From Spirochaetota bacterium (GTDB lineage Bacteria; Spirochaetota; UBA4802; UB4802): a DNA stretch of 53,153 nucleotides. Location: positions 1 to 53,153 of the forward strand of contig JAOAIH010000013.1 of assembly GCA_026414805.1 (NCBI GenBank), read 5' to 3'. The notes under the pieces were generated by a model. That model saw only the letters and a list, made by a program, of their open reading frames with translations. It was not told the origin of the DNA and did not search any database. Below, piece by piece: positions 1 to 53,153 of the stretch. Both the position numbers and the translations under genes were made by a program. Position 1 is the first letter of the stretch. The number at the start of each line of letters is the position of its first letter.

Positions 1-2
1 GG

Positions 3-21
3 AGATGTGTATAAGAGACAG
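3..21 (+). other. Nextera/Tn5 mosaic-end adapter (assembly artefact)
   Basis: The 19 bases AGATGTGTATAAGAGACAG are exactly the Tn5 mosaic end used in Nextera library adapters. The two preceding G's match the read-2 adapter, which ends ...GG before the mosaic end. The natural sequence therefore begins at base 22, and the IS30 gene fragment is cut there by the library adapter rather than by biology. Confidence 0.97.
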
Positions 22-354
22 TATCAACTCTGGTGAATAACCCTACGCCAGTAACGATAGTATGTTTTCCCGTAGTTCAGAGATGCGTTCTATTTTACTT
101 TGTTTTGCCTCTTTCCGTCTTTTATGAGCTTTGTGCCTATCTTCTTTGGCATTGTAGGTATGTGTCGCATTCCGCTTGAGTTCTCGTAACACGGTAGATG
201 GTGATGGGCCTATCTTTCGTGCAATTTCCCGTAGTGAAAAATTTTCATGTGCATACAGCATTTTTTGAATGACTTCACGCTCATTTCTGTTATATGTGTA
301 TAGAGCCTCATAAGAGCTTATCCTCCATAAGTGTTGTTGTGGATCAACAATCAC
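22..354 (-). pseudogene. IS30-family transposase, N-terminal fragment with in-frame stop
   Basis: The 103-residue open frame begins MIVDPQQHLW and carries the IS30-type helix-turn-helix (HTH_38), with the motif SLREIARKIGPSPSTVLREL around residues 40-60. Full IS30 transposases are about 300-350 residues and continue with a DDE domain. The frame stops at a TAG (43-45), but the same frame then reads GYSPELI. That matches the family text that follows the LLA(Q) position, so the stop looks like a CAG-to-TAG nonsense change. The rest of the gene is missing because the contig ends in adapter. The transposase would cut and join element ends; this copy is broken or only partly assembled. Family call is firm; whether the stop is real or a sequencing error cannot be told here. 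Confidence 0.85.
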
Positions 355-597
355 TATATTGGATATCCTTCTTATGAGGCTACATTTTTTTCATCGTGTG
401 TTGCACTTCATTATTGAATTTGCATTTATATTCTGCTTGAAGGAAGGCAAACTGTAAATGGGGTCAGAGCACATTAATAAGGCTTGACTTATTTTATATA
501 ATGAAATTAAATTAAGGTGATAGAAGAAAGATTCAGTTGAGCATTTACAACATTTTTTAAATGTTGATGTTACATAAAATATTGTGGAGGGTTCCCT
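355..597. other. Non-coding gap with possible IS end
   Basis: No gene is seen. The stretch 399-425 (core TTGCACTTCATTATTGAATT) lies just upstream of the transposase start and could be part of the element's terminal inverted repeat. The partner end is not in the window, so this is unproven. A second notable string, AAATGGGGTCAGAGCAC (457-473), resembles repeats found near mobile elements. GGAGG at about 586-590 is the Shine-Dalgarno of the next gene. Confidence 0.3.
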
Positions 598-1293
598 GTG
601 AAAAAGTTTAGTGTATTATTTGGCATTATGTTTGTTATATCATGTGGTGCTTCTGTTAATCCACAGTTGAAAGCAAAAGTAGACAGCCAGTTTGCGCAGT
701 CCCAAGAGACAACGTATGCGGGCACACAAAAATTTATGAAGCCAAAACCGTATGCAGTAGGGCAATATGTGGTGATGGGACAAACTGATTCTGATGGTAA
801 AAAAAGCGTAACAAGAATGGCAATAGTAGGTAAAGCACAGGGCGGATGGATCTTTGAAACTTATACGCTCTCAGACAATCAGGAAGGGATAATGCAGATG
901 CTTATAACTGGTCTTGAGAAAGCCGCAATATCAGGCAATCTTGATGATATGGATATAGTATGGGTAAAGATAAAAGATGAAAAAGGTGATGTGCAGACCG
1001 TTGAAGGTCCAATGCTTACTATGATGAAAGGCATGTATAAAAAAGGAATAGCCAGTGTTAGCATGAAGATAACCAGCTATAAAGATGGTGGAGTGATTCA
1101 GGTGCCGGCAGGCATTTTCAAAGGGACTAACGTAGTGGATTCTGAAGCTTCATTCTTTGGCAAAAAAATAAAATCAAAAGGGTGGTATCATTATGCAGTT
1201 CCCATTAATGGCATTGTGAAAGCAGTGGATGATGATGGGAATACAATTGTTTTACTGAAATTTGGGAATGATGCGAAGCCAATGATGAAGTAG
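598..1293 (+). CDS. Predicted lipoprotein of unknown function
   Basis: This 231-residue protein starts at a GTG preceded by GGAGG at good spacing. The N-terminus MKKFSVLFGIMFVISCGAS is a lipoprotein signal with Cys16 as the lipidation site; the lipobox VISC is relaxed, as is common in spirochaetes. The mature part is alternating beta/turn with no domain I recognise, and includes a long basic C-terminal region. It stands alone between the IS30 remnant and the SDR operon. Location in a membrane as a lipoprotein is well supported; function is unknown. Confidence 0.8.
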   Translation: MKKFSVLFGIMFVISCGASVNPQLKAKVDSQFAQSQETTYAGTQKFMKPKPYAVGQYVVMGQTDSDGKKSVTRMAIVGKAQGGWIFETYTLSDNQEGIMQMLITGLEKAAISGNLDDMDIVWVKIKDEKGDVQTVEGPMLTMMKGMYKKGIASVSMKITSYKDGGVIQVPAGIFKGTNVVDSEASFFGKKIKSKGWYHYAVPINGIVKAVDDDGNTIVLLKFGNDAKPMMK

Positions 1294-1370
1294 TCTAAAT
1301 CTTCATAATGAGTGAATCATAGCTTCAGTGCATCTATATAATAAAACAATTATATTCTAAAATAGAGTCT

Positions 1371-1409
1371 CCCCTCTCCCTACTTTAAGGAAATAGGTTG
1401 GGGGTGAGG
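1371..1409. repeat. Imperfect inverted repeat CCCCTCTCCCTA / TAGG..GGGGGTGAGG
   Basis: A C-rich arm at 1371-1382 faces a G-rich arm at 1394-1409. It resembles the widespread intergenic CTCTCCC...GGGTGAGG repeats seen in many environmental genomes. It lies between the lipoprotein and the SDR gene and may act as a weak terminator. No T-tract follows, so termination is not certain. Confidence 0.4.
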
Positions 1410-1457
1410 TTAAATAAGAAATCATTATTTGATCATTATTTGAAAGGAGGAAAGCCA

Positions 1458-2264
1458 ATGAAATCCCTGCAGGGTGCCTGTATCTATATTACAGGTGGTT
1501 CAAGTGGAATTGGCCTTGCGTTTGCAAAATTAGCTGCATCAAAAGGTGCACATATTGCAATAATTGCACGCGACACAAAAAAATTGGAACAAGCAAAAAA
1601 GGAGATTCAATCCGTTTGTGTAAGCAGTAACCAAAAAGTTGATGCGTTTTCAATAGATGTGTGTAATGCAAAAAAGCTGTATAAAGTCGTACCTGCAATG
1701 ATAAAAAAATTTGGTAATCCTGATGTTTTAATATGTGCTGCCGGTGTGGGTTTATCAAATTATTTTGAAAATATACATGATGATGACTTTAAGAAAATTA
1801 TGGATATTAATGTATTTGGAATATGGTATACATTGAAAGCATTTTACCCGTATCTTAAAAACAGAAATACACACTGTGTATTGCTCTCATCTCTTGCAGG
1901 GCTTATTGGAGTGTATACATATTCGGCATACGGAACTTCCAAATTTGCTGTATTTGGCCTGGCTGACTGCCTTCGAAGTGAATTTAGAGAAAATGGAATA
2001 ACATTATCGGTTATTTGTCCACCTGAAGTAGATACACCATTTTTACAGGAAGAACTAAAAACTATACCAAAAAAGGCAAAACGTATAAAACGCATTACAG
2101 GTATGTTATCAGCCGAAGAAATTGCTCAGGCAATAATGAAAGCTATAATGAAGAAAAAATTTTTGATTGTTCCTGGCTTTATGAGTAAAACTACATGGTT
2201 TTTGCACCGATTATTAAACGGATATGGTACACGGTTACTGACTGATATATTGATTAAGCTATGA
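1458..2264 (+). CDS. Short-chain dehydrogenase/reductase, 3-ketosphinganine-reductase-like
   Basis: The protein is 268 residues. The start is set at 1458 because AAAGGAGG sits seven bases upstream; an earlier in-frame GTG at 1398 lacks such a site and lies in a repeat. Visible SDR features are the Rossmann loop TGGSSGIG near the N-terminus, ICAAG at the NNAG position, the catalytic Ser in LLSSLAG, and the YxxxK pair in YGTSK. The text ARDTKKLEQAKKEI and CPPEVDTPF resembles the 3-ketodihydrosphingosine reductase branch, which uses NADPH to reduce 3-ketosphinganine. No sphingolipid partner such as serine palmitoyltransferase is nearby, so the substrate is open. The stop overlaps the next ATG by four bases, so the two are translationally coupled. 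Confidence 0.85.
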   Translation: MKSLQGACIYITGGSSGIGLAFAKLAASKGAHIAIIARDTKKLEQAKKEIQSVCVSSNQKVDAFSIDVCNAKKLYKVVPAMIKKFGNPDVLICAAGVGLSNYFENIHDDDFKKIMDINVFGIWYTLKAFYPYLKNRNTHCVLLSSLAGLIGVYTYSAYGTSKFAVFGLADCLRSEFRENGITLSVICPPEVDTPFLQEELKTIPKKAKRIKRITGMLSAEEIAQAIMKAIMKKKFLIVPGFMSKTTWFLHRLLNGYGTRLLTDILIKL

Positions 2265-3085
2265 TAAAAATTGACAACCTGCTTATAATAATAAGTTTTT
2301 TAAGTGTTTTGTTGGTGTCAATATATATAGGTGTATACTATACAACTGATACATATATACAAAAAGAAAAAGAAGTATTTAAACCGATAGCTCATAGTAA
2401 TTTTACAAGGTTTCATAATGTTCCAATCATACTGTACCACAACATAGATGGGAAAGGCCCTTACTCAATTCCTTTTGAAAAACTTAAGAATCAATTTACA
2501 CTTTTGCAGAATAATGATATCAAAGTGATTTCACTACAACAGATGGAATCACATATTGATATGCATAATCCCTTTACGGAAAAAGTTGTTTCAATAACAT
2601 TTGATGATGGGTATTATTCTATGTATTCTATATTGATGCCATTGGCCCGTTCAATGAACTATCCTATAACCCTTTTTGTATATATAGATACTATTATGCA
2701 TAGAGGAACAAATAATTTGACTTGGAGGATGTTACAAATAATGCAAAAAAATAATATTGATATACAATGCCATTCTCAGAGTCATGTTGATCTGGTACAA
2801 TTGCTTGAAAAAGGTACATTAGAGAGTAAATATGCATTATATAAAGAGATATATCTTTCAAAAAAAGTTCTAGAATTATATTTGAATAAAACAATTGATT
2901 ATTTTGCGTTCCCGTATGGTAGGTACTGTGTGGAATTGACGGAGCTTTGCAGGGATGCAGGGTATACACGTGTTTTTTCAACTGATTATGGACCAAATAT
3001 AGTAACAAGGGATAATTATTGTTTAAGAAGACACCATGTTAAAAGCAGTTATCCTGATGAAAAAGTGTTATCGTTGGCATGGTAA
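2261..3085 (+). CDS. Membrane-anchored polysaccharide deacetylase (CE4/NodB family)
   Basis: The protein is 274 residues. A hydrophobic segment at about residues 7-27 without a clear cleavage site suggests an N-terminal anchor facing the periplasm. The NodB domain begins with NVPIILYHNID. It shows the metal/catalytic pair in SITFDDGYY and the zinc-binding histidines in CHSQSHVDL. The later FAFPYGRY motif binds substrate in this family. CE4 enzymes remove acetyl groups from N-acetylglucosamine polymers or peptidoglycan; the substrate cannot be told here. It overlaps the SDR gene (ATGA). Confidence 0.85.
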   Translation: MIKIDNLLIIISFLSVLLVSIYIGVYYTTDTYIQKEKEVFKPIAHSNFTRFHNVPIILYHNIDGKGPYSIPFEKLKNQFTLLQNNDIKVISLQQMESHIDMHNPFTEKVVSITFDDGYYSMYSILMPLARSMNYPITLFVYIDTIMHRGTNNLTWRMLQIMQKNNIDIQCHSQSHVDLVQLLEKGTLESKYALYKEIYLSKKVLELYLNKTIDYFAFPYGRYCVELTELCRDAGYTRVFSTDYGPNIVTRDNYCLRRHHVKSSYPDEKVLSLAW

Positions 3086-3242
3086 ACTAAAAAATTGTTG
3101 ACAAATGGAGACTATATTTCACGTTATAATAAGGTTGCTATCGGCTCCCAAAGAATTATCTAACAAATAGATGCAATACATAGTGATATAACCCTCAAAG
3201 TGGTTGTTGTATTAAAAATACTGTGTGCAGGATTGATCTGTT

Positions 3243-3965
3243 ATGAGTATAAAGAAATTATTATTTATTTTTTTTATTATTTTTACTTCCTTCACATTTG
3301 CCAATGAAATTTACTTTATAGACAATGAACATATTCAACGGTATAAAGGAAAAAGTGGGAAATGGGTAGAAGTTGCCACTCTGAAACAGCTAAAAATGTA
3401 TTCTGAGCAGTTTGGTGCAAGTACTGATGAAGTATACACAATCAATGGAATTAATGAAAAAAATTTCAAAAAATCATATATTTTTATTCCTTATTCAGAT
3501 TCATATATTCAAACCTTGATGGAAAAAGGGATTACGTTACAACCAGTTACTATTTCATATAACGAATTTATCTGGCCAATAGGTGATCCTGAGAAAATTA
3601 CGTCTGGGTTAGGAAGGCGTTGGGGGAGATTCCATCCGGGAGTTGATATACCTGCACCAAAAGGCACACTGGTGAGAGCTGCCATGGAAGGAAAAGTAAT
3701 CTATGCAGGGTATTGCGGAAATTATGGTAATTCTATCACGTTAGAGCATAGAGATAATTATATCACTCGCTATGCGCATAATTCAGTGTTGCTGGTAAAG
3801 ATAGGAGATTATGTACAGAAAGGCCAGGTGATAGCTCTTGTTGGTAGTACCGGACGATCAACGGGTAATCACCTACATTTTGAAATACGATGTGCTGATA
3901 TACCTCTTAATCCGCTGGATTTGCTTCCAGAAAAAACCCTTATTATAATGAAAAACCCCAAATGA
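3243..3965 (+). CDS. Secreted M23-family metallopeptidase (LytM/peptidoglycan hydrolase)
   Basis: The protein is 240 residues with a signal peptide (KKLLFIFFIIFTSFTFA). Residues ~45-90 look like a divergent LysM-type segment (LKMYSEQFGASTDEVYTINGIN). The C-terminal M23 domain has the zinc ligands His131 and Asp135 in HPGVD and the HLHFE motif (His210, His212). With all ligands present it should be an active endopeptidase cutting peptidoglycan cross-links, unlike degenerate EnvC/NlpD activators. AGGA precedes the ATG at suitable distance. The PHP gene follows after 17 bases. Confidence 0.88.
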   Translation: MSIKKLLFIFFIIFTSFTFANEIYFIDNEHIQRYKGKSGKWVEVATLKQLKMYSEQFGASTDEVYTINGINEKNFKKSYIFIPYSDSYIQTLMEKGITLQPVTISYNEFIWPIGDPEKITSGLGRRWGRFHPGVDIPAPKGTLVRAAMEGKVIYAGYCGNYGNSITLEHRDNYITRYAHNSVLLVKIGDYVQKGQVIALVGSTGRSTGNHLHFEIRCADIPLNPLDLLPEKTLIIMKNPK

Positions 3966-3982
3966 AGTGATACAATTAGTAC

Positions 3983-4864
3983 ATGGCCCACCGGATTGAT
4001 CTGCATATTCATTCTCACTACAGCGAAGATGGTGATTACTCTGTAGAGTATATTTTTCAACTAGCCAAGCAGACAAGGTTATGTGCAATCAGTATTACTG
4101 ACCATGACTCAATAGAATCAATACCCGATGCAGCCAGGTCATCCGAAAAATATGGCATAGAATATGTTCCTGGTGTTGAATTAACAACAATCTATGAAGA
4201 TGGCTCTCAACAGCATATTTTGGGATATTATATTAAGGATAATCCCAAACTAAATGAAATATTAAAAAAAATAGGACAATATAGATGGGAGATAGCAAAA
4301 CGCAGAATTGAAAAATTGCGTGAAATTGGCTTTTCCATGAATGAAGATAATGTATGGAAGAAAGCAAATAATCGTCCTCCAACTGGTACTGCAATAATGC
4401 TTGAAGTTTTTGAAAATCCTGCAAATAGAAAGGATGCGCGCCTACAGGAATATTTTGAAGGAAAAAAATCCGACAACAAATTAATGTTTTTTTATAGAGA
4501 GTATTTAGCAGAAAACATGCCTGCATACGTGCCGTTTATATCAATTCCAACAAAAGAAGGTATTGAGGTGATAAAAGCTTCAGGAGGTATTCCAGTGCTA
4601 GCTCATCCTAAGTTTGTTAGCGGTGAGGAGCATTTACAAAAGATTGTTTCAATGGGAATAATGGGAATAGAAGCTATCTCCTCATATCATACTAAACAGG
4701 AAGTTGAATATTTCAAAGAATTTGCCAAAAAATATAATCTATTAGTAACTGCTGGGTCTGATTTTCATGGCCCAACATCTAAGCCAAAAGTTTCTTTGGG
4801 AGGAATAGAGGGAAATGATTGCAGTCTCTTGGAAGATTTAAAGAAATTGAAAAATAACCAATAA
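3983..4864 (+). CDS. PHP-domain phosphoesterase (YciV/TrpH/RNase AM type)
   Basis: The protein is 293 residues, the usual length of the YciV family. The N-terminus RIDLHIHSHYSEDG gives the first PHP metal motif (His8, His10). ISITDHDS is the second motif, and PVLAHPKF and AGSDFHG supply later metal ligands. Known relatives hydrolyse 3',5'-nucleoside bisphosphates or trim RNA 5' ends with three metal ions. A long insertion of about 80 residues in the middle (KKIGQYRWEIAKRR... to ...YREYLAENMPAYV) is also typical of this family. No strong Shine-Dalgarno is seen, so it probably depends on coupling with the M23 gene upstream. Confidence 0.85.
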   Translation: MAHRIDLHIHSHYSEDGDYSVEYIFQLAKQTRLCAISITDHDSIESIPDAARSSEKYGIEYVPGVELTTIYEDGSQQHILGYYIKDNPKLNEILKKIGQYRWEIAKRRIEKLREIGFSMNEDNVWKKANNRPPTGTAIMLEVFENPANRKDARLQEYFEGKKSDNKLMFFYREYLAENMPAYVPFISIPTKEGIEVIKASGGIPVLAHPKFVSGEEHLQKIVSMGIMGIEAISSYHTKQEVEYFKEFAKKYNLLVTAGSDFHGPTSKPKVSLGGIEGNDCSLLEDLKKLKNNQ

Positions 4865-4910
4865 TGATAATTGGGATTACACAAAAGAAAGCAGGTATGA
4901 TAAAAATAAT

Positions 4911-4934
4911 AGAGGTGGGCTTTACCCCACCTCT
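4911..4934. terminator. Bidirectional intrinsic terminator
   Basis: AGAGGTGGG at 4911-4919 pairs perfectly with CCCACCTCT at 4926-4934 across a 6-base loop. It sits between the convergent PHP gene (+) and secreted-protein gene (-), so it can serve both. Confidence 0.75.
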
Positions 4935-4962
4935 TAATATATGAATTGCATATTACAGATAT

Positions 4963-5841
4963 TTATTTAGTTTGTGGTGGAACCTCTAATTTAAATTCAT
5001 TAATAATATCGCTGTCTTTGGGGAAATTTTGCAAAATTTCTTTTTCCTCTTCTGGAGTTCCATAATATGCCCAATGACACAATTGGCCTATTAAACCTTT
5101 AATCTCTTCATCCAAATTGTTATAAATAAAAATTATATTAGCACCTGATTTATATCCCCAGTTAAAGCCATCGGCGCTGTTAACCATAAATGTTTCAGTG
5201 ATGCCATCACCATCACTATCCTCTGCATAGTAAAGCTTTTCGTCAATGGTTTTCCCACTTACGGTAACTTTGTATTTAGTTGGTGTTTCGGGTGCATTGA
5301 GATATGCAGGAATAGGAAGGGGAGTGCGGGTAACAATGAGCCCCGATTCTTTACGGTCAACCATAAGCTTTTTAAATACTTCAACATGTTTTTTAATTAA
5401 CGCATTACGGACATTTATGAAAAAAGTTCCAAAATTTTTAGATACAAAATCCTCGCTGAAGTTTTTCAGCAGTTCTACTTTGCGTTCAGTTATGCGTACA
5501 TAGTCAGGTTTATTATTAATTTTATTTTCCCATAAGTCGCCTACTAATTTTGTTTCCATTTCTAAACGAAGACGGTTGTTTGCAACTATGTCAGGATTAT
5601 CATATCCATCCTGAATAAGATATATTTTCTTCCCTTTTATTATTAATAATGCAGAAAAAGAATTGTCCATATATGGTGAAACCTGTTTTTGAACATGCTG
5701 ATATGCTATTCTGTCCTCATTGTAGCGGGAAAGGTCTTCAATTATAATTGGCTGGAAGTTAAAGTCAATTGCAATAACTGAAGTTGTACATAATAATATT
5801 ACAAGCATAACAAGAAAATTCCGTTTTTGTAAAATAAACAT
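4963..5841 (-). CDS. Secreted protein of unknown function with DxDxDG loop
   Basis: The protein is 292 residues from the chosen start. The ATG at 5839-5841 is preferred over the ATG at 5851-5853 because GGAGG precedes it by about six bases. MFILQKRNFLVMLVILLCTTSVIA is a signal peptide. The body has no recognised domain. The stretch EDSDGDGITETF looks like a calcium-binding DxDxDG loop of the EF-hand/dockerin type. The C-terminus is acidic and rich in Glu. It probably lies in the periplasm or is exported. It is a single-gene unit, divergent from the hotdog gene. Confidence 0.75.
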   Translation of the reverse strand: MFILQKRNFLVMLVILLCTTSVIAIDFNFQPIIIEDLSRYNEDRIAYQHVQKQVSPYMDNSFSALLIIKGKKIYLIQDGYDNPDIVANNRLRLEMETKLVGDLWENKINNKPDYVRITERKVELLKNFSEDFVSKNFGTFFINVRNALIKKHVEVFKKLMVDRKESGLIVTRTPLPIPAYLNAPETPTKYKVTVSGKTIDEKLYYAEDSDGDGITETFMVNSADGFNWGYKSGANIIFIYNNLDEEIKGLIGQLCHWAYYGTPEEEKEILQNFPKDSDIINEFKLEVPPQTK

Positions 5842-6011
5842 ACATGCCTCCATCCTTGTGTGTAGTAAAAATTCACGTTGGTACCGCTTGAAATAGCAGC
5901 AAAATAACTAAATAATAATCAGTGCATAGAATAACTGGTTAAAATGTTTTTGTCAAATCTTTTATCTAATTTAAAAAAATAGTTGTTATTTAAAACAAAT
6001 TATTTCTATTT

Positions 6012-6041
6012 TTGCAGTGGATTGATTGTTATTAATATAAT
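6012..6041 (+). promoter_or_regulatory. Sigma-70-type promoter of the hotdog gene
   Basis: A perfect -10 TATAAT (6036-6041) lies 18 bases after a weak -35 TTGCAG (6012-6017). The predicted start site (~6048) is only about three bases before the ATG at 6051, and no Shine-Dalgarno is present, so the mRNA may be leaderless. Confidence 0.5.
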
Positions 6042-6050
6042 GAAATAAAT

Positions 6051-6944
6051 ATGCGACATAATAATTGTTATTATTGTGGTCAAAATGGATTTATATTCAG
6101 ATCCTATCGTTTTGAGGATATGGCGATAGTTGCTGATGTAAAGATAGAAAAGAAGCATGAGGGCTGGCCAGGTATCCCTCACGGTGGGTTGGCGATGACC
6201 ACATTCATTGAATTAATTGATATTGCTAAGGAATATCCAGCTCTCTATCCGCATGAATACAGATTTCGTTTTGCAGGGGAACGATTGATGTGTGGTGATG
6301 TAGTGCGATGCATTGTTAATAAAGGAGATGCTCGTTACTATTTTGGTACGTTTGGTAAATCATTACAACTTCCCTATTGCAATTGCCGTTACAGTGAAGA
6401 ACATGTTCATTCATATAGGGGGGAGATTGTTGAAATCTTGAAAAATAATATGGATGCATCAACACCGTTTATTATTCCTAATATGTCAACAAAACTTATT
6501 AATACTTCTTCGGGCCAGCATGAGCAGCGGGTATTTTATATAACCGATTATAAAACAGATAGAACCTACTTGATTTCCCATTTAAGTGGTGATAATAATT
6601 TTGTGCAAACTTCGGATGGATATGTTCATAATGGTGTACTTAGTTCGCTGCTTGATGAAACCATGGGTTGGTCAACGTTTCTATCGGTATGGCAGGCAGG
6701 GGTTACTGTTGAATTACAGATAACATTTTATGATAGAGTAAGTGCTAATGAAGCATTTCATGTAATAGGATTTTGTGATGATGTAAGAGGTGAATACGGT
6801 AAAAAGATAACTACTGCCTATGGTGGTGTTATAGCACTGCGTGATGGTGGGCTTGCAATCATTGCATTGGCATATGGTAGATGGTTGACACTGCCAGGGT
6901 TTAAAGAACTTATGATACAGTATTTGAAACATTATAGTGAATAG
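6051..6944 (+). CDS. Tandem hotdog-fold protein (PaaI-like thioesterase candidate)
   Basis: The protein is 297 residues and seems to contain two hotdog folds in one chain. The first (~20-110) carries GWPGIPHGGLAMTTFIELI. The second (~185-285) carries GYVHNGVLSSLLDETMG, the classic helix with HNG and Asp-Glu of acyl-CoA thioesterases, followed by VELQITFYDRV. The N-terminus has a CYYCG pair and the middle has YCNCRY, so a metal or structural disulfide site is possible. Double-hotdog enzymes act on acyl-CoA or acyl-ACP as thioesterases or dehydratases. The substrate is unknown and there is no functional neighbour. The call rests on motif reading only. Confidence 0.7.
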   Translation: MRHNNCYYCGQNGFIFRSYRFEDMAIVADVKIEKKHEGWPGIPHGGLAMTTFIELIDIAKEYPALYPHEYRFRFAGERLMCGDVVRCIVNKGDARYYFGTFGKSLQLPYCNCRYSEEHVHSYRGEIVEILKNNMDASTPFIIPNMSTKLINTSSGQHEQRVFYITDYKTDRTYLISHLSGDNNFVQTSDGYVHNGVLSSLLDETMGWSTFLSVWQAGVTVELQITFYDRVSANEAFHVIGFCDDVRGEYGKKITTAYGGVIALRDGGLAIIALAYGRWLTLPGFKELMIQYLKHYSE

Positions 6945-6995
6945 ATTAACCGATATAGTTAAACCTAATAATTACACCGGCGACATTATTATAGC

Positions 6996-7100
6996 TCAAA
7001 GCTTCATTAATTTTTTAATTAACTCAGCTAATGCTTTTGCCTTAGATTCATCATTTTTGGATGTTTTGTATATCCTAACTTCTAAACCTAATAATGTTAT
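6996..7100 (-). pseudogene. 3' remnant of an unidentified gene
   Basis: Read on the minus strand, this frame gives a coding-like C-terminus: GLEVRIYKTSKNDESKAKAL followed by AELIKKLMKL and a TGA stop (6996-6998). The amphipathic Lys/Glu/Leu helix looks like real protein against the surrounding A/T-rich filler. Upstream the frame runs into low-complexity codons and a TAA with no ATG, GTG or TTG start, so the 5' part has been lost. The family is not recognised. Confidence 0.4.
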
Positions 7101-7486
7101 ATTATTATCATTATTTATAATTCTACTGAAAATAAATATATAAATGTTATGATAATATATATAACAATTATATTAATTGTAATCAGTATGCTATCAAAAA
7201 AAAATGTGTACTGCCAAATCAGTGAAATGAATAAATTGGCGTAAAATAGAGCAATTAGGATAGTTTTGCAATAAAACGTAATAATGCAAACAATAGTTAA
7301 ATTTATTGTATGTAAAGAATTATCAGTGTTTTGATTATAACAAAATGTTATAAAATATAACAACAGAATATTAATATTTTATATTTTTTTAAAATTATTT
7401 AAAATAAATGTTAACAGAATGTAAACGGTAGTAAATGAATAGAGCATTAAGAAATAGTAAACGTTATTTTAAAATGTATTAGTCCA

Positions 7487-7582
7487 ATGGCTACACTTGC
7501 ACATTGAGGGGCGATATGATACAAAAAGCAACGGAATGAGCGCCTTTGAGAGGAAAGGATTATTAAATGTAAGTGTAGCCAT
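7487..7582. repeat. Hairpin-closed element, candidate structured RNA or MITE remnant
   Basis: ATGGCTACACTT (7487-7498) is repeated as its exact inverse AAGTGTAGCCAT (7571-7582), enclosing 72 bases. Inside, AGGGGCG can pair with CGCCTTT (with two G-U pairs) and CCTTT with AAAGG. The insert is clearly richer in G/C than the flanks. No target duplication is seen next to the arms, and no T-tract follows. It matches no riboswitch family I know. Confidence 0.45.
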
Positions 7583-7787
7583 GATTTGTTATAAAATTTA
7601 TGTTTTCATAGAGCTCATAGTATGCTCCTATGTAATATGCCAAAAAATTGCAAGTGCCATAAATAATGTTTTAATTTCTTACTTTTCACCCCATTTTTTT
7701 ATAGCTATTTAAGTAAAATATTCCTTCATCATGCTTTATATCATACATTGTCATATATTGTAATATTATTATATTAAAATTAAATAT

Positions 7788-7831
7788 GTTGATTTAAATC
7801 AACAAAAATATAATATAAAGGTATATATAAT
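7788..7831 (+). promoter_or_regulatory. FNR/CRP-family box with matching -10 upstream of the STAS gene
   Basis: GTTGATTTAAATCAAC (7788-7803) is a perfect 16-base palindrome containing TTGAT-N4-ATCAA, the exact FNR consensus. A perfect TATAAT lies at 7826-7831. The implied start (~7838) places the box centre at about -42, the standard class II activator position. This suggests activation of the STAS gene by an FNR-type regulator; no such regulator is encoded in the window. Confidence 0.6.
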
Positions 7832-7903
7832 TTTTTTTAAGTTACAAAGAATTGGAACGGGTTGCAAAAAAAATTGTTTACAAAACATTAAAAATAAAAT
7901 ATC

Positions 7904-7932
7904 TTGACATGTTATTTTTATTAGTGTAGTAT
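7904..7932 (+). promoter_or_regulatory. Sigma-70 promoter of the STAS gene
   Basis: TTGACA (7904-7909) is followed after exactly 17 bases by TAGTAT (7927-7932). The predicted start at about 7939 leaves a 45-base leader with GGGAG before the ATG at 7984. It would serve as a constitutive second promoter downstream of the FNR-type one. Confidence 0.6.
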
Positions 7933-7983
7933 TTTTTATTAATGTAATGCAATGTGAGCATTATTTTTGGGAGTTAACAATTT

Positions 7984-8322
7984 ATGGATATCACAAAAAG
8001 AACAAAGGATGACGTTGTCATACTGGATATCTCAGGCGAAATAGACCTTTACAATGCACCGGAGATTAAGGACATCATCAACAGCCTCATTGAAGAAAAA
8101 AAATTTAATGTCATTATTAATCTGGAAAAAGTAACGTATATCGACTCTTCGGGGATTGGTGCGCTTATTTCAAGTCTATCAAACTTAAAAAAATATCAGG
8201 GTGGGTTGAAGATAATTAACGTATTTGCATCAGTGCGAAAGGTTTTTGAACTCACAAAGTTAACATCCTTCTTTGAAATATATGATTCAGAAGAAGCGGC
8301 AATAGAATCATTCAAACGGTAA
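7984..8322 (+). CDS. STAS-domain anti-sigma factor antagonist (SpoIIAA/RsbV-like)
   Basis: The protein is 112 residues, a single STAS domain. It shows VVILDISGEIDLYNAPEIKD at the first strand and helix, and YIDSSGIGALISSL, where Ser56 matches the serine phosphorylated in SpoIIAA. In partner switching, the unphosphorylated form binds an anti-sigma kinase, and a PP2C phosphatase restores it by dephosphorylation. The intact PP2C at 23608-25923 is a plausible partner, but no RsbW-type kinase is seen in the window. Two promoters precede it, including an FNR-type one, so oxygen or redox may control its level. Confidence 0.92.
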   Translation: MDITKRTKDDVVILDISGEIDLYNAPEIKDIINSLIEEKKFNVIINLEKVTYIDSSGIGALISSLSNLKKYQGGLKIINVFASVRKVFELTKLTSFFEIYDSEEAAIESFKR

Positions 8323-8401
8323 GTATAAATTCAACCTAAGATACGTGTTGCACATATCCATAATGAGTTTCAGTGGTGTAAGAATTTCAAATAAAGAATC
8401 A

Positions 8402-8422
8402 ATGCTGAATCATGCTCAGCAT
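8402..8422 (+). promoter_or_regulatory. Inverted repeat before the LysM lipoprotein gene
   Basis: ATGCTGA (8402-8408) and TCAGCAT (8416-8422) form a perfect 7-bp hairpin or operator half-sites with a 7-base spacer. It lies 27 bases before the ATG at 8449 and just before GGAGG. It could be a 5' UTR hairpin or a repressor site. Confidence 0.3.
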
Positions 8423-8448
8423 GATGATCTGTATGTTCGGAGGAATAT

Positions 8449-9768
8449 ATGAAAATAAACAAAATTATCGCTGTAGTACTAGTTATTGGTGTAGCAATGT
8501 TAACTGCCTGTTTTGAAAAGGTTCCTGTTAAGGAGCTATCGCTTGCAAAAAATGCAATTAGCGAAGCTGAATCAGTGAAAGCTGATTACTATGCAAAAGA
8601 TGAATACCTTTTATCTAAAGATTTGCTTTTAAAAGCTCATGATAATGTAAAAAATGAGGAATATGATAAGGCAAAGCAAAATGCGCTAGACTCACAGAAA
8701 AAGGCTAAAGAAGCCTATGATAAAGCGCTCCCACTTCTTGCCAAAGATACTCTTGACGTAGCAACGCAAAGCTTGCAGGCGGCTGATGATGCATATGCGG
8801 CAGTTCTTGCAAAGGAAGATTATGCAAAAGCTAATGACATGTTGCAGGAGGCAGGCAAGCAGTATGAAAATAAGAATTACCTTGCCACCTACAAAGCTGC
8901 CCTTGACGCAGATATGTATGCAAAAAATGCTCGCAATGTAGCAATGAACCAGAAGGAAACGCTGGCTGATTCAATTAAAGAAGTAAATATTGTTATTGCT
9001 CAGGCAGAAAGTTACGGTGCCACTCAATATGCTCCTGAAAAACTGGCTTTGGCAAAGGAACATTCGCAGGTTGCGCGCATGGCGTATGAAACAGGTGAAC
9101 TTAAAAAAGGTTTTTCAGCTGTTGAAGTTGCAAAGCTCAATGCTGATGATGCATACTTTATTTCGCTGAAAGCAACTGCTGCCAAAAAGATTGAGGAAGC
9201 GCAAACAGCTATACAGACAGCTAAAGGCAGTCAAGCTGCACAGCTTTCATCAAGCGATATTAAGGCTGCAGAGGAATCGCTTGAGCAGGCAAAGACTTTA
9301 TTTAACGATGCCAAATACAAAGAATCAATGATTGCTGCAGGGCAGGCTATCAGTATTGCACAAGGAGTGTCTTCAAAGAAGGCGGTGGCGATAGCTCCTG
9401 TGATTGAACAGCAGGCAAAAGAAACAGCAGTTGTAAAAGAAGAACCTAAAGAAGCCCTGCAGAAAAAAGTTGAAGAAGAAACCGACTACACACTGTATAA
9501 AGTAAAGTATAATCCTGCAAAAAGGGACTGCCTGTGGCGTATTGCCGAAAAATTTTACAATGACGGATTTAAGTGGAAAGTGATTTTTGAAACAAACAGG
9601 GATATTGTAAAAAACCCTGATTTAATAAAACCTGGCTGGATGCTGAAAATACCAAAAACTGCAACAAAGATAACACAGCCAGTAAAACCAGTAAAAGATG
9701 AAGGTAAACAAGCAGTTATAAAAGAAAAAGAGCCACCTGCAACTGAGCTTAAAATGAAAACTGAATAA
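8449..9768 (+). CDS. Lipoprotein with helical repeats and a C-terminal LysM-like domain
   Basis: The protein is 439 residues. The signal ends MLTAC, giving lipidation at Cys21. Residues ~30-320 are Ala/Lys/Glu-rich helices with repeats of the type LxxAxxxYxxAKxxAxxS, close to DUF4398-type lipoproteins. The C-terminal part has YKVKYNPAKRDCLWRIAEKF and NRDIVKNPDLIKPGWMLKIP, which match the two halves of a LysM peptidoglycan-binding fold. It would tether the membrane to the cell wall. Start is firm: GGAGGAATAT precedes the ATG. A perfect terminator follows directly. Confidence 0.85.
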   Translation: MKINKIIAVVLVIGVAMLTACFEKVPVKELSLAKNAISEAESVKADYYAKDEYLLSKDLLLKAHDNVKNEEYDKAKQNALDSQKKAKEAYDKALPLLAKDTLDVATQSLQAADDAYAAVLAKEDYAKANDMLQEAGKQYENKNYLATYKAALDADMYAKNARNVAMNQKETLADSIKEVNIVIAQAESYGATQYAPEKLALAKEHSQVARMAYETGELKKGFSAVEVAKLNADDAYFISLKATAAKKIEEAQTAIQTAKGSQAAQLSSSDIKAAEESLEQAKTLFNDAKYKESMIAAGQAISIAQGVSSKKAVAIAPVIEQQAKETAVVKEEPKEALQKKVEEETDYTLYKVKYNPAKRDCLWRIAEKFYNDGFKWKVIFETNRDIVKNPDLIKPGWMLKIPKTATKITQPVKPVKDEGKQAVIKEKEPPATELKMKTE

Positions 9769-9771
9769 ATG

Positions 9772-9797
9772 TAAGGGGCTGCTTTTGCAGCCCCTTA
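9772..9797. terminator. Bidirectional intrinsic terminator
   Basis: TAAGGGGCTGC (9772-9782) pairs perfectly with GCAGCCCCTTA (9787-9797) across a TTTT loop. It lies between the convergent LysM lipoprotein gene and mazG. Confidence 0.85.
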
Positions 9798-9800
9798 GTA

Positions 9801-10577
9801 TTATTTATTCTTTGATTCTTCCCACAGTGCATCCAATTCATGGAGTGAGGTTTGCGTAATATCCTTGTTCATTTCATCAAGGCGTTTTTCTATATATTGA
9901 AAGCGCTGTATGAATTTGGATACAGTATGTTGGAGAGCTTCTTCGGGATTGATTTCTACATGCCGTGCAATGTTAACTATAGTAAATAAAATATCACCAA
10001 TTTCTTCCTTAAGTGCTTGGCGGTTTTCTTTATTGTTTTGTAGTGCATGGTTAAATTCACTTACTTCTTCGTGTAATTTGGATATAACGTCTTCAATACG
10101 CTCCCAGTCAAAGCCAACCCTACCAACTTTTTGCTGCACACGGTATGCCTTCAGCAATGCGGGAAGATGAGCTGGTACACCTTCTAACAAGGACTCTCCA
10201 TTTTGTTTTTCTTTTTTCTTAATTTTTTCCCAGCGGTCTATGACCTCATATTTATCTTTTACGGTATCGTTGCCAAATACGTGAGGATGACGGCGGATTA
10301 ACTTTTCAATGACAGTGGTGGCCACATCATCAATATCAAAGATATTTTGCTCACTGGCAAGCTGTGCATGTGCATAGATTTGATATAAAAGGTCGCCTAA
10401 TTCTTCTTTAAGGTTTTCATAATTGTTGTTTTCTATTGCTTGATATACTTCGTAAGCTTCTTCAATGAGGTAAGGCTTCAATGTATCTGAGGTTTGTGCC
10501 TTATCCCACGCACATCCATTGGGGCTTCGTAATATGCTTGCGATTTCTTTTAATCTATACAGGGGTGGTGTTTCCAT
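9801..10577 (-). CDS. mazG: Nucleoside triphosphate pyrophosphohydrolase MazG
   Basis: The protein is 258 residues, close to the 263 of E. coli MazG. It begins with the family signature RSPNGCAWDKAQTSDTLKPY. There are two MazG folds, each with acidic metal-binding pairs: EEAYEVYQAI plus EELGDLL, then EEVSEFNHAL plus EEIGDIL. MazG hydrolyses NTPs and dNTPs to monophosphates, cleaning up aberrant nucleotides and affecting (p)ppGpp levels. GGAG precedes the ATG. It is a single-gene unit. Confidence 0.95.
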   Translation of the reverse strand: METPPLYRLKEIASILRSPNGCAWDKAQTSDTLKPYLIEEAYEVYQAIENNNYENLKEELGDLLYQIYAHAQLASEQNIFDIDDVATTVIEKLIRRHPHVFGNDTVKDKYEVIDRWEKIKKKEKQNGESLLEGVPAHLPALLKAYRVQQKVGRVGFDWERIEDVISKLHEEVSEFNHALQNNKENRQALKEEIGDILFTIVNIARHVEINPEEALQHTVSKFIQRFQYIEKRLDEMNKDITQTSLHELDALWEESKNK

Positions 10578-10993
10578 TGTTTTCTCCAGAAAATGAATGT
10601 TAAGTATGTGAATATGTATTGTTATAGAGATTAATAATAATTACATGTTGTATAGTACACAAAATAAAAAGCAATGATATCCGCTGCCACAAAAGAATAC
10701 TACTATAGGGTATCCTGCAATTTTTATTACGATTGTTATACATTCATTTATAGCGCTTTATTACAGTAATATCAAAACTAATGCACTAAGCTTTAGATTT
10801 TTTATGCTGATGCTATGTGCACTGCATCACTATAAGAAAAGACAAAGATTTTAAAAAATTATTTGAGGAAATTATTAGTATCAAGTAAGTAAAATTTTAT
10901 GTTGACACTATTATATTATTGTGGACATACGCACTATAGAGCATACCATAGTGTAGATACATACTAATTTTTCCCTAACATACGAGGTATTTC
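10578..10993. other. Intergenic region between mazG and glyA (416 bases)
   Basis: This divergent region holds the promoters of mazG and glyA. A TTGACA occurs at 10902-10907 but has no convincing -10 at normal spacing. CACTAT (10932-10937) and ATAGTG (10948-10953) form a short inverted repeat near glyA, possibly an operator. No glycine, SAM or THF riboswitch pattern is visible. A 23-codon GTG frame at 10817-10888 is noted as rejected. Confidence 0.5.
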
Positions 10994-12262
10994 ATGAGTA
11001 TACAAAAATTTTTAAAGGATTCGGATCCTGAAGTATTTTCAATTATTCAGAAAGAAAATCAGCGTCAGGAGAACACGCTTATACTAATTGCATCAGAAAA
11101 TTACACATCACAGGCGGTGCTGGAGGCGTCGTCCTGTACAATGACCAATAAATATGCAGAAGGGTATCCCGGCAAGCGTTACTACAATGGCTGTCAGTTT
11201 GTTGACGAGGTGGAAACCGTAGCTATCGCCCGCATTAAAAAACTTTTTGGTGCCGATGTTGCAAACGTTCAGCCACACAGTGGCACGCAGGCAAATATGG
11301 CTGTGCTTATGGCATTGCTTGAACCGGGCGATACCATTATGGGAATGAACCTTTCACATGGCGGTCACCTTTCGCATGGCTCCCCAGTTAACTTTTCGGG
11401 TATTTACTTTAAGGTTGTATCATACGGTGTCACAAAGGATACTCACCGCATAGACTACGACCAGGCAGCTATGCTTGCTAAAGAGCATAAGCCTAAAATC
11501 ATCATTGCCGGCGCATCAGCATATCCGCGCATAATTGACTGGAACAGGTTTCGGGAGATAGCTGACAGCGTTGGCGCTGTGCTTTTAGCTGACATTGCGC
11601 ATATTGCAGGGCTTGTTGCAACAGGGCATCACCCTTCGCCAGTGCCAGTTGCTGATTTTGTAACGATGACCACTCATAAAACACTGCGTGGGCCACGCGG
11701 CGGATTAATACTAGCAAAGCAAAAATACGAAGGGATGATGAACAAGTACATTTTCCCGGGCATTCAGGGTGGGCCGCTTATGAATACTATTGCAGCCAAA
11801 GCGGTGGCATTTGGTGAGGCGCTGCAGCCGTCATTTAAGGATTACTCGGCTCAGGTAATTGCTAATGCTAAATCTTTGGCCCAAACATTGTTATCGCGTG
11901 GACTTACTCTTGTCAGTGGCGGCACAGATAATCACCTGTTGCTGGTTGATCTTCGCAATAAAAACTTAACCGGCAGGGATGTTGCCAACAGGCTGGAAGA
12001 GGCTGGTATAACCTGTAATAAAAATGGTGTACCGTTTGATGATAAATCGCCTATGGTAACGAGCGGTATACGCCTTGGAAGCCCTGCACTCACTACAAGG
12101 GGCTTGAAGGAAGATGATTTCAGGCATATTGGCAATTTAATCTGTGACATCATTGATAATATGGATGATGAAAAAGTGCTAAACCGGGTGAAAGGCCAAG
12201 TGCAGGAAATTTGCAAGGCATATCCCACTGATTTTTTGCGCCTAGAGCCGCGAGGAATATAG
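10994..12262 (+). CDS. glyA: Serine hydroxymethyltransferase
   Basis: The protein is 422 residues, full length for bacterial SHMT. It has [24 protein letters not shown], the SGTQAN cofactor loop, and [11 protein letters not shown], where Lys229 forms the PLP Schiff base. It interconverts serine and glycine with tetrahydrofolate, feeding one-carbon units to purines, thymidylate and methionine. ACGAGG precedes the ATG. Codon use is more G/C-rich than the neighbours, as expected for a highly expressed gene. Confidence 0.98.
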
Positions 12263-12265
12263 TTC

Positions 12266-12294
12266 TTGACTAAATGCACGAAATGTAGTAGCAT
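12266..12294 (+). promoter_or_regulatory. Sigma-70-type promoter for the FecR lipoprotein
   Basis: TTGACT (12266-12271), a 17-base spacer and TAGCAT (12289-12294) begin four bases after the glyA stop. The implied leader is about 180 bases. The -10 resembles the TAGTAT of the STAS promoter. Confidence 0.45.
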
Positions 12295-12477
12295 TCATAC
12301 GTCATTTGATGAACATAAAGGTAAGAAGCATAAATCATTTATTCTAAAGATTTATCACCCTTTTGTGATTGGAAATGACAGGGTATGTAGTCTGGGATTT
12401 CTAATGACAGAAGAGAGAGTTTAGGTACCATGTTTTAAATCAAGCAAAAGCAATTTTTATTTTTATTGGAGGAATAT

Positions 12478-13467
12478 ATGAAAAAGGTAGTAGCCGTACT
12501 AATTATGTGTTCCATAGCAGTAGCTGGCTGTAAAAAAGAAAAGAAATATACCGTGGCGCGTGAAGGGCTGGTTAACTTTGTTTCTGGCACAGTGCTGCTT
12601 GTTACAAATGGAACTGAAGCAAAAGCCCAGATTGGCGATGCAATCAAAGAAGGCATGACTATCAAAACAGTGGGGCCAAAATCGTTAGCTGAGATTTATA
12701 TTGGCGAAAATGCTGTAAAGATTTTAGGCGATACAGTTGTAAAAGTTGAAAAACTTTTGACCAATGTTGACAGCAATACTGAAGAGTCATCGTTTATTGT
12801 AGAAAAAGGGCGCATGTTCTCAAAAGTAACAAAGAAGCTTGCCAAGGGCGATAGTTATCAGGTAAAAACTCCTACCGCAATAGCAGCGGTACGCGGTACT
12901 GATTTTCTGGTGACTCAGGAAGAGGATAAGAGTAATGTTGCCTGCTTGGATGGTATGCTTGAAGTCTTGAACCAGAGCCTGGCAACAGGTCAGCCAATAG
13001 TGCTTGAAGAAAAGCAGGAAGTTGATGTTGTTCCTGGGCAGGACATGGTAGCAAAGCAGATATCTGAAGACAAGCTGCGTATGCTTTCAATTCTTCTTGA
13101 GATAAAGGCAATGCGAGAAGATATCCGCAAGAAGTATGAGCAGCAGCGCGAGGAAATTTTGAAGTATGTAGAAGAACAGAAGAAAGCTGACAAAACGATG
13201 CTAGAAGAACAGCGTGAAAAGGACAAAGCGCTGGTTGAAGAGCAGAAAGCTCGTGACAAGGCAATGATTGAAGGCATAAAGGGTGAGATAAAAGGTGAAT
13301 CAGGCAAGGCTGCTCAGCAGTCACTTGATGCAGCAAAGAGCCAAATGCAGGATGCCAAAGCGGTTGATAAGGACCAGGCTTCAACAGAGGCAAAAGATCA
13401 GATGAGTGCGATGAAGCCAAAGATTGAAAAGCCAAAAGTAGATTTAAATCAGTTTAAGAATCAGTGA
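12478..13467 (+). CDS. FecR-domain lipoprotein with C-terminal coiled coil
   Basis: The protein is 329 residues. The start at 12478 is chosen because GGAGGAATAT precedes it. Signal MKKVVAVLIMCSIAVAGCKK gives a lipoprotein with lipid at Cys18. Residues ~35-190 form a FecR beta domain: V(N)FVSGTVLL...IGDAIKEGMTIKT...AEIYIGENAVKILGDT...VKTPTAIAAVRGTDFLV. Residues ~200-260 are a charged coiled coil with repeating EEQ-KDKA units; the tail is Lys/Gln-rich. Unlike classical FecR it has no cytoplasmic anti-sigma segment and no sigma gene beside it. It more likely has a structural or sensing role in the envelope, as in many spirochaete FecR lipoproteins. Confidence 0.85.
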   Translation: MKKVVAVLIMCSIAVAGCKKEKKYTVAREGLVNFVSGTVLLVTNGTEAKAQIGDAIKEGMTIKTVGPKSLAEIYIGENAVKILGDTVVKVEKLLTNVDSNTEESSFIVEKGRMFSKVTKKLAKGDSYQVKTPTAIAAVRGTDFLVTQEEDKSNVACLDGMLEVLNQSLATGQPIVLEEKQEVDVVPGQDMVAKQISEDKLRMLSILLEIKAMREDIRKKYEQQREEILKYVEEQKKADKTMLEEQREKDKALVEEQKARDKAMIEGIKGEIKGESGKAAQQSLDAAKSQMQDAKAVDKDQASTEAKDQMSAMKPKIEKPKVDLNQFKNQ

Positions 13468-13494
13468 TATATAAAATTTATTACTATTATACAT

Positions 13495-13525
13495 ATTACC
13501 CCGCTTCTGCGATAAGCGGGGTAAT
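13495..13525. terminator. Intrinsic terminator after the FecR gene
   Basis: ATTACCCCGCTT (13495-13506) pairs perfectly with AAGCGGGGTAAT (13514-13525) over a 7-base loop. The following TGTTTCT is only partly T-rich. Confidence 0.75.
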
Positions 13526-13529
13526 GTTT

Positions 13530-13561
13530 CTAATAATTTTGCTATCAGGCAAAATTATTAG
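13530..13561. terminator. Second hairpin with T-tract
   Basis: CTAATAATTTTGC (13530-13542) pairs perfectly with GCAAAATTATTAG (13549-13561), followed shortly by eight T's. Together with the previous hairpin it strongly insulates the next gene from upstream transcription. Confidence 0.7.
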
Positions 13562-13590
13562 CTATTTTTTTTGCTTATAGGCAAAAATTC

Positions 13591-13619
13591 TTGACTCCCA
13601 CCCCATTATTTAGTACTGT
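13591..13619 (+). promoter_or_regulatory. Sigma-70-type promoter of the ATPase gene (leaderless)
   Basis: TTGACT (13591-13596), 17 bases, TACTGT (13614-13619). The ATG is at 13626, about where transcription should begin, and no Shine-Dalgarno exists, so a leaderless mRNA is predicted. Confidence 0.45.
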
Positions 13620-13625
13620 ATATTT

Positions 13626-14801
13626 ATGACAGTAGATAGATATCTTACACGCTCCATTTACAATGATCTTAACCAAAAAATGGTATTTGTGGGTGGTCCA
13701 CGTCAGGTTGGTAAAACTACACTTGCCAAAAAGTTAATTGGCAAAATGTATGACTGTGCTGCTTATTTCAACTGGGATAATCGTCAGGATAGAAAAATTA
13801 TTATACACAGTCAATGGCCAGGGAATGCCAATCTGATTATTCTTGATGAAATACATAAGTATAAGAACTGGAAGTCGTTTGTAAAAGGAGAATATGATAA
13901 ACATAATGAACGGTTTCACTTTCTTGTGACAGGGAGTGCTCGTCTTGATGTGTACAGGAGGGGTGGTGATTCTTTACAGGGCAGATATCATTATTACCGA
14001 TTGTATCCTTTTTCACTGGCAGAATTAATTGGCAAAAACAATCTCCCTGAAGTGTTTAATGAGTTAAAGATTGAGAATATTCACCATGAAGATGTACTAT
14101 TACAGCTTGATACGTATGGAGGATTTCCTGAACCTTGTATTAGTCAAAACAGTAAAACTCTGAGGCGGTGGCATAATGAAAAGATTGAACGAATGTTTAG
14201 AGAGGATATCCTTGATATTGAACGGATCACAGATATGAGTAATATGAAATTATTTAGTGATATGCTTCCAGAACGCGTGGGTTCACCGTTATCATTGAAT
14301 TCATTGCGAGAAGACATTGGAGTAAGTCATAAAGCAGTTTCAAACTGGTTGAATATATTGGAATCATTTTATTACTGTTTCAGAGTATATCCTTATGCTC
14401 AATCAAAGATCAGGTCAATTAAAAAAGAACCAAAATTATATCTTATAGACTGGTCTGAGGTTGAAGATGAAGCTGCAAGGTTTGAAAATATGGTTGCAAC
14501 ACATCTTTTAAAATTTGCACATTTTATTTATGATAGCGAAGGGTATGTGTGTGAATTATGGTATTTGCGAAATGTTGATAAAAAAGAGGTGGATTTTTTA
14601 CTGACAGTCAATAGAAAACCCTGGATAGCTGTTGAAACTAAACTATCTGATGTTTTAGTTTCAGGTAACCTTGAATATTTTAAAGAAAGGGTTCCTATTC
14701 CATTCTGTTATCAAGTTGTAAAAAAACCTGGCATTGATTTTTTTACTCCTTCAAATATTAGAATTATTTCAGCTGATAAGTTTTTGGCAGCTCTTGTATA
14801 A
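13626..14801 (+). CDS. AAA_14/DUF4143 ATPase
   Basis: The protein is 391 residues with the standard two-part layout of this family. The N-terminal ATPase has Walker A GGPRQVGKTTLAKKLIG (~25-40), Walker B NLIILDEIHKY, and sensor FLVTGSARLD. The C-terminal DUF4143 region (~190-350) has a winged-helix segment (SPLSLNSLREDIGVSHKAV) and a nuclease-fold-like end, FENMVATHLLK...WYLRNVDKKEVDFLLTVNRKPWIAVETKLS. That end matches the E-D-ExK pattern of PD-(D/E)XK domains. The role of the family is poorly known and it often behaves as a mobile or accessory gene. Here it is isolated by two terminators and its own promoter. Confidence 0.88.
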   Translation: MTVDRYLTRSIYNDLNQKMVFVGGPRQVGKTTLAKKLIGKMYDCAAYFNWDNRQDRKIIIHSQWPGNANLIILDEIHKYKNWKSFVKGEYDKHNERFHFLVTGSARLDVYRRGGDSLQGRYHYYRLYPFSLAELIGKNNLPEVFNELKIENIHHEDVLLQLDTYGGFPEPCISQNSKTLRRWHNEKIERMFREDILDIERITDMSNMKLFSDMLPERVGSPLSLNSLREDIGVSHKAVSNWLNILESFYYCFRVYPYAQSKIRSIKKEPKLYLIDWSEVEDEAARFENMVATHLLKFAHFIYDSEGYVCELWYLRNVDKKEVDFLLTVNRKPWIAVETKLSDVLVSGNLEYFKERVPIPFCYQVVKKPGIDFFTPSNIRIISADKFLAALV

Positions 14802-14863
14802 ATTATTTATTTACAAATTCTTATTATATACTAAATTAAATAACCAATTTAAGGAATCGTACT

Positions 14864-15649
14864 ATGATCAAATTAGCCTTCATAGGGACCGGCACCTGTA
14901 ACGCAACTTCACGTAAACCACAGTCGCTTGCATTTTCTATTGATGGAGAGCTTGTCATGGTTGACTGTGGCGGTGGTGCCTATCATGCTATTGCTGCACT
15001 CAATGATCCTGATTTCAACTATAGCACTATTTCTACAATTATACTTACTCATTATCACGTTGATCATGTTTCAGGACTGCCTGACCTTTTATGGGGTGAG
15101 ATGTGGGATCATACAGGGCACCGAACCGAACCGCTGACAATAGTGGGTCCGAAGGGATTGCATAACTTTTATCAGGAACGACTTATGCCGTTTATGGGGG
15201 ACTATCCGCTGCCTTTTAAGGTGGATCTGATTGAATTGAAAGATGGTGATATTTTTGAAGGAAATGGATACAGGGTAACATCAGTGGCACTTGCACATGG
15301 TGATTATGCATCAGGGTATCGGTTTGATTTTGGTACTTTATCGGTAGCAATTACTGGTGACACAGGATACTGCGATGCGTTGGTTACACTACTTTCATCT
15401 GTGGATAAAGCTGTAATTGAGTGGGGTATAGCTTCAGAAGATGAGTATCCGTTGCATCTATCTTCCAAAGACATTATTACGTTAATAAAAAATGATGCCT
15501 GGCCACAGAATGTATATGCACTTCATGTATACCCTGTTGTGGATGTAGATTTTAATGAACAAATACAAAAAATGAAAGCACTTGTTGCTTCATACAATAA
15601 ATCCATTGAATTCCCTTCCGATGGGGATATATTGACATTGATTTCTTGA
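14864..15649 (+). CDS. Metallo-beta-lactamase-fold hydrolase, RNase Z-like
   Basis: The protein is 261 residues. It has the metal motif THYHVDHVSG (HxHxDH), a later conserved GDTGYCDALV, and the C-terminal ALHVYPV His. The start IKLAFIGTGTCN matches the RNase Z/AtsA branch (xxGTG). True RNase Z is longer and has an exosite that I do not see, so this may be a small-molecule hydrolase. TAAGGAATC precedes the ATG. It ends within the upstream region of the next gene and is probably cotranscribed with it. Confidence 0.8.
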   Translation: MIKLAFIGTGTCNATSRKPQSLAFSIDGELVMVDCGGGAYHAIAALNDPDFNYSTISTIILTHYHVDHVSGLPDLLWGEMWDHTGHRTEPLTIVGPKGLHNFYQERLMPFMGDYPLPFKVDLIELKDGDIFEGNGYRVTSVALAHGDYASGYRFDFGTLSVAITGDTGYCDALVTLLSSVDKAVIEWGIASEDEYPLHLSSKDIITLIKNDAWPQNVYALHVYPVVDVDFNEQIQKMKALVASYNKSIEFPSDGDILTLIS

Positions 15650-15672
15650 TATTTATTTTTTGGAAAATATTC

Positions 15673-16866
15673 ATGAAAACAATAGAAACTGATTACTGTA
15701 TCATTGGTGCTGGTGTTGTAGGTTTAGCTATAGCGCGAGAGCTATCGCTTAAAAAAAAGAAAAAAATTATTGTGTGCGAAAAAGAAGCATTGGCAGGCTG
15801 CCATGCTTCAGGCAGAAATAGCGGGGTACTGCATGCAGGCATTTATTATTCAACTGGTAGCATGAAAGCGCATACCTGTGTAGAGGGCAACAGATTGATG
15901 AAATCATTCTGTAGATCAAAAGGGGTTAAGGTTAATGAAACAGGCAAGGTCATTGTGGCAAAGAATGAAGCACAATTGCCCACTTTGCATTTGCTGTATG
16001 AGCGCGCACGTAATAATGGAGTCCAGGTCCAATTAATTAATGTAAAACAATTAGCTGCTATTGAACCTTGTGCAAAGACGTATAATGAAGCGTTATTTTC
16101 ACCACAAACAGCGGTTGTTGATCCAAAGGCAGTGATGCAGGCATTATATGAAGACTGTGCGCAAAGGGGAGTAACGGTGCTATTTAATACACCGTTTTTT
16201 TGTTTTGACGACAGTGCTACTGTGATTGCTGGTCAGTATGCAATACAATTTGAAAAGCTCATTAACTGTGCTGGTGCATACAGTGATATCATTGCACATT
16301 CACGGGGGCTTGCACGTCATTTGACGTTAATACCGTTTAAAGGGATTTATGCCAAATTAAAAAAAACAAGCAGGCTTAAAATTAACGGCAACATATATCC
16401 CGTGCCCGATGTTCGCAATCCATTTTTGGGTGTGCATTTTACTGCTAATCCCCATGGCGATGTGTATATTGGACCCACGGCTATGCCCGTGTTTGGCCGT
16501 GAGCACTATGGGTTGCTCAAAGGTCTTGGCACAGAAAGTGCCAGTATATTCTTCAAGGATGCAGTGCTGTTTTTTACAAATAAAAATTTCAGAACCGTTG
16601 CGCTAGAGGAGCCAAAAAAATATATCCCCTATTTCTTTTACAAGGATGCAAAAGAATTGGTACAAAATCTTTTGTTCAGTGATATTGAACCAACAATAAA
16701 ATCAGGCATACGTCCACAGCTGGTTGACTGGTCCAAAAAGGAGCTGGTGATGGATTTTAGCGTGTTTGCAGATGCAAATACAGTGCACGTGTTAAATGCA
16801 GTGTCGCCAGCATTCACTGCATCTATGGCATTTGCAAAATTAATAGTTGATAAATATTGTATATAA
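15673..16866 (+). CDS. lhgO: L-2-hydroxyglutarate oxidase/dehydrogenase (FAD)
   Basis: The protein is 397 residues. The start at 15673 is preferred because the FAD-binding strand DYCIIGAGVVGLAIARELS then sits at the usual distance. A TTG at 15646 that overlaps the previous stop is less likely. RNSGVLHAGIYYSTGSMKA closely fits the LhgO/L2HGDH signature. GIRPQLVDW near the C-terminus is also typical. It oxidises L-2-hydroxyglutarate to 2-oxoglutarate and passes electrons to quinone or oxygen, a metabolite-repair reaction. A GCGATAGCT motif copy lies at 15740-15748. Confidence 0.88.
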   Translation: MKTIETDYCIIGAGVVGLAIARELSLKKKKKIIVCEKEALAGCHASGRNSGVLHAGIYYSTGSMKAHTCVEGNRLMKSFCRSKGVKVNETGKVIVAKNEAQLPTLHLLYERARNNGVQVQLINVKQLAAIEPCAKTYNEALFSPQTAVVDPKAVMQALYEDCAQRGVTVLFNTPFFCFDDSATVIAGQYAIQFEKLINCAGAYSDIIAHSRGLARHLTLIPFKGIYAKLKKTSRLKINGNIYPVPDVRNPFLGVHFTANPHGDVYIGPTAMPVFGREHYGLLKGLGTESASIFFKDAVLFFTNKNFRTVALEEPKKYIPYFFYKDAKELVQNLLFSDIEPTIKSGIRPQLVDWSKKELVMDFSVFADANTVHVLNAVSPAFTASMAFAKLIVDKYCI

Positions 16867-17004
16867 TAATTGAAATGTTTTTTATAGGCGATAGTTTTAT
16901 CTATACACTATTGCAGATAAATGTAGCATGTTATTAGTATGGTGTTAGTTTATACGGAGCGCATTGTTTTAAACTAAAGTGCTTTCATTACATTCCTTTG
17001 TTGA

Positions 17005-17033
17005 TTGACCTGGTATACAAAAGTTAATAATAA
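17005..17033 (+). promoter_or_regulatory. Possible promoter of ugd
   Basis: TTGACC (17005-17010), 17 bases, TAATAA (17028-17033). It lies 30 bases before the ugd ATG and its GAAGGAG. The -10 is weak. Confidence 0.3.
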
Positions 17034-17063
17034 AATCTATTTTTTAATTGAAGGAGTTGAAAT

Positions 17064-18398
17064 ATGAAAATTAGTGTTGTTGGTACAGGGTATGTGGGAC
17101 TAGTTACAGGTACTTGTTTTGCTGTAATGGGGAATACTGTTATCTGTGTTGATAGCGACAGTGAAAAAGTGGAAAAGCTAAAAAAGGGAATTATCCCAAT
17201 CTATGAACCAGGCCTGGATGAACTTGTTATTGAAAATTACAAAAAGGGAAATCTGCAGTTTACCACCGATATAAAAGAAGCACTGGAAAAAACCAATGTG
17301 CTTTTTATTGCGGTGGGCACTCCTATGGGTGAGGATGGCAGTGCTGATTTACGTCATGTCCTTGATGTGGCCCAATCAATTGGAAAATATATGACACATG
17401 ACATGATTGTGGTGGATAAATCAACAGTACCGGTTGGCACCGCAGAAAAGGTTAAGGCAACCATTTTAGAGGAGTTAAAAAAACGAAAAGCCTCCTTCAA
17501 AATAACAGTAGTGAGCAATCCTGAATTTTTAAAAGAAGGTGCTGCAGTTGAAGATTTTATGCGTCCTGACAGAGTCATCATTGGTACTGATGATGAAGAA
17601 GCACTTGCTATAATGAAAGAGCTGTATGCTCCATTTACGCACAGCCATGAGCGATTTATAGCCATGGATATACGCAGTGCTGAGATGACAAAGTATGCTG
17701 CAAATGCCATGTTGGCTACAAAGATAAGCTTTATGAATGAAATAGCCAATATATGCGAAAGAGTTGGGGCTGATGTCAACATGGTGCGTATTGGTATTGG
17801 CAGCGACCACAGAATTGGGTATAGCTTTATTTATCCGGGTGTTGGATATGGTGGATCCTGCTTTCCCAAGGACGTACAGGCATTAATTAAAACGGCCAAA
17901 GATTATGGGTATGAGCCAAAGATTATTACAGCTGTTGAAGAGGTAAATGCAAAACAGAAACTTTTGCTGGTCAACAAGGTTGTAAAGCGCTTTGGTGAGG
18001 ATCTCTCTGGGAAGGTGTTTGCAATATGGGGACTTGCATTTAAGCCGGAAACCGATGATATGCGCGAGGCGGCAAGCATTACTATCATAAAGGAATTACT
18101 AAAAAGAAATGCAAAGGTTAAAGCCTATGATCCTAAAGCAACAGAGCAGGCAAAAGGGTTTTATCTTAAGGGATTACAGAATATAGAATATTGCGATAGT
18201 AAATATGACGCACTCAATGGTGCTGATGCATTGTTGCTTATTACAGAATGGAAGGAATTCCGAAGCCCGGATTTTGATGAGATCAAAAAGCGGCTTAAAA
18301 ACCCTATTATTTTTGATGGAAGGAATCAGTACAACATCAAAAAATTAACAAAAGAAGGTTTTGAAATTTACCAGATAGGCGTTGGTCAAATTAAGTAG
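17064..18398 (+). CDS. ugd: UDP-glucose 6-dehydrogenase
   Basis: The protein is 444 residues. The N-terminal NAD domain starts [19 protein letters not shown]. The catalytic cysteine is Cys266 in [10 protein letters not shown]. Lys in the family position appears in [18 protein letters not shown]. It makes UDP-glucuronate from UDP-glucose with two NAD. UDP-glucuronate feeds capsule, exopolysaccharide or lipid glycosylation. No glycosyltransferase is adjacent. A clear GAAGGAG precedes the ATG. Confidence 0.96.
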
Positions 18399-18416
18399 TT
18401 TTTATAAAGAAATATT

Positions 18417-18466
18417 ACGCAGAGTACACAGAGGGGCTCTCCCATTTTTCTGTGTATACTCTGCGT
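18417..18466. repeat. Inverted repeat ACGCAGAGTACACAGA, terminator-like
   Basis: ACGCAGAGTACACAGA (18417-18432) faces TCTGTGTATACTCTGCGT (18449-18466), nearly perfect with a two-base bulge. It belongs to the CAGAGTACACAGAG type of intergenic repeat common in environmental bacteria. It lies between convergent ugd and the barrel gene and contains a T-run in the loop side, so it may terminate both. Confidence 0.6.
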
Positions 18467-18479
18467 ACGCACGACGGTA

Positions 18480-18938
18480 TTAAAAATAGTAGCGAGCTCC
18501 CAGGCCTCCGCGGATATCAAAATCAATATCGGGAATTATACGCAATGCAGGCACCAGTTCCAGAAATATGCCTATTGGAACTTTAGTAAAAGTGTATTCC
18601 AGTCCAAAAGGTATTCTTACATCGATTCTATTTTCTTCTTCATGTTCATCTCGTTTGTCTTTTTCCCAATTATGAAAACCGCCACCAACACCAATGTAAA
18701 ATGCCAGTTCACTTACTGGGAAAACTCCGTGGAAGTGGTGCAAGTAATCTGCATATATGTAAAGATCATCGGCAGATTCACCAATGCCAAAGTCAATGGC
18801 ATCGCTTTTACCCATAAAAATTTTAGCTGTTAAACCGGATGGGTCACCCAAAATAAAACCTGCACCAATAGTATTTGCAGCAACCAGCGGGGTGGTGAGC
18901 AGTGAAAGGATTATCACAGGTAACAGTAATTTTTGCAT
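18480..18938 (-). CDS. Small outer-membrane beta-barrel protein (DUF3996-like)
   Basis: The protein is 152 residues. Signal peptide MQKLLLPVIILSLLTTPLVAA. The mature part alternates beta strands ending in Tyr-Phe, with the C-terminal phenylalanine expected of outer-membrane barrels. IGAGFILGDPSGLTAKIFMG is close to the start of spirochaetal DUF3996 proteins. Eight strands would fit the length. GAGGTGG precedes the ATG. Function is unknown. Confidence 0.75.
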   Translation of the reverse strand: MQKLLLPVIILSLLTTPLVAANTIGAGFILGDPSGLTAKIFMGKSDAIDFGIGESADDLYIYADYLHHFHGVFPVSELAFYIGVGGGFHNWEKDKRDEHEEENRIDVRIPFGLEYTFTKVPIGIFLELVPALRIIPDIDFDIRGGLGARYYF

Positions 18939-19125
18939 TGGTCCACCTCATTCAATGTCACATTAATTGTACGTGCTGCCTGATAGTAAATATTCAATAA
19001 TTACATACGTCAATTCAATTTTTATTGCCATTTTATGGCTACATAAAATTTTTAGCATGATTTATCCAATGTAATATAATAATTAGATAGTAGTATATGT
19101 ATGGATAAAAAGGGTACTATATACA

Positions 19126-20082
19126 ATGATATATCCTGCAACGGATACATACATCAATAACGCTGCACAGGCTATACAAAAAGGGGAAGGTGTTGCATTC
19201 CCAACTGAAACGGTGTATGGTCTGGGCGCAAATGCCCTGAATGCTACTGCAGTAGCAAAAATTTTTGAAATTAAACAAAGGCCTTTTTTTGATCCACTTA
19301 TTGTGCACGTAGATTCGCACGAAATGGTAAAAGAAGTGGTGGCCTCAGTTCCGGATATTGCTGCTCGGTGTATGGAAACTTTCTGGCCTGGTCCGTTAAC
19401 GCTGGTACTTCCAAAGAAACATATTATACCTGAGATAGTTACTGCGGGATTGGATACAGTTGCGGTGAGGATGCCCAAACATCAAGTGGCACAAAAACTG
19501 ATACAAAAAAGTGGCGTCCCAATAGCGGCACCAAGCGCAAACCCTTTTGGTTATTTGAGCCCAACCACTGCTGGTCATGTTGCCTCACAATTAGGAGATA
19601 AGGTTGCTATAATTCTTGATGGTGGACAATGCCCCATTGGAGTTGAATCAACAATTATCAAAGTTGATGGTGAATCAATCATTGTGCTGCGGCATGGCGG
19701 TGTGCCGGTTGAAGAAATTGAAGCCATTGCAGGAAGTGTAACTGTCACACGTTCGGTCATGGTGGAAGCACCAGGACAGTTGCCCTTCCATTATGCTCCC
19801 CACACAAAGATTGTGCTAATTAAAACTCTTGATAATGTACCTGATGACAGTTCATGCGGATTGCTTCTTTTTAAAAAAAGAAAGCTTCAATATAAAAATA
19901 TACATATACTGTATCTATCAGATGATGGTGATATGCGGCAGGCTGCAGCCAACCTCTTTACATGCCTTCATGCACTTGATGCAATGAATCTGTCGGTGAT
20001 TTATGCCGAGGAGGTGCCTCAGGTAGGATTGGGAAAGGCCATCATGGACAGATTACTAAAAGCAAAGGCGCGCCACAGTTGA
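19126..20082 (+). CDS. sua5: Threonylcarbamoyl-AMP synthase, Sua5 type
   Basis: The protein is 318 residues, the long Sua5 form. The YrdC domain (~1-200) has GEGVAFPTETVYGLGANA, KQRPFFDPLIVH and APSANPFGYLSPT. The C-terminal Sua5 domain has the linker PGQLPFHYAPHTKI. It makes threonylcarbamoyl-AMP for the universal t6A37 tRNA modification. There is no Shine-Dalgarno; TACTAT at 19115-19120 lies so close to the ATG that a leaderless transcript is possible. Confidence 0.95.
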   Translation: MIYPATDTYINNAAQAIQKGEGVAFPTETVYGLGANALNATAVAKIFEIKQRPFFDPLIVHVDSHEMVKEVVASVPDIAARCMETFWPGPLTLVLPKKHIIPEIVTAGLDTVAVRMPKHQVAQKLIQKSGVPIAAPSANPFGYLSPTTAGHVASQLGDKVAIILDGGQCPIGVESTIIKVDGESIIVLRHGGVPVEEIEAIAGSVTVTRSVMVEAPGQLPFHYAPHTKIVLIKTLDNVPDDSSCGLLLFKKRKLQYKNIHILYLSDDGDMRQAAANLFTCLHALDAMNLSVIYAEEVPQVGLGKAIMDRLLKAKARHS

Positions 20083-20147
20083 TTCTTTAGTATAGCTTTT
20101 TAGCGTGCAAATTTTGTTTGTCACAGTAACTGTCGCCAATAATATGA

Positions 20148-20177
20148 TTGACATGCTATGGTTTTATAGCATATAAA
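20148..20177 (+). promoter_or_regulatory. Promoter of pgi-tmk with palindrome in the spacer
   Basis: TTGACA (20148-20153), 18 bases, TATAAA (20172-20177). ATGCTAT (20153-20159) and ATAGCAT (20166-20172) form a perfect inverted repeat that fills the space between the two boxes. A protein bound there would block RNA polymerase, so a repressor site is likely. Confidence 0.6.
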
Positions 20178-20191
20178 AATTATACTATATG

Positions 20192-20217
20192 CAATGGAGC
20201 TGGTTCAGGCTCTATTG
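20192..20217 (+). promoter_or_regulatory. 5' UTR hairpin of pgi
   Basis: CAATGGAGC (20192-20200) pairs with GCTCTATTG (20209-20217), with one G-U, over an 8-base loop. It lies just after the predicted transcription start and 59 bases before the ATG. It may stabilise the mRNA; no T-tract follows. Confidence 0.4.
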
Positions 20218-20276
20218 TATTGCACGTCAAGTCCGTAATGGCATACTCACAATCCTGTTTTAAAAGGAGTTGGAGC

Positions 20277-21668
20277 ATGATACAATTTGATTTTAATTAT
20301 TTTATGGATGAGCATATTGGAGCTGTCCATGGCATTTCAAAAGATGATATAAATGCACTTACCCCCAAATGTGATGCTGCACTCAAAAGAATGGATGATG
20401 AAAAGGCTAAAGGGTTGCTGGGTTTTTTGGAGCTGCCATTTGCCACAGATATTGTAAATGATATCCGCACATATAAAAATACAGTATCATGGTGTGATAC
20501 GATAGCTCTTGTTGGCATTGGCGGGTCAGCATTGGGACCACAAGCGTTGAAAAATGCACTTGCAGATATCTATCTTAATGAATTGCCAGAAAAAAGCCGT
20601 GGGAAACGATGTAAAGCATATTTTTTTGACAATGTGGACCCCGGTGAGATGCAGTCGCTTTTGCAGATACTGAATATACCATCAACGCTGTTTTTAATAA
20701 TATCAAAATCAGGAGGAACTACCGAAACCAATGCAAACTTTGCAATTGTGCTGGATGCAATAAAGAAACACACAAAAGATTACGCTAAACATATTGTAAC
20801 AATAACAGATCCACAGAAGGGTGTATTGCGCCAGATTACACAAGAGGAAGGATTTGTTTCATTCCCTGTTCCGCCAAATGTTGGCGGTAGGTTTTCCGTA
20901 CTGTCAGCGGTAGGGCTGGTGATTGCAGAATTTTTAGGCATTGACACGTTGAAGCTCTTGAAAGGTGCAGGTGATGTTGTTGAAAAATACTATGGGAGGG
21001 ATGTTTGGCACAATGCTCCGCTTTTAAATGCAGCATTCCATTACCTATTTGATGTAAAAAAGAACAAGCGTATCAATGTGCTTATGCCCTATACGCGCAA
21101 GCTCTACCTTTTTGCTGATTGGTATAGGCAGTTGTGGGCTGAATCGCTAGGAAAGCGGTTTGATGTGCAGGGCAACGAGGTTATGGTTGGGCTTACTCCT
21201 GTTGCAGCGCTGGGGACAATTGATCAGCATTCACAGCTTCAGTTATATCTGGAAGGCCCAAATGACAAGGTTATTACTTTTCTTAAGCTAAAAGACTTTG
21301 GAACTGATATACTAATGCCTGAGTTTTACAAAGGCAAAGTAGAACTTGAGTATCTTTCGGGAAAAAGCCTTCGCAGGCTTAATGAATTTGAAGAGCAGGC
21401 TACTGAACTTGTATTAAAAGAAGCATCACGCCCCAATGCATCTATTATTCTTGAAAGGCTTGATGAAGAGACAATTGGCCAGTTGATCATGTTTCTTGAA
21501 ATGCAGACAGCATATGCAGGATATCTGTATAATATAAATCCTTATGACCAGCCTGCAGTGGAACAGGGTAAACGGTTTACTTTTGGACTTTTAGACAGGC
21601 CTGGTTACCAGGAGTATAAAGACAACTTTGTGAAAGGCTATATAAAAAAAGAATCATATATACTGTGA
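20277..21668 (+). CDS. pgi: Glucose-6-phosphate isomerase
   Basis: The protein is 463 residues. The start at 20277 is set by AAAAGGAG just upstream; the upstream in-frame extension to 20148 is the promoter and leader. Sugar-phosphate binding text: ALVGIGGSALGPQAL and ISKSGGTTETNANF. GGRFSVLSAVGL and GTIDQHSQLQLY (with the catalytic His) follow. It interconverts glucose-6-phosphate and fructose-6-phosphate in the cytosol. tmk follows after 15 bases and is probably cotranscribed. Confidence 0.96.
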   Translation: MIQFDFNYFMDEHIGAVHGISKDDINALTPKCDAALKRMDDEKAKGLLGFLELPFATDIVNDIRTYKNTVSWCDTIALVGIGGSALGPQALKNALADIYLNELPEKSRGKRCKAYFFDNVDPGEMQSLLQILNIPSTLFLIISKSGGTTETNANFAIVLDAIKKHTKDYAKHIVTITDPQKGVLRQITQEEGFVSFPVPPNVGGRFSVLSAVGLVIAEFLGIDTLKLLKGAGDVVEKYYGRDVWHNAPLLNAAFHYLFDVKKNKRINVLMPYTRKLYLFADWYRQLWAESLGKRFDVQGNEVMVGLTPVAALGTIDQHSQLQLYLEGPNDKVITFLKLKDFGTDILMPEFYKGKVELEYLSGKSLRRLNEFEEQATELVLKEASRPNASIILERLDEETIGQLIMFLEMQTAYAGYLYNINPYDQPAVEQGKRFTFGLLDRPGYQEYKDNFVKGYIKKESYIL

Positions 21669-21683
21669 AATTTTTTGACAATC

Positions 21684-22298
21684 ATGAAGATTAAAACCCC
21701 GCTTTTTATTGTGTTTGAAGGAATAGATGGTGCAGGCAAATCCACTCAGGCAAATCTTTTATATGCGTACTGTAAAGGAAAAACTAACGCAGCTTTATTG
21801 CAGGAGCCAACAGATAGCCAGTATGGCAAAAAGCTTCGTGACATATTAAAAGGCAAAATTGCAGGAACCCGGCAGGAGCTTCTTTCATTATTTATTCAGG
21901 ATAGGGCGTATGATGTTGAGCATAATATACGCCCATTATTGGAAAAAGGATATGTAGTGATAGTTGATAGATATTTTTATTCTACTGCGGCGTATCAAGC
22001 AGGGGATGATTTAAAACCAGTGGATATTGTGAGGATGAATATTGAAAAAGGTTTCCCGGTACCTGAGAGAGTATATTATATAGATATTGATCCCGTTTTA
22101 GCTTTGGAACGGATACATCAAAGGTCGGGCAACAACAAAGAGATATTTGACAAATTGCATGTTCTTGAAACGATAAGGAATAACTATTTATCGATAGCTG
22201 ATAAAACCTTTGCATTCATTAATGGGAGTGGCCGTGGAGTTGAAGATATTTTTAAAGAAATACTAAATGATTTTACAAAACATTTTGTAACAGGATAA
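21684..22298 (+). CDS. tmk: Thymidylate kinase
   Basis: The protein is 204 residues from the ATG at 21684. A TTG nine bases earlier is possible but neither has a clear Shine-Dalgarno, so translation may be coupled to pgi. P-loop FEGIDGAGKSTQ, DRYFYSTAAYQ and the lid region HQRSGNNKEIFD are present. It phosphorylates dTMP to dTDP. Length is normal for the family. Confidence 0.95.
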   Translation: MKIKTPLFIVFEGIDGAGKSTQANLLYAYCKGKTNAALLQEPTDSQYGKKLRDILKGKIAGTRQELLSLFIQDRAYDVEHNIRPLLEKGYVVIVDRYFYSTAAYQAGDDLKPVDIVRMNIEKGFPVPERVYYIDIDPVLALERIHQRSGNNKEIFDKLHVLETIRNNYLSIADKTFAFINGSGRGVEDIFKEILNDFTKHFVTG

Positions 22299-22309
22299 AT
22301 AGACTTTGT

Positions 22310-23611
22310 ATGAGGGTATTACGCCAATTAATTATTCAAGGGATAAATATTATTTTTCTTTCCTCTTTGCTGTGTATGGGGTGGACGCTTTATACAGCCC
22401 ATATTGAGGGCAATCTTCTTGTTATCTTTATAGTGTTTTCTACTGTGATGGTATTCCCGCTGTATACCCATTACATTGAACGGTTGTATAAAAAGATCAT
22501 TCCTCTTAAATATGAAGACCTATATATTCAGACAGTGGATAGTTTTTTGTCGCTGGAATCGTTTGATGACATTATTAAGGAAATATTTGATAAAGTGTTA
22601 CAGTATATAGGTGTTAGATCAGGTCTTTTAATATTTTATTCACACAATACAGATGATTATACCATCTATTATCAGAAACAGCACAAACAGAAAATCATTC
22701 GCAAAGCCCATATTGATAAAAATAATATTATATTCAGAGTTATTCAATCCAGCGATGATATTCTGATAAAAAGCAAGATGGATCCTTCGTTGCATTTTCA
22801 AAGAACTATCATGTTTGAGATGGAAAAGCTAAATGGTGAAATTATAATTCCTATTTACTATCATAATATTTTTTTAGGACTTATGGTCATTGGCGAAATG
22901 AAAAGAAGAATAGCAAAACGGGATATTTTGATGCTAAAGGCCCTGGCGTCAAAGATTGCTACAGTTGCGGTGAATAGCTTTTTTGTGCATGAATTAATTA
23001 GAAGCAAGGAAATTGAAAAGGAGTACGAAATGGGGTATAAAGTGCTAAAACAGTTTATGCCTCCTGATACTGGTGTTATCCAGAATGTCCGATATACAAT
23101 AGTAAAAAATAATTCCAGCGCAACTACATATTATTTTAATATTTATAGCCCTGATACATGGACTACATATATTGCAGTATGCCCATTGCAGTCAAAAATT
23201 TCATTATTATCGTTACAGATACCTGCAATCAGTGTATTATTACAGAGTTATTCACGGCTTGGTTTTGGACCAGACAATATTATAAAAAAAATAAATGAAG
23301 TATTAACTAAAAAAGAATTAATTGAAAATGATTTACCTTTGATAATAGTAAAGAAGAAAAAGAAACAATATTGTGTTAGTAGATCCCGGGACTGTGATAT
23401 AAAGATATATTTTCAGAAAAAGAAAAGAATTTTTCATCTTGTTCTTAGTAATAAAGTGAATCAAATTAAAAATATTAATAAACTTATAATAACTGCAAAA
23501 GATTTGCCACAGATAGTAAAAGAAAGTTTGAACATTGAACACCTCGCATTGCCTGATGATTTTACTAAACATGAAGATAATTTTATTTTGATACTTCAAG
23601 AAATTGTATGA
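22310..23611 (+). CDS. Membrane GAF protein with degenerate PP2C (SpoIIE-type) domain
   Basis: The protein is 433 residues. Two transmembrane helices (~10-30 and ~36-55) are followed by a GAF-like domain (~70-225). The last ~190 residues can be aligned by eye to the PP2C domain of the next gene: QFMPPDTG to LFPKQPP, TYYFN to GDYYD, IAVCPLQSKIS to VIADISGHGLS, and KHEDNFILI to KDDITIIG. The metal-binding aspartates are lost at several of these places, so no phosphatase activity is expected. It overlaps the active PP2C gene by four bases. A regulatory pseudophosphatase partner is an inference. Confidence 0.7.
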   Translation: MRVLRQLIIQGINIIFLSSLLCMGWTLYTAHIEGNLLVIFIVFSTVMVFPLYTHYIERLYKKIIPLKYEDLYIQTVDSFLSLESFDDIIKEIFDKVLQYIGVRSGLLIFYSHNTDDYTIYYQKQHKQKIIRKAHIDKNNIIFRVIQSSDDILIKSKMDPSLHFQRTIMFEMEKLNGEIIIPIYYHNIFLGLMVIGEMKRRIAKRDILMLKALASKIATVAVNSFFVHELIRSKEIEKEYEMGYKVLKQFMPPDTGVIQNVRYTIVKNNSSATTYYFNIYSPDTWTTYIAVCPLQSKISLLSLQIPAISVLLQSYSRLGFGPDNIIKKINEVLTKKELIENDLPLIIVKKKKKQYCVSRSRDCDIKIYFQKKKRIFHLVLSNKVNQIKNINKLIITAKDLPQIVKESLNIEHLALPDDFTKHEDNFILILQEIV

Positions 23612-25923
23612 AAAAACAAATACTTATCTATAGTTTCAGTGTTATATACATTCTATTATTTATTATAACGGTTTTTGATGGTTATACAAATGCAACCTAT
23701 TACCCTTTTGACAGGTTATTGGTTGGCAGCACATTTTATTATCGTTTGAAAGATAATCCGCAGGCGGCATTCAATTCAAAGTTGCTTAAATGCAACAAGC
23801 TGTCAGTAAAAGAAAATTTAAATTCAATAGCAGAGTGGGAATGTATTGTTGAAATCAATAATAAAAAAGTTACGCAGCGTTTTGCCAGTAATAATATTAT
23901 TTCACGATGGCTGGTTTTGCTGCTCACATTTTCTTCAATACTTTTAGTTGTGTGGGCCATTGGTGTATATTATGCTCGCAAAGACATATTTGCTGATGTA
24001 TTCATGTTGCTGGCAGCTGCAGTTGCTTTAAATTGTGTGGAATATATTGATCTGTTTTTTGTTCATAGATTGCATGCTATTTTCCCTCTTATCAGTTCAA
24101 CAGTCCCTTTTTCACTGTTTACTATTGTGTATATGATGAATGACAGTATAGCAATGCAAAAAAAATTCTGGTACTGGGCAATAGGGATAATTGGTGTTAC
24201 ATTAAGCGCTCTATCGTTTTTCAATACACTACCCTTTGAAGTGATATTTAAGCTTTATGCTGTAATTATGATTGTGTTATTTATTGTGGCCATATTTTTT
24301 TTGCTTTTTAAAAATGACAACAGAGCAAAGTTTTTAATAAAAAGAAATATTGTAATAGCAGGGGGAATTATAGTAGGCGGAGTATTGCCATTTGCGGTTT
24401 TGCTCATTGGCACAATAATTGATATTAAAGCATATATTTTGTTGTCACTTTTTTGTACTGTAGCAATACCAGTGAGTGTAGGCAATGGACTTTTAGCAAA
24501 CTATAGCTTAGGTTCGGTGGCAAATCTTCAAAAAAACAGTATATCTATGGTTGTGGACAGTATCATTGCTGTGGTCATATCTACTGGATTGTTTTACATT
24601 TATAATTTTTATTCCATATTGCTATCGCCCCCTATTATTATTGCCCTTTTTGTTGCAATTATGCTAGTCATCCTCCATATACGAATGCTTATTATACGCA
24701 CACTTGATGATATAATATTTTTGAAAAATGATGAATATGCACTGTCTCTGCAGCGCATAGCCGAAATTATAGCCTGGCCAAAGGATCTAAAAGAAAAACT
24801 TGATGCAATTGAAAATGAACTAAAAACATTAATTAAAGTTAAAAGGATAAGTTATGCTATCATTGATGACTATCATTATAATGATGACAGGATAACTGTT
24901 ATAAGTGATATTTCTGAACTTGCCACTTTCTTCAATAAAAGGAGAGAACCCATTACATCAGCAAGTTTTTTTTCCAGCAGAGACTATGAAAGAGCTGTTG
25001 AAAGATATATTTCAGAACATGGCATTGAAGCATGTATCCCGGTATATATAGATGGTTCACTGAAAGGGATTCTCTTTGTTCATAACAAAGGTGACTATTT
25101 TACAAGCATGGAACTTAATTTCCTTTCTATGCTTGCATTGCAGGTGCACCAGTTAATTATAAACAGCAAAGCATTGGCAGAATATATCAATTCCCGTAAT
25201 TATGAGAAGGAGCTTGATCTTGCCTCATACATACAAGTGCGTCTTTTCCCAAAACAGCCTCCTAAAGATTGTGGTATACAGTTTTCAATATATTCAAGAC
25301 CATATTTAAAAGTCACTGGTGACTACTACGATATAATTCCGGTGGATAAAAACAGAGTGGCAGTTGTTATTGCAGATATTTCAGGCCATGGTCTGTCAGC
25401 TGCAATGATTTTATCAGCAACCAGTGCTATCATTAACGGCATGTTAAAAGAGAAAAAAAGTATTGATAAAGTTGTTGCCGAATTAAATCATTTTCTCACA
25501 ATCAGGTATTCAGGATTTGAGCTTATCACGTTGTTTATTGGTTTATATAATAAACAAACCAGATCTATGGAGTATATTAATGCAGGTCACTTAGCACCTT
25601 TAGTAATCTTGAATGATAACAAGCTATGTCATCTGGAAGGAAGGTCAAAAATACTGGGTGTTGACCCAATAACACGATATTACTCATCACGGTATTCGTT
25701 TAGCCCTGGTGATCAGATGTTTCTTTATACTGATGGATTAACAGACCTATATAATAGCAACAGTGATATAACCTTTGGCGAAGATTCATTGAAAATACTA
25801 CTGAGTCAATCTTTTGGAAAATCTATTGAGGAGAAAATTCATGCTATTACAGAAGGAATTATGGTATTTGGTCAGGAATATATCAAAGATGACATTACTA
25901 TTATTGGCATGCATTTTGATTAA
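23608..25923 (+). CDS. Membrane GAF-PP2C serine phosphatase (RsbU/SpoIIE type)
   Basis: The protein is 771 residues. It has one N-terminal helix, an extracytoplasmic loop (~27-100), about eight further helices to ~365, a GAF-like sensor (~385-520) and a C-terminal PP2C domain (~545-771). All metal motifs are intact: GDYYD, VIADISGHGLSAAM, YTDGLTD and KDDIT. It probably dephosphorylates a STAS anti-sigma antagonist in response to a signal sensed by the membrane or GAF part; the STAS protein at 7984-8322 is a candidate. Its start overlaps the pseudo-PP2C gene and its end is overlapped by sppA. Confidence 0.88.
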   Translation: MKKQILIYSFSVIYILLFIITVFDGYTNATYYPFDRLLVGSTFYYRLKDNPQAAFNSKLLKCNKLSVKENLNSIAEWECIVEINNKKVTQRFASNNIISRWLVLLLTFSSILLVVWAIGVYYARKDIFADVFMLLAAAVALNCVEYIDLFFVHRLHAIFPLISSTVPFSLFTIVYMMNDSIAMQKKFWYWAIGIIGVTLSALSFFNTLPFEVIFKLYAVIMIVLFIVAIFFLLFKNDNRAKFLIKRNIVIAGGIIVGGVLPFAVLLIGTIIDIKAYILLSLFCTVAIPVSVGNGLLANYSLGSVANLQKNSISMVVDSIIAVVISTGLFYIYNFYSILLSPPIIIALFVAIMLVILHIRMLIIRTLDDIIFLKNDEYALSLQRIAEIIAWPKDLKEKLDAIENELKTLIKVKRISYAIIDDYHYNDDRITVISDISELATFFNKRREPITSASFFSSRDYERAVERYISEHGIEACIPVYIDGSLKGILFVHNKGDYFTSMELNFLSMLALQVHQLIINSKALAEYINSRNYEKELDLASYIQVRLFPKQPPKDCGIQFSIYSRPYLKVTGDYYDIIPVDKNRVAVVIADISGHGLSAAMILSATSAIINGMLKEKKSIDKVVAELNHFLTIRYSGFELITLFIGLYNKQTRSMEYINAGHLAPLVILNDNKLCHLEGRSKILGVDPITRYYSSRYSFSPGDQMFLYTDGLTDLYNSNSDITFGEDSLKILLSQSFGKSIEEKIHAITEGIMVFGQEYIKDDITIIGMHFD

Positions 25924-28339
25924 TACAATAGTTGCTGGAAAAGCTGTTGCCAATATTAAACAGCAAGCCAATGATGTGTTAATGCCGGGTGCTACAGTAT
26001 CGATGCCGGGTATCCCATCATATAGTGTTATCAACCCTGTTTTTGCGGATATTAATGAAGCGTTCTCACTACAATACAGATACGCACACATAAATAAAGG
26101 TGATATTGGAATGCATTATGCCGCCACAACCATCTTTGGGTTTACATGCGCCTATAGTACTGTGGAGGCGCTGTTTAAAGATGAAAATGTTGTAAAGACA
26201 GAAGGCCATTCCTGGTATTTTGCTAAAGGTATAATGCTTTCTGACTGGCTAGGTGTGGGTGTAAGTTATAACAGGTATACTGTCGAAAGTGAACCTGTGA
26301 AATCGTGGGGATATAGCTTGCTTTTGTTTCCCTCTAGATTTCTTTCGTTTGGTATGGTTGTAGATCATGCAAATGAGCCTTCATTGAATCAGACTACAGT
26401 AAAGCAGCGCCAATGGTATTCTATTGGGATTAGACCATTTGGGAATGTTATATCATTGGCATGGGATATAAAACGGTACAGAGGGGAAAAATGGGATGAT
26501 GTGTTGCACATGTTCACTCTTTCAGGTATAGTGTGGCATGACATTATGTATTCTGTTCAATATGATACAGATAAAAATATATTCTTTGCTATGGCTATCC
26601 CATTTGATATATCAACCAGAACTGGTGGCACATCAATGTATGACTTTGGCTATATGAATTTTGATAAACAAAAGGCTACAGCGTATACGTTTGGTATAAC
26701 ATTGACGGAAGAGCGTTTCAGGAATGCATTCAGTTCCAAGATGCGGTATTTGTCGATAGTTCTACGGGAAGAGGTCAAGGAGATAAAAGAAAAAGGAGTA
26801 TTTGAGCCATCACGGGCATCATTTTTTGATATTGTACGCTCACTGCGTGAAGCAATGTATGATAAAAGCATTGCTGGGATAGTCATACAGATAGATGCAC
26901 CAGCATTAAATTTTGCCCAGGCACAGGAGTTGAGAGAAGAAATCAAACGCTGTAAACAGAAAGGCAAACCGGTTTATTGTATACTTGCATCGATGGGCAA
27001 TTTAGAATACTATATTGCTTCGTCTGCTTCTACAATATTTTATGTTCCAAACCAGCCATTTGCCATTACAGGGCTTAAAGCTGAAGTGTATTTTTTCAAA
27101 GGGCTGCTTGATAAAGTGGGAGTGAAGTTTGAAGAAGTGAAAAAAGGGCAGTACAAGTCATTTGGCGAATCTTTTACACGTCAGCAGATGTCAGATGCTG
27201 CAAGGGAAAACATTATATCACTACTCAAAGACTTAAACCTGCAATTCATTAATGATATTGCAAAGGACAGGAATATTTCAGTAGGGGAAGTGGAGCAATG
27301 CATTGCAGCAGGAATGCTTACACCGCAGCAGGCAAAAGATAAAGGGTTTATAGATGAAATAGCAAGGCCATTTGATGTGATGCAGAGGCTTGGGGTTGAG
27401 CGATATGGGTTATCATACCTGGTTACATGCGAAAATTACATAGAAGAGAAGATGTTTGTATATGAGTGGGGCCAAAAGCCAAGGATAGCTGTTATCTATG
27501 TTGAGGGCAATATCATACGAGGTCAATCGAGGGAGGATGGAATCTTCCAGCCAACAATGATTGGGGACGTTAACTATCAGAAGTATCTTACAAAAGTATT
27601 TTCTGACAGGGATGTAAAGGCAGTTGTTATACGCATTAATTCTGGAGGTGGATCGGCAATAGCCTCTGATTTGATGTGGCATTCGCTTATGGCAATGAAA
27701 AAAAAGTATAAAAAGCCCGTGGTAATCTCATTTGGCAACATTGCTGCATCAGGTGGTTACTATATTGCTTGTACAAATGACACTGTTTTTACAAGCAAAG
27801 CAACCATTACAGGTTCAATTGGAGTGATTTTTGGCAAACTTAATTTGGAAGAGTTATACAATAAATTAGGAATCAATAAAGAAACAATCAAGATGAGTGA
27901 ATTTGCTGACATATTTTCAGAGTCGCGCCCCTTTACCGAAAAGGAAAAACAGCTTATTCAAAAGAGTGTAGATTTTACGTATAATGAATTTATTAAGAAA
28001 GTAGAACTGGGGAGGAATATACCAGCCAGCACAATTCCGATGGTTGCTGAAGGTAAGGTCTTTACCGGTTCACAGGCTTTGCAGAATGGTCTTGCAGATA
28101 GGGAAGGTGGTCTTATTGCCGCGTTGTCCTATGCCGCTACGCTGGCAGGCATCAAAGGGGAATTCCAGGTGGAACAATTACCTCAAAAGGATATGGATTT
28201 ACGAAAGATACTCAAAGGGACAAGCTTCCAGGCATCACTGTCAGGCATTCTGCAGTATGTACTGAATACAGTTATGTTTGAGTCGCTCTCTAACGAAGAA
28301 GTGTTGTTATTATATCCATATGATATAGTAATACAATAA
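25841..28339 (+). CDS. sppA: Signal peptide peptidase SppA with N-terminal beta-rich domain
   Basis: The protein is 832 residues. The start at 25841 is chosen because GAGGAG lies seven bases upstream; it overlaps the PP2C gene by 83 bases. A signal anchor (MTLLLLACILINTIVAGKAVA) follows a basic N-terminus. Residues ~40-260 are an extra Tyr/Trp-rich beta region resembling an outer-membrane barrel. From ~265 the long (67K-type) SppA follows with two crotonase-like halves. General base Lys439 is in GQYKSFGES and nucleophile Ser637 in AASGGYY, about 200 apart as in E. coli SppA. It should cut membrane-released signal peptides or other membrane peptides. The fused N-domain is unusual. Confidence 0.88.
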   Translation: MLLQKELWYLVRNISKMTLLLLACILINTIVAGKAVANIKQQANDVLMPGATVSMPGIPSYSVINPVFADINEAFSLQYRYAHINKGDIGMHYAATTIFGFTCAYSTVEALFKDENVVKTEGHSWYFAKGIMLSDWLGVGVSYNRYTVESEPVKSWGYSLLLFPSRFLSFGMVVDHANEPSLNQTTVKQRQWYSIGIRPFGNVISLAWDIKRYRGEKWDDVLHMFTLSGIVWHDIMYSVQYDTDKNIFFAMAIPFDISTRTGGTSMYDFGYMNFDKQKATAYTFGITLTEERFRNAFSSKMRYLSIVLREEVKEIKEKGVFEPSRASFFDIVRSLREAMYDKSIAGIVIQIDAPALNFAQAQELREEIKRCKQKGKPVYCILASMGNLEYYIASSASTIFYVPNQPFAITGLKAEVYFFKGLLDKVGVKFEEVKKGQYKSFGESFTRQQMSDAARENIISLLKDLNLQFINDIAKDRNISVGEVEQCIAAGMLTPQQAKDKGFIDEIARPFDVMQRLGVERYGLSYLVTCENYIEEKMFVYEWGQKPRIAVIYVEGNIIRGQSREDGIFQPTMIGDVNYQKYLTKVFSDRDVKAVVIRINSGGGSAIASDLMWHSLMAMKKKYKKPVVISFGNIAASGGYYIACTNDTVFTSKATITGSIGVIFGKLNLEELYNKLGINKETIKMSEFADIFSESRPFTEKEKQLIQKSVDFTYNEFIKKVELGRNIPASTIPMVAEGKVFTGSQALQNGLADREGGLIAALSYAATLAGIKGEFQVEQLPQKDMDLRKILKGTSFQASLSGILQYVLNTVMFESLSNEEVLLLYPYDIVIQ

Positions 28340-28403
28340 TATTTCACAATTTTTATCTACTTTTAATTCTTTGTTATTATCGCATTCTAAAAAGAAGGTT
28401 TTT

Positions 28404-29882
28404 GTGAAAATAAGAATATGTAAACTATTGTATTATGTACTGTTAATGGTATATGTAGTGTTATTTTCCTTTCCAGCCTATGCAAAACCCAAAGCAGGAT
28501 TTGGCTTATTCAGAGGATATTCATCAGATGAAAATTATTTTGCATCCCTCATACGACAGCATTGCATAAATATTGCAGCATCGTTACAGATTTTTGATAT
28601 ACTAAACCCCGATAACCTTCTGCAACAGTTACAGCATTTGCCCTGTAAGGAGGAGCAATGCATAGTACAATTTGCACAACAGGCTGGTGTGCAGATTATT
28701 ATTGGTGGCACAGTGGAGCGTGGTTCCAGAGGGTACACAATTACCATAAAAGCGTTTGGCTTTGACATGCCATATTATGGTACACAGATCTGTGATTATA
28801 AATCTAAAGTTGAAGTCAACATCCTTGACAGAGCTGACCGTGAAGCAAGCTATATTGCCGAAGAAATAGCATCACAGTTTATGGCCATGCTCTGTGAGAA
28901 GTACAGTGTACCCCTGATAGTGCACAACAACAGAGTTGTAAGTGACTATATCATTAATGGCAGGTATACATACTACACTGTACAGACTGTATATGAAGGA
29001 TATTCAGTGCTTATTCCTGCCGGCAGTGTTGAAGTAAGTGACAATGTCATAAACGGTTCTGTGCCTGATGGCTGTGTTGTAGTGAAGGATTTCAGGAAAG
29101 AAGCTGCATATCTACAGCAGTTTTACTATGGTAGAAAGCGTGAAATTGTTTTCAAAAAAGGGCATGCGGAAGATAGCTGTACCCTCATGGCATTTACTGT
29201 ACCAGCAAGTGCAACGATGCCTGTAATTGTGCCTCTCTTTGGTTACTATGCCAATGAGGACTACCACGGGCTTTTGTTATGGTCAGCTAATGTGCTGCCC
29301 TACGTTGGGGTACAGGTGTGGGGGTTTATGCACAGGCCTTCTGTTCTCAAACGTGAACATGAGGATATATCACGCCATTTGATGGCATCATATTACTTTG
29401 GGTGGTACATGCTTGTAGTTGGGGGGATGCCATCATTTGTAGATGCATTCTCGAATCAGTACCTTACACAGGCGCGCAGTTATAAGGGACAGGTACCAAT
29501 CATGGGATCCACAACTACTGAAATATACCTTGCGCTGTTAGGTGGTGGAAGCGGATTGTTCTACAAAGGGCATCGAATGTGGGGCTATCTGTACTTTCAC
29601 CTTACCAATATTTGCATGTATGGATTGCTGTATAATTATGCAAAACCAATGTGGTGGGATGAACAACATAACCGCTACACTACTGGTGCATCCAATACAA
29701 AAGCAGTGTATGTATATGCCGGGTTGCTATCGCTTATAAAAATTATGGAGATAGCTCATACATTGCATATACCCTATGAGCTATCGGTAACAGATGAAGG
29801 TAAATTTGTAAGAATCTTTCCTTTGTTAAAGATAAACCCCTATGAAAAGGTAGTAGGAATATCATGCGCTATGTATTTCTAA
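28404..29882 (+). CDS. Secreted/membrane protein, paralogue A, with GLFYKGHR segment
   Basis: The protein is 492 residues from a GTG at 28404, chosen because AGAAGG lies just before and the signal peptide KIRICKLLYYVLLMVYVVLFSFPAYA then starts normally. Residues ~30-130 (CIVQFAQQAGVQIIIGGTVER) look like the TolB-N-like nucleation domains of spirochaete and Leptospira envelope proteins. The C-terminal ~230 residues have several hydrophobic segments around GGGSGLFYKGHRMWGY, like the DUF5683 motif. It overlaps the next gene by 19 bases and shares its C-terminal layout. Confidence 0.7.
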   Translation: MKIRICKLLYYVLLMVYVVLFSFPAYAKPKAGFGLFRGYSSDENYFASLIRQHCINIAASLQIFDILNPDNLLQQLQHLPCKEEQCIVQFAQQAGVQIIIGGTVERGSRGYTITIKAFGFDMPYYGTQICDYKSKVEVNILDRADREASYIAEEIASQFMAMLCEKYSVPLIVHNNRVVSDYIINGRYTYYTVQTVYEGYSVLIPAGSVEVSDNVINGSVPDGCVVVKDFRKEAAYLQQFYYGRKREIVFKKGHAEDSCTLMAFTVPASATMPVIVPLFGYYANEDYHGLLLWSANVLPYVGVQVWGFMHRPSVLKREHEDISRHLMASYYFGWYMLVVGGMPSFVDAFSNQYLTQARSYKGQVPIMGSTTTEIYLALLGGGSGLFYKGHRMWGYLYFHLTNICMYGLLYNYAKPMWWDEQHNRYTTGASNTKAVYVYAGLLSLIKIMEIAHTLHIPYELSVTDEGKFVRIFPLLKINPYEKVVGISCAMYF

Positions 29883-31291
29883 TTGTATTTATAATGGTGT
29901 GCCAGCTGCCAGTATACGCAGATATGCCTGTTGATGTTGTTATAATTAACACAAGCATACAGACACCAATGATACAGGCATTGAGCAGCATAACAAAAGA
30001 TGCAGTAAAAGAAGCATTTACTAGCTGCAGGCAGCTTGTCCCTGCTGATGTAGAAAGTTTCTACAGCATGACAGGTAGTCCGTCAGCTGGTGATATTACT
30101 GGCACAGCGCACCTGTACGGGGTGTCGCTTCTTGTGTACATGAGGGTCTTCCTTGTAGGTCCGGTGTATTACGGTGAGCTTTCATTTGTACCGCTTGATG
30201 ATACAACCCCATTTAAAGAAGAAACTATAACAGTACAGGCTACTGTTGCTAAAAATATCCCCTTAAAAATTAAACGAGAAATTATCAGACGCCATACGGA
30301 TGTACTACAGTGTACGGTAAAAATAAAAGTGGATGCCCACACTTACATTATTGATGCAGGACAGTGGCATGGGCTTGAGGTCAAAACATATACATTAAAC
30401 AATGGGAAAAAGTGTGAAGTGAAAGTGCTGCATAGGTATAGTGCGTTGGTGCGGCTTGAAGATGAATATACAGTTGGTGATAAGCTGTCACTATCGTCAA
30501 CTGTGAGCCGTAAAAAATTGCTTGATGCACTCACCTCAGCCATTCATGAAAATGTTGTGTACGAATATTCAGGCAAAAAATTGCTCAAAGGCGACAGTGA
30601 CAGCAAGCGTGCAGTTGAGAGCTGTTGTATTGTTAATCCATTTGGCAATATTCTTCTTCCTGGGTATGGCGCATATCTTGCAACGCACTATCTGGGATTT
30701 ACCCATTCTGAGCCAGACTGGTGGGGTGTGTATGCCGGTGCATTCACAGTGATTGGACAACTTTTACTTGTTCCGGCACTTGGCAACGGGAAAGTAAATT
30801 TTTTTCCGTGGATTAAAGATCATGATAAGACTGATGCCCTCTACCACCTACATTGGTATGTATGGGCAACGCTGCCGGTTACCTATACGGTTGCATTTTT
30901 TAATCAGCTTGCCTATGCATACCAAAAACAAAGGCTTCTGCCCCCATTTTTTGATGAAAGGAATGTAACTGCCCTACTTATTTCGGCGATAGTTCCGGGA
31001 GGAGGCCTTTTTTATAAAGGCCACAGGCTGTATGGATATGGGTACTGGCTATCAGAGTTTACACTTGGAGGATTGCTAGCATATAGCTTTCAGGATACAT
31101 CAAAACGCTCACTGTGGGCTGGGATGATAGCGGGGATAAAACTGGTGGAGCTTTTCCACGCATGGATTGCATCGCCTGCATATACAGTCTATTCCTATGA
31201 GCTATCGCACACTACTGTCCCCATTAATATTGGGATAGGAGGCTTTAGCAGCGATGTGTGTTTTTATGCATATTTTTCCAAAAATTATTGA
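29864..31291 (+). CDS. Secreted/membrane protein, paralogue B, with GLFYKGHR segment
   Basis: The protein is 475 residues with signal peptide MRYVFLIVFIMVCQLPVYA. The N-terminal half differs from paralogue A. The C-terminal half has the same hydrophobic layout and PGGGLFYKGHRLYGYGYWL. The two genes overlap by 19 bases and were probably made by duplication. Function is unknown; a role in envelope assembly together with SppA and the PP2C pair is only suggested by the operon. A GCGATAGCTCATA motif lies near its end (complement, 31196-31208). Confidence 0.7.
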   Translation: MRYVFLIVFIMVCQLPVYADMPVDVVIINTSIQTPMIQALSSITKDAVKEAFTSCRQLVPADVESFYSMTGSPSAGDITGTAHLYGVSLLVYMRVFLVGPVYYGELSFVPLDDTTPFKEETITVQATVAKNIPLKIKREIIRRHTDVLQCTVKIKVDAHTYIIDAGQWHGLEVKTYTLNNGKKCEVKVLHRYSALVRLEDEYTVGDKLSLSSTVSRKKLLDALTSAIHENVVYEYSGKKLLKGDSDSKRAVESCCIVNPFGNILLPGYGAYLATHYLGFTHSEPDWWGVYAGAFTVIGQLLLVPALGNGKVNFFPWIKDHDKTDALYHLHWYVWATLPVTYTVAFFNQLAYAYQKQRLLPPFFDERNVTALLISAIVPGGGLFYKGHRLYGYGYWLSEFTLGGLLAYSFQDTSKRSLWAGMIAGIKLVELFHAWIASPAYTVYSYELSHTTVPINIGIGGFSSDVCFYAYFSKNY

Positions 31292-31348
31292 AGTGGCTAC
31301 CATTTGTAATATAATTGATATACAAACTGTATGAAAGAAAGGAAAGCT

Positions 31349-32437
31349 ATGTCTAGGAAGGCATTTTTAATATTAGAAGACGGAACTACATTCGAAGGCG
31401 TGGGCTTTGGATGGGATGGAGAAGCTATAGGCGAGGCTGTATTTAACACTTCTATGAGCGGATATCAGGAAGTGTTAACTGACCCATCGTACAGCGGGCA
31501 GATAGTTGCCATGACCTATCCTATGATTGGCAATTATGGCGTCAACGATGAGGATGTAGAATCATCAAGGGTTCAGGTGGCAGGTTTTGTTGTAAAGGAA
31601 TACAGCAAACTGTATTCAAACCACAGAGCAACACGGTCGCTTCATGACTATCTGAAAGAATACAAGGTGCCGGGTATTGAATGTGTGGATACGCGTAAGC
31701 TGACACGCCACATTCGTGATAAAGGGGCGATGCGTGCAGGGATTTTCCCAGATAAAAAGGGAGCACTGGAAAAAGTGTTGGCTCACCCACAGATGGCAGG
31801 ACTTGATTTGACTCGCAATGTCATGTGCAACAAACCGTACACGTTTGGACAGCATATCGATGCGGCACCTACCATTGCAGTCTTTGACTTTGGGGTTAAA
31901 ACCAATATTTTGCGGCTTCTGAAAGCTGAGGGGTTTAATGTTATCGTGTATCCGGGCATAACGCCACTATCAGACGTATTGCAGAATAAACAAATAAAAG
32001 GAGTATTCTTATCTAATGGGCCAGGGGACCCTGATGCGGTTGACTATGCAAAAGTGCTGGTGAAAGATATTTTAAAAACAGGTATTCCATGTTTTGGTAT
32101 ATGCTTAGGGCATCAGCTGATAGCGCTGGGATTGGGAGCAAGGACATATAAACTTAAATTTGGCCATAGGGGTGCAAATCAGCCAGTGAAAAACCTTTTA
32201 AACGGGAAGGTAGAAATAACTTCTCAAAACCATGGGTTTGCAGTGGATTATGAATCAACTAAAAAACTTTCGGATATTGAAATTACTCACGTCAACTGCA
32301 ACGATACTACTGTAGAAGGGTTGCGTCATAAAAAACTTCCAGTATTTTGCGTGCAGTATCATCCCGAAGCAAATCCTGGTCCGCATGATTCACGGTACCT
32401 GTTTAAAGATTTTTATACTATGGTGTCGCAGGCATAA
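31349..32437 (+). CDS. carA: Carbamoyl-phosphate synthase small subunit (glutaminase)
   Basis: The protein is 362 residues; the start at 31349 has AAAGGA upstream, better than the in-frame ATG at 31331. N-terminal domain: AFLILEDGTTFEGVGFG, EAVFNTSMSGYQEVLTDPSY. The class I glutamine amidotransferase has the nucleophile in CFGICLGHQL and the His-Glu pair in YHPEANPGPHD. It supplies ammonia to CarB for carbamoyl phosphate, the precursor of arginine and pyrimidines. carB is not in the window. Confidence 0.96.
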   Translation: MSRKAFLILEDGTTFEGVGFGWDGEAIGEAVFNTSMSGYQEVLTDPSYSGQIVAMTYPMIGNYGVNDEDVESSRVQVAGFVVKEYSKLYSNHRATRSLHDYLKEYKVPGIECVDTRKLTRHIRDKGAMRAGIFPDKKGALEKVLAHPQMAGLDLTRNVMCNKPYTFGQHIDAAPTIAVFDFGVKTNILRLLKAEGFNVIVYPGITPLSDVLQNKQIKGVFLSNGPGDPDAVDYAKVLVKDILKTGIPCFGICLGHQLIALGLGARTYKLKFGHRGANQPVKNLLNGKVEITSQNHGFAVDYESTKKLSDIEITHVNCNDTTVEGLRHKKLPVFCVQYHPEANPGPHDSRYLFKDFYTMVSQA

Positions 32438-32742
32438 TTATAAAAATTTATTACAACAAACATCTGCTTAGGGCAGGTGTTTGGTATAAAGTAGTATATA
32501 ATTTTTTTATAATGATTGTTGACAAATCACTGCCAAAAGGTAGCATTATTGATTCCCGCATAACTTTATGATTACACATAGCAGTTGATTATTAATTCAT
32601 GTTTTTATACATTATGTACAGATATATTTATATATTTGTTATTGATAGAGGTTTCACCGTACTCAATGACAAGTATGCACGTAATGGATACGGAGGGATG
32701 GGTGCAAAAATCTAAATTTAAAATTTTGCTGGAGGAATTTCT
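32438..32742. other. Intergenic region carA-nrdJ (305 bases)
   Basis: It contains the carA hairpin (32457-32483) and a possible promoter, TTGACA (32519-32524), 19 bases, CATTAT (32544-32549). Because nrdJ needs B12, I looked for a cobalamin riboswitch and found no B12-box (GCCACTG) pattern. A clear NrdR box was also not seen. Confidence 0.5.
32457..32483 (+). terminator. Hairpin after carA
   Basis: CAAACATCTGC (32457-32467) pairs with GCAGGTGTTTG (32473-32483) with one G-U over a 5-base loop. A T-run follows only about 19 bases later, so it is a moderate terminator. Confidence 0.5.
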
Positions 32743-35040
32743 GTGAGTGCAAAAGTACACAGCTGGAATGAGATTGCAATACATTCGGATAAAGAACCTC
32801 AATTAACAGAAAATGCGAAGATTGTCCTACAAAAGCGGTATTTAGCTAAAGATGAAGAGGGCAAATGCATAGAAACGCCCCGCCAGATGTTTGAGCGGAT
32901 AGCAAAATATGTTGCTTCGGCTGATTTACTGTATGGAAAAGATTTACGTCATGTGAATCAGGTTGCAACCACATTTTATGAGATGATGGTTGATCTTCTG
33001 TTTATACCCAACAGCCCCACTTTAATGAATGCAGGAAGGCCTTTAGGGCAGCTTTCTGCGTGTTTTGTCCTGCCAGTGGAAGATTCAATGGATGGCATAT
33101 TTGATGCAATTAAATACATGGCTTTGATTCATAAAAGCGGAGGAGGCACCGGTTTTTCGTTTTCGCGGTTGCGCCCTAAAAATGATGTAGTGCAGACAAC
33201 AAAAGGTGTTTCAAGCGGCCCCGTATCATTTATGAATATCTTTAATGCAGCTACTGAAACCATAAAGCAGGGAGGCACCCGCCGTGGTGCTAATATGGCA
33301 ATACTCCATGTAACCCATCCTGATATAATAGAATTCATACGTGCAAAGGAAAATAATGATGCATTGACCAATTTTAACTGTTCGGTAGCAGTAAGCGATG
33401 CGTTCATGAAAGCAGTTGAGGATGATGATGAATATGAACTTGTAAATCCTCGCAATGGCAAGCCTGCCGGAAAGCTCAAAGCCCGCGAAGTATTTGATCT
33501 TATTGTACAGATGGCATGGAAAAATGGTGAGCCGGGATTAGTATTTATTGACAGAATAAATGAAAAGAATGTGTTAAAGAAAGTTGGTCTGATAGAGAGC
33601 ACCAATCCCTGTGGGGAACAGCCATTGCTTCCATACGAATCATGCAATCTTGGTTCCATTAACCTGGCCAGGTGTATTGTATATAATGGATCCACTGTAG
33701 CAGTTGATTATGAATTGTTAAAGGATATAACCTATAAGGCAGTGCATTTCCTTGACAATGTTATTGATGTCAACAAGTACCCGTTGCCAATGATTGAGGA
33801 AAATACAAAAGCAAATCGAAAAATTGGGCTTGGTGTTATGGGTTTTGCAGACATGCTCATTGCGATAGGTGTGCCGTATAATTCTGAAGCGGCCTTAAGT
33901 ATTGCAAGAAATGTCATGGCAACTATTCAGGAAGCATCAAAAGATGCTTCACGTGCTCTGGCAAAAGAGCGCGGTGCATTCCCAAATTTTCCACTGTCTG
34001 AATATGCTGAAAAAGGCCAAGAGCCTTTGCGCAATGCAACTACAACAACAATAGCACCAACGGGCACCATAAGCATTATAGCCGGCACATCTAGCGGGAT
34101 TGAGCCCATCTTTGCCCTTGCCTATGTACGCAACGTGCTGGATAATAACAAGCTTGTTGAATCACATCCACTGTTTGTAGACTACTGTAAACAAAAGGGC
34201 ATTTACAGTGACAAGCTTATGCAGAAAGTTGCAAAAACGGGTTCAATAGCTCATATTGAAGAATTGCCAGACGATGTCAAGGCATTGTTTGTTACCGCTC
34301 ATGACATAGCTCCTCATTGGCATGTGCGCATACAGGCAGCATTTCAGGAGTTTGTGGACAATGCTGTTTCAAAGACTGTAAATTTTCCAAATTCAGCAAC
34401 TGTCAATGATATTGCAACTGTGTACAAATTGGCGTACCAGTTAGGGTGTAAAGGTATAACGGTATATAGAGATGGCTCGCGCGAGTCACAGGTGTTGCAG
34501 GTTCAAAGGGATGAAAAAGAAAAGCGTCCAGTAGTAAAAATACAGCCACGCCCGCGAAAAGAAGTAACCTGGGGGAAAACATTGAAAATGAACACAGGCT
34601 GCGGTTCGTTGTATGTAACTATTAACGAAGATGAACAGGGATTGTTTGAGGTTTTTGCCACCATGGGGAAAGCAGGGGGGTGTGCTGCAAGTCAAGCGGA
34701 AGCAGTAAGCAGGTTGATATCGCTTGCGCTTCGTTCGGGCATTGAACCACAGCAGATTATTAAGCAACTTAAAGGAGTGCGCTGTCCAAACCAAGCATGG
34801 GTCAAAGGGGGCAGGATCTATTCCTGTGCCGATGCAATTGCCAAAGCTATGGAGCGATATATACAACCTGACGCTCTTCAGGCTGACAATGTAGATGACA
34901 TGAATAAAAATATAGCCGAAACAAATGGCAAGGGAGCGGACACCGTCATGGTTGGTGTGTGCCCTGAATGCCATGGGCCGCTGGAATTTGAAGGAGGCTG
35001 CTCAGTATGCCGAATATGTGGTTTTTCACGGTGCGGATAG
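32743..35040 (+). CDS. nrdJ: Vitamin B12-dependent (class II) ribonucleotide reductase
   Basis: The protein is 765 residues, starting at GTG behind GGAGG. Class II signatures: SGGGTGFSFSRLRP, QGGTRRGANMAI, NPCGEQPLLPYESCNLGSINL and TIAPTGTISIIAGTSSGIEP. A TSCPD domain (~620-715) has MNTGCGSLYVTI. The C-terminus ends in a zinc-ribbon-like CPECHGPLEFEGGCSVC and CGFSRCG that probably re-reduces the active-site cysteines. It makes deoxyribonucleotides with adenosylcobalamin and works with or without oxygen. No ATP-cone is seen at the N-terminus. Confidence 0.96.
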   Translation: MSAKVHSWNEIAIHSDKEPQLTENAKIVLQKRYLAKDEEGKCIETPRQMFERIAKYVASADLLYGKDLRHVNQVATTFYEMMVDLLFIPNSPTLMNAGRPLGQLSACFVLPVEDSMDGIFDAIKYMALIHKSGGGTGFSFSRLRPKNDVVQTTKGVSSGPVSFMNIFNAATETIKQGGTRRGANMAILHVTHPDIIEFIRAKENNDALTNFNCSVAVSDAFMKAVEDDDEYELVNPRNGKPAGKLKAREVFDLIVQMAWKNGEPGLVFIDRINEKNVLKKVGLIESTNPCGEQPLLPYESCNLGSINLARCIVYNGSTVAVDYELLKDITYKAVHFLDNVIDVNKYPLPMIEENTKANRKIGLGVMGFADMLIAIGVPYNSEAALSIARNVMATIQEASKDASRALAKERGAFPNFPLSEYAEKGQEPLRNATTTTIAPTGTISIIAGTSSGIEPIFALAYVRNVLDNNKLVESHPLFVDYCKQKGIYSDKLMQKVAKTGSIAHIEELPDDVKALFVTAHDIAPHWHVRIQAAFQEFVDNAVSKTVNFPNSATVNDIATVYKLAYQLGCKGITVYRDGSRESQVLQVQRDEKEKRPVVKIQPRPRKEVTWGKTLKMNTGCGSLYVTINEDEQGLFEVFATMGKAGGCAASQAEAVSRLISLALRSGIEPQQIIKQLKGVRCPNQAWVKGGRIYSCADAIAKAMERYIQPDALQADNVDDMNKNIAETNGKGADTVMVGVCPECHGPLEFEGGCSVCRICGFSRCG

Positions 35041-35043
35041 TGC

Positions 35044-35856
35044 ATGTTTCAGGTGTATTTTACTTTTGACATTGACAGGGAATTGGCTGCCAAACTGGAA
35101 GCGCATGCCCAAAGCATTTCCATATTGTATGATAAAAAAGCCATTATCGCACTTTTTAATTCAGAAGACGAAATACCTGTGTTTGCACGTGATTACATTC
35201 TCTCTGTAAATACACTTGATGAAGAAATATGGAAATATCGCTATTTAGATTCATTCAATGGTATAGCAGTCACATCATCAGTGTTTATTTATCCTGCAAC
35301 AAAAGCAAATGTGTGCGATAGCTCATACAAATATTGCATTGCAATTAACCCAAAAGATGCCTTTGGGGATGGAACACATCCTACTACACGCATGTGCATT
35401 CAGTCATTGGAAATGATTGCCAAAGCTATCGCCCCTGAGCTTTGTGCAACATATACAGTATGTGATGTAGGGACAGGTACTGGCATCATAGCTATTGCAG
35501 CTGAGCTTTTTGGATTTGGCAGTATTGATGCGTGTGACATTGACCCTGTGGCAATTGAACGCGCAAAAGAAAATGCTGCCTACAATGGATGTAAAAACAT
35601 TAATTTTTTTGTAAAAGATATTGCAGATATGCAAAATACAAAACAGTATAAAATTGTTGTTGCAAATTTATTGTCAGATATTATTGAGAAAAATGCGGAT
35701 GTAATTGTGTCTTTGGTTGAAAAAGGTGGTACGTTAATTGTCAGCGGTATACATGACCGCTGGGCAAAAACCGTGCGTAAATTGCTTGCAACATATTGCA
35801 AGCTTGTAGATGATACTATCATGGACCAGTGGCATTGCATGGTATTTAATAAATAA
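35044..35856 (+). CDS. prmA: Ribosomal protein L11 methyltransferase-like protein (PrmA)
   Basis: The protein is 270 residues, starting four bases after nrdJ. PrmA markers are NPKDAFGDGTHPTTRMC, the SAM motif VCDVGTGTGIIAIAA, CDIDPVAIERAKENAAYNG, and VANLLSDII (NxxL). It trimethylates L11 lysines. The N-terminal half is more diverged than usual. Three motif copies fall in or just after this gene (35315, 35424, 35859). Confidence 0.88.
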   Translation: MFQVYFTFDIDRELAAKLEAHAQSISILYDKKAIIALFNSEDEIPVFARDYILSVNTLDEEIWKYRYLDSFNGIAVTSSVFIYPATKANVCDSSYKYCIAINPKDAFGDGTHPTTRMCIQSLEMIAKAIAPELCATYTVCDVGTGTGIIAIAAELFGFGSIDACDIDPVAIERAKENAAYNGCKNINFFVKDIADMQNTKQYKIVVANLLSDIIEKNADVIVSLVEKGGTLIVSGIHDRWAKTVRKLLATYCKLVDDTIMDQWHCMVFNK

Positions 35857-35875
35857 AAGCGATAGCTCATAACAA

Positions 35876-36868
35876 ATGAATCCCCAGGAAATATATCCCG
35901 GCATTTTCAGAGTTGTACAGCACAGATCACGGAAAATAGCTCCTCCGGTGAATGTATATATTATTGCAGGTGAAGAAGGATTAATATTTGATGCAGGATA
36001 TGGTGATGACACTTCAATACGCTTGATGGGTGAAGCAATTAATTTTGTGCAGAATAAAAATCCCAAGTGGCACATCTCAAACGTAATACCAAGTCATTCA
36101 CATCCTGATCATTTTTCGGGGCTAAAGCAAATACAGAGTCACTACAATATTAAGGTTATGCTTACAGGAGAGATGGCAAAGGTTTTAACTGATGTACGAG
36201 CGTACCATGAGTCGTACAGATTGAGCACCGTGCAGCAGTACCGTTATGCCACACTATCCCAGCGAATATCCCAACTGCCACTACAGCTTGTATTCAGAAG
36301 CATGTACAAAAGGGTATATGGCATTTCATTTCTTCAATCGTATGATAGCACAGTGGTGCCAGGCCAAACTATATCGGTAAATGGCTATACCTTTACTGTA
36401 CTACATGGCCCAGGGCATTGCAATGACCATATCATGTTGTATGAAAAACAGGAGGGCATTTTATTTGCTGGAGACAATATTTTACGAAGCATTTATACCT
36501 GGCTTGGTCCTCCCCGTTCAGACCTTGCAGAATATTACGCTACTCTTGAAGCATGTTGCAATCTGCCAAATTTAAAACTCATATTAACTGCTCATGGCAG
36601 CCCAATAAATAATCCCAAAGAAAGAATAAAAGAAATAATAGAATACCGAAAACTCAGGACAAAGCAAGTATTTTCAATTGTTGCCAATGAAGAAAATGGA
36701 ATTACATTTAATAAGCTTTTGAATATTATTTATCCGCGCTCTGTTGAGCGCCGATGGCTGGCAAAAGGGTGGATTATTGTTACAATAGAATATCTGTTGC
36801 AAAAAAATGCCCTCAGATTTGAGGGCAAAAGAATTAAGGCCAACAAGTTTGATATACACAAACTGTAA
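35876..36868 (+). CDS. Metallo-beta-lactamase-fold hydrolase with winged-helix tail
   Basis: The protein is 330 residues. Metal motif PSHSHPDHFSG (HxHxDH), then HGPGHCNDHIM (His), FAGDNILR (Asp) and LTAHGSPINN (His), all five ligand groups visible. The C-terminal ~80 residues form the winged-helix region found in LACTB2-like proteins. It could hydrolyse thioesters, lactones or RNA ends. The ATG lies 19 bases after prmA, with the iterated motif in the gap. Confidence 0.82.
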   Translation: MNPQEIYPGIFRVVQHRSRKIAPPVNVYIIAGEEGLIFDAGYGDDTSIRLMGEAINFVQNKNPKWHISNVIPSHSHPDHFSGLKQIQSHYNIKVMLTGEMAKVLTDVRAYHESYRLSTVQQYRYATLSQRISQLPLQLVFRSMYKRVYGISFLQSYDSTVVPGQTISVNGYTFTVLHGPGHCNDHIMLYEKQEGILFAGDNILRSIYTWLGPPRSDLAEYYATLEACCNLPNLKLILTAHGSPINNPKERIKEIIEYRKLRTKQVFSIVANEENGITFNKLLNIIYPRSVERRWLAKGWIIVTIEYLLQKNALRFEGKRIKANKFDIHKL

Positions 36869-36885
36869 AAAAGGAGCAAATGTTC

Positions 36886-37848
36886 CTATCGAGCAATCAA
36901 TAGCTTTTTCCCTGTTAAAAATTCAAAGGCATCCTGTGCAGTTTGTTCAGGAATTTCTTCCATAGGTATATGTCCTACTCCTTCATAAACTTTGAAGACA
37001 GCATTTGGCAGGTCTTTTTGCCATTTTGGAAATTCTGTTGTATAGGGGATCCAGGTATCCTTTGTTCCCCACATTACCATAATTGGACATTTAATAGCAG
37101 TAAGCCCTCTGGATAGATCCTGCTTTTTGGAATACTCCTTCATTACCATGAATACATCTATCCATGCTCTTCTGTTTCCTTCTTTTTGCGATAGCTCAAA
37201 ATATCGGTCCACTACTGCATCAGTAACTTTTGTCTGATCGCCGTAAACTTCGTGTACAGCTTTATTTATAAAATATCGAGGCATGCCAATTCGTGCGAAA
37301 GGTCGTACAAATATATTTGTAGAAAATTTTAACAGCCATGGCATATCCTGAGGATATCCAACAGAATCAATCAGGATAAGTTTTTCAACTTTATCGGGAT
37401 GAGCTACTGCAAATTTCCATGCTATAAAACCCCCAAGGGAGTTTCCTGCTATTGAAAGCTTTTTAATGCCTATCTCTTCGATAGCTTTATTAAGAAGTTC
37501 CACACTATATTCTGGGGTATAGTTTTTGGATGGGATTTGGCCTGATAATCCAAAACCGGGTATGTCAAATCGGATAATCCTGAAATGTTCTTTCAATAAT
37601 GACACCCATCCATCCCAGGTATGCAAAGATGAGCAGACTCCATGAATAAGCAATAATACCGGTTTATCTTTTTTTCCTTCATCTCTGATATGAATGGTTG
37701 TCCCATCAATTATAATAAAACGCGATGATTCATTGGCGTATTTAGGTTTCAGATCATCAAGGGGAATATTTCTCATACCCAGTGATGAGCAGCTTACTGT
37801 TAGAGTAAATACCATAAATAACATAATAAGTCGTGTGAAAGTGTTCAT
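36886..37848 (-). CDS. Alpha/beta-hydrolase lipoprotein
   Basis: The protein is 320 residues. Signal ends LTVSCSS, giving lipidation at Cys20. It has the oxyanion loop LLIHGVCSSLHTW, nucleophile elbow AGNSLGGF, acid in WGTKDTWIP and His in GVGHIPMEE: a full catalytic triad. It probably hydrolyses esters or lipids in the envelope. GGAGG precedes the ATG. A promoter with an embedded palindrome lies about 220 bases upstream (38071-38100), so repression by a TetR-type regulator is likely. Confidence 0.88.
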   Translation of the reverse strand: MNTFTRLIMLFMVFTLTVSCSSLGMRNIPLDDLKPKYANESSRFIIIDGTTIHIRDEGKKDKPVLLLIHGVCSSLHTWDGWVSLLKEHFRIIRFDIPGFGLSGQIPSKNYTPEYSVELLNKAIEEIGIKKLSIAGNSLGGFIAWKFAVAHPDKVEKLILIDSVGYPQDMPWLLKFSTNIFVRPFARIGMPRYFINKAVHEVYGDQTKVTDAVVDRYFELSQKEGNRRAWIDVFMVMKEYSKKQDLSRGLTAIKCPIMVMWGTKDTWIPYTTEFPKWQKDLPNAVFKVYEGVGHIPMEEIPEQTAQDAFEFLTGKKLLIAR

Positions 37849-38003
37849 GAAATACCTCCATAGGAAAATACACAGTAATGTGATGCCTGTAAATGATATT
37901 CAAAAATAACAATTGTTATTAAAGAATCCTTTTAATTCTAAATTGAGTTCCTTATATAAAAGGGTTACTGATAATCTTTTGTATACAATATGTAATAAAT
38001 GTT

Positions 38004-38028
38004 TGGTTTGAATTTATGGTTCAAACCA
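38004..38028. promoter_or_regulatory. Inverted repeat in the leader of the hydrolase gene
   Basis: TGGTTTGAA and its exact complement TTCAAACCA are separated by seven bases. It lies between the predicted minus-strand start site (~38064) and the hydrolase gene. It could be a second operator or an mRNA hairpin. Confidence 0.4.
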
Positions 38029-38070
38029 GATACTATCTCTATAGATAAATAGGAAAAAATAGAGTAAGTA

Positions 38071-38100
38071 AAAATACTGACAAGTCGGTACTTTTGTCAA
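38071..38100 (-). promoter_or_regulatory. Promoter with palindromic operator for the hydrolase lipoprotein
   Basis: On the minus strand TTGACA (38095-38100) and TATTTT (38071-38076) are 18 bases apart. Between and overlapping them lies the palindrome TACTGACAAGTCGGTA (38075-38090, one mismatched pair), of the ACYGAC..GTCGGT type common for TetR-family repressors. The arrangement is that of a classical repressed promoter. Confidence 0.55.
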
Positions 38101-38362
38101 CAAATATTTTATAACCTATAGCAGTGTTGATAAGAATTTTTAATATATTGAAATGATGATTATAAAAAATTTTTCAATTGTTAGTTTTCTATAAAGATGT
38201 AAGGTAGTGAGAATAGAGAATATAAAATTTATGATTTTAATACAAAAACTATATTTAAGTTGTCTTTTTACTATTGCATGTCATGTGTTATATTGTTTTC
38301 GAAATTTACTCGGTAGCAGTGATAAAATTTTTATGTCACACATAAAAAATTAATAGTAATGC

Positions 38363-38393
38363 TTGACTTTTTCTTATAAAGATATTTTATTAT
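38363..38393 (+). promoter_or_regulatory. Promoter of the structured RNA
   Basis: TTGACT (38363-38368) and TATTAT (38388-38393) with a 19-base spacer. The predicted start is at about 38400, exactly where the folded region begins. Confidence 0.45.
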
Positions 38394-38399
38394 ATAACG

Positions 38400-38564
38400 A
38401 AGAGTAAGTTTTAGGTTATTTACAACTCTAAATTCTTACTATTCTAGCCGCAAGGAATCTTGCGGAAAGTCAGTTTGGTACTAGATGTACCACAAGTAAG
38501 GGTAAAGGTTATCCAGAAAAGAAAGAGGGTGAAATTCCTTCAAATTTCATCCTCTTTCTTTTTT
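38400..38564 (+). ncRNA. Predicted structured RNA with strong terminator (sRNA or yggU leader)
   Basis: About 165 bases fold into successive hairpins: AGTAAG/CTTACT (38403-38408, 38435-38440) with an inner stem; CCGCAAG/CTTGCGG (38448-38454, 38459-38465) with loop GAAT; TGGTAC/GTACCA (38476-38481, 38487-38492); GGGTAA/TTATCC (38500-38505, 38509-38514). It ends in a 20-bp terminator stem (38517-38536 with 38543-38562, one G-U) followed by T's. No protein is likely here: the open frame that spans it lacks a Shine-Dalgarno and reads low-complexity. It fits no RNA family I know. Since yggU starts only 30 bases later, it is either an independent sRNA or an attenuator leader for yggU. Confidence 0.7.
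38517..38564 (+). terminator. Long intrinsic terminator of the structured RNA
   Basis: The arm AAAAGAAAGAGGGTGAAATT is complementary over 20 bases, with one G-U, to the 3' arm starting AATTTCATCC; loop of six bases, then T's to 38564. It is the strongest terminator in the window. Confidence 0.85.
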
Positions 38565-38594
38565 ATCACTCTACCTAAAATACTGTTGAAATGT

Positions 38595-38870
38595 ATGGAA
38601 GAATATTTTATTTCTGTTAAGGTTATACCAAAATCATCAAAAAACAGTGTACAGTTTGAAGATGGTATTTTACGAGTGCACCTGAATGCACCACCTGTTG
38701 ATGGAAAAGCAAATAAAGCACTAATACAGCTATTAGCCCATGTGCTTGGAGTTCCAAAATCCTCTGTAGAAATAATACGTGGTGAAAAAGGCAGGAATAA
38801 ACAGATTAAAATTAAAGGCTTAAATGATGTTGCTTTGAAACAAAAACTTGATGATTATAATAGCAAATAA
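38595..38870 (+). CDS. yggU: DUF167/YggU family protein
   Basis: The protein is 91 residues from ATG 38595. The family core is clear: ISVKVIPKSSKNSVQ, LRVHLNAPPVDGKANKALI and VEIIRGEKGRNKQIKI. The upstream in-frame extension to 38460 is the structured RNA and is not protein. The role of the family is unknown. The terminator just upstream suggests that its transcription may depend on read-through. Confidence 0.9.
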   Translation: MEEYFISVKVIPKSSKNSVQFEDGILRVHLNAPPVDGKANKALIQLLAHVLGVPKSSVEIIRGEKGRNKQIKIKGLNDVALKQKLDDYNSK

Positions 38871-38993
38871 TTTTTACTTTGTGTTCTTAAATACAAATGC
38901 ACAAACAGAATATGAAACCGAGAACTTCTATGTTGCTGATATTGATAGCAGATGATGTGCATATTCATAGAATAATTTGTTAGGATTGCTATC

Positions 38994-39374
38994 ATGGTGA
39001 GATTTTTATTTTACGTTAATCTCTTACTGGTAATTATAATTCTACAATCATGTGCATCAGAGAATGAGTCTATTAAAGAAGGGTGCATAAATAAAAATAC
39101 ATTGCAAGTAGTAGTTTTCATTCCTCAAAGTTCATTGCCGCAGGGGAAAAAAGATAAAGATATCATAGTAAAAGAAGCATTGAAAATTTCAGACAAGCGT
39201 TGCGAAGCCATCATCACGGGTGCATTGACCATGAACAATAAAACATTTGAATCACGTGATGCGTATGTTGTGTCATGGAAGATTGGTTTGATTCACAAGA
39301 AGCCCAATGGACATGTTGTCCAGGTGGATTATACATTACGTGATGAGATTGCTTCATTACTCCATTGTAAGTAG
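38994..39374 (+). CDS. Small predicted lipoprotein
   Basis: The protein is 126 residues. MVRFLFYVNLLLVIIILQSCAS gives lipidation at Cys20. The mature protein is short with two further Cys pairs (EGCINK, DKRCEAI) and a C-terminal HCK. No domain is recognised. AGGA lies 11 bases before the ATG. The methyltransferase gene follows after nine bases, probably in the same transcript. Confidence 0.7.
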   Translation: MVRFLFYVNLLLVIIILQSCASENESIKEGCINKNTLQVVVFIPQSSLPQGKKDKDIIVKEALKISDKRCEAIITGALTMNNKTFESRDAYVVSWKIGLIHKKPNGHVVQVDYTLRDEIASLLHCK

Positions 39375-39383
39375 CATTGATGT

Positions 39384-40205
39384 ATGCAATTTAAAACATT
39401 GATAACAGACGATGCAACTATCACAATTTTTGATGAAAGCTATAACGAAGCAATGCATTCGCTTTCTGGTGCCTATCAAGAAGCTGTCTTTATGCATGTT
39501 ATTCCTTCAAAGGTATTAGAGAAACACGGTCAAGTACATGTGCTTGATATAGGGTTTGGCCTGGGCTACAATGTGCTTGCGTTATGTTATGAAGCCAAAA
39601 AACAAAATCGTGATGTTTTCTATTCAATCACCTCATTAGAAAAGAATAAATATATGGTAGAAGCAATGGAATGCGTACATTTCAATGATGATAGAGATAA
39701 AGTATATGAACTGTTGAAGCATTCAGCGCGTGGCAATAAAATCATTACTGATTATTTTAGTCATAGTGTACTGTATGGGGATGCCCGACAGTTACTATCG
39801 CTTTTGCCTGAAAACAGTATTGATGCTGTCTTTCACGATCCCTTTTCCCCTTACAAGAATCCTGAGTTGTGGAGTGTAGATTTTTTTAAAAAGCTTTTTG
39901 ATGTATGCAAGGATGAGTGCATCGTTACAACATATTCAGCAGCAGTACATGTGAGGGTAGCAATGAAAAAGGGAGGTTTTATTGTTGGGAAGGGTCCTCA
40001 GGTGGGCAGAAAAAAAGAAGGGACTGTGGCAACCAAAAGAAATAATGCCGTTACTCCTCTTGGTGAAGAATATTTTGCATTGTTGAAAAATGATCCCAAG
40101 GCCATACCCTTTACTGATCCTGGTTTATGCACTACAACAGAAGAAATACGAGAGCGTCGTAGACTAAAAATGCTACAAGTTAAAAGAGGTCTTCAAGCTC
40201 CTTGA
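39384..40205 (+). CDS. MnmC-type (DUF752) SAM methyltransferase
   Basis: The protein is 273 residues, a stand-alone methyltransferase. TIFDESYNEAMHSLSGAYQEA and HVLDIGFGLGYNVLAL (SAM loop) are close to the methyltransferase half of MnmC. HDPFSPYKNPELWSVDFFKKL matches the substrate motif. In E. coli this half methylates the wobble uridine side chain (nm5U to mnm5U) of certain tRNAs. The FAD half is missing, as in MnmD-type proteins. Its last 26 bases overlap the convergent gene on the other strand. Confidence 0.8.
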   Translation: MQFKTLITDDATITIFDESYNEAMHSLSGAYQEAVFMHVIPSKVLEKHGQVHVLDIGFGLGYNVLALCYEAKKQNRDVFYSITSLEKNKYMVEAMECVHFNDDRDKVYELLKHSARGNKIITDYFSHSVLYGDARQLLSLLPENSIDAVFHDPFSPYKNPELWSVDFFKKLFDVCKDECIVTTYSAAVHVRVAMKKGGFIVGKGPQVGRKKEGTVATKRNNAVTPLGEEYFALLKNDPKAIPFTDPGLCTTTEEIRERRRLKMLQVKRGLQAP

Positions 40206-41886
40206 TAACTGATGAGCCGTTTTGTTTCTTTTCTTCCTGCAGTGTACTATGAGCATCTTTTTTTTGAGAACCAATGCCTAGTGGCGTTTCGCCTTCTTTG
40301 AACTCAATATCTCCCGAAAGATCACCTTCGGAAAGTCGGTATGATAATGCACTTGCGTAAAAGTATGCCAGGTGGATTGCCTCATACACTTTTTTATTTT
40401 GGAGAATGTGCACTGATTCAACATTGATGTCAAATTCAAGAAAATCCTGCGGATTTTCAATTATTTTATTTTCCTCATCCATATCGTGAATGAGGATATC
40501 TAGTTGGGTAGCAATCTTATCCATGATAGCTTTTGTTGTCATTCGCATGTTTTTTGATTCAACTTTTTTCTTTTTTTCCAGCTGTGTGAGGCGCTTTGTG
40601 TATTCAATATACTGTGCATTGTTCAGTGGCTTTTCAGCGCGTATCCGCTCATAGGTTTCAAGGACATGCATGTATTCTTCAAAGCTTTCGGTTACCTTAC
40701 GTAATTCATTGTAGCAATCAGTGAGCCTGTTTTTATAATCTATTTTGCCTGCATCAGTGAATTGAATATTATATTTGATTTTGTTTGTGGTGAGTATAAT
40801 GGAAAATTCATCATCAAACTTTTTAAAGAGGGCATACGTAATCAAGGCCTTGTCTGCTGGGTTTACTTGAACATACGAATCTTTTGGGAATAATGCTACT
40901 ATATCGTTGGTGCTCAAATTCATTAGCGAAAGCCCTTTGAGAATATGTTGGGGAATTTGAGGTTGTTCTTCTTGCTCCTTGGGGATTTGTTCTTCTGCCT
41001 TTTCAGCAGGCTTTGATGCTTTGCGTTTGCCAGGCAAATCGCTGTCACTTATTTGTAAGATAGTCCGTATGTAAGGGCTTGTAATATCAATATAGACATT
41101 GTAGTAGTGACAAAATATACTATGGAGCCTTGGCAGAAATTTATAAAAAGTAATATACAGGCTGTTACGAATGTATTTTCTTTTTTCATAGTGTGTAGAT
41201 TTTTGCTTTTCTAACGATGCCTGTATTTCCAGCGCATTGTTGTAAGCCAGTTCAATTAATTCAATGTAGGGATAAAGGATATAGAGGCTTTTATACATGG
41301 ACATAAGGTGGTTTTTGAGTTTTTGCATGCTCACCATACTGGTTGACTGGTACAGAGCTTCGATTTCATTAAAACGTGTCCTATCAAAGATGTTTGAAAT
41401 CATTACAATAAGTTCATAATAAAGGGGATTAATCTGGTCAAGTTTGGATATTATTTGCTTGCTGTGCTGCGGGTTGAATATGTGAAAATACTGTACCTGG
41501 AACTGAAGAAGGGCTGTTTTATAGCTATGGATAAGATTTTCCATAAATCGGGGTTTAAAGAATTCTGCAGATAAACCGGATACCCCAAGTAAAAACAACC
41601 GCACGCGGATAAACAGTTTGGATAGTTTTTTTTGCAGCCACGTTTCAAACATTTCATCTGATTGTATTTTTGGCTGCTTTGGTTCTTTTGGAACTGTTCT
41701 TTGTGGTGTTTGTGATACTGTTCTAACTGCAGGCTTTACAATTTTTGTTTGCCGTATGGATGGCTTTTCGCGCTCCTCAATAACTTTGCCACCCGCTTGA
41801 ACAAATTTTTCAAACATTTTTTTGCGGGTTTTTTCATCAAGTTCGTCAACTTTGATATTTTCTTTTGTTTTATCTATCTTTTTCAT
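40180..41886 (-). CDS. Large cytosolic protein of unknown function
   Basis: The protein is 568 residues with no signal peptide or transmembrane segment. The N-terminus is Lys/Pro/Thr-rich and probably disordered (to ~80). The rest is predicted helical, with a Glu/Pro/Gln linker near 300 (EEQIPKEQEEQPQIPQ) separating two halves. An ordered second half has LFPKDSYVQVNPADKALITY. No known domain is recognised, and it looks lineage-specific. AGAGAAG precedes the ATG. Convergent overlap with the methyltransferase gene is 26 bases. Confidence 0.75.
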   Translation of the reverse strand: MKKIDKTKENIKVDELDEKTRKKMFEKFVQAGGKVIEEREKPSIRQTKIVKPAVRTVSQTPQRTVPKEPKQPKIQSDEMFETWLQKKLSKLFIRVRLFLLGVSGLSAEFFKPRFMENLIHSYKTALLQFQVQYFHIFNPQHSKQIISKLDQINPLYYELIVMISNIFDRTRFNEIEALYQSTSMVSMQKLKNHLMSMYKSLYILYPYIELIELAYNNALEIQASLEKQKSTHYEKRKYIRNSLYITFYKFLPRLHSIFCHYYNVYIDITSPYIRTILQISDSDLPGKRKASKPAEKAEEQIPKEQEEQPQIPQHILKGLSLMNLSTNDIVALFPKDSYVQVNPADKALITYALFKKFDDEFSIILTTNKIKYNIQFTDAGKIDYKNRLTDCYNELRKVTESFEEYMHVLETYERIRAEKPLNNAQYIEYTKRLTQLEKKKKVESKNMRMTTKAIMDKIATQLDILIHDMDEENKIIENPQDFLEFDINVESVHILQNKKVYEAIHLAYFYASALSYRLSEGDLSGDIEFKEGETPLGIGSQKKDAHSTLQEEKKQNGSSVIKELEDLF

Positions 41887-42014
41887 TATACTTCTCTTTG
41901 TTTTTAATATATATACACAATATAATGTATGTCAACAATATTTAATTTAAGAAAATAACTTGCAAAAATCTGAATAGGTATAAAATATGTGAGCACAAGT
42001 AATGTTGGTAGTAT

Positions 42015-42410
42015 ATGATTACCTTTCAGATTCAGACAACTCGAAAAGAAGAGTTTATTGATATAACTGCAAAAGTTACTGATGCGGTTATAAAATCAAA
42101 TATTTCAAATGGCATCTGTTGTGTGTATGTACCGCATACCACTGCGGCTATCACCATTAATGAAAATGCGGATCCAACTGTACCAAAAGACATTCTTATG
42201 GGATTGTCGCACCTTAAACTTGAATCGTTGCATTTTGCTCACCTTGAAGGCAATTCGCCAGCTCATATCAAGTCTTCAATAATTGGTTGCTCCATAGCTA
42301 TCATTGTAGAAAATAAACGTTTGCAACTGGGCACCTGGCAGGGAATATTTTTCTGTGAATTTGATGGACCACGCACACGGAAGGTGATAGTTCAGTGTGT
42401 GGGAACATAA
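42015..42410 (+). CDS. yjbQ: YjbQ/UPF0047 family protein
   Basis: The protein is 131 residues. The family signatures are VYVPHTTAAITINENADP, SHLKLESLHFAHLEGNSPAHIKSSIIG, and GTWQGIFFCEFDGPRTRKV. Members have weak thiamine-phosphate synthase activity in E. coli; the true role is unclear. The start has only a weak Shine-Dalgarno. Confidence 0.92.
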   Translation: MITFQIQTTRKEEFIDITAKVTDAVIKSNISNGICCVYVPHTTAAITINENADPTVPKDILMGLSHLKLESLHFAHLEGNSPAHIKSSIIGCSIAIIVENKRLQLGTWQGIFFCEFDGPRTRKVIVQCVGT

Positions 42411-42428
42411 CAGTGTAATTTTTTGTTT

Positions 42429-42458
42429 TTGACAAATTTTGCACTAAACTTTTATGTA
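42429..42458 (+). promoter_or_regulatory. Possible promoter of the moxR operon
   Basis: TTGACA (42429-42434) is perfect; the -10 is TTATGT (42452-42457) at 17 bases or TATGTA at 18. It leaves a leader of about 90 bases to the moxR ATG, with GAGGTGA before it. Confidence 0.4.
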
Positions 42459-42558
42459 TGAATACATAGTCTATATGGTAAATGGCATTACACCATTCAA
42501 AGTATGGTTTCTTAATGAACTATCCTTATAGAAAAACAATATTATATTGAGGTGAACA

Positions 42559-43413
42559 ATGAATTATTTTACGGGTACCCAGGATTATGTTCTATCACAG
42601 GAACTTAAAGATAATGTGAATGTGGCGATAGCATTAGGGCGCCCACTGCTTGTTAAAGGTGAACCGGGCACAGGAAAAACATTGCTTGCACATTCTATTG
42701 CCAAAGGCCTTGGGAAAAGGCTTTTGGTGTGGAATATTAAATCCACAACTAAAGCGCAGGAGGGCTTATACGTATACGATACCGTGCAGCGACTGAACGA
42801 TGCACGGTTTGGCGACAAAGATGTTTCCAATATAAAACAGTATATTAAGCTTGGTAAATTGGGAGAGGCTTTTGCCTCAGAAGACCAGGTAGTACTGTTA
42901 ATTGATGAAATAGATAAAGCCGACATTGAGTTCCCTAATGACCTGTTACATGAGCTTGACATCATGAATTTTTATATACCTGAAACAGGCGAAACTATAA
43001 CAGCAAAACACCGCCCCATCGTTATTATTACATCCAATAGCGAAAAAGAATTACCCGATCCGTTCTTGCGGCGGTGTGTGTTTCACTATATAGCTTTCCC
43101 TGATGAGGAGCTCATGGAAAAGATTGTGAGAGTACATTTCCCTGATATTGAAAAGAAGCTCTTACGTGAGTGCCTCAAAAAGTTTTACTGGATACGACAA
43201 TTTGACATGCTACGGAAAAAACCCTCAACCAGCGAACTGATTGACTGGATTCAGGCGCTTATTGTGGGAGGTGTGCCTATTAAAAAGATTGAAGACGAAT
43301 TGCCCTTTATTGGAACTCTTTTGAAAAAGAAAGAAGACATTGATGTAGTTGTCAATTCTGGTAAAACGCATTACGCATATAATAGCAGTGTAAGGACACG
43401 CGATGTTTATTAA
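42559..43413 (+). CDS. MoxR-type AAA ATPase
   Basis: The protein is 284 residues. Walker A GEPGTGKTLLA, Walker B LLIDEIDKAD, sensor 1 ITSNSEKELPDPFLRR with the arginine finger. The substrate is normally a partner protein with a VWA domain; the next gene encodes one and overlaps by 11 bases. Such pairs act as chaperones that load metals or assemble enzymes, for instance CoxD/CoxE for CO dehydrogenase. No client enzyme is present here. Confidence 0.9.
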   Translation: MNYFTGTQDYVLSQELKDNVNVAIALGRPLLVKGEPGTGKTLLAHSIAKGLGKRLLVWNIKSTTKAQEGLYVYDTVQRLNDARFGDKDVSNIKQYIKLGKLGEAFASEDQVVLLIDEIDKADIEFPNDLLHELDIMNFYIPETGETITAKHRPIVIITSNSEKELPDPFLRRCVFHYIAFPDEELMEKIVRVHFPDIEKKLLRECLKKFYWIRQFDMLRKKPSTSELIDWIQALIVGGVPIKKIEDELPFIGTLLKKKEDIDVVVNSGKTHYAYNSSVRTRDVY

Positions 43414-44593
43414 TTTTTTCTTTAATCTCAAAGCACATGGTGTGCCGGTATCACTTCATGAGTGGATAGCACTGCATGAGGCTCTTGCGTTGAATCTGAA
43501 TGATACCAGCCTCACAAAGTTTTATTATATGGCACGTGCCATTCTTGTGAAAAATGAAGTATTTTACGATAGATACGATATCGCCTTCCTTGATACATTT
43601 AAAGATATTGAAACAACTGATGAGCTGCTTGAACAGATTTTAGAAGGCCTTAAGAAAGTTAAAGAACTTCATCTCACCGAGGAGGAAAAGCGTGAGATAC
43701 AAAAGCTGAATTTAGATGAAGTGCTACGAAATTTTGAGGAGCAGCTGCGTCAGGGGCATTATAAAAATCATGTTGGTGGCAATAAAGCTATTGGCACTGG
43801 TGGCCGCTCCACGCAGGGTGCCTGGGGATATAATCCTGCAGGCATTAGAATAGGACAGGGTGTTTCTCGAAACAAGAGTGCTGTACAGATAGCTGAAAAA
43901 CGCCAATTTAAAAATTACTCAAATCAGGTGGTGCTTGATACCCGGCAGATGCGCGTGGCGTTATCACACCTGCGTTCGCTTCTGCCTATCGGCCCTGAAG
44001 AAAAGCTTGATGTTGAGAAGACGGTAGATGCCACAAGCCGCAATGCAGGTGAGCTTGAGCTTATATGGAAAAAGAAAGAGAAAAAGGCTTCAAAGCTTAT
44101 ATTATTGATGGATGTAGGTGGTTCTATGACGCCGTACGCACGGCTTGTTGAACGGCTTTTTTCTGCTGCTTCATCGCAAATAAGCAAGCTGAAATATTAC
44201 TATTTTCATAATTGTATATATCAGGACTTATGGAAAGATATTGAGCGCTCAGAGTCAATCAGTACAGCTGACTTTTTGAAAAATGCAGATAAGGATTATA
44301 AGCTCATCATCGTTGGGGATGCTGAAATGGCACCCTCAGAGCTTACCTGGGTCAATGGAGCTATCGACTACTGGTACCATAACGATATACCCGGGATTGT
44401 GTGGTTACAGCGAATACGCGAAACTTTTACTCATTCAATATGGCTTAATCCCATTCCCAAACGTTCATGGGATTATATACAGACAACACGTATGATTAAA
44501 AATATCTTTCCAATGTTTGAGCTTACATTGGAAGGTCTTGATGAAGGCATTAAGCAACTGGTGTCAGGCAGGGCACAACAAAAGGTAAGGTAA
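43403..44593 (+). CDS. VWA-domain protein, CoxE family
   Basis: The protein is 396 residues. The N-terminal CoxE region (HGVPVSLHEWIALHEALAL) is followed by a Gly-rich linker (HVGGNKAIGTGGRSTQGAWG), and a VWA domain from ~230. The MIDAS motif is DVGGSMT. Later VWA text: IIVGDAEMAPSELTW. It is the partner of the MoxR ATPase with which it overlaps. It is cytosolic. Confidence 0.88.
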   Translation: MFINFFFNLKAHGVPVSLHEWIALHEALALNLNDTSLTKFYYMARAILVKNEVFYDRYDIAFLDTFKDIETTDELLEQILEGLKKVKELHLTEEEKREIQKLNLDEVLRNFEEQLRQGHYKNHVGGNKAIGTGGRSTQGAWGYNPAGIRIGQGVSRNKSAVQIAEKRQFKNYSNQVVLDTRQMRVALSHLRSLLPIGPEEKLDVEKTVDATSRNAGELELIWKKKEKKASKLILLMDVGGSMTPYARLVERLFSAASSQISKLKYYYFHNCIYQDLWKDIERSESISTADFLKNADKDYKLIIVGDAEMAPSELTWVNGAIDYWYHNDIPGIVWLQRIRETFTHSIWLNPIPKRSWDYIQTTRMIKNIFPMFELTLEGLDEGIKQLVSGRAQQKVR

Positions 44594-44608
44594 AAATATA
44601 GATACTTG

Positions 44609-44634
44609 TACTGCCTGCACAATGTCGGGCGGTA
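44609..44634. terminator. Hairpin between convergent genes
   Basis: TACTGCCTG (44609-44617) pairs with CGGGCGGTA (44626-44634), with two G-U, across an 8-base loop. It sits between the VWA gene (+) and the TPR lipoprotein gene (-). Confidence 0.45.
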
Positions 44635-44646
44635 TATCTGTTGGTG

Positions 44647-45678
44647 CTATCGTAATGTTTTTTGCAATTCAAGTTTGGCGACAGCTCTTTCACGATACTC
44701 CCGTGCTTTTTGATGCTCAGGATCTACTAGCAGTACTTTATCCCATTCGGCAATGGCCGCTTCAAAATTATCCTGTTCGTAATAAGTAATCCCATTCTGA
44801 TAATATGTATTTATGTTGGCTTCTAATTTTGATTTAATAACTGATAAATAACTAGTAGTGTTACGATACCCCGGCTCTTCATTGTCCACTCTTTTAAACA
44901 GCCGATAGGCAGTTATCAGGTCCCCTTTGGTATATGCTTTTTCGCCATTAACATACATTTCATTGATGGTTTCCATCCTGTATATTTCTTTTAATATATC
45001 TTTTGCTTTTTCATCCCATGGATTTACTTTCAACGCTTTATTGCAGTAGGTCTTTGCTTCTTCAAATTTATTCTTTTTCCTGGCATCTAGAGCTTTAGAA
45101 GTATAAGGGTATGAAGCATTTTCAAGTTGATTTTTAATCCTGGTCTTCAATGCTGCTAATTCCAAACTTTCGGGATTGTACAATCCTGCATTAAGTGTAC
45201 TCTGGTATGCGGCAATGTATTGTTTCTTATCAAATTGTTTTTTAGCAGTTGTGAAGTGATAATCGTATTTCTTTTTGGCATAATTTGAATTGCGTATGCT
45301 TGTAATCTGTGATTTAACGTCTTTATAGTTGGGATCACGTTTTTCGGCTTCTAGAAATTGTAAAAGTGCATTCTCCAGGTCGCCTTTGCGCTTATAATTC
45401 ATGCCTGCATCATAATATTTTTGAGCTCTTTTCTGCAACGCTTCTGTAGTAATAATCAAATACTGGCGTGCCCCGCTATGTTCAGGGTCAATGGACAGTA
45501 CCGTTTCAAAGCGCTCCTTTGCCTGTTTATAGTCCCCTTTTTTATATAATTGGATACCTTCCTGGTAGTTTTCATTCATTTTTTTCTTTTGCTGCTGGTA
45601 TATTGTGGCACAACCAAAATTTGCAACCAATGAAAAGATAAGAATGAGAATATGTATTTTTATCGTAGATTTCCCCAT
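44647..45678 (-). CDS. TPR-repeat lipoprotein
   Basis: The protein is 343 residues. The signal ends VANFGCAT, lipid at Cys23. Several TPR units follow: NYQEGIQLYKKGDYKQAKER, YYDAGMNYKRKGDLENALLQ, GITYYEQDNFEAAIAEW. They form a protein-interaction scaffold in the periplasm. AAGGAG precedes the ATG. Partner unknown. Confidence 0.88.
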   Translation of the reverse strand: MGKSTIKIHILILIFSLVANFGCATIYQQQKKKMNENYQEGIQLYKKGDYKQAKERFETVLSIDPEHSGARQYLIITTEALQKRAQKYYDAGMNYKRKGDLENALLQFLEAEKRDPNYKDVKSQITSIRNSNYAKKKYDYHFTTAKKQFDKKQYIAAYQSTLNAGLYNPESLELAALKTRIKNQLENASYPYTSKALDARKKNKFEEAKTYCNKALKVNPWDEKAKDILKEIYRMETINEMYVNGEKAYTKGDLITAYRLFKRVDNEEPGYRNTTSYLSVIKSKLEANINTYYQNGITYYEQDNFEAAIAEWDKVLLVDPEHQKAREYRERAVAKLELQKTLR

Positions 45679-45892
45679 ATCCTGCTCCTTATTCTCATTT
45701 TTGTTACAAATTATATAATACTACCGGTCAAATCAACAATTTATTAAAATATTTTTATATTGACAATGATATTGCATGAAGGTTTTGTTTTAAGAAGATT
45801 GATTGCAGTAAATTAATTAACAAAAGATGGTGCCTTTGACCTGGAATGATTTTAGGTAAATTCTACTTTTTACAGGAGAGTTAATTTATACA

Positions 45893-46858
45893 ATGATTCA
45901 CAGCGATAATGTTGTAGAAGCACGAGATGTAGTAAAAACCTTCACAATGAAGAAAGGTTTTTTTGGTAAAAAAACTGTGATAAGAGCTGTGGATGGAGTT
46001 AGTTTATCCATTCCAAAGGGGAATACGTATGGACTAGTTGGCGAAAGTGGATGTGGAAAAACAACACTGGCACGTACGCTACTTCGCCTTATTGAACCTG
46101 ATAGTGGGCAAATTATAATTTTACATACACCACTGCATACATTATCAAAAGATACACTGCGGCGGTTCAGAAAAAACATGCAGATTGTCTTTCAGGATCC
46201 CTATGGGTCGCTCAATCCCAGGATGACAGTAGAAAAGATAATATCCGAATCCCTCCGCATTCATGAAAATCTTTCAAAGGAGGAGGTAAAAGAAAAAACG
46301 TATGCACTATTGAGTATGGTTGGGTTGGATGCAAGTCATGCTGCACGGTATCCTCATGAATTCAGTGGTGGCCAGCGGCAGCGAATTTGTATAGCCAGGG
46401 CACTTGCAGTGAGTCCATCCTTTGTTGTGCTTGATGAGCCTATATCAGCGCTTGATGTATCTATTCAGGGGCAAATATTAAATTTACTAGCTGATATACA
46501 GGATACATTAGGTGTTGCATATCTATTTGTAGCGCATAATTTAGCTGTGGTAAAACATGTTAGCACTATGGTAGGGGTTATGTATCTTGGGAAAATTGTT
46601 GAGGAAAATTTTTCAAATGCATTATATAAAAAACCACTTCATCCGTATACAAAAAGTTTGATTGCTTCAATCCCGGATATAAAACCTGCCAAGCATGCAT
46701 TTCAGGTTGTAAAGGGCGAGATCCCTTCTCCAGAAAATCCCCCTCAAGGGTGCCATTTCCATCCACGATGCCAGTATGCTATGCCACTATGCAGGGAAGC
46801 ATATCCGGCCACAGTCACTGTAAATGGAGCAAAGGTTGCATGTTTTCTCTACCATTGA
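45893..46858 (+). CDS. Oligopeptide/dipeptide ABC transporter ATP-binding subunit (OppF/DppF type)
   Basis: The protein is 321 residues. Walker A GESGCGKTTLART, Q-loop QDPYGSLNPR, ABC signature EFSGGQRQRICIARAL, Walker B VVLDEPISALD. The C-terminal oligo_HPY part (HPYTKSLIASIPD) ends with the Cys motif CHFHPRCQYAMPLC. It couples ATP hydrolysis to peptide import. No permease, OppD or binding protein lies nearby, so it is orphaned or works with a transporter elsewhere. The following TPR gene overlaps its end by 19 bases. Confidence 0.93.
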   Translation: MIHSDNVVEARDVVKTFTMKKGFFGKKTVIRAVDGVSLSIPKGNTYGLVGESGCGKTTLARTLLRLIEPDSGQIIILHTPLHTLSKDTLRRFRKNMQIVFQDPYGSLNPRMTVEKIISESLRIHENLSKEEVKEKTYALLSMVGLDASHAARYPHEFSGGQRQRICIARALAVSPSFVVLDEPISALDVSIQGQILNLLADIQDTLGVAYLFVAHNLAVVKHVSTMVGVMYLGKIVEENFSNALYKKPLHPYTKSLIASIPDIKPAKHAFQVVKGEIPSPENPPQGCHFHPRCQYAMPLCREAYPATVTVNGAKVACFLYH

Positions 46859-47688
46859 GGATAGCAATAATAATTTTAGTTTGTGGTAGTTTTTGCCTGG
46901 CTTTGGATGAATTTGCAGTAACTGTCGCCCAAAAACCAAAATATACCATTTATGAAAAGGATGGTGTACTCTTTTGTTCGGGTGATACACAAGTAGCAGT
47001 GCAAAATAATAAAGGTGCAGAAAAGCTTGTAATAAATGATCTGGACTCTGCAATAGAAATATTCAAAGAAGGCCTGCAACATGCTCCGCTGTTTTATCCT
47101 TTTTTGTATAATATTGGAATTGCCTTTATGCGTAAAAGGGAGTATGATGCCGCCCATGTATATTTTGAAAAAGCTATGCACGTTGTGCCAGAAAATCCAA
47201 AAATATATATATTGATGGGAGAGCTTTATGCATTAACAGGAAGAGAAGGCGATGGACTTATACTATTCAGAAAAGCGTTGCAGATTAACCGAAAGGAGTT
47301 AGTAGCAATAATAAAAATAGGGAATATCTATGTTGATCGTAATCAGCTTGAATTAGCTCAGCGTTATTATGATGCTGCATTAAAAATTAATCCACAGTAC
47401 CCTGATGCAGTCATTGGCTTTGCAAAAATCCATTTTAAAAAAGGTGAATATTATAAAGCCTTAGTCTGGCTCAAATCAATAGATGTGGCAAAAACACAGT
47501 ATGATAAAGCATATCATTATTATTTTGCCGAAAGCTCATTCAAGTTAAAAGACTATAAAACAGCATATGAACAATATGCAAAATTACTGCAGTATAAAGA
47601 TGATGTTTTTTTTCTTTCTCATTCGTATGCGTTAATAGAGCATAAGATGAATCTTTCACGCCAGTTTGCTGAACTGGAAATGGAATAA
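46840..47688 (+). CDS. Secreted TPR protein
   Basis: The protein is 282 residues. The start at 46840 is chosen because a signal peptide (MFSLPLRIAIIILVCGSFCLA) follows directly and GGAGCAAAGG lies before; the longer in-frame start at 46750 would read through oppF. About five TPR units follow, e.g. FLYNIGIAFMRKREYDAAHV and VAIIKIGNIYVDRNQLELAQ. It is probably periplasmic. Confidence 0.8.
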   Translation: MFSLPLRIAIIILVCGSFCLALDEFAVTVAQKPKYTIYEKDGVLFCSGDTQVAVQNNKGAEKLVINDLDSAIEIFKEGLQHAPLFYPFLYNIGIAFMRKREYDAAHVYFEKAMHVVPENPKIYILMGELYALTGREGDGLILFRKALQINRKELVAIIKIGNIYVDRNQLELAQRYYDAALKINPQYPDAVIGFAKIHFKKGEYYKALVWLKSIDVAKTQYDKAYHYYFAESSFKLKDYKTAYEQYAKLLQYKDDVFFLSHSYALIEHKMNLSRQFAELEME

Positions 47689-47716
47689 AAGGATACACTT
47701 GTTGTGTGTTGACATT

Positions 47717-50700
47717 TTACTTCATGATAAAGTTTGATATTTCCAAAAAAATCTTTTTCTTCAAATTTTCAAGCATTCGTGCAACCTGTGTATTGAGTTC
47801 CCTGTCTGTGCTTCTTTTCTGTATTAACTTATTAATTTCGTTGATTTCATTGTGCAGAATTCCGTTAAGTTTTTCAAGAGTAGCAAGATATTCAGCAGAG
47901 CCCTGTGACTGTAAATGAAGTTTCCTCTTTTTTATTTCATCAAGCAACTCGCGTTCTTTTTCTTTTTTTGTGGTTTCGTTCAGCATAATTTGGTCAAGTG
48001 TTTGCTGGGCTTCAATGATGGAATTGATTTTATTTGATATATAGTACAGAGCAGTATGAGGAGGATTTGCAAATATATGTGGCAGATGAGTACAGGTAAA
48101 TTCCTGATGTATTGCGTTGTAAAGATTTTCATCTATTATAGCATAGTTGTATAAAATATCATCAGTGTATTTTTCATCTGCTACCAGCAGAATATCCTGC
48201 CCTGCATGGATTGTCCTGGCATTGTATGACTGGATTATTGCTTTAAACGGCATGGCTGCACTAGAATTGTGTTGTGTGATGGTATGTTTAATTGCAATAA
48301 ATGCATCTGCAATGTTCAAAGGATTGTTTGAATACACTATAACAGAACCAGGTAAAAGTGAATAAGTTATACAATTATTTTTTTTACAATGGTCCAGGAT
48401 GAGCGATTGAAAATTAGCAAGTGATGTAGCAAGCTCTTCAAGCAACACTGGATTTTCATATGCCAACATCTTAATAGAAATGATGAAAAGATCTTTTACA
48501 GCATCTAATTTACCTGGTTTGACAGTTATTTGTGGTGTGGTTTGAGAAATGTCAATGCCATTCTTTCGGTACATATTGGCAATAAAATTAACTATATCAT
48601 CACATGTTTCTGCAGGCAAATTCAGCAACAACGATATGATTTGGTGACCTATTGCATATTCTTCTTTTAATAGTGATAACAAAAAATATGAAAATTCAGG
48701 CATAGCATAATTATGAAATATATATAGCATTTCTATCTGAATATCCCTGTTTTTGATTATTAGCATTTCTTTAATATACCGTTCAACATCCTTGTTGTTA
48801 AGCTGTAATAATAATGCACATGCATATATGCGAATTCGAATTCCTGATTCTTTCATGCAATCTAACAGAAATTGAGTTAATGCCCGTTTATTGAAATCCC
48901 TTAACCGGGGAACAATACTGCCTATAGCCTGAAGTATTGTTTCTTTTACTAAAATTTCGTTTGTATCAGCAAAAAGTGTAATAAGCCATTCCAATTCTTT
49001 TTCATTGCCACAGTGCCCAAGTGTAAGAATGGCAGATTGCTTGATTGCCACATCATTGTTTGTTTCTATGATACTCCTTAAAATTTCAGTTGAGTTTTTA
49101 TACTGGGTGGTTTCTGCATGTGCAAGCAGATTTAATGCTTCAAGAGTAACTTCGGGATTAGGGGGTGGTGTACTTTTTAACAGTTCAAAAAGTATAGAGG
49201 CTGCTTGCTGGTCTTTGTAATTTGAAAAATATTTGAGGGAAAAAAGCTGTTCTTTACGGTCGCCAGACAATAACATTAATTCCAGTTCACCCAGCATGTA
49301 AGGATATCGCATACGTGATAATGTTTGAATGCAAGATTCAAATAATATTTCATCTCGATATTTCTTTAAGTAATTGTAGATTTTTACAAGGAGTGTTGCA
49401 GCAGATTGAATGTTTAATTGAGCTATAATATTGCAGAGCCGTACAATCCTTTCCTGCAGAAATCGTTTCTCAAAGTCGATTGTTTCAAGCCGTGAAGCAG
49501 AAATTTCCCTGCTTTTGGGATCACTGTCATAGAGCATTTCTATTAACAACGAAAATGGTTCTCTGGTAGAGCTATCGACATATGGAAGATGAGTGGTTAT
49601 AAGAGCAATAATTTTCTGTATCTCCTGAATTTGTTCATGACGAAGATAGTGAATTATCTTGTGTAATATTTGTGGAGTAAATTTTGATAGGATGAAGTCC
49701 CTTACCTTCCTGACAGCCTCAGGGTAATTTTTTTCCTCTACATTTGATATCATGTAGTTTTTTCTGTAAAGTTCAAAAAATGAGTCCAATGTAACAGTAA
49801 AGTAATTAAAAAGTTTATCTTTGAGCAAGGCACTGGTTCTGTCACTCTGAAGTGATGTGAAATAGTTTAAGATAATATCTACAATTATTGCATTGTGATG
49901 AGAGGAAATGGTGCCAAATGAAATAAGGGCACGAATTAAAGGTTCTGGATCACGCAACAGCATAATTTTGTGCTGGAGTAAAAAGAGCAATTCTTCTTTT
50001 TCATTTTCGCTTTTGCCATTGAGTACTTTTAATACGTAATCATTTGTTTCTCTGTGTTTGGATACAATGAGGGCGTTTAAGCATGCAATTTTAACCATAG
50101 AGGAAAACTCATCAAATTGCGAAAGCATCTTTGATAAAAAAACCCTGGCTTCAATAATGAGGTTATCTTCACTTTCTGTGGTGGATGTTCCGTTTTTCTG
50201 AGTTTTTTGAGTAATGCAATAATGGCTGATATATGAAACAGCATCAAAGATAGCAGAAAGAGTATAATCATTATCCTGTGTTAATGCGCTTAATAAATGT
50301 ATATCATTGTATATTGATAGTAATCGTATTGCGTAGTACCTGATTATTTCGCTTGTAGCAGTATCGTTGAGAATATCTTTTAATGTAGTAAGGAGATTGT
50401 TGTCGGGAACCATTAGTATCCTGAGTGTTTCCATGCACTGTTGTACAACTGAATAATTTGATTCTTTATTGTAATTCTGCATAATGTAATTGGTGAAAAG
50501 CTCAACAGTTTGTTTGTTACCGTAGGTTGCAAGGTACTTGCAGATCTGGACCTTTTCCTCATCTGTTATTGGCTGTTGAAATAATGTGTGGAATAAGTCA
50601 GTAAATCCAGGAAGTAAATATTGTGTTATTGTCCTTATTGCACTGAAGCGAATAATTGGCTCGGCTGATAATTCTGCACAAAGTATATTATGGGCAACTT

Positions 50701-50809
50701 CAATTTTAGAATTAGCAATAAAAGGATGTAAGCATATACGTAAATACGGAGTAAATTTAAGATTTTTAGTAAGTTCAAGCTTAATTGATTGAAGAATGTC
50801 GCGTTCCAT
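47717..50809 (-). CDS. HEAT-repeat protein with degenerate nucleotide-cyclase-like domain
   Basis: The protein is 1030 residues with no signal or membrane segment. Residues ~1-770 are an alpha-solenoid of HEAT-type repeats (SAIRTITQYLLPGFTDLFHT, SAILTLGHCGNEKELEWLIT, VKETILQAIGSIVPRLRDFN). Residues ~775-925 look like a class III adenylate/guanylate cyclase fold: LLPGSVIVYSNNPLNIADAF and a later AIIDENLYNAIHQEF. The metal-binding aspartates are absent, so it is probably a non-catalytic sensor. The C-terminal ~90 residues are a coiled coil. AAAGGT precedes the ATG. Function unknown; domain call for the cyclase part is by pattern only. Confidence 0.7.
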   Translation of the reverse strand: MERDILQSIKLELTKNLKFTPYLRICLHPFIANSKIEVAHNILCAELSAEPIIRFSAIRTITQYLLPGFTDLFHTLFQQPITDEEKVQICKYLATYGNKQTVELFTNYIMQNYNKESNYSVVQQCMETLRILMVPDNNLLTTLKDILNDTATSEIIRYYAIRLLSIYNDIHLLSALTQDNDYTLSAIFDAVSYISHYCITQKTQKNGTSTTESEDNLIIEARVFLSKMLSQFDEFSSMVKIACLNALIVSKHRETNDYVLKVLNGKSENEKEELLFLLQHKIMLLRDPEPLIRALISFGTISSHHNAIIVDIILNYFTSLQSDRTSALLKDKLFNYFTVTLDSFFELYRKNYMISNVEEKNYPEAVRKVRDFILSKFTPQILHKIIHYLRHEQIQEIQKIIALITTHLPYVDSSTREPFSLLIEMLYDSDPKSREISASRLETIDFEKRFLQERIVRLCNIIAQLNIQSAATLLVKIYNYLKKYRDEILFESCIQTLSRMRYPYMLGELELMLLSGDRKEQLFSLKYFSNYKDQQAASILFELLKSTPPPNPEVTLEALNLLAHAETTQYKNSTEILRSIIETNNDVAIKQSAILTLGHCGNEKELEWLITLFADTNEILVKETILQAIGSIVPRLRDFNKRALTQFLLDCMKESGIRIRIYACALLLQLNNKDVERYIKEMLIIKNRDIQIEMLYIFHNYAMPEFSYFLLSLLKEEYAIGHQIISLLLNLPAETCDDIVNFIANMYRKNGIDISQTTPQITVKPGKLDAVKDLFIISIKMLAYENPVLLEELATSLANFQSLILDHCKKNNCITYSLLPGSVIVYSNNPLNIADAFIAIKHTITQHNSSAAMPFKAIIQSYNARTIHAGQDILLVADEKYTDDILYNYAIIDENLYNAIHQEFTCTHLPHIFANPPHTALYYISNKINSIIEAQQTLDQIMLNETTKKEKERELLDEIKKRKLHLQSQGSAEYLATLEKLNGILHNEINEINKLIQKRSTDRELNTQVARMLENLKKKIFLEISNFIMK

Positions 50810-50998
50810 ACAATACCTTTAGTGCATCATTATTTATTAAAAAAATATACAGTATGAACAGGCAATATGTAAATCAGAATTTTTCATAAGGAAAATGTAA
50901 AGATAAAAAAAAGCTTGAAATTGTACACATATAATACTATATTGATTAATTGAGGTAGTTGGTTTTCTGCTTTATTATTAAAGGTTGTGTGTAAAGCG

Positions 50999-51020
50999 GG
51001 TGGCAAAAGCCACTCTTTTT
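50999..51020 (+). promoter_or_regulatory. Leader hairpin of the rimP-nusA operon
   Basis: GTGGC (51000-51004) and GCCAC (51009-51013) close an AAAA loop, followed by eight T's after TC. Such a terminator-like hairpin before rimP is common in bacteria and allows NusA to attenuate its own operon. The rimP ATG is 40 bases further. Confidence 0.6.
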
Positions 51021-51059
51021 TTTAGCCATTTTAAATGTCATACAAACGTGAGATTTGCA

Positions 51060-51500
51060 ATGAAACGTAACGATACCATTGACAAAATCATTCAGAATGT
51101 TGCTCATGACTTGGGGTATAGCATCTACGACAGCGTTCTTGTTTTGCATGGAAAGACACCACGTATAACTGTAAAGATTGATCATATTAATGGTATATCC
51201 CATAGTGATTGTGAAAAGTTCAGCAAGGAATTGTCACACCGATTAGATATGGAAGATGTACTTGACGATTATATACTTGAAATTTCTTCACCAGGGATAA
51301 AGCGTGAACTAAGAACAATTGATGATTATATACGGTTTATGGGGTCGCCAGTAAAGGGTATTTACAATCAAGATAATGTCAGAAAAACCTTCAAGGGCAC
51401 GCTTAGTAGTGTAAATGGTGAGATAGTTACTATTAATGAATCTAATAAAGTATTGACTCTTACGTATAATCAAATCATAAAAGCAAATCTAGATTATTAA
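51060..51500 (+). CDS. rimP: Ribosome maturation factor RimP
   Basis: The protein is 146 residues from ATG 51060; earlier in-frame codons fall in the leader hairpin. Family text: IDHINGISHSDCEKFSKELSHRL and YILEISSPGIKREL. It helps assemble the 30S subunit. nusA follows after 11 bases, the standard gene order. Confidence 0.95.
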   Translation: MKRNDTIDKIIQNVAHDLGYSIYDSVLVLHGKTPRITVKIDHINGISHSDCEKFSKELSHRLDMEDVLDDYILEISSPGIKRELRTIDDYIRFMGSPVKGIYNQDNVRKTFKGTLSSVNGEIVTINESNKVLTLTYNQIIKANLDY

Positions 51501-51511
51501 AGGTGAACTGT

Positions 51512-52834
51512 ATGAGTGGAAATTTTTTTGAAGCGTTGCATCAGATTGCTACTGAAAAAGGCATAACCCGTGAGATGATTGAGGAGATAGTTCAGTCAGC
51601 AATGCTTTCTGCATATAAGAAACAATATGGAATTTCCAGACCTGTAGAAATTACCTTTGACAGGGAAAAAAATACAGTGAAGATTGTTTCTAGAAAGATG
51701 GTAGTGCGTGTTCCAAAAAATCATGCTGAGGAGATATCGCTGGAAGAAGCACAGAAGATTAAGCCTGATGCAAAATTTGGCGATGAAATTGTCGTTGAAG
51801 AAAACCCGCTTGAAACATTTGGGCGCATTGCTGCACAAACAGCAAAACAGGTCATACTGCAGAAAATTAAAGAAGCAGAAAAAAATATTGTGTATGATGA
51901 ATACAAAGACAAGGTAAATGAGTTAATTAATGGATATGTGCAGCGTAAAACAAAAGAAGCACTGTATATCGATTTAGGGAAAACAGAAGGCATTATCCCT
52001 GCCCGGGAACAATCTCCTCTTGAGCATTATAAGATTGGTGACCGAGTTAAGGCAATTGTGCTGAGTGTACAGAAAAACAGCAAAGGACCAAGTGTAGTGC
52101 TTTCACGGGCACATCCCAAATTTGTTGAAAAACTCTTTGAAATGGAAATACCTGAAATATATGATGGCATTGTAAAAATAGTAAATATTGTACGTGAGCC
52201 AGGGCTAAGGACAAAGGTTGCGGTCACAAGTGATAGGGATGACATTGACAGTGTGGGAGCATGTGTTGGCATGAAGGGCGTACGAATCCAATCGATTGTC
52301 CGCGAACTTGAAGGTGAAAAAATAGATGTTATAGAGTATTCACCTAATAAAAAAGTTATGGCTCAAAATGCCCTTACTCCAGCAAAGGTTAAAGAGATTA
52401 TTGAGACACGAGATGGCGGCGTTATCGCTGTTGTGGACAACGACCAGTATAGGCTTGCTATTGGAAAAAATGGCCACAACGCACGGTTGGCTGCTAAATT
52501 GTGCGGATTTAATATCGACATCAAGACCGAAGATCAATATCGTGAATTCTTAAGTTCAAGTGAATCGCGTGCACTGGTTGAGCAGCTTTTTGCTACAACG
52601 TCTGAAGGCGAAACGCCACTTGAAGAGCTACCTGGGCTTGATGCACGAACTATTGCTCTGCTTGAGGCAGGTGGTATTTTCTCTGTGGAGGACCTGGTTG
52701 AAAAATCTGTTGAGGATCTCATGCGTATTGATGGTATTGGCGAAAAGACAGCTCAAAAGATAATAAATATAATACAAGAATATGTTGACTTTGAAGAAGA
52801 AGATTATGAAGATGAACAGGAAAACGATAAATAG
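51512..52834 (+). CDS. nusA: Transcription termination/antitermination factor NusA
   Basis: The protein is 440 residues; the start at 51512 has AAAGGTG seven bases upstream, better than the GTG at 51503. Order of domains: NusA N-terminal (~1-125), S1 (~130-200, INGYVQRKTKEALYIDLGK), two KH domains (~200-345, GACVGMKGVRIQSI and AIGKNGHNARLAAKL), and a C-terminal helix-hairpin-helix (~365-430, LMRIDGIGEKTAQKII), with an acidic tail. It binds RNA polymerase and controls pausing and termination. Confidence 0.97.
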   Translation: MSGNFFEALHQIATEKGITREMIEEIVQSAMLSAYKKQYGISRPVEITFDREKNTVKIVSRKMVVRVPKNHAEEISLEEAQKIKPDAKFGDEIVVEENPLETFGRIAAQTAKQVILQKIKEAEKNIVYDEYKDKVNELINGYVQRKTKEALYIDLGKTEGIIPAREQSPLEHYKIGDRVKAIVLSVQKNSKGPSVVLSRAHPKFVEKLFEMEIPEIYDGIVKIVNIVREPGLRTKVAVTSDRDDIDSVGACVGMKGVRIQSIVRELEGEKIDVIEYSPNKKVMAQNALTPAKVKEIIETRDGGVIAVVDNDQYRLAIGKNGHNARLAAKLCGFNIDIKTEDQYREFLSSSESRALVEQLFATTSEGETPLEELPGLDARTIALLEAGGIFSVEDLVEKSVEDLMRIDGIGEKTAQKIINIIQEYVDFEEEDYEDEQENDK

Positions 52835-52869
52835 CAGGTAACTTTATTTTAACTAATAGGAATGTATTA

Positions 52870-53153
52870 ATGAAAGCTATTGATGTTGCAACAAAAAATC
52901 ATGTTTCAACAGATGATGTCATAAAGATCTGTAAGGATCTTGGCATTCCCTGTACTGATGAGCAGTCGGAATTGGCAAATGATGATGTATTTCTTATAGA
53001 AAAAAAGATTCAGATAATAAAAGAACAGAGAGCTCAGGAAGCCAAGAAACTTATACAGCAAGCAGAGTTGAAAAAGAAAATAAAACTGAAACGAAAAGTA
53101 CATGTAGCTAAGGAACTTAAAAAAGAAGCTGAAGCAAAAGAATCCGAAACTTT
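52870..53153 (+). CDS. infB: Translation initiation factor IF-2, N-terminal part (cut by window end)
   Basis: Ninety-four residues are visible, starting MKAIDVATKNHVSTDDVIKI. This is the IF2 N-terminal fold, followed by a Lys/Glu-rich helical linker. The GTPase domain lies beyond the window. The gene order rimP-nusA-infB supports the call. TAGGAATG precedes the ATG. Confidence 0.85.
   Translation, partial: MKAIDVATKNHVSTDDVIKICKDLGIPCTDEQSELANDDVFLIEKKIQIIKEQRAQEAKKLIQQAELKKKIKLKRKVHVAKELKKEAEAKESET

Follow-up and report, generated by a model that had tools for sequence, protein, structure and literature searches.

A predicted structured small RNA gene conserved across families of one order of uncultured Spirochaetota

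In the window, which is the whole 53,153-nt stretch of DNA analysed here from a Spirochaetota bacterium, a run of hairpins ending in a strong terminator lies just 5' of yggU. Does this segment encode a free small RNA, does it act as a conditional leader of yggU, or is it a fold without function? A first-pass annotation, made from the letters alone, had left both of the first two readings standing. The features that bear on the question are the following:

38363–38393, + strand: sigma-70-like promoter-like site (TTGACT at 38363–38368, TATTAT at 38388–38393, 19-nt spacer)
38400–38564, + strand: small RNA of about 165 nt with a folded body and a terminator, recognized by fold, homologues and covariation
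38403–38440, + strand: hairpin P1, stem AGTAAG/CTTACT, apical loop with GG...ACA
38448–38465, + strand: hairpin P2, stem CCGCAAG/CTTGCGG
38477–38491, + strand: hairpin P3, GGTAC-N5-GTACC, present as a single copy within the window
38515–38564, + strand: intrinsic terminator, 22-bp stem (38515–38536 with 38543–38564), loop 38537–38542, U-rich 3' arm
38595–38870, + strand: yggU (DUF167; PF02594, E 3.5e-26), a neighbour outside the RNA

The segment 38400–38570 has a folding energy of -60.7 kcal/mol (z = -8.0), which none of 200 dinucleotide shuffles equalled, and about half of this energy is owed to the terminator alone. When the body was folded without the terminator, it still reached -33.6 kcal/mol against a shuffle mean of -21.1 (z = -3.6; 0 of 200 shuffles equal), so that the folded RNA proposed in the first-pass annotation holds even for the body on its own. 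The window has all four hairpins described there. Conservation is limited to P1, P2 and P3, since G002 and G005 do not have the fourth (GGGUAA/UUAUCC). The strong intrinsic terminator was likewise found, with a stem that folds as 22 bp rather than the 20 bp first given, and an equivalent terminator follows the RNA body in the homologues. A simple terminator scan of the window made no call for the 38515–38564 stem, because the U-run is paired inside it. The terminator is worth -26.6 kcal/mol versus -10.3 kcal/mol for the best rival duplex that the body can form with either terminator arm, and no antiterminator competing with it was found in the RNA body when pairing with the terminator arms was assessed.

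At the other end, the TTGACT/TATTAT site stops just 5' of the folded part, where a promoter had been placed in the first reading. TTGAC occurs 33–38 nt ahead of the RNA in all 17 homologues, with a TA-rich -10 element in most of them, suggesting that the RNA has its own promoter-like site of the sigma-70 type; a consensus promoter scan of the window did not list this site. The absence of a plausible protein also stood, given that the window RNA contains no complete open reading frame of at least 10 codons and that no open reading frame is conserved. A TTG-started frame does span from 38460 into yggU; indels of 1 to 3 bases among the five genus members argue against its being coding. A peptide reading was considered and set aside: GTG-started short frames recur around P3 with R-Y motifs, but their frame shifts as the loop varies in length, and no GTG-started frame of this kind exists in the window copy.

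The distribution of the RNA was followed in an order sample of 46 genomes and a phylum sample of 393 genomes. By DNA search, every one of the five genus genomes has it, with 80–92% identity between the window copy and the other four, and the search also reached the sister genus (G005) through the terminator. The G005 locus holds the entire RNA and carries the promoter-like site and hairpins seen in the window, though its stem sequences differ. A covariance model that left out the terminator and covered the body (R1) added G038, which belongs to another family (E 9e-5), and reading the sequence 3' of the STAS-domain gene across the order located the RNA in G025, G028, G035, G022, G013, G032, G030, G018, G026 and G009, and perhaps in G006. 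Weak R1 matches in G014, G015 and G042 were judged from their surrounding sequence to be chance. The second model (R2) was built with G025 and G035 left out; like R1, it came from a hand-made alignment that had been trimmed of insert letters and had N in place of gaps. R2 detected copies in 17 of the 46 order genomes, comprising six of six in family f1, eight of eight in f5, one in f4 and two in f7, and no significant copy in the remaining 29. G025 and G035, unseen by this model, were matched at E 2e-7 and 1e-4, respectively, at the places predicted by synteny; the fold test is weak for both, and their assignment is based on the model together with synteny. The G006 copy (family f2) is tentative: its place and hairpins led to its assignment by eye, the covariance model missed it, and its body folds no better than shuffles. 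Across the 393 genomes of the phylum sample, seven weak matches lay outside the order at E <= 0.01, versus about four expected by chance, and those inspected had no convincing structure. Database records carrying the STAS gene are mostly assemblies of uncultured Spirochaetes or Spirochaetota, several of which have the RNA right after it. These sequence comparisons place the RNA in the genus, its sister genus and three more families, all within a single order of uncultured Spirochaetota.

Covariance analysis of related genomes had been proposed in the first-pass annotation as a check, and its outcome favours the structure. Over 17 copies, 96.5% of the cells in the P1–P3 helices pair, and 9 of the 17 pairs have changes on both sides. 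The covariation score was 0.424; shuffles gave 0.145, and slid structures reached no more than 0.131. The count uses untrimmed sequences fitted to the model and leans towards the structure, and P2 of the window genus is misaligned in it; the slid control retains the relatedness of the sequences and shares the same lean towards the model. In P1, each of the six outer pairs covaries, with two-sided changes across families, and the GG and ACA of its apical loop are constant in nearly all copies. P2 is swapped for other complementary stems, namely UACCGUC/GACGGUA in G005, UUCACC/GGUGAA in G038 and GACACC/GGUGUC in G030. The P3 stem, GGUAC/GUACC, is present in 17 of 17 copies, with one compensatory G-C for A-U in G025. 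These compensatory changes support the three predicted hairpins P1, P2 and P3, and the comparison as a whole indicates that 38400–38564 is a separate RNA gene.

The neighbourhood bears on whether this predicted gene serves yggU. The gap from the RNA end to the yggU ATG at 38595 is 30 nt, exactly as first noted, and yggU is also the next gene in G005, G006, G030 and G018, as in the window genus. Elsewhere the following gene is convergent: a metallo-hydrolase in G038, G028, G022, G013, G032 and G026, a murB-like gene in G025 and a chemotaxis-receptor gene in G035 (all named by eye from the translation). In G010, G019 and G023, yggU follows the STAS gene with no RNA between them. On the upstream side, the RNA lies directly 3' of a small STAS-domain gene in G005 and G038, and in most families it shares the STAS strand and begins about 50–150 nt past the stop codon of that gene; its ancestral place is just 3' of STAS. 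In the window genus, the STAS gene is on a different contig from the RNA, which is conserved nonetheless. The place in the window genus is comparable with the others, in that a relative of the protein encoded at 40180–41886 follows yggU in G030.

Two further observations concern these neighbours. The product of 40180–41886 (- strand) is a 568-aa protein that ends in VIKELEDLF and has no Pfam match; with a relative beside yggU in G030 (L107:2057-3085), it belongs to a conserved neighbourhood. At L039-L043, a SAM-I riboswitch-like leader, recognized by eye, lies 3' of the STAS gene in the window genus.

The comparison shows an independent, conserved, structured RNA gene, and from it we infer expression and mode of action. 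The reading that we favour, with somewhat better than even confidence, is a free, order-specific, trans-acting small RNA of the Hfq type. A transcript of about 165 nt would accumulate as free RNA, its U-rich 3' end would bind the Hfq encoded by these genomes, and it would act in trans to regulate other transcripts. Contact would be made through the apical loop of P1 (GG...UUUACA), where the unpaired bases vary least, and P2 and P3 would be elements of stability or protein recognition. Hfq (PF17209) is encoded in 26 of the 27 relatives examined; U-rich terminator tails are common and are no proof of Hfq use. In a target search limited to one long segment, the P1 loop, in the five genus genomes, the 14-nt complement occurred nowhere beyond the RNA except at one single-mismatch site in G003, indicating that pairing would be short or use another segment, or that the RNA binds a protein.

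The last of these is a possibility that we take seriously, while giving it clearly less credence: a free RNA that, instead of pairing with mRNAs, binds and titrates a protein, as 6S or CsrB does, and whose recognized parts would be the stem of P3 and the GG...ACA bases in the P1 loop. The P3 stem sequence is almost invariant while the P1 and P2 stems change freely, spaced loop bases are invariant, and the long loop complement is absent from the genus, all of which would suit protein binding; however, the RNA has no repeated binding motif of the CsrB kind and lacks the long open duplex of 6S RNA, which is encoded elsewhere in the genome. A bolder version, in which an order-specific RNA recognizes a protein or uses an undescribed mode through the GG...ACA bases and the almost constant stem of P3, perhaps linked to STAS partner switching, strikes us as unlikely. 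Because in most families it starts shortly 3' of STAS in the same orientation, the RNA might instead be a 3'-UTR element that mainly ends and stabilizes the STAS mRNA, or a by-product of that mRNA; this is improbable, because every copy has the promoter-like site and the RNA is conserved in the window genus although its STAS gene is on another contig.

The position upstream of yggU in the window genus and four other genomes is what recommends a conditional leader, attenuator or riboswitch, as considered in the first-pass annotation. The convergent next gene seen in eight genomes or more is incompatible with a yggU leader; with such variable neighbours and only weak pairing against the terminator, with no antiterminator, and with yggU following STAS without the RNA in three genomes, we reject this reading as very improbable and regard the link to yggU as positional, not regulatory. 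Least credible of all is a functionless chance fold around a strong terminator: the large share of the folding energy held by the terminator would allow it, but it is contradicted already by covariation, as well as by the z of -3.6 for the body and by order-wide conservation. The free small RNA, the other option offered at the outset, gains support from a covarying, order-wide RNA with a promoter-like site and a terminator.

A well-supported noncoding RNA family is thereby added for a group of uncultured spirochaetes. Its covariation-backed structure and fixed place after the STAS gene give a base for tests of expression and targets, and its apparent tie to yggU proves not to be regulatory.

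How does this RNA compare with known systems? At curated thresholds, neither the window nor any of nine homologous loci matched an Rfam family, in agreement with the early impression that known RNA classes do not fit; at very loose thresholds, most matches to the window and homologues were of microRNA type and fell on the long terminator stem, the others being scattered and due to chance. The titles and abstracts of the literature consulted contained no description of the RNA. Cis-acting attenuator and riboswitch leaders resemble it as structured RNAs with a terminator just 5' of a gene, but here there is no alternative antiterminator and the downstream gene is variable and often convergent. 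The bacterial small SRP RNA (RF00169), also a small structured RNA, was considered since these genomes give no RF00169 match: none of 39 order genomes (the window genome and 38 relatives) had one, whereas control genomes did, and the order may have an SRP RNA that is divergent or of the large type. SRP RNA should be universal. The window RNA has no RF00169 match even at E 10, and most order genomes gave no copy of it in the search, which makes it an unlikely candidate for the missing SRP RNA. With 6S RNA (RF00013) it shares a similar length and the character of a free structured RNA; it differs in lacking the long open duplex and in having no match to the 6S covariance model, and the 6S RNA of this genome was located on another contig, contig 30 (C30). 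Closest are the Hfq-associated trans-acting small RNAs, which likewise combine a sigma-70-type promoter-like site, several hairpins and a U-rich intrinsic terminator, and are intergenic and independent of the flanking gene; the genome here encodes Hfq. The window RNA resembles no Rfam small RNA, and we infer the role of Hfq; it forms a new family within a known kind of RNA, so far seen in only one order of uncultured spirochaetes.
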